13,937 nt of DNA from positions 1-13,937 of the forward strand of contig WQRM01000016.1 in the NCBI GenBank assembly GCA_009786735.1. Reading direction: 5' to 3'. Shown one piece after another: positions 1 to 13,937 of the stretch. The DNA is from Oscillospiraceae bacterium. GTDB taxonomy: Bacteria > Bacillota > Clostridia > Oscillospirales > Acutalibacteraceae. The notes under the pieces are model-generated. The model was given only the letters and a program-made list of their open reading frames with translations, searched no databases and was not told the DNA's origin. Numbering within the stretch: position 1 is the first letter of the stretch; every line of letters begins with the position of its first letter. A program made the translations under genes and the position numbers.

Positions 1-12
1 GGGGGGGGGGGG
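1..12. other. Poly-G run at window edge
   Basis: Twelve consecutive G bases open the window and are followed directly by ordinary sequence. Nothing biological explains them. They most likely come from two-colour sequencing dark cycles or a ragged contig end, so the true contig probably starts at about base 13. Confidence 0.7.
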
Positions 13-17
13 ATGCA

Positions 18-49
18 TAACAACAAGCCCGCAGGAATATCCTGCGGGC
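18..49 (-). terminator. Rho-independent terminator after the parB-like gene
   Basis: On the minus strand a perfect 9-bp GC-rich stem (GCCCGCAGG / CCTGCGGGC, arms at 41-49 and 27-35) closes a 5-base loop and is followed by the T-rich tail TTGTTGTTA. It lies about 30 bases beyond the stop codon of the ParB-like gene, where an intrinsic terminator is expected. The tail is interrupted by G, so termination may be imperfect. Confidence 0.8.
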
Positions 50-77
50 GTTAATATTAGATTGCTGATTGCCAAGC

Positions 78-938
78 TCACACTGCGGTGCCCTGCAGCT
101 GCTTTTGATACAACACATGATACGCGCCTTGTTGTTTCATCAACTGCTCAACTTGATTGGGCTTTTGCTCTTGCATAATCGACTGAATGACCTCCGCGCT
201 GAGCTTGTCCTCTTGCGAGAACTTTTTCATCTTGATGGCCTGTGCCAGCGATGGTGTGGCGGTCTCGGCTTCGATGGCCTCGTGCAGTGCCGCCTGTTCT
301 TCTTTCCGCAGATAGGATAACTCCACCGCCGGGCGGAAAGCGATTGTGCCGTCGTCCACCAGCTGAAGCAGCGGCGGAATGAGCGCGGTTAAGCGGATGT
401 AGCGATGGATTTGACGCGCACTATCATCGCTTTTTTCTGCAAGAATTTCATCTGACCTCGACTTCGTGCCCACTGGGCGCGAAGTTCTTTGTCCCTGCCT
501 AGTCATCGCGCCGAGCCGCATTTTATACGCAAAGGCTTTCTCGCTGGGCAAAACAGTTTCGCGCTGGAAGTTGCTCTCCACCATGTGCACGATGGCCTCG
601 TCGCGGGTCATATTGCGGATGATGACAGGCAAGTCAACGCCCACAAGCTCACAGGCACGCTTGCGCCGATGACCGCTCACCAGTTCGTAGTGCCCATCGT
701 CTGTTTGCCGCACAATCGCGGGGGTGAGCACGCCGTTGGCACGCACGCTCTCAACCAGCGCCTGCATGGCATCGTCGTCGCGCACTTGGTATGGATGGTC
801 AGGGAAAGCATCGATTTCACCGGGCGGGAGCGTGATAATCTTCTCCTGCGCGGCGTTGTCGCGGGTGGCTTGTGTGCTGAATAAATCAGCGTTTTGCTTG
901 GTGGTGGGCACCGCGAATTGTTGTCCTTGTCTGGGCAT
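78..938 (-). CDS. ParB/RepB/Spo0J-family partition protein, integrative-element type
   Basis: This 286-residue protein has the ParB N-terminal CTPase/nuclease-like domain at about residues 34-125, including the motif GHRRKRA (89-95) and the following ESNFQRE (121-127). A helix-turn-helix of KorB type follows at about 163-190 (SARQIHRYIRL). ParB proteins load on parS sites and form CTP-gated clamps that assist DNA segregation; this subfamily is common on Firmicutes integrative conjugative elements and plasmids. The start is fixed by AAGGAG six to seven bases upstream. The C-terminus after NQVEQ (261-265) differs from the longer tail I remember for relatives and may be shortened by some tens of residues. 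No parA partner is visible; it could lie left of the window. It follows the sigK fragment on the same strand, which suggests it sits on DNA inserted into sigK. The family call is firm and the element assignment is inference. Confidence 0.88.
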   Translation of the reverse strand: MPRQGQQFAVPTTKQNADLFSTQATRDNAAQEKIITLPPGEIDAFPDHPYQVRDDDAMQALVESVRANGVLTPAIVRQTDDGHYELVSGHRRKRACELVGVDLPVIIRNMTRDEAIVHMVESNFQRETVLPSEKAFAYKMRLGAMTRQGQRTSRPVGTKSRSDEILAEKSDDSARQIHRYIRLTALIPPLLQLVDDGTIAFRPAVELSYLRKEEQAALHEAIEAETATPSLAQAIKMKKFSQEDKLSAEVIQSIMQEQKPNQVEQLMKQQGAYHVLYQKQLQGTAV

Positions 939-961
939 TTTGGTCTCCTTTTTCGGTAAAA

Positions 962-1072
962 TTAGACCGCAACGCGCACATCGTACTCATAGATAAAAAG
1001 CTTGTCCACTCGCGTGGTTGGTGTGCCAAAAGCCCGAAACACTTCCTTTTTGCTTGTTGTAACTGTTCTTAA
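962..1072 (-). pseudogene. Possible 3' remnant of an unidentified gene at the sigK junction
   Basis: Immediately downstream of the recognisable sigK part, a different minus-strand frame stays open for 36 codons and ends in TAA thirteen bases before the ParB ribosome binding site. Its end (VDKLFIYEYDVRVAV) alternates hydrophobic and polar residues like a terminal beta strand and looks like the natural end of a protein. It has no start codon with a ribosome binding site, because a TGA lies just upstream. It loosely recalls the C-termini of large serine recombinases, which would fit an insertion into sigK, but the match is from memory and weak. It could equally be a chance frame. Confidence 0.25.
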
Positions 1073-1265
1073 TCACATGCACCACCAGCCGTAGGTTGTG
1101 CTCAATGAGCTTATCGCGCGCGAGCTTGTCGCCGGCGGCGTGGGCCTGCAGATATTCCTGTTCTTGTGCGCTGGTCAGTGGTGGCGGAAACGACCCGGTG
1201 TTGCTCAAATGCAGCGCGAAAATGAGAAATTTCGATGAAACCAGTTCAAGTAGCATGTGCAGCAT
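987..1265 (-). pseudogene. sigK: Truncated sporulation sigma factor SigK, N-terminal fragment
   Basis: The reading frame gives 92 residues. Residues 1-25 form the hydrophobic pro-sequence region typical of pro-sigma-K, and residues 26-70 match the start of sigma-K region 1.2/2.1, with FPPPL, the GD..AR..LIEHNLRLV block (45-61) and VHVIK (62-66). Sigma-K directs late mother-cell transcription during sporulation. Homology stops near residue 66-70, after which about 22 unrelated residues lead to a stop; the DNA-binding regions 2.4 to 4.2 are absent, whereas the full protein is about 230-240 residues. The ATG at 1265 was chosen because GAGGGGG lies 9 bases upstream and the hydrophobic leader starts there. 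Either the gene is dead, or it is interrupted by an element like skin in Bacillus subtilis and Clostridioides difficile with the rest beyond the left edge. It is unlikely to give a working sigma factor as it stands. Confidence 0.75.
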
Positions 1266-1318
1266 AAAAAATGCCCCCTCTTCGTTAATAGTGCAGTATA
1301 TGCACAACGAAGAGGGGG
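1266..1318 (-). terminator. Long hairpin terminator after mrr, overlapping the sigK fragment's RBS
   Basis: The arms CCCCCTCTTCGTT (1274-1286) and AACGAAGAGGGGG (1306-1318) pair perfectly over 13 bp. An inner GTGCA/TGCAC pair extends the helix, with four unpaired bases on one side and a short AT loop. Read on the minus strand, the stem is followed by CA and six T residues, so it is a textbook intrinsic terminator 28 bases past the mrr stop codon. The descending arm also contains the only good ribosome binding site of the sigK fragment, and the T tract ends at the sigK ATG. Read-through messages would therefore have that site locked in the stem. Confidence 0.85.
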
Positions 1319-1345
1319 ACTACCCTACATGCTTTGATGATTTTA

Positions 1346-2305
1346 TCAGGATAAACAGTCGTCAAAGTCAGACAACACTTTTTTGATTTCATAGGTGCGT
1401 TCAGTTGAAACACCAAGATTGTATTCCATCATGAGGTTCGCCAAATCGTTGCCATTGATTAGCACAATGTGATTTTCTTTGGCAAACTCAATGGCTGGTT
1501 TTGCGAATTTTGCGGTGGTAACAAACAGGCCCTTCCCCTCTTTGCGAGCGATTGCGCCAGCAAATGTCTGCACATCGGGACGGCCGATGGTGCTATCGAG
1601 CGCATGCCGTTTTGCTTGAATAAAGATGTTTGAAAATCCAAGCTTATCTTCGCGGATGATCCCATCAATTCCTTCGTCATGTGAACGTGAAGTTACAATA
1701 CCTTCGCCGTCGAGCATGCCGCCATAGCCCATTTTCATCAATAATTTCACCACGAGCTTTTCAAAAAACACAGCATCTTGTTGCATGATTTCATTGAGCA
1801 ATTCATCTTTTAGTGCGGCATTTATGGTTGAAAACGCTTGCTCCATGGTGGCTACCGGCGTGTCGGCATCTTCGCCGAGTTCGTTGACAATGGTCGTTGT
1901 GGTTTCGTCGAATGTTGAACTTTCGTATGTACGCTTCAAGTGCTCTAGGTACTCAACTGTGCTTTTCACGATGGTTTCACTCAGCGTGCTGCCGTGCTGT
2001 TGATACAACTGCTGCCCCAGTTCACTTACTTGGTATTCTCCACGTCTTGGACGTTTAAGCAAGCCAGCCGTGCACAAAATACTGATTGCCCAGCTTGCCC
2101 TATCTTCAATGATGATTCCGTTTCCGCTTTCGTATATCATGTGTCGCAACTCTTCGGGCAAGGAAATAGCACCAGCAACTGCGGCTTTTAATTCTTTTAC
2201 GTGCCACGTGGCTCTTTGCAACGCAACATGCATTACCACTGGGATTAGTGCATCCCAAGTTGGTAGGTCATGTTTGCTTCTTTTCAAATTGCTGTACATA
2301 TACAT
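1346..2305 (-). CDS. mrr: Mrr family restriction endonuclease (type IV)
   Basis: This 319-residue protein has the full two-domain Mrr plan. Residues about 10-100 are the winged-helix Mrr N-terminal domain, with the typical RGEYQVSELGQQL segment (88-100). Residues about 172-297 are the Mrr catalytic domain of the PD-(D/E)xK fold. Visible active-site residues are D214 in HDEGIDGII and the QAK triad (230-232) in IFIQAKRH; glutamine in place of the glutamate is common in this family. GRPDVQTFAGA (241-251) and GLFVTTAKF (259-267) are further family blocks. Mrr enzymes cut DNA that carries foreign methylation. Start: AGAGGTG lies 7 bases before the ATG. It begins 48 bases after the microprotein gene of the hyp operon on the same strand, so read-through from that operon is possible; a weak extended -10 lies directly upstream. 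It ends at a strong terminator. Confidence 0.92.
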   Translation of the reverse strand: MYMYSNLKRSKHDLPTWDALIPVVMHVALQRATWHVKELKAAVAGAISLPEELRHMIYESGNGIIIEDRASWAISILCTAGLLKRPRRGEYQVSELGQQLYQQHGSTLSETIVKSTVEYLEHLKRTYESSTFDETTTTIVNELGEDADTPVATMEQAFSTINAALKDELLNEIMQQDAVFFEKLVVKLLMKMGYGGMLDGEGIVTSRSHDEGIDGIIREDKLGFSNIFIQAKRHALDSTIGRPDVQTFAGAIARKEGKGLFVTTAKFAKPAIEFAKENHIVLINGNDLANLMMEYNLGVSTERTYEIKKVLSDFDDCLS

Positions 2306-2324
2306 AATAATTCACCTCTCACCT

Positions 2325-2333
2325 ATTGTAGCA
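2325..2333 (-). promoter_or_regulatory. Possible extended -10 promoter element before mrr
   Basis: On the minus strand TGCTACAAT matches an extended -10 (TGn plus TACAAT). No good -35 is seen at 16-18 bases (the best is TAGGAA). The predicted start of transcription would fall in the mrr ribosome binding site, leaving a very short leader. This makes the call weak; mrr may be read from the upstream operon instead. Confidence 0.25.
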
Positions 2334-2353
2334 TGGACGTGCGCGTTTTCCTA

Positions 2354-2503
2354 CTAGTCATGAATGCTTTTTTTGTCAATGTAGACCTTCTTGTACACCC
2401 GATACATGTTGATGGGCCGCAGCATGCGCAGCACATGCACCAGCACAACCAGTGCCGCCACGCCAATCAGCGCAAGCAACCCAATGAGCAACCAAATCCA
2501 CAT
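2354..2503 (-). CDS. 49-residue single-pass membrane microprotein
   Basis: A short frame starts 4 bases after the hypB stop codon. It has GGAGG at 2513-2517, nine bases upstream of its ATG, inside the end of hypB. The product begins MWIWLLIGLLALIGV and stays hydrophobic to about residue 26, then continues with the basic stretch RMLRPINMYRVYKKVY and a polar end. This is a typical one-helix membrane protein with a positively charged inside tail. I do not recognise a family. Spacing, ribosome binding site and composition all support a real gene translated with hypB. It may anchor or partner another product of the operon, but nothing in the sequence shows which. Confidence 0.7.
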   Translation of the reverse strand: MWIWLLIGLLALIGVAALVVLVHVLRMLRPINMYRVYKKVYIDKKSIHD

Positions 2504-2507
2504 GAGA

Positions 2508-3176
2508 TTACGCCTCCTTCCAGTTCATCACTTCGCGGTGCAGCCAGTCTGTCCACTGCGCCACATTTTGCCCGGTTTTGGCGGAAAGCTCGAATATCTC
2601 CACCGCCGAGTTGAGCTTTTTCGCACGGTCTTTCAGCGCGTCTGCATCAAAATCGAAATAGTCTTGGCAGTCGATCTTGCTCACGACCAAAGCATCCACC
2701 TCGCTGAACATCAGCGGATACTTCAGCGGTTTGTCGTCGCCCTCAGGCACGCTGAGCAGCATCATCTGCTTGCTCGCGCCGGTGTCGAACTCTGCCGGGC
2801 AAACCAAGTTGCCCACATTCTCCAGTATGACCAAGTCCAGCCCATCGATGCCGAGGTTATCAAGCCCCTGGCGCACCATGCCTGCGTCCAGGTGGCACAT
2901 GCCGCCGGTGTGCAGCTGCACAGTGCGTACGCCGGTTTTTGCCACTTTTTCGGCATCCACGGCGGAGTCAATGTCGGCTTCAATCACGCCGATGTTCAGC
3001 TGTTCTTTCAGCGCCTCAATGGTGCGCAGCAACAGCGTGGTTTTGCCGCTGCCGGGTGCACTCATCACGTTGAGCAGGAACACACCTTTGCTCTTGAGCT
3101 CGCCGCGCAAGATTTCCGCCTCGCGGTCGTTGTTTTCATACACACTCTTCTTGATCTCGAAGATTTTCACCGCCAT
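2508..3176 (-). CDS. hypB: Nickel-inserting GTPase HypB
   Basis: HypB is the GTPase that, with HypA, delivers nickel to [NiFe] hydrogenase and sometimes other nickel enzymes in the cytoplasm. The 222-residue protein shows the P-loop SAPGSGKTT (39-47), the switch region EADIDSAVDAEKV (66-78), the metal-binding Cys94-His95 in GGMCHLDAG, the ENVGNLVCP block (119-127) with Cys127, and SAKTG (198-202). The base-recognition motif reads SKID (166-169) rather than NKxD. The N-terminal histidine-rich nickel store and the CxxCGC motif of some HypB proteins are absent. Its ATG is preceded by GGGAG and lies within the end of hypA (41-base overlap), indicating coupled translation. No hydrogenase structural gene is nearby, so the recipient enzyme is unknown. 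Confidence 0.95.
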   Translation of the reverse strand: MAVKIFEIKKSVYENNDREAEILRGELKSKGVFLLNVMSAPGSGKTTLLLRTIEALKEQLNIGVIEADIDSAVDAEKVAKTGVRTVQLHTGGMCHLDAGMVRQGLDNLGIDGLDLVILENVGNLVCPAEFDTGASKQMMLLSVPEGDDKPLKYPLMFSEVDALVVSKIDCQDYFDFDADALKDRAKKLNSAVEIFELSAKTGQNVAQWTDWLHREVMNWKEA

Positions 3177-3531
3177 GTTCGTCTCCCGATTCTATCACAA
3201 TTTCTTTGATGAGCAGCTCCATGCCGCTCACGATGGTTTTGTCGCGGCTTTTGCAGGCGGGGCATGCGCCCTCATGCTTGAACACGTTATACATGTTGCG
3301 GCAACCGCTGCATAGCCCTCTACCCGGACGGATGATGACCTCCAGCTGCGTGCCCTTGAACAGCGGCCAATCTTCCGTGAGAATGGGGTAAAACGTGTCA
3401 AACATCGTGGGGATAATCCCGGTGAGCTCGCCGACTTCCAGCACAACTTTAGCGATTTGCGCAATATTATTCGCCTGCGCGAATGCTTCAACGGTTTCTA
3501 GCGCGTGTTTCAGCACGCCAACTTCATGCAT
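3136..3531 (-). CDS. hypA: Nickel metallochaperone HypA
   Basis: The 131-residue product starts MHEV, where His2 is the nickel ligand at the processed N-terminus of HypA, so the ATG at 3531 must be the start. A zinc-binding domain with two CxxC pairs (Cys74/Cys77 and Cys90/Cys93) follows, and then the family's end block SGMELLIKEIVIE (102-114). HypA binds nickel, docks on HypB and hands the metal to the target apoenzyme. The last ~17 residues (ESGDEHGGENLRDQEECV region) run past the usual family end, are highly charged and overlap the start of hypB. The gene begins one base after the oxidoreductase stop codon and has AAAGGAA upstream, so it is tightly coupled to that gene. Confidence 0.94.
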   Translation of the reverse strand: MHEVGVLKHALETVEAFAQANNIAQIAKVVLEVGELTGIIPTMFDTFYPILTEDWPLFKGTQLEVIIRPGRGLCSGCRNMYNVFKHEGACPACKSRDKTIVSGMELLIKEIVIESGDEHGGENLRDQEECV

Positions 3532-3532
3532 A

Positions 3533-6283
3533 TCAGTCGTTCCTTTTCACGGCTCTGGCAGCAATGCGCAATGGACGGGTGACCGCCTCTTTGACAACCT
3601 TCAGCGGCAACAACTCATAGGGCACACCGTGTGCGTCGAATTTCCTGTCCAAACGCACTGCGTCGAACTTGCAATGCGCCGCGCAAAGTCCGCAGCCAAT
3701 GCAGGTGTTTTGATCCACGTGCGCAATGCCGCACTTCAGGCAGCGCGCGGCCTCCAGCTTCACCTGCTCCTCGGTGAAGATTTCACGGTCATCTGCGAAG
3801 GTGCAGGCTTTTGCCGCGTTGTGTGCAGCCTTTTGGCGCGGCGTGGAGTCATAGTCTCCAATGACCATGTTGTCTTTGTTGAGGTAGTGATACTCCAGTC
3901 GGTCGCGCCCCAAAACAAGGTGATGCCCCTCCCACACCGCGCGGTGTAGGCTCTCCGCGCCCTGCTTGCCTGCCGCAATGGCATCAATGGCGAACGACGG
4001 CCCGGTGAAGGCATCGCCGCCGGCGAAGATGTCGCGCTGTGCGGTGGCATAGGTGAAGCTGTCTGCAACCACGGTGGCGTTCGCGTTGAGCTGCACGTCA
4101 GTGCCGTCCAGCAGGTTGCCCCACTCAATGGTTTGACCAATGGCGGGCAGCACGAAGTCCGCCTTCACCAGCATGGTTTCGTCGCTAAACTGCGGTGCAA
4201 ACCGCCCGGTCTCGTCCTTCACGCGCGTGCATCGTTGGAAGAGCACACCGGTGACCGTGCCGTTTTCGGTCACGATTTCTTTTGGCCCCCAGCCGCAGTG
4301 GATGGCGACATTTTCGTGCAGGGTTTCTTCAATTTCATCTTCTGCGGCAGGCATTTCGTCCTTGCTTTCCAGGCAATACAGCGCAACGTTGTTGCCGCCA
4401 CAGCGCACGGCCGTGCGGGCAACGTCAATCGCCACATTGCCGCCGCCGATGACCACAACATCGCCGCTTAACGTCGGCACATCGCCGAGGTTCACGCTGC
4501 GCAGGAAGTCAACGCCGGAGGTCACGCCTTGGGCATCTTCGCCCGCCAGCCCCAGCTTGCGGCCGCCTTGCGCGCCAATGGCCAAGTAGAAGCCCAAGTA
4601 GCCATCATCGCGCAGCTGCTGGATGGTGGTGTCTTTGCCCACCTCAACGCCGGTCACAAACTGCACACCGAGCTCGCGCAGCACGTCGATTTCGGCTTCA
4701 ATCACGTCTTTCTCCAAGCGGAACGACGGAATGCCCAGCGTGAGCATGCCGCCGAGGCGCTGCTCTTTCTCAAACACGGTCACGTCGTGGCCGTAAACCG
4801 CGAGGTAATACGCGCAGGAAATGCCCGCAGGGCCCGAGCCAATCACGGCAATTTTCTTGCCCTTGTCGTATAGCTTCGTGGGCACAAAGCGCGTTTCGGC
4901 GTTGAGCTCCTGCTGCGCGATGAACTTCTTCACTTCATCAATCGCAACCGGGGAGTCCACGTCGCCGCGGGTGCACACATCCTCGCACTTGCGCGAGCAG
5001 ATGCGTCCGCACACCGCCGGCAGCGGGTTTTTCTTCTTGATAACTTCGAGCGCTTCGAGGTACTTGCCCTCTGCCGCCTTTTGCAAGTAGCCCTGCACCG
5101 ACACATGCGCCGGGCAGTTCACTTTGCAGGGCGCAGTGCCAGTTTCAAGCACGTCTTTGCGGGTCACGAGGAAGTCCTTGCCCGGCCATTTTTTCTTGCT
5201 CCACACATGGTCGTGCGCAGTTGGCGTGGGCTTGATTTTCGTGGGCACTTTCTCGCACAGCTTTTGGCTAAGCCTTGCCGCGTTTTGCGGGCAGATCTCC
5301 ATGCAAGCACCGCAGGCCACGCATTTTTCGGCATCCACCTGCGCCAAGTAGTTCGAGCGCGACATGTTCGGCGCGCCCACATACCAGTTGGTGCGCAGGG
5401 CAATGCAGGTGGTGTATTCACAGTTGCACAGCGCGAACGCTTCGTTCGAGCCGTCCACGTTGCTCGCCTGATGCACATAGCCGCGCTCCTCAGACTTGCG
5501 CACGATGGCATAGGCTTCTTCTTTGTCAATGCGGCGAACCTCTTTGCCGTGGCGAATCAACGCATCAACCAATTCGCCTAAGATGATGCAGACTTCGCCC
5601 TCCAGGTCGTGCGTGGCTTCGCCAACCATGCGGCGGCAGCGGCGGCACTCGCATTCGATGACACCCAAGCGGTTTTCGTTGCCATACTTCTCAATCCAGT
5701 ACGAAACTTCTTCGTAGTCTGCCCTGTGGGGGTTGTGCGCAATGGACTTTTGCACCGGCACCGCACGCATGAGCGCCGCACTGTTGGGCATGAACTTGGA
5801 AATCCGGTTCGGCATCTCTCGCCCATAATTCATAAACCCGGGCGCAAGTTCGGGGTATTGGTCGGTGCGCCACTTTTCCACGCACATGATTTCAATGGTG
5901 CCCGGCACCAAAATGGGCAGCTTAATCATGTCCACGCCGTCGTGGTCCAGGCAAAACTCCAACACGCCGGTGTAGCCCAGTTGCTCCACCAGCTCTGCCA
6001 CGCGTTCAACCGGCATGCCAGCCACTTCGGCAAGCTCGGGGATGTAATATTTCTGCCGCAGGTTCATCTTCAGCATCAAGTCCAGCATTTCGTCCGTCAC
6101 GTGCCGGTCAAGCGTCACATATTCCCACGATGACTCGCTGGGAAATGGGTTGAGTATGTTCACATGCCGAATGAACTTAATGAGCTTTTTGCGGCGGCCG
6201 GGGGTTCTGACTTTTTGCCAGTCCTCCATGATTTTTTGTTCTTCTTGTGACACAAGCGGCACAAGCGGTGTTTTCTTCGCCAT
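3533..6283 (-). CDS. GltD/NfnB-like FAD- and NAD(P)-dependent oxidoreductase with N- and C-terminal ferredoxin modules
   Basis: This large cytoplasmic protein (916 residues from the ATG at 6283; numbers below count from a TTG nine codons upstream) has three parts. Residues about 10-325 include a winged-helix-like segment (~75-130) and cysteine clusters: Cys220, Cys222, Cys225, Cys241 and CNCEYTTC (295-302). A ferredoxin motif CVACGACMEICP follows (330-341). Residues about 385-800 are the glutamate-synthase small-subunit module: a cluster-binding region with Cys395, 399, 434, 438, 442 and 446, an FAD site GSGPAG (491-496), an NAD(P) site GGGNVA (622-627) and the second FAD motif AGGDAFTG (763-770). 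The end carries CLKC (857-860) and a ferredoxin motif CIGCGLCAAHC (870-880). Such proteins pass electrons between NAD(P)H, FAD and ferredoxin; the substrate here is unknown. The ATG at 6283 is preferred because AGGAAGGGG lies just upstream, after the lipoprotein stop. HypA follows after one base. Confidence 0.88.
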   Translation of the reverse strand: MAKKTPLVPLVSQEEQKIMEDWQKVRTPGRRKKLIKFIRHVNILNPFPSESSWEYVTLDRHVTDEMLDLMLKMNLRQKYYIPELAEVAGMPVERVAELVEQLGYTGVLEFCLDHDGVDMIKLPILVPGTIEIMCVEKWRTDQYPELAPGFMNYGREMPNRISKFMPNSAALMRAVPVQKSIAHNPHRADYEEVSYWIEKYGNENRLGVIECECRRCRRMVGEATHDLEGEVCIILGELVDALIRHGKEVRRIDKEEAYAIVRKSEERGYVHQASNVDGSNEAFALCNCEYTTCIALRTNWYVGAPNMSRSNYLAQVDAEKCVACGACMEICPQNAARLSQKLCEKVPTKIKPTPTAHDHVWSKKKWPGKDFLVTRKDVLETGTAPCKVNCPAHVSVQGYLQKAAEGKYLEALEVIKKKNPLPAVCGRICSRKCEDVCTRGDVDSPVAIDEVKKFIAQQELNAETRFVPTKLYDKGKKIAVIGSGPAGISCAYYLAVYGHDVTVFEKEQRLGGMLTLGIPSFRLEKDVIEAEIDVLRELGVQFVTGVEVGKDTTIQQLRDDGYLGFYLAIGAQGGRKLGLAGEDAQGVTSGVDFLRSVNLGDVPTLSGDVVVIGGGNVAIDVARTAVRCGGNNVALYCLESKDEMPAAEDEIEETLHENVAIHCGWGPKEIVTENGTVTGVLFQRCTRVKDETGRFAPQFSDETMLVKADFVLPAIGQTIEWGNLLDGTDVQLNANATVVADSFTYATAQRDIFAGGDAFTGPSFAIDAIAAGKQGAESLHRAVWEGHHLVLGRDRLEYHYLNKDNMVIGDYDSTPRQKAAHNAAKACTFADDREIFTEEQVKLEAARCLKCGIAHVDQNTCIGCGLCAAHCKFDAVRLDRKFDAHGVPYELLPLKVVKEAVTRPLRIAARAVKRND

Positions 6284-6299
6284 GTTACGTTCCCCTTCC

Positions 6300-7220
6300 T
6301 CACCAAACAAAGTTTGAATAGTGCCAGCTTGAGCTTTGCGGAATCATTCCGTCTGTGCGAATGCCTGCAACTCTGGCGTCTGTGAAGTCGCCACGCAGGT
6401 TAGCGCTGCGCTCGGCGGCAATGATTTGCCCTTCGGCGTTGACAGTGATGCGCACCACACCGTTGCGAATCACAACAATCACGTTTTCGGGGTTAATCGA
6501 CACAGGTCCTGCGCCGGTGATGATTTCAATGACCTCGTCGCGATCCATGATAAACGACACACGAGCGTGTTGCCCGGTAACATGTTGCGGGTTGGTTTCC
6601 TCACGGACGCGCACTTCCATCACCCAGTTGTTGCCCTCACGCCGCGAGCTGATGGACGTGATGTCCTGCGACCGCAACGTGGAGGCCTGCGGGTTGAGCG
6701 ACATGAAATACCCTTGGTTGTTTGCGCCGCGGGCGATGGTGTGGTATTCAGGCGTGCCGGGCATCACGCGGGAAACAATCGAGTTCACCACCGGCTGAAT
6801 GGTGCTGATAAGCCTGCTGGTGAAGGTCATGTTTTCGGTTTCAATGCGCAGTTGTTCACGCATCTCAAAGCCCGGGCGTTCGTTGCGCACACGGTTGACC
6901 ACCGCGTTGAAGTACTCCAATTGCGCAGCTTGACCAAGCGCGCCCAGGTTCTCGGGCGGCGCAAAGGGATTGGTGAGCTCTTCGTCTGGCGGTTCATCAA
7001 CGGGTTCGTCGTTGTCATCATTATCTTCATTGTCGTTCTCAGGCTCGTCATAGGGCTCATCGTTGCGCGCATCGTCGTTTTCTACGTAGACATCAACCGG
7101 CTCGGTGATTTCTTCATCGGGGTAGTAGGCTTCGGCTTCGTTGTTGCCGCACGCAGCAAGCACCGCGCCCATGCCGACAATCAGCACAAGCGCCAGCATG
7201 GCAGCTAGTATTTTTTTCAT
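6300..7220 (-). CDS. Lipoprotein with acidic linker, function unknown
   Basis: The 306-residue product begins with a lipoprotein signal peptide: MKK, a hydrophobic core (4-20) and the lipobox LAAC with Cys24 as the lipidated residue. Residues about 26-82 are a disordered, very acidic linker rich in D, E, N and P. A folded domain of about 220 residues follows, containing LEYFNAVVNRVRNERPGF (101-118) and a series of beta-rich segments (for example VMEVRVREE, 200-208, and VIVVIRNGVVRITV, 247-260). I have seen similar PGF-containing lipoproteins in Clostridia, but no function is known to me. It would sit on the outer face of the membrane. The ATG overlaps the upstream gene's stop (ATGA) and has GGAGG before it. 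It ends 16 bases before the oxidoreductase ATG. Confidence 0.85.
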   Translation of the reverse strand: MKKILAAMLALVLIVGMGAVLAACGNNEAEAYYPDEEITEPVDVYVENDDARNDEPYDEPENDNEDNDDNDEPVDEPPDEELTNPFAPPENLGALGQAAQLEYFNAVVNRVRNERPGFEMREQLRIETENMTFTSRLISTIQPVVNSIVSRVMPGTPEYHTIARGANNQGYFMSLNPQASTLRSQDITSISSRREGNNWVMEVRVREETNPQHVTGQHARVSFIMDRDEVIEIITGAGPVSINPENVIVVIRNGVVRITVNAEGQIIAAERSANLRGDFTDARVAGIRTDGMIPQSSSWHYSNFVW

Positions 7221-7576
7221 GTTTCAATCCTCCGCTGCCGTTTTTTCTTCGCGAGCGAGAGCAGCAGCATTCCCGTCCAAACGAACATGGATAGACCGAT
7301 GACGAACACGCCCAAGTTGAAGTCCGCTAGAATGACCGCTAGCCAGTCTAGCGCTTCGCCGAGCCACAAGTGCCGCAGAATCAGCAGCCCTGCGCCGCCC
7401 CAAAGCAGACCCGAAAGCCAAGCCAGCTCACGCCAAAACGACGCCTTAGCGGGTGTGCTTTCCGCAGTTTTTTCGTCAGCAAGCTTGAGCACCTGCCGCC
7501 TTTCGTAGCACGCGAATGCCACCGTTGCGGTGGTCACCAAAACCGCCGCCGTGACTGCTGTTGTTGCGCATCCCAT
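7217..7576 (-). CDS. Small three-helix membrane protein, first gene of the operon
   Basis: The 119-residue product has three hydrophobic segments at about 5-23, 50-68 and 86-109. The first two are joined by a polar, charged stretch (24-48, starting YERRQ), and the protein ends in a basic tail (KKKRQRR, 110-116). The ATG at 7576 is chosen over an upstream frame extension to 7627 because a perfect GGAGGAG lies seven bases before it, and because the extension would start within the promoter's -10. The stop overlaps the lipoprotein ATG (ATGA), so the two are translated together. I do not recognise a family. The position suggests it works with the lipoprotein at the membrane. Confidence 0.8.
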   Translation of the reverse strand: MGCATTAVTAAVLVTTATVAFACYERRQVLKLADEKTAESTPAKASFWRELAWLSGLLWGGAGLLILRHLWLGEALDWLAVILADFNLGVFVIGLSMFVWTGMLLLSLAKKKRQRRIET

Positions 7577-7618
7577 AAAAAAACTCCTCCTACAATGTGA
7601 AATATTCAAACTCATTAT

Positions 7619-7647
7619 ATTGTACATGATTGGGGCGGAGTTGTCAA
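7619..7647 (-). promoter_or_regulatory. Sigma-A promoter of the membrane protein-lipoprotein-oxidoreductase-hypAB operon
   Basis: On the minus strand a perfect TTGACA (7642-7647) is followed after exactly 17 bases by TACAAT (7619-7624), one base from consensus. Transcription would start near 7611, leaving a leader of about 35 bases with a strong ribosome binding site. A second TATAAT overlaps at 7614-7619 but is too far from the -35. No internal terminator was seen between here and 2354, so all six genes may be on one message. Confidence 0.85.
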
Positions 7648-7786
7648 GTCGTTTTGGTGAATTTTATGGCGTGGCGAGGGTGATTTGTGTTGTGATTTTC
7701 CCCATCATCAATGTAAGCATCAAAAGGGTGTAACGGCGATTTTTTTAACAATGAATCTTTCGTCTCGAACTGACCCGTATTTAATC
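7648..7786. other. Intergenic core between the two divergent promoters
   Basis: About 140 bases separate the -35 boxes of the minus-strand hyp operon and the plus-strand hsd operon. I see no open frame with a ribosome binding site, no tRNA, no long inverted repeat and no recognisable operator. It holds a few T runs only. With the promoters and leaders it makes a gene-free stretch of about 364 bases (7577-7940). Confidence 0.6.
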
Positions 7787-7815
7787 TTGCATTTCGTCAC
7801 AAAGTGGTGTATAAT
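7787..7815 (+). promoter_or_regulatory. Probable sigma-A promoter of the hsd operon
   Basis: TTGCAT (7787-7792) and a perfect TATAAT (7810-7815) are separated by 17 bases. The -10 is consensus and the -35 matches at three of six positions, with the important TTG present. The start of transcription would be near 7822, giving hsdR a leader of about 120 bases. Confidence 0.6.
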
Positions 7816-7831
7816 GGAAACGATAGAGTTT

Positions 7832-7884
7832 GAGGAAAGCAAGCCGAAAATGGGAAAAACATCGCTGCTTTCTCATGGACGGCT
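7832..7884 (+). promoter_or_regulatory. Possible structured leader upstream of hsdR
   Basis: In the ~120-base untranslated leader, GAGGAAAGCA (7832-7841) can pair with TGCTTTCTC (7866-7874) with one bulged G. AGCCG (7842-7846) could instead pair with CGGCT (7880-7884), giving two competing folds. No T-run terminator follows and the hsdR ribosome binding site is outside both stems. I do not recognise a known riboswitch, so regulation by this RNA is only a possibility. Confidence 0.25.
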
Positions 7885-7940
7885 CATCTGTTGGACGAAT
7901 CAAATGCTTAAATCCAAAACAAGAGCGGGAGGTTTCCATT

Positions 7941-10900
7941 ATGAACAAAGAAGCCCAAATCGAAAAAAGTTTTCTGGATATTCTAACCCATCGGGAAAAT
8001 CAGTGGACATACCGTGATGACATTAAAACCGAAACCGCGCTTTGGACGAACTTGCGTGCACACATCAATCGTATCAATGTCGCCCGGCTGGATGGCGTGC
8101 CACTTACGGATAAAGAGTTTGAGCAACTAAAAGTTGAGTTTAAACGTTTGACTGCCACTACATTTGGTGCGTCTCAATGGTTAAGAGGCGAAAACGGTGT
8201 TGCCGCCATTAACATTGAACGCGAAAATGTTGAGCAGGGCAGCGTATCGCTTGTGTTGTTCAGCAATAAAGAAATCGCGGGCGGCATTTCAAGTTATGAA
8301 GTTGTCAACCAAATCAAACCTGACGCGGGCTCAGATATACGCGGCGATGTGACATTGCTGATAAACGGTTTGCCGATGATCCACATTGAATTGAAAGCGG
8401 AATCCGCAAAAGATGGCTATATGCAAGCGTTTGAGCAAATCAAACGTTATGCTGAAGCCGGTTTTTTTGACGGCATCTATGCCACAACGCAAATTTTTGT
8501 GATTAGCAACAAAGTGTCCACAAAATATTTTGCTCGTCCGGGTTCAAATAGCGCAAAAGCTTTTGATGCAGCCAAGAAGTTTTTGTTTAACTGGAGAACG
8601 CCAAACAACGAGCCCGTTGAACACCTCTATGATTTCACAAGACAGGTTTTGCGTATCCCTGATGCACATGAGCTAGTGAGCAAATATACCATTTTGGTGG
8701 ACGACAAAAAGAACCAAAAGTTCCTCATGGTCTTAAGGCCCTATCAAATACACGCGATTCAAAACATTGTCCGTCAGGCGGCGAAGCATGAGAGTGGCTT
8801 CATTTGGCACGCCACAGGTTCGGGCAAAACCATCACTAGTTTTGTTGCAACCAAGCTGCTAGCGCAAGCATCAATTGGCGTTGACCGCACCGTGATGGTG
8901 GTTGACCGCACAGACCTGGATAGCCAAACCAAAGGCGAGTTCAGCAAATTTGCTTCAGAGTTCCACACCGGGCTGGCATCAGGCGATGTTGCGGACAATA
9001 CGCTGATTGTTGGCGTGGATAACCAGCGGCAGCTTAGCAATAGTTTATTGAGCAAGAAAAACAACAACACGATCATCGTCACAACGATTCAAAAGTTGGG
9101 CGCTGCCATCCGAAACGCCAAAGAAACACAAAGCGGCAAATTTGAGGCGCTCAAAAGCGAGCACATCGTTTTTGTTGTTGACGAATGCCATCGCGCGGTG
9201 AGCGACGAGCAGATGCGAGAAATCAAGAAGTTCCTGCCAAACTCAACCTGGTTCGGCCTGACCGGCACGCCTATTTTTGAAGAAAACCAAAAGCAAGAAA
9301 ACGGAACATTCGCAAGGACAACCCAGCAGCAATATGGCGACTTGCTTCACGCATACACCACCAAAAACGCGATGGATGATAACTCCGTTCTCAACTTTCA
9401 GGTAGAGTATCATTGCCTGCTAAACGAGGACAGCAAAGACGAATTTTTGTATAGAAAAGTGAAAGAAAGTTTCCCAAAGCTCGATCCCATGAAAAAACTT
9501 GCAGACATGACCGAAACGGAACGAGAAGAATTGCAAGACAAAGAGCTTTTTGAGCAAGATGATTTTGTCGAAAAAATGCTGCTAAAGATCTTCAAACGCC
9601 AGTCTGTGATTGAACGCTTCAAAGTCGTTAATGGCGCTCCAACCATGAGCGCAGTTCTGACCACGCACTCCATTGCACAAGCCAAACGTATCTATCATAG
9701 GTTGCAGCAAATGAAAGCGGCTGGCATCTTGCTAAATGGCAGAGAGCTTGATGAGCGGCATACACTGCGTGACCCTGATTTCCCAAGGGTTGCGATCACC
9801 TATTCGCTTAATGAAAACCAAGATAAAATGAATGAAGCCCACGCAGAAATTGACTCAATCATGCAGGAATACAACACGCTGTTTGGCACAAATTACACAG
9901 ACGCCGACCAGTTCAACCGAAACATCAATAGTCGGCTGGCACGCAAAGATGTGCAATACCGGAAGGACGGACAATGGCTTGATCTAGTGATTGTTGTGGA
10001 TCGCTTGCTGACTGGCTTTGATGCACCGACCATACAGACCTTGTATGTTGACCGCGAGCTGAAATATCAGAAGCTGCTGCAAGCGTTTTCTCGCACCAAT
10101 CGCATTGCGCCGAACAAGGAAAATGGTATCATTGTGACATTTAGAAAGCCGCACACCATGCGCCAACATGTGGCGGACGCAATTCGCCTGTTCACGAACC
10201 AACAGCAAGACTGGGAAAGCTTGGTGCCACAGGAATATTGCGAGGTCAAGGCTGCGTTTATCGAGGGGCACGGCGAGCTATTGGCGGCAAAAGAAGCGCT
10301 TGCGCTTGATCCAAACAACATCAAAAAGAAAATTGCTCAAGTGCGGGCGTATCAAAAACTTGAAAAAATCCAAAGAGCCATGAAAAGCTATGAGGATTTT
10401 GAACTTGACTTTGGCGAATTAGAGGCTATAATTAAAACGCTGCCCGAAGAAAAAGGGCGCGCTGAAAACCTGAAAGCGGAGATTCGCGAGGAGCTTAAAG
10501 ACAAAAAGCGCGATGATGCAGACGACTGGCTGAAAGATATTGAATTTAGCAGCGGGCAACGGGCGGCGCACGAGGAGCGCATTGATAGTTTTTACATTAA
10601 CCAGCTGTTGAACGACTATCAAACATGTGCAGGCGAAAAAGATAAAAACGAGCTTCGTGATAAAATCATGAAAGAAGTTAATGCAAAACCCGCGGTCGTT
10701 CAATCCATTTATAATCTCATCTTGGCAGATATTGACCAAAACAAGCTGACAAAAGAGTGGGCAGAGTATTTTGAAGCGGAAATTGAGCGGATCATCCAAC
10801 ATGCAGCTAACAGGCTAAAAGTGCCTGTCCAGAGCCTGCAAACGAGTTTCAATGAATATCGCCCGAGCAACGGATCTGTGCCTTTTATCAACGTGATCAA

Positions 10901-11039
10901 CGAGGCATCGCAGCTGGACAAAGAGGCTTTTGAGGCTGCGTTCAATGAAAAATACAGAAAACGACTTTTGGTGATAGAGCAGTATTGGAAGGGCGTAATT
11001 GACGATGAATTAACGCCGTTGAAGGAGGAAACGTTATGA
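7941..11039 (+). CDS. hsdR: Type I restriction enzyme, restriction subunit HsdR
   Basis: The 1032-residue product is a full-length HsdR, the subunit that translocates and cuts unmodified DNA within the R2M2S complex. The N-terminal PD-(D/E)xK nuclease shows Asp136 (RGDV), Glu150 and Lys152 (IELKAE), and the QxxxY motif at 166-170. The helicase domains show HATGSGKT (290-297), VVDECHRA (412-419), GLTGTP (439-444), DRLLTGFDAP (687-696) and QAFSRTNR (714-721). The C-terminal third is charged and helical, as expected for docking to HsdM/HsdS. The ATG at 7941 has GGGAGG eight bases upstream; the same frame stays open to 7830 but those codons lack a ribosome binding site and family homology. It overlaps hsdS by ATGA. 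The gene looks more AT-rich than the hyp operon, consistent with horizontal transfer. All catalytic motifs are intact. Confidence 0.95.
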   Translation: MNKEAQIEKSFLDILTHRENQWTYRDDIKTETALWTNLRAHINRINVARLDGVPLTDKEFEQLKVEFKRLTATTFGASQWLRGENGVAAINIERENVEQGSVSLVLFSNKEIAGGISSYEVVNQIKPDAGSDIRGDVTLLINGLPMIHIELKAESAKDGYMQAFEQIKRYAEAGFFDGIYATTQIFVISNKVSTKYFARPGSNSAKAFDAAKKFLFNWRTPNNEPVEHLYDFTRQVLRIPDAHELVSKYTILVDDKKNQKFLMVLRPYQIHAIQNIVRQAAKHESGFIWHATGSGKTITSFVATKLLAQASIGVDRTVMVVDRTDLDSQTKGEFSKFASEFHTGLASGDVADNTLIVGVDNQRQLSNSLLSKKNNNTIIVTTIQKLGAAIRNAKETQSGKFEALKSEHIVFVVDECHRAVSDEQMREIKKFLPNSTWFGLTGTPIFEENQKQENGTFARTTQQQYGDLLHAYTTKNAMDDNSVLNFQVEYHCLLNEDSKDEFLYRKVKESFPKLDPMKKLADMTETEREELQDKELFEQDDFVEKMLLKIFKRQSVIERFKVVNGAPTMSAVLTTHSIAQAKRIYHRLQQMKAAGILLNGRELDERHTLRDPDFPRVAITYSLNENQDKMNEAHAEIDSIMQEYNTLFGTNYTDADQFNRNINSRLARKDVQYRKDGQWLDLVIVVDRLLTGFDAPTIQTLYVDRELKYQKLLQAFSRTNRIAPNKENGIIVTFRKPHTMRQHVADAIRLFTNQQQDWESLVPQEYCEVKAAFIEGHGELLAAKEALALDPNNIKKKIAQVRAYQKLEKIQRAMKSYEDFELDFGELEAIIKTLPEEKGRAENLKAEIREELKDKKRDDADDWLKDIEFSSGQRAAHEERIDSFYINQLLNDYQTCAGEKDKNELRDKIMKEVNAKPAVVQSIYNLILADIDQNKLTKEWAEYFEAEIERIIQHAANRLKVPVQSLQTSFNEYRPSNGSVPFINVINEASQLDKEAFEAAFNEKYRKRLLVIEQYWKGVIDDELTPLKEETL

Positions 11040-12211
11040 CTTCACGGGGAAAGTTGGCTGCGCTCAAGGCGCTGAAAGCGGCATATCTACAGCAGATGTT
11101 CCCACAGGCGGGCGAAACCGTGCCGCGAGTGCGGTTCGCGGGCTTCAGTGGGGCGTGGGTGGAAAAGAAGTTGGGGGAGGTGGCAAGCATAAAAACCGGC
11201 GCAAGCGATGCGCAAGACTCTGTTGCCGGCGGCGAATACCCCTTTTATGTGCGCTCTGAAAAGATTGAGCGCAGCAACAAATATCTTTTTGATGGCGAGG
11301 CGATACTTATTCCTGGTGAGGGACGTTTAGGCGATATCTACCACTATGTCAACGGAAAGTTCGACTATCATCAGCGAGTATACAAGATTTCGGGGTTCGC
11401 AGCAGATGCGTCAGGATTGTTTGTCCTATACGCCATGCAAAAAACGTTCAAGCAACACGCCATGACACATACCGTCAAAGCGACGGTCGATTCGCTACGT
11501 TTGCCCATGCTGACCGGCTTTGAAATGCTATTGCCCACGAAAGAAGAACAAACCGCCATCGGCGCATTCTTCGCCAAACTAGACGAGCTTATCGCTTTGC
11601 ATCAGCGTAAGCTTGAAACGCTAAAAAAGCTTAAGAAATCATGCCTGCAGCAGATGTTTTCGACGAGTTCTGCGAGTTTTTCCTTGCCACAAGGCAATAA
11701 AACCGTTGAGAATACTCTCACTGATGCAAAGTATGTGCAAACCGTGCCGCGGGTGCGGTTCGCGGGTTTCGGCGAGGCGTGGGAGCAGCGGAAGCTGGGT
11801 GAGGTGCTGACAACGCACTCGTTTAGTCCTTTTCTACAAGAACCGAGCGATGACGGCGAATATGCCGTGATACAACAGGGCGATACGCCCATTTTGGGTT
11901 TTGCAAACGGAAACCCATTTGAGAATCACCAAGAGGTTGTTTTATTTGGCGACCATACATTGTCTTTATACAGACCCCAAAATCCGTTTTTCGTGGCGAC
12001 TGACGGCGTGAAGATTATCAGTGCAAACGGCATGCATGCAGATTTCCTCTTTGTGTTAATGGAAAGATATAAACCAGCGTCCGAGGGCTATAAGCGACAT
12101 TTTTCCATTTTGAAAAACGTTGAAGCATCGCTCGCTACAAACCACGCGGAACAAACCGCCATCGGCAACTTCTTCTCGACCCTAGACGAACTCATCAAAC
12201 AACATTCCTAA
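11036..12211 (+). CDS. hsdS: Type I restriction-modification specificity subunit HsdS
   Basis: HsdS recognises the bipartite DNA target for the type I complex. This 391-residue protein has two target-recognition domains, at about 30-175 and 238-375. Each opens with the same block (VPRVRFAGF..AW..KLGEV, 29-49 and 237-256) and closes with EQTAIG.FF.(K/T)LDELI (171-186 and 372-387). Between them is the conserved coiled coil ALHQRKLETLKKLKKSCLQQMF (187-208). The protein starts with a copy of only the last part of that coil (LAALKALKAAYLQQMF, 7-22) and ends just before it (LIKQHS), so the helix is split between the two ends, a circular arrangement known in some HsdS families. AAGGAGG precedes the ATG, which overlaps the hsdR stop. 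A second hsdS lies after hsdM. Confidence 0.92.
   Translation: MTSRGKLAALKALKAAYLQQMFPQAGETVPRVRFAGFSGAWVEKKLGEVASIKTGASDAQDSVAGGEYPFYVRSEKIERSNKYLFDGEAILIPGEGRLGDIYHYVNGKFDYHQRVYKISGFAADASGLFVLYAMQKTFKQHAMTHTVKATVDSLRLPMLTGFEMLLPTKEEQTAIGAFFAKLDELIALHQRKLETLKKLKKSCLQQMFSTSSASFSLPQGNKTVENTLTDAKYVQTVPRVRFAGFGEAWEQRKLGEVLTTHSFSPFLQEPSDDGEYAVIQQGDTPILGFANGNPFENHQEVVLFGDHTLSLYRPQNPFFVATDGVKIISANGMHADFLFVLMERYKPASEGYKRHFSILKNVEASLATNHAEQTAIGNFFSTLDELIKQHS
11115..11182 (+). repeat. Internal direct repeat of hsdS, copy 1
   Basis: This 68-base segment encodes the opening block of the first target-recognition domain. It aligns without gaps to 11739-11806, with 56 of 68 bases equal by hand count, and is nearly identical over the first 28 bases. 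It reflects the pseudo-dimeric build of HsdS and could serve as a recombination site for domain exchange. Confidence 0.8.
11739..11806 (+). repeat. Internal direct repeat of hsdS, copy 2
   Basis: The second copy of the hsdS opening block starts the second target-recognition domain. Its last 26 bases (11780-11805) match 13851-13876 in the partial second hsdS at 25 of 26 positions. That is closer than the match of either to copy 1 in the same stretch. Confidence 0.8.
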
Positions 12212-12222
12212 GGAGAACAACC

Positions 12223-13806
12223 ATGAACCTACATAACCAACTTTGGGCCTCGGCGGACATCCTGCGCGGCAAAATGGACGCCAGCGAATACAAAAACTAT
12301 CTGCTTGGCCTTGTTTTCTACAAATTCTTGTCCGACCTAGAGCTGAGGGCTGTGTACGAACAAGCAAACGGCAAACCGGACGCATACCCAAGCCGTGAAG
12401 TGCAATTTGATGAGCTGACAGATTGGCACGACGACAACGCCGACGAGCTGCGCAACACCATGCACCGCAAGTTGGGCTATTTTATCGAGCCGCAGCATCT
12501 GTTTTTCACGCTGCGCAACAAAGCATCTAGCTATGCTTTTCAAATTAATGACTTGCAATCCGCTTTTACCGAACTTTCACGTCAAGGTGAAAATTTTGCA
12601 GGCTTGTTTGATGACGTGGACTTGCGCTCCACAAAGTTGGGTTCGCATGACCAACAGCGCAATGTGACCATCATGGAAGTGATCAAGACCCTGGATGAAA
12701 TTGATTTGTTTGGGCACGAGGGCGACGTCATCGGCGACGCCTATGAATATTTAATCTCGCAATTTGCAGCAGGCGCAGGGAAAAAGGCCGGCGAGTTTTA
12801 TACACCGCAAGCGGTTTCAAAAATCATTTCAGAGATTGTTAGCATTGGGCAAGAAGACCTTGCGCCGTTTCATATTTATGACCCTGCGATGGGGTCGGGT
12901 TCGCTGATGCTAAATATCCGCCAGTTTTTGAAGAACCCCGAAAAGGTATTTTATCACGGACAAGAGCTGAACACCACAACATACAATCTTGCGCGAATGA
13001 ACCTGATTCTGCATGGCGTTGACCGCGAGCAAATGCGGCTTAACAACGGCGACACGCTAGACGAGGATTGGCCGACAGACGAGCCGCACCTGTTCAACGC
13101 GGTGGTGATGAACCCCCCATACTCTGCGCAGTGGAGCGCCGCCGAGAAATTTTTGAATGACTCACGCTTTGAAAGTTATGGCAAGCTCGCGCCGAAGTCT
13201 AAGGCGGATTTTGCGTTTTTGCTGCACGGGTTTTATCACCTGCAAGACCGTGGCACGATGGGGATTGTGCTGCCGCATGGGGTATTGTTCCGCGGGGCTG
13301 CTGAAGGCGTTATCCGTAAAACATTGCTCGAAACGGGAGCAATTGAAGCGGTGATTGGCCTGCCTGCGAACATTTTTTATGGCACGAGCATCCCGACAGT
13401 TGTGTTGATTTTGAAGAAAAACCGCGCTAGCCGTGACGTGTTGTTCATCGACGCATCGAACGATTTTGAGAAGCAGAAAAACCAAAACAGTCTGCGTGCC
13501 GAGGACATCGCCAAGATTGTGGATGCCTACAAGCGCCGCGAGAGCGTTGAAAAATATGCTCACTTGGCCACGTTTGACGAGATTGTTGCCAACGACTTCA
13601 ACCTCAACATTCCGCGTTATGTGGACACCTTTGAAGAGGAGGAGCAGATTGACATCGTGGCGCTGAGCGCCGAAATGACTGCCCTGAACGAAGAAATCGC
13701 GCGCAACGAAGCGGAGTTCCTGGGGATGCTCGACCAGCTTGCCGTGACGGATGACACCGCCGCGCTGATTGCCGCGACCAAGCGAATTTTCGGGGGTGGC
13801 GCATGA
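12223..13806 (+). CDS. hsdM: Type I restriction-modification methyltransferase subunit HsdM
   Basis: HsdM is the adenine-N6 methyltransferase of the type I system; two copies with one HsdS form the modification enzyme. The 527-residue protein has the helical N-terminal domain (about 1-145), the GEFYTP block (190-195), the S-adenosylmethionine-binding motif YDPAMGSGS (219-227) and the catalytic NPPY (297-300) of gamma-class N6-adenine enzymes. The tail from about 470 is coiled-coil-like and rich in E and L, as used for HsdS contact. AGGAG lies seven bases before the ATG, twelve bases after the hsdS stop. The gene is complete and its motifs are intact. It overlaps the following hsdS by ATGA. 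Confidence 0.96.
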   Translation: MNLHNQLWASADILRGKMDASEYKNYLLGLVFYKFLSDLELRAVYEQANGKPDAYPSREVQFDELTDWHDDNADELRNTMHRKLGYFIEPQHLFFTLRNKASSYAFQINDLQSAFTELSRQGENFAGLFDDVDLRSTKLGSHDQQRNVTIMEVIKTLDEIDLFGHEGDVIGDAYEYLISQFAAGAGKKAGEFYTPQAVSKIISEIVSIGQEDLAPFHIYDPAMGSGSLMLNIRQFLKNPEKVFYHGQELNTTTYNLARMNLILHGVDREQMRLNNGDTLDEDWPTDEPHLFNAVVMNPPYSAQWSAAEKFLNDSRFESYGKLAPKSKADFAFLLHGFYHLQDRGTMGIVLPHGVLFRGAAEGVIRKTLLETGAIEAVIGLPANIFYGTSIPTVVLILKKNRASRDVLFIDASNDFEKQKNQNSLRAEDIAKIVDAYKRRESVEKYAHLATFDEIVANDFNLNIPRYVDTFEEEEQIDIVALSAEMTALNEEIARNEAEFLGMLDQLAVTDDTAALIAATKRIFGGGA

Positions 13807-13937
13807 GCATGCACGCACCGCAAATCAGGTTCAAGGGCTACACTGCCGCTTGGGAGCAGCGAAAGCTGGGTGAGGTTGCGGAGTTTTCAAAGGGTAGTGG
13901 CTATTCCAAAGGCGACTTGACTGACAAGGGTTCGCCC
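13803..13937 (+). CDS. hsdS: Second HsdS specificity subunit, 5' part, cut by the window edge
   Basis: The first 45 codons of another specificity subunit start with an ATG that overlaps the hsdM stop (ATGA). The visible product reads APQIRFKGYTAAWEQRKLGEV (5-25) followed by the start of a target-recognition domain (AEFSKGSGYSK). The WEQRKLGEV block is the same as in the second half of the first HsdS, and its DNA is almost identical there. Unlike the first HsdS, it has the standard N-terminus without a preceding coil segment. Whether it is complete or a truncated cassette cannot be seen. Its position directly after hsdM is the usual place for hsdS, which suggests this may be the main subunit and the gene between hsdR and hsdM the extra one. 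Confidence 0.88.
   Translation, partial: MSMHAPQIRFKGYTAAWEQRKLGEVAEFSKGSGYSKGDLTDKGSP
13851..13876 (+). repeat. Short near-identical repeat shared by the two hsdS genes
   Basis: Twenty-six bases encoding WEQRKLGEV match 11780-11805 at 25 of 26 positions, in the same orientation and about 2.1 kb apart. The two copies flank hsdM, so a crossover here would delete hsdM and join the two hsdS genes; gene conversion between them would instead swap recognition domains. Confidence 0.75.

Follow-up and report, generated by a model that had tools for sequence, protein, structure and literature searches.

The window analysed here, a stretch of 13,937 nucleotides, is the whole of contig C16 in a draft genome (G000; 1.586 Mb, 227 contigs, 70.6% complete). 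In a profile search of the window, an ORF on the minus strand (987-1307) matches positions 1-70 of the SigK family TIGR02846 at 6.9e-17, and the homology breaks off inside the pentanucleotide AAGAA (Table 1). The protein encoded by this first part of the gene, hereafter exon 1, is 94% identical to that of G004, the closest relative found. The original prediction had placed at these coordinates a sigK broken at about residue 66-70 beside a mobile-element ParB, and both the break point and the ParB assignment agree with the profile matches. Outside the element, upstream of sigK, an ORF at 1346-2305 has no NCBIfam match and weakly resembles, at 23%, an Mrr restriction endonuclease found in an element of the related genome G001. 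Farther along, positions 7830-13806 hold what looks from its reading frames like a type I restriction-modification operon, with the genes ordered R, S, M.

Table 1. Features of the split sigK and its element on contigs C16 (the window) and C54
Feature	Contig	Position	Strand	Evidence
sigK exon 1, codons 1-65, SigK N-terminus to HVI	C16	1071..1265	-	TIGR02846 1-70; intact
Recombination core AAGAA, exon 1/element junction	C16	1066..1070	-	SigK homology ends within it; partner C54:5958-5962(-) before exon 2
Element-side arm of attachment site	C16	1048..1065	-	Imperfect palindrome with C54 arm, 14/18 complementary
ParB-like protein, 286 aa, first element gene past exon 1	C16	78..938	-	ParB_N PF02195, 2.6e-16; TIGR00180, 4.9e-26
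Terminator-like hairpin CCCGCAGGA..TCCTGCGGG, directly behind parB	C16	28..48	-	Spotted by eye
G-run at contig end, proposed meeting point with C54	C16	1..12		Sole 12-G run found in the draft
sigK exon 2	C54	5965-5486	-	TIGR02846 65-224, 2.2e-63; no stops
Large serine recombinase A, 534 aa	C54	7527-5923		Resolvase, Recombinase, Zn-ribbon (PF00239/PF07508/PF13408)
50-codon ORF just upstream of recombinase A	C54	about 7494-7646
Break in ATPase reading frame	C54	near 8716-8719

The second half of sigK and its recombinase

The rest of the gene lies on another contig of the same draft, C54, so that sigK of G000 consists of two complementary in-frame parts, 1-70 on C16 and 65-224 on C54, with the core in common. 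Recombinase A stands directly before exon 2, its last codons overlapping that exon; upstream of it come the small ORF and an ATPase of the AAA_14/DUF4143 type that runs to the contig end with a broken reading frame. A skin-like insertion had been proposed on the expectation of an intact 3' half of sigK, a serine recombinase and a short repeat at the two break points: all three are present, and the proposal is supported. An intact sigK elsewhere would have spoken against it, and a SigK profile search of the draft, 70.6% complete, gave eight matches and no full-length SigK. Searches for named relatives of recombinase A yielded 1 of 165 pattern matches in genome contigs and 1 of 67 in viral contigs, the latter remote (27%). 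A conserved 61-bp stretch with GGTCAACCCC occurs at C54:7714-7773 and at G004:C7:18765-18824, in a different order relative to the ATPase.

We consider it likely that a small skin-like integrative element, inserted after codon 65 (site A), splits sigK, and that the window carries exon 1 of this gene. Element DNA amounts to 1070 bases on C16 and 3171 bases on C54, whose end is a G-run too (GGCGGGGG); the element would thus measure about 4.2 kb if the two contigs meet in their terminal G-runs. Placed end to end, they give a gene order that makes sense, and the ATPase, which by comparison with G004 lacks only its first few residues, would gain an ATG. No ribosome-binding site was seen before the ATPase start in this reading, and the true G-run may be longer or shorter than the assembled one. 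The run at window positions 1-12 would sit at the start of the ATPase gene and, if real, might be a length-variable tract. A general poly-G sequencing artefact was dismissed because only one 12-G run was found in the draft, though the run at the C16 end itself may be one. Around the sigK genes of G004, G008 and G010, uninterrupted at site A, the neighbouring genes are not conserved, so that synteny gave no confirmation of the adjacency.

In the window genome the halves of sigK are on two contigs, whereas the orthologous element of G006 is complete on one: exon 1, element and exon 2 follow each other, with 3825 bp from core to core. The G006 recombinase is 72% identical to recombinase A, and G200, from another genus, has an orthologue 56% identical to that of G006 which also abuts exon 2. 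With orthologous recombinases at site A in G006 and G200, the site A element is not a one-off.

Attachment sites

The C16 junction reads GTGATT-AAGAA-CAGTTACAACAAGC and the C54 junction CATAACCGTTC-AAGAA-ATACTACGCC, while in uninterrupted relatives (six loci) the empty site A is GTGATTAAGAAATACTAC or near it (GTGATTAAGAAATAC-like). The core AAGAA recurs at the site A junctions of G006, G001, G005 and G090, and G200 has AAGAA/AAAAA. Around the first AA of AAGAA, the outer arms of the G000 site are complementary at 14 of 18 positions, a value matched by 4 of 20,000 arm shuffles scored at any of 18 centres. The palindromes of the predicted attP sites of G006 (14/18; 4 of 20,000 shuffles) and G200 (12/18; 90 of 20,000) have the same centre. 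Such symmetry is the form expected of a serine-integrase attP, here with AA as the putative central dinucleotide.

A palindromic attP would not be expected from a chimera, and this bears on whether the split could be produced by assembly or binning, through halves drawn from different strains or chimeric junctions. The fragmentation of the draft into 227 contigs, the location of the halves on separate contigs and the G-run at both contig ends lend themselves to that explanation. It is nonetheless highly improbable, as the same type of junction appears in independent assemblies, and on one contig in G006, and the two halves have the core in common and are 94 and 95% identical to the sigK of G004.

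Selection on the two exons

Compared with G004, exon 1 shows 22 synonymous and 3 non-synonymous differences over 65 codons (dN/dS 0.03), and exon 2 57.5 synonymous and 11.5 non-synonymous differences over 146 codons (dN/dS 0.028). Such strong purifying selection on both halves suggests a sigK that is split, not dead; the comparison covers all the time that has passed since G000 and G004 diverged and does not date the insertion.

A mobile element could also have inactivated sigK, leaving a dead or dying pseudogene in a lineage without normal spores. Several signs of decay would fit: G000 has a broken frame in the cargo ATPase, G005 retains only a C-terminal remnant of the site A recombinase, no recognisable sigK or piece of it was found in three of 14 genomes of the genus (66, 86 and 96% complete), and neither the part after site B in G006 (97% complete) nor the part between sites A and B in G001 (93% complete) was found. 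Against these stand the stop-free exons of G000 with their low dN/dS, the open recombinase frame beside an intact exon 2 in G000, G006 and G200, and two genomes of other genera, in one and eight contigs, where the split sigK is the best SigK match and the adjacent recombinase frame is open. We regard a dead sigK as distinctly unlikely.

Insertion sites within the genus

Counting site A, sigK is interrupted at four places among the 14 genomes of the genus: after codon 65 (A), at codon ~110 (B; RCID/NEIL), at codon ~129 (C; SMSD/PID) and at codon ~211 (D; SRSYV/SRIEKK). We take site B to be the skin site of B. subtilis, so that the break in the window presumably lies earlier in the gene than the B. 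subtilis one. The gene is split in six genomes, uninterrupted in five (G008, G010-G013) and was not found in three (G002, G003, G009). G000 is split at A, G007 at C and G004 at D; G006 is split at A and B on one contig. In G005 one contig holds an exon with breaks at both A and B, the next exon being on a different contig, and in G001 the break at A is on one contig and those at B and C are on a second. A SigK match to positions 41-225 in G007 was set aside, as it runs into the recombinase and does not represent exon 1.

Just upstream of sigK in G004, at C7:19207-20976 (L136/L032), lie the same ATPase as in the window element (86% nucleotide identity) and 22 bp that match recombinase A exactly; site A being uninterrupted there, they may be an element relic or show where the module sat previously. 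The site C element of G001 includes a RelB/YafQ-type toxin-antitoxin pair and the Mrr restriction endonuclease (L034:5834-6440 and 8580-9452). At site C of G007 the DNA encodes the large subunit of a terminase and has an HNH-like ORF named from reading (L037:7986-13527), so that it resembles a prophage more than a reduced element. G005 has two recombinases of the site B type, 49% identical, one on each side of the split (L035:7045-8811 and L036:7399-9249), which may reflect a tandem pair of elements at this site.

Insertion sites in the larger group

We surveyed 200 genomes from the larger group: by a hand count among the matches listed, 139 had a near full-length match; 45 were searched again, 14 had no SigK-level match, and the remaining two were G000 and G006. 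Uninterrupted sigK accounts for at most 133 of the 200, since six of the 139 near full-length genes are broken at site D; the C-terminus was read for these six of the 139, those whose match ends at 213-215. Among the matches listed for the 45 genomes, at least 14 show a split at site B with both pieces, and at least seven more are candidates with one piece. Four of the two-piece genomes (G043, G058, G138, G044) were read in sequence, and the others of the 14 come from the match table. Site A is found in another genus in G200, with both pieces, and in G090, with the junction only.

Site D was confirmed in all six genomes read (G164, G038, G041, G167, G123 and G121), and its left junction occurs in G044; the last exon after it was found in G164, G038 and G004 only. 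G164, a single-contig genome, shows the full arrangement: sigK 1-212, a 5.7-kb element, and the last exon, abutted by a recombinase 65% identical to that of G004. G038 is organised in the same way around a 7.0-kb element. In G044 a single contig carries both an element of about 22 kb at site B and a junction at site D. Two junctions are thus found on a single contig in four genomes (65 and 110 twice, 110 and 129, 110 and 211), and G001, one of those with a two-site contig, has a third junction on another contig. Apparent splits in G094, G179, G195 and G143 were rejected because the match runs to or near a contig edge, and that of G201 is a contig break with overlap instead.

Viral contigs

SigK pieces also occur beside recombinases in viral contigs. 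L070 carries a recombinase C (78% identical) and an exon; L146 carries a recombinase of type B, an exon and a site D junction, and is kept as a double insertion because the sequence behind site D is nearly the same as in G121. In three of six D-type contigs examined (L217-L219), a recombinase of the D family is followed by the sigK site or last exon, with L217 stopping inside the site; L222 and L223 show no sigK site or last exon, and L216 ends too early to tell. Beside L217-L219, five distinct viral contigs among 112 loci match SigK at 1e-3: L070, L074, L145 (the same as L220), L146 and L147. In L074:7746-7934 (IMG/VR 3300006045_000031), a SigK-like 5' fragment ends at about codon 77 (DQDE/FGCSWR*) beside a recombinase of the C-like group, possibly a fifth split site. 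L145, a 4.4-kb contig (IMG/VR 3300018430_001891), has B-type and D-type recombinases beside a SigK-like piece from position 109.

Such IMG/VR contigs, in which sigK pieces adjoin recombinases belonging to groups B, C and D, raise the question whether these are ordinary temperate elements using sigK as attB and leaving on induction only, an active lysogeny without a developmental programme. The terminase gene and HNH-like ORF behind site C of G007, probably a prophage, fit that idea as well. However, the window element, if complete, and the 3.8-kb element of G006 are too small for a phage, the scanned ORFs of both match no structural protein, and both have a block resembling SigE and SpoIIID sites before the small ORF and recombinase. 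A purely temperate element is accordingly an unlikely explanation of the window.

Recombinase tree and insertion site

We placed 33 recombinases in a tree, of which 18 bore a site label (A 3, B 9, C 3, D 3) and 15 bore none. The tree separates the four labels with the minimum number of changes (3), and none of 200 shuffles gave so low a value. Each label falls on one side of a branch against the others with 100/100 support; the program warned that long branches meet. Unlabelled rows fall inside B (4) and D (2), and one of the latter, L218, also precedes the last exon of sigK. This pairing of site and recombinase points to four lineages, each with its own codon, and to multiple splits that arose as independent insertions.

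We suggest tentatively, with somewhat less than even confidence, that sigK in this Oscillospiraceae lineage is serially split: four recombinase clades occupy codons 65, 110, 129 and 211, two or three elements are present together in some species, and as many separate excisions would have to take place in one mother cell before the sigma factor could be active. If so, serial splitting would act as a multi-key lock on late sporulation, built partly from strongly reduced elements.

Small ORF and putative control region

The ORF before recombinase A is conserved in G000, G006 and G200 (50-65 aa), and its position makes it a candidate directionality factor. Upstream of it, G000 and G006 have in common a block CTCATAGGACA...GCATAAA; within it TCATAGG and CATAAA stand 15 bases apart, and the form TCATAGGACA...CATAAA is found in both genomes. 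Judged by eye in these two genomes, the TCATAGG/CATAAA block resembles a SigE promoter. Likewise, TAGGACAATC in G006 would fit the SpoIIID consensus, the G000 version having one mismatch. The block was not recognised in G200, and as it is present in two genomes only, we make no statistical claim.

Proposed mechanism

On the sigK strand, the order would be exon 1 (C16), ParB, AAA/DUF4143 ATPase, small ORF, large serine recombinase and exon 2 (C54). Recombinase A would recombine attL (C16:1066-1070) with attR (C54:5958-5962) at the AA of AAGAA, releasing the element as a circle and restoring an in-frame sigK in the mother cell, which is terminal. The product of the small ORF may help recombinase A as a directionality factor, and the SigE-like promoter, overlapped by a SpoIIID-like box, could confine excision to the mother cell. 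Where a species has two or three elements, every recombinase would be responsible for its own site, and full SigK would require all excisions.

Comparison with known systems

The closest parallels lie in known sigK elements. The skin element of B. subtilis lies inside sigK and has its own large serine recombinase, 5-bp end repeats and the order skr-spoIVCA (PMC5025042, PMC6957869). The G000 element is alike in its location, its own recombinase, its 5-bp repeats and its small ORF, which in G000, G006 and G200 takes the same place as skr before spoIVCA (PMC6957869); unlike this element after codon 65, presumably of a few kb, skin is 48 kb of prophage-like DNA. In skinCd of C. difficile (CD1231, CD1234), the recombinase lies immediately upstream of the 3' part of sigK, as recombinase A does; an RDF is required, control is by the mother cell, and the element has 19 genes at a site different from that of B. 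subtilis (PMC5025042).

Island IV of B. cereus bv. anthracis (22,211 bp at sigK nt 195, no phage genes) is excised in sporulation and inserted close to site A (PMC10745906), so that site A is probably not new. It differs from the G000 element in its 22 kb, its restriction system and 17 proteins, and in the recombinase that its authors assume beside the 5' fragment (PMC10745906). Alicyclobacillus phage MMB025 and the site A prophages of C. tetani are also mobile DNA in sigK, with a SpoIVCA-family integrase or serine recombinase (PMC13141910, PMC5553647), and contrast with few-kb elements in their size (105 kb for MMB025, ~57 kb for the E88 prophage of C. tetani). Serine recombinases likewise rebuild genes by excision with gin in gerE, SP-beta in spsM, yin in yabG and vfbin in spoVFB (PMC5595907, PMC10747680); these are sporulation genes other than sigK, and the available text of those reports mentions no two elements in one gene.

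Elements at different places of sigK in different species were thus already known (PMC5025042, PMC10745906). A search of open papers turned up no account of a sigK with more than one element. As far as that literature shows, what is new is the presence of more than one element in one sigK, the occurrence within one family of four target sites with as many recombinase clades, and the few-kb elements. The last indicate that a switch of this kind may get by with very little cargo, and they supply sets of recombinase, att sites and candidate RDF. Two or three insertions per sigK pose the question of why a gene should be gated by DNA excision and how several excisions would be coordinated in one cell. 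The single skin cases of B. subtilis and C. difficile become part of a system: one gene interrupted at four codons, by elements with their own recombinase clades, within one family.
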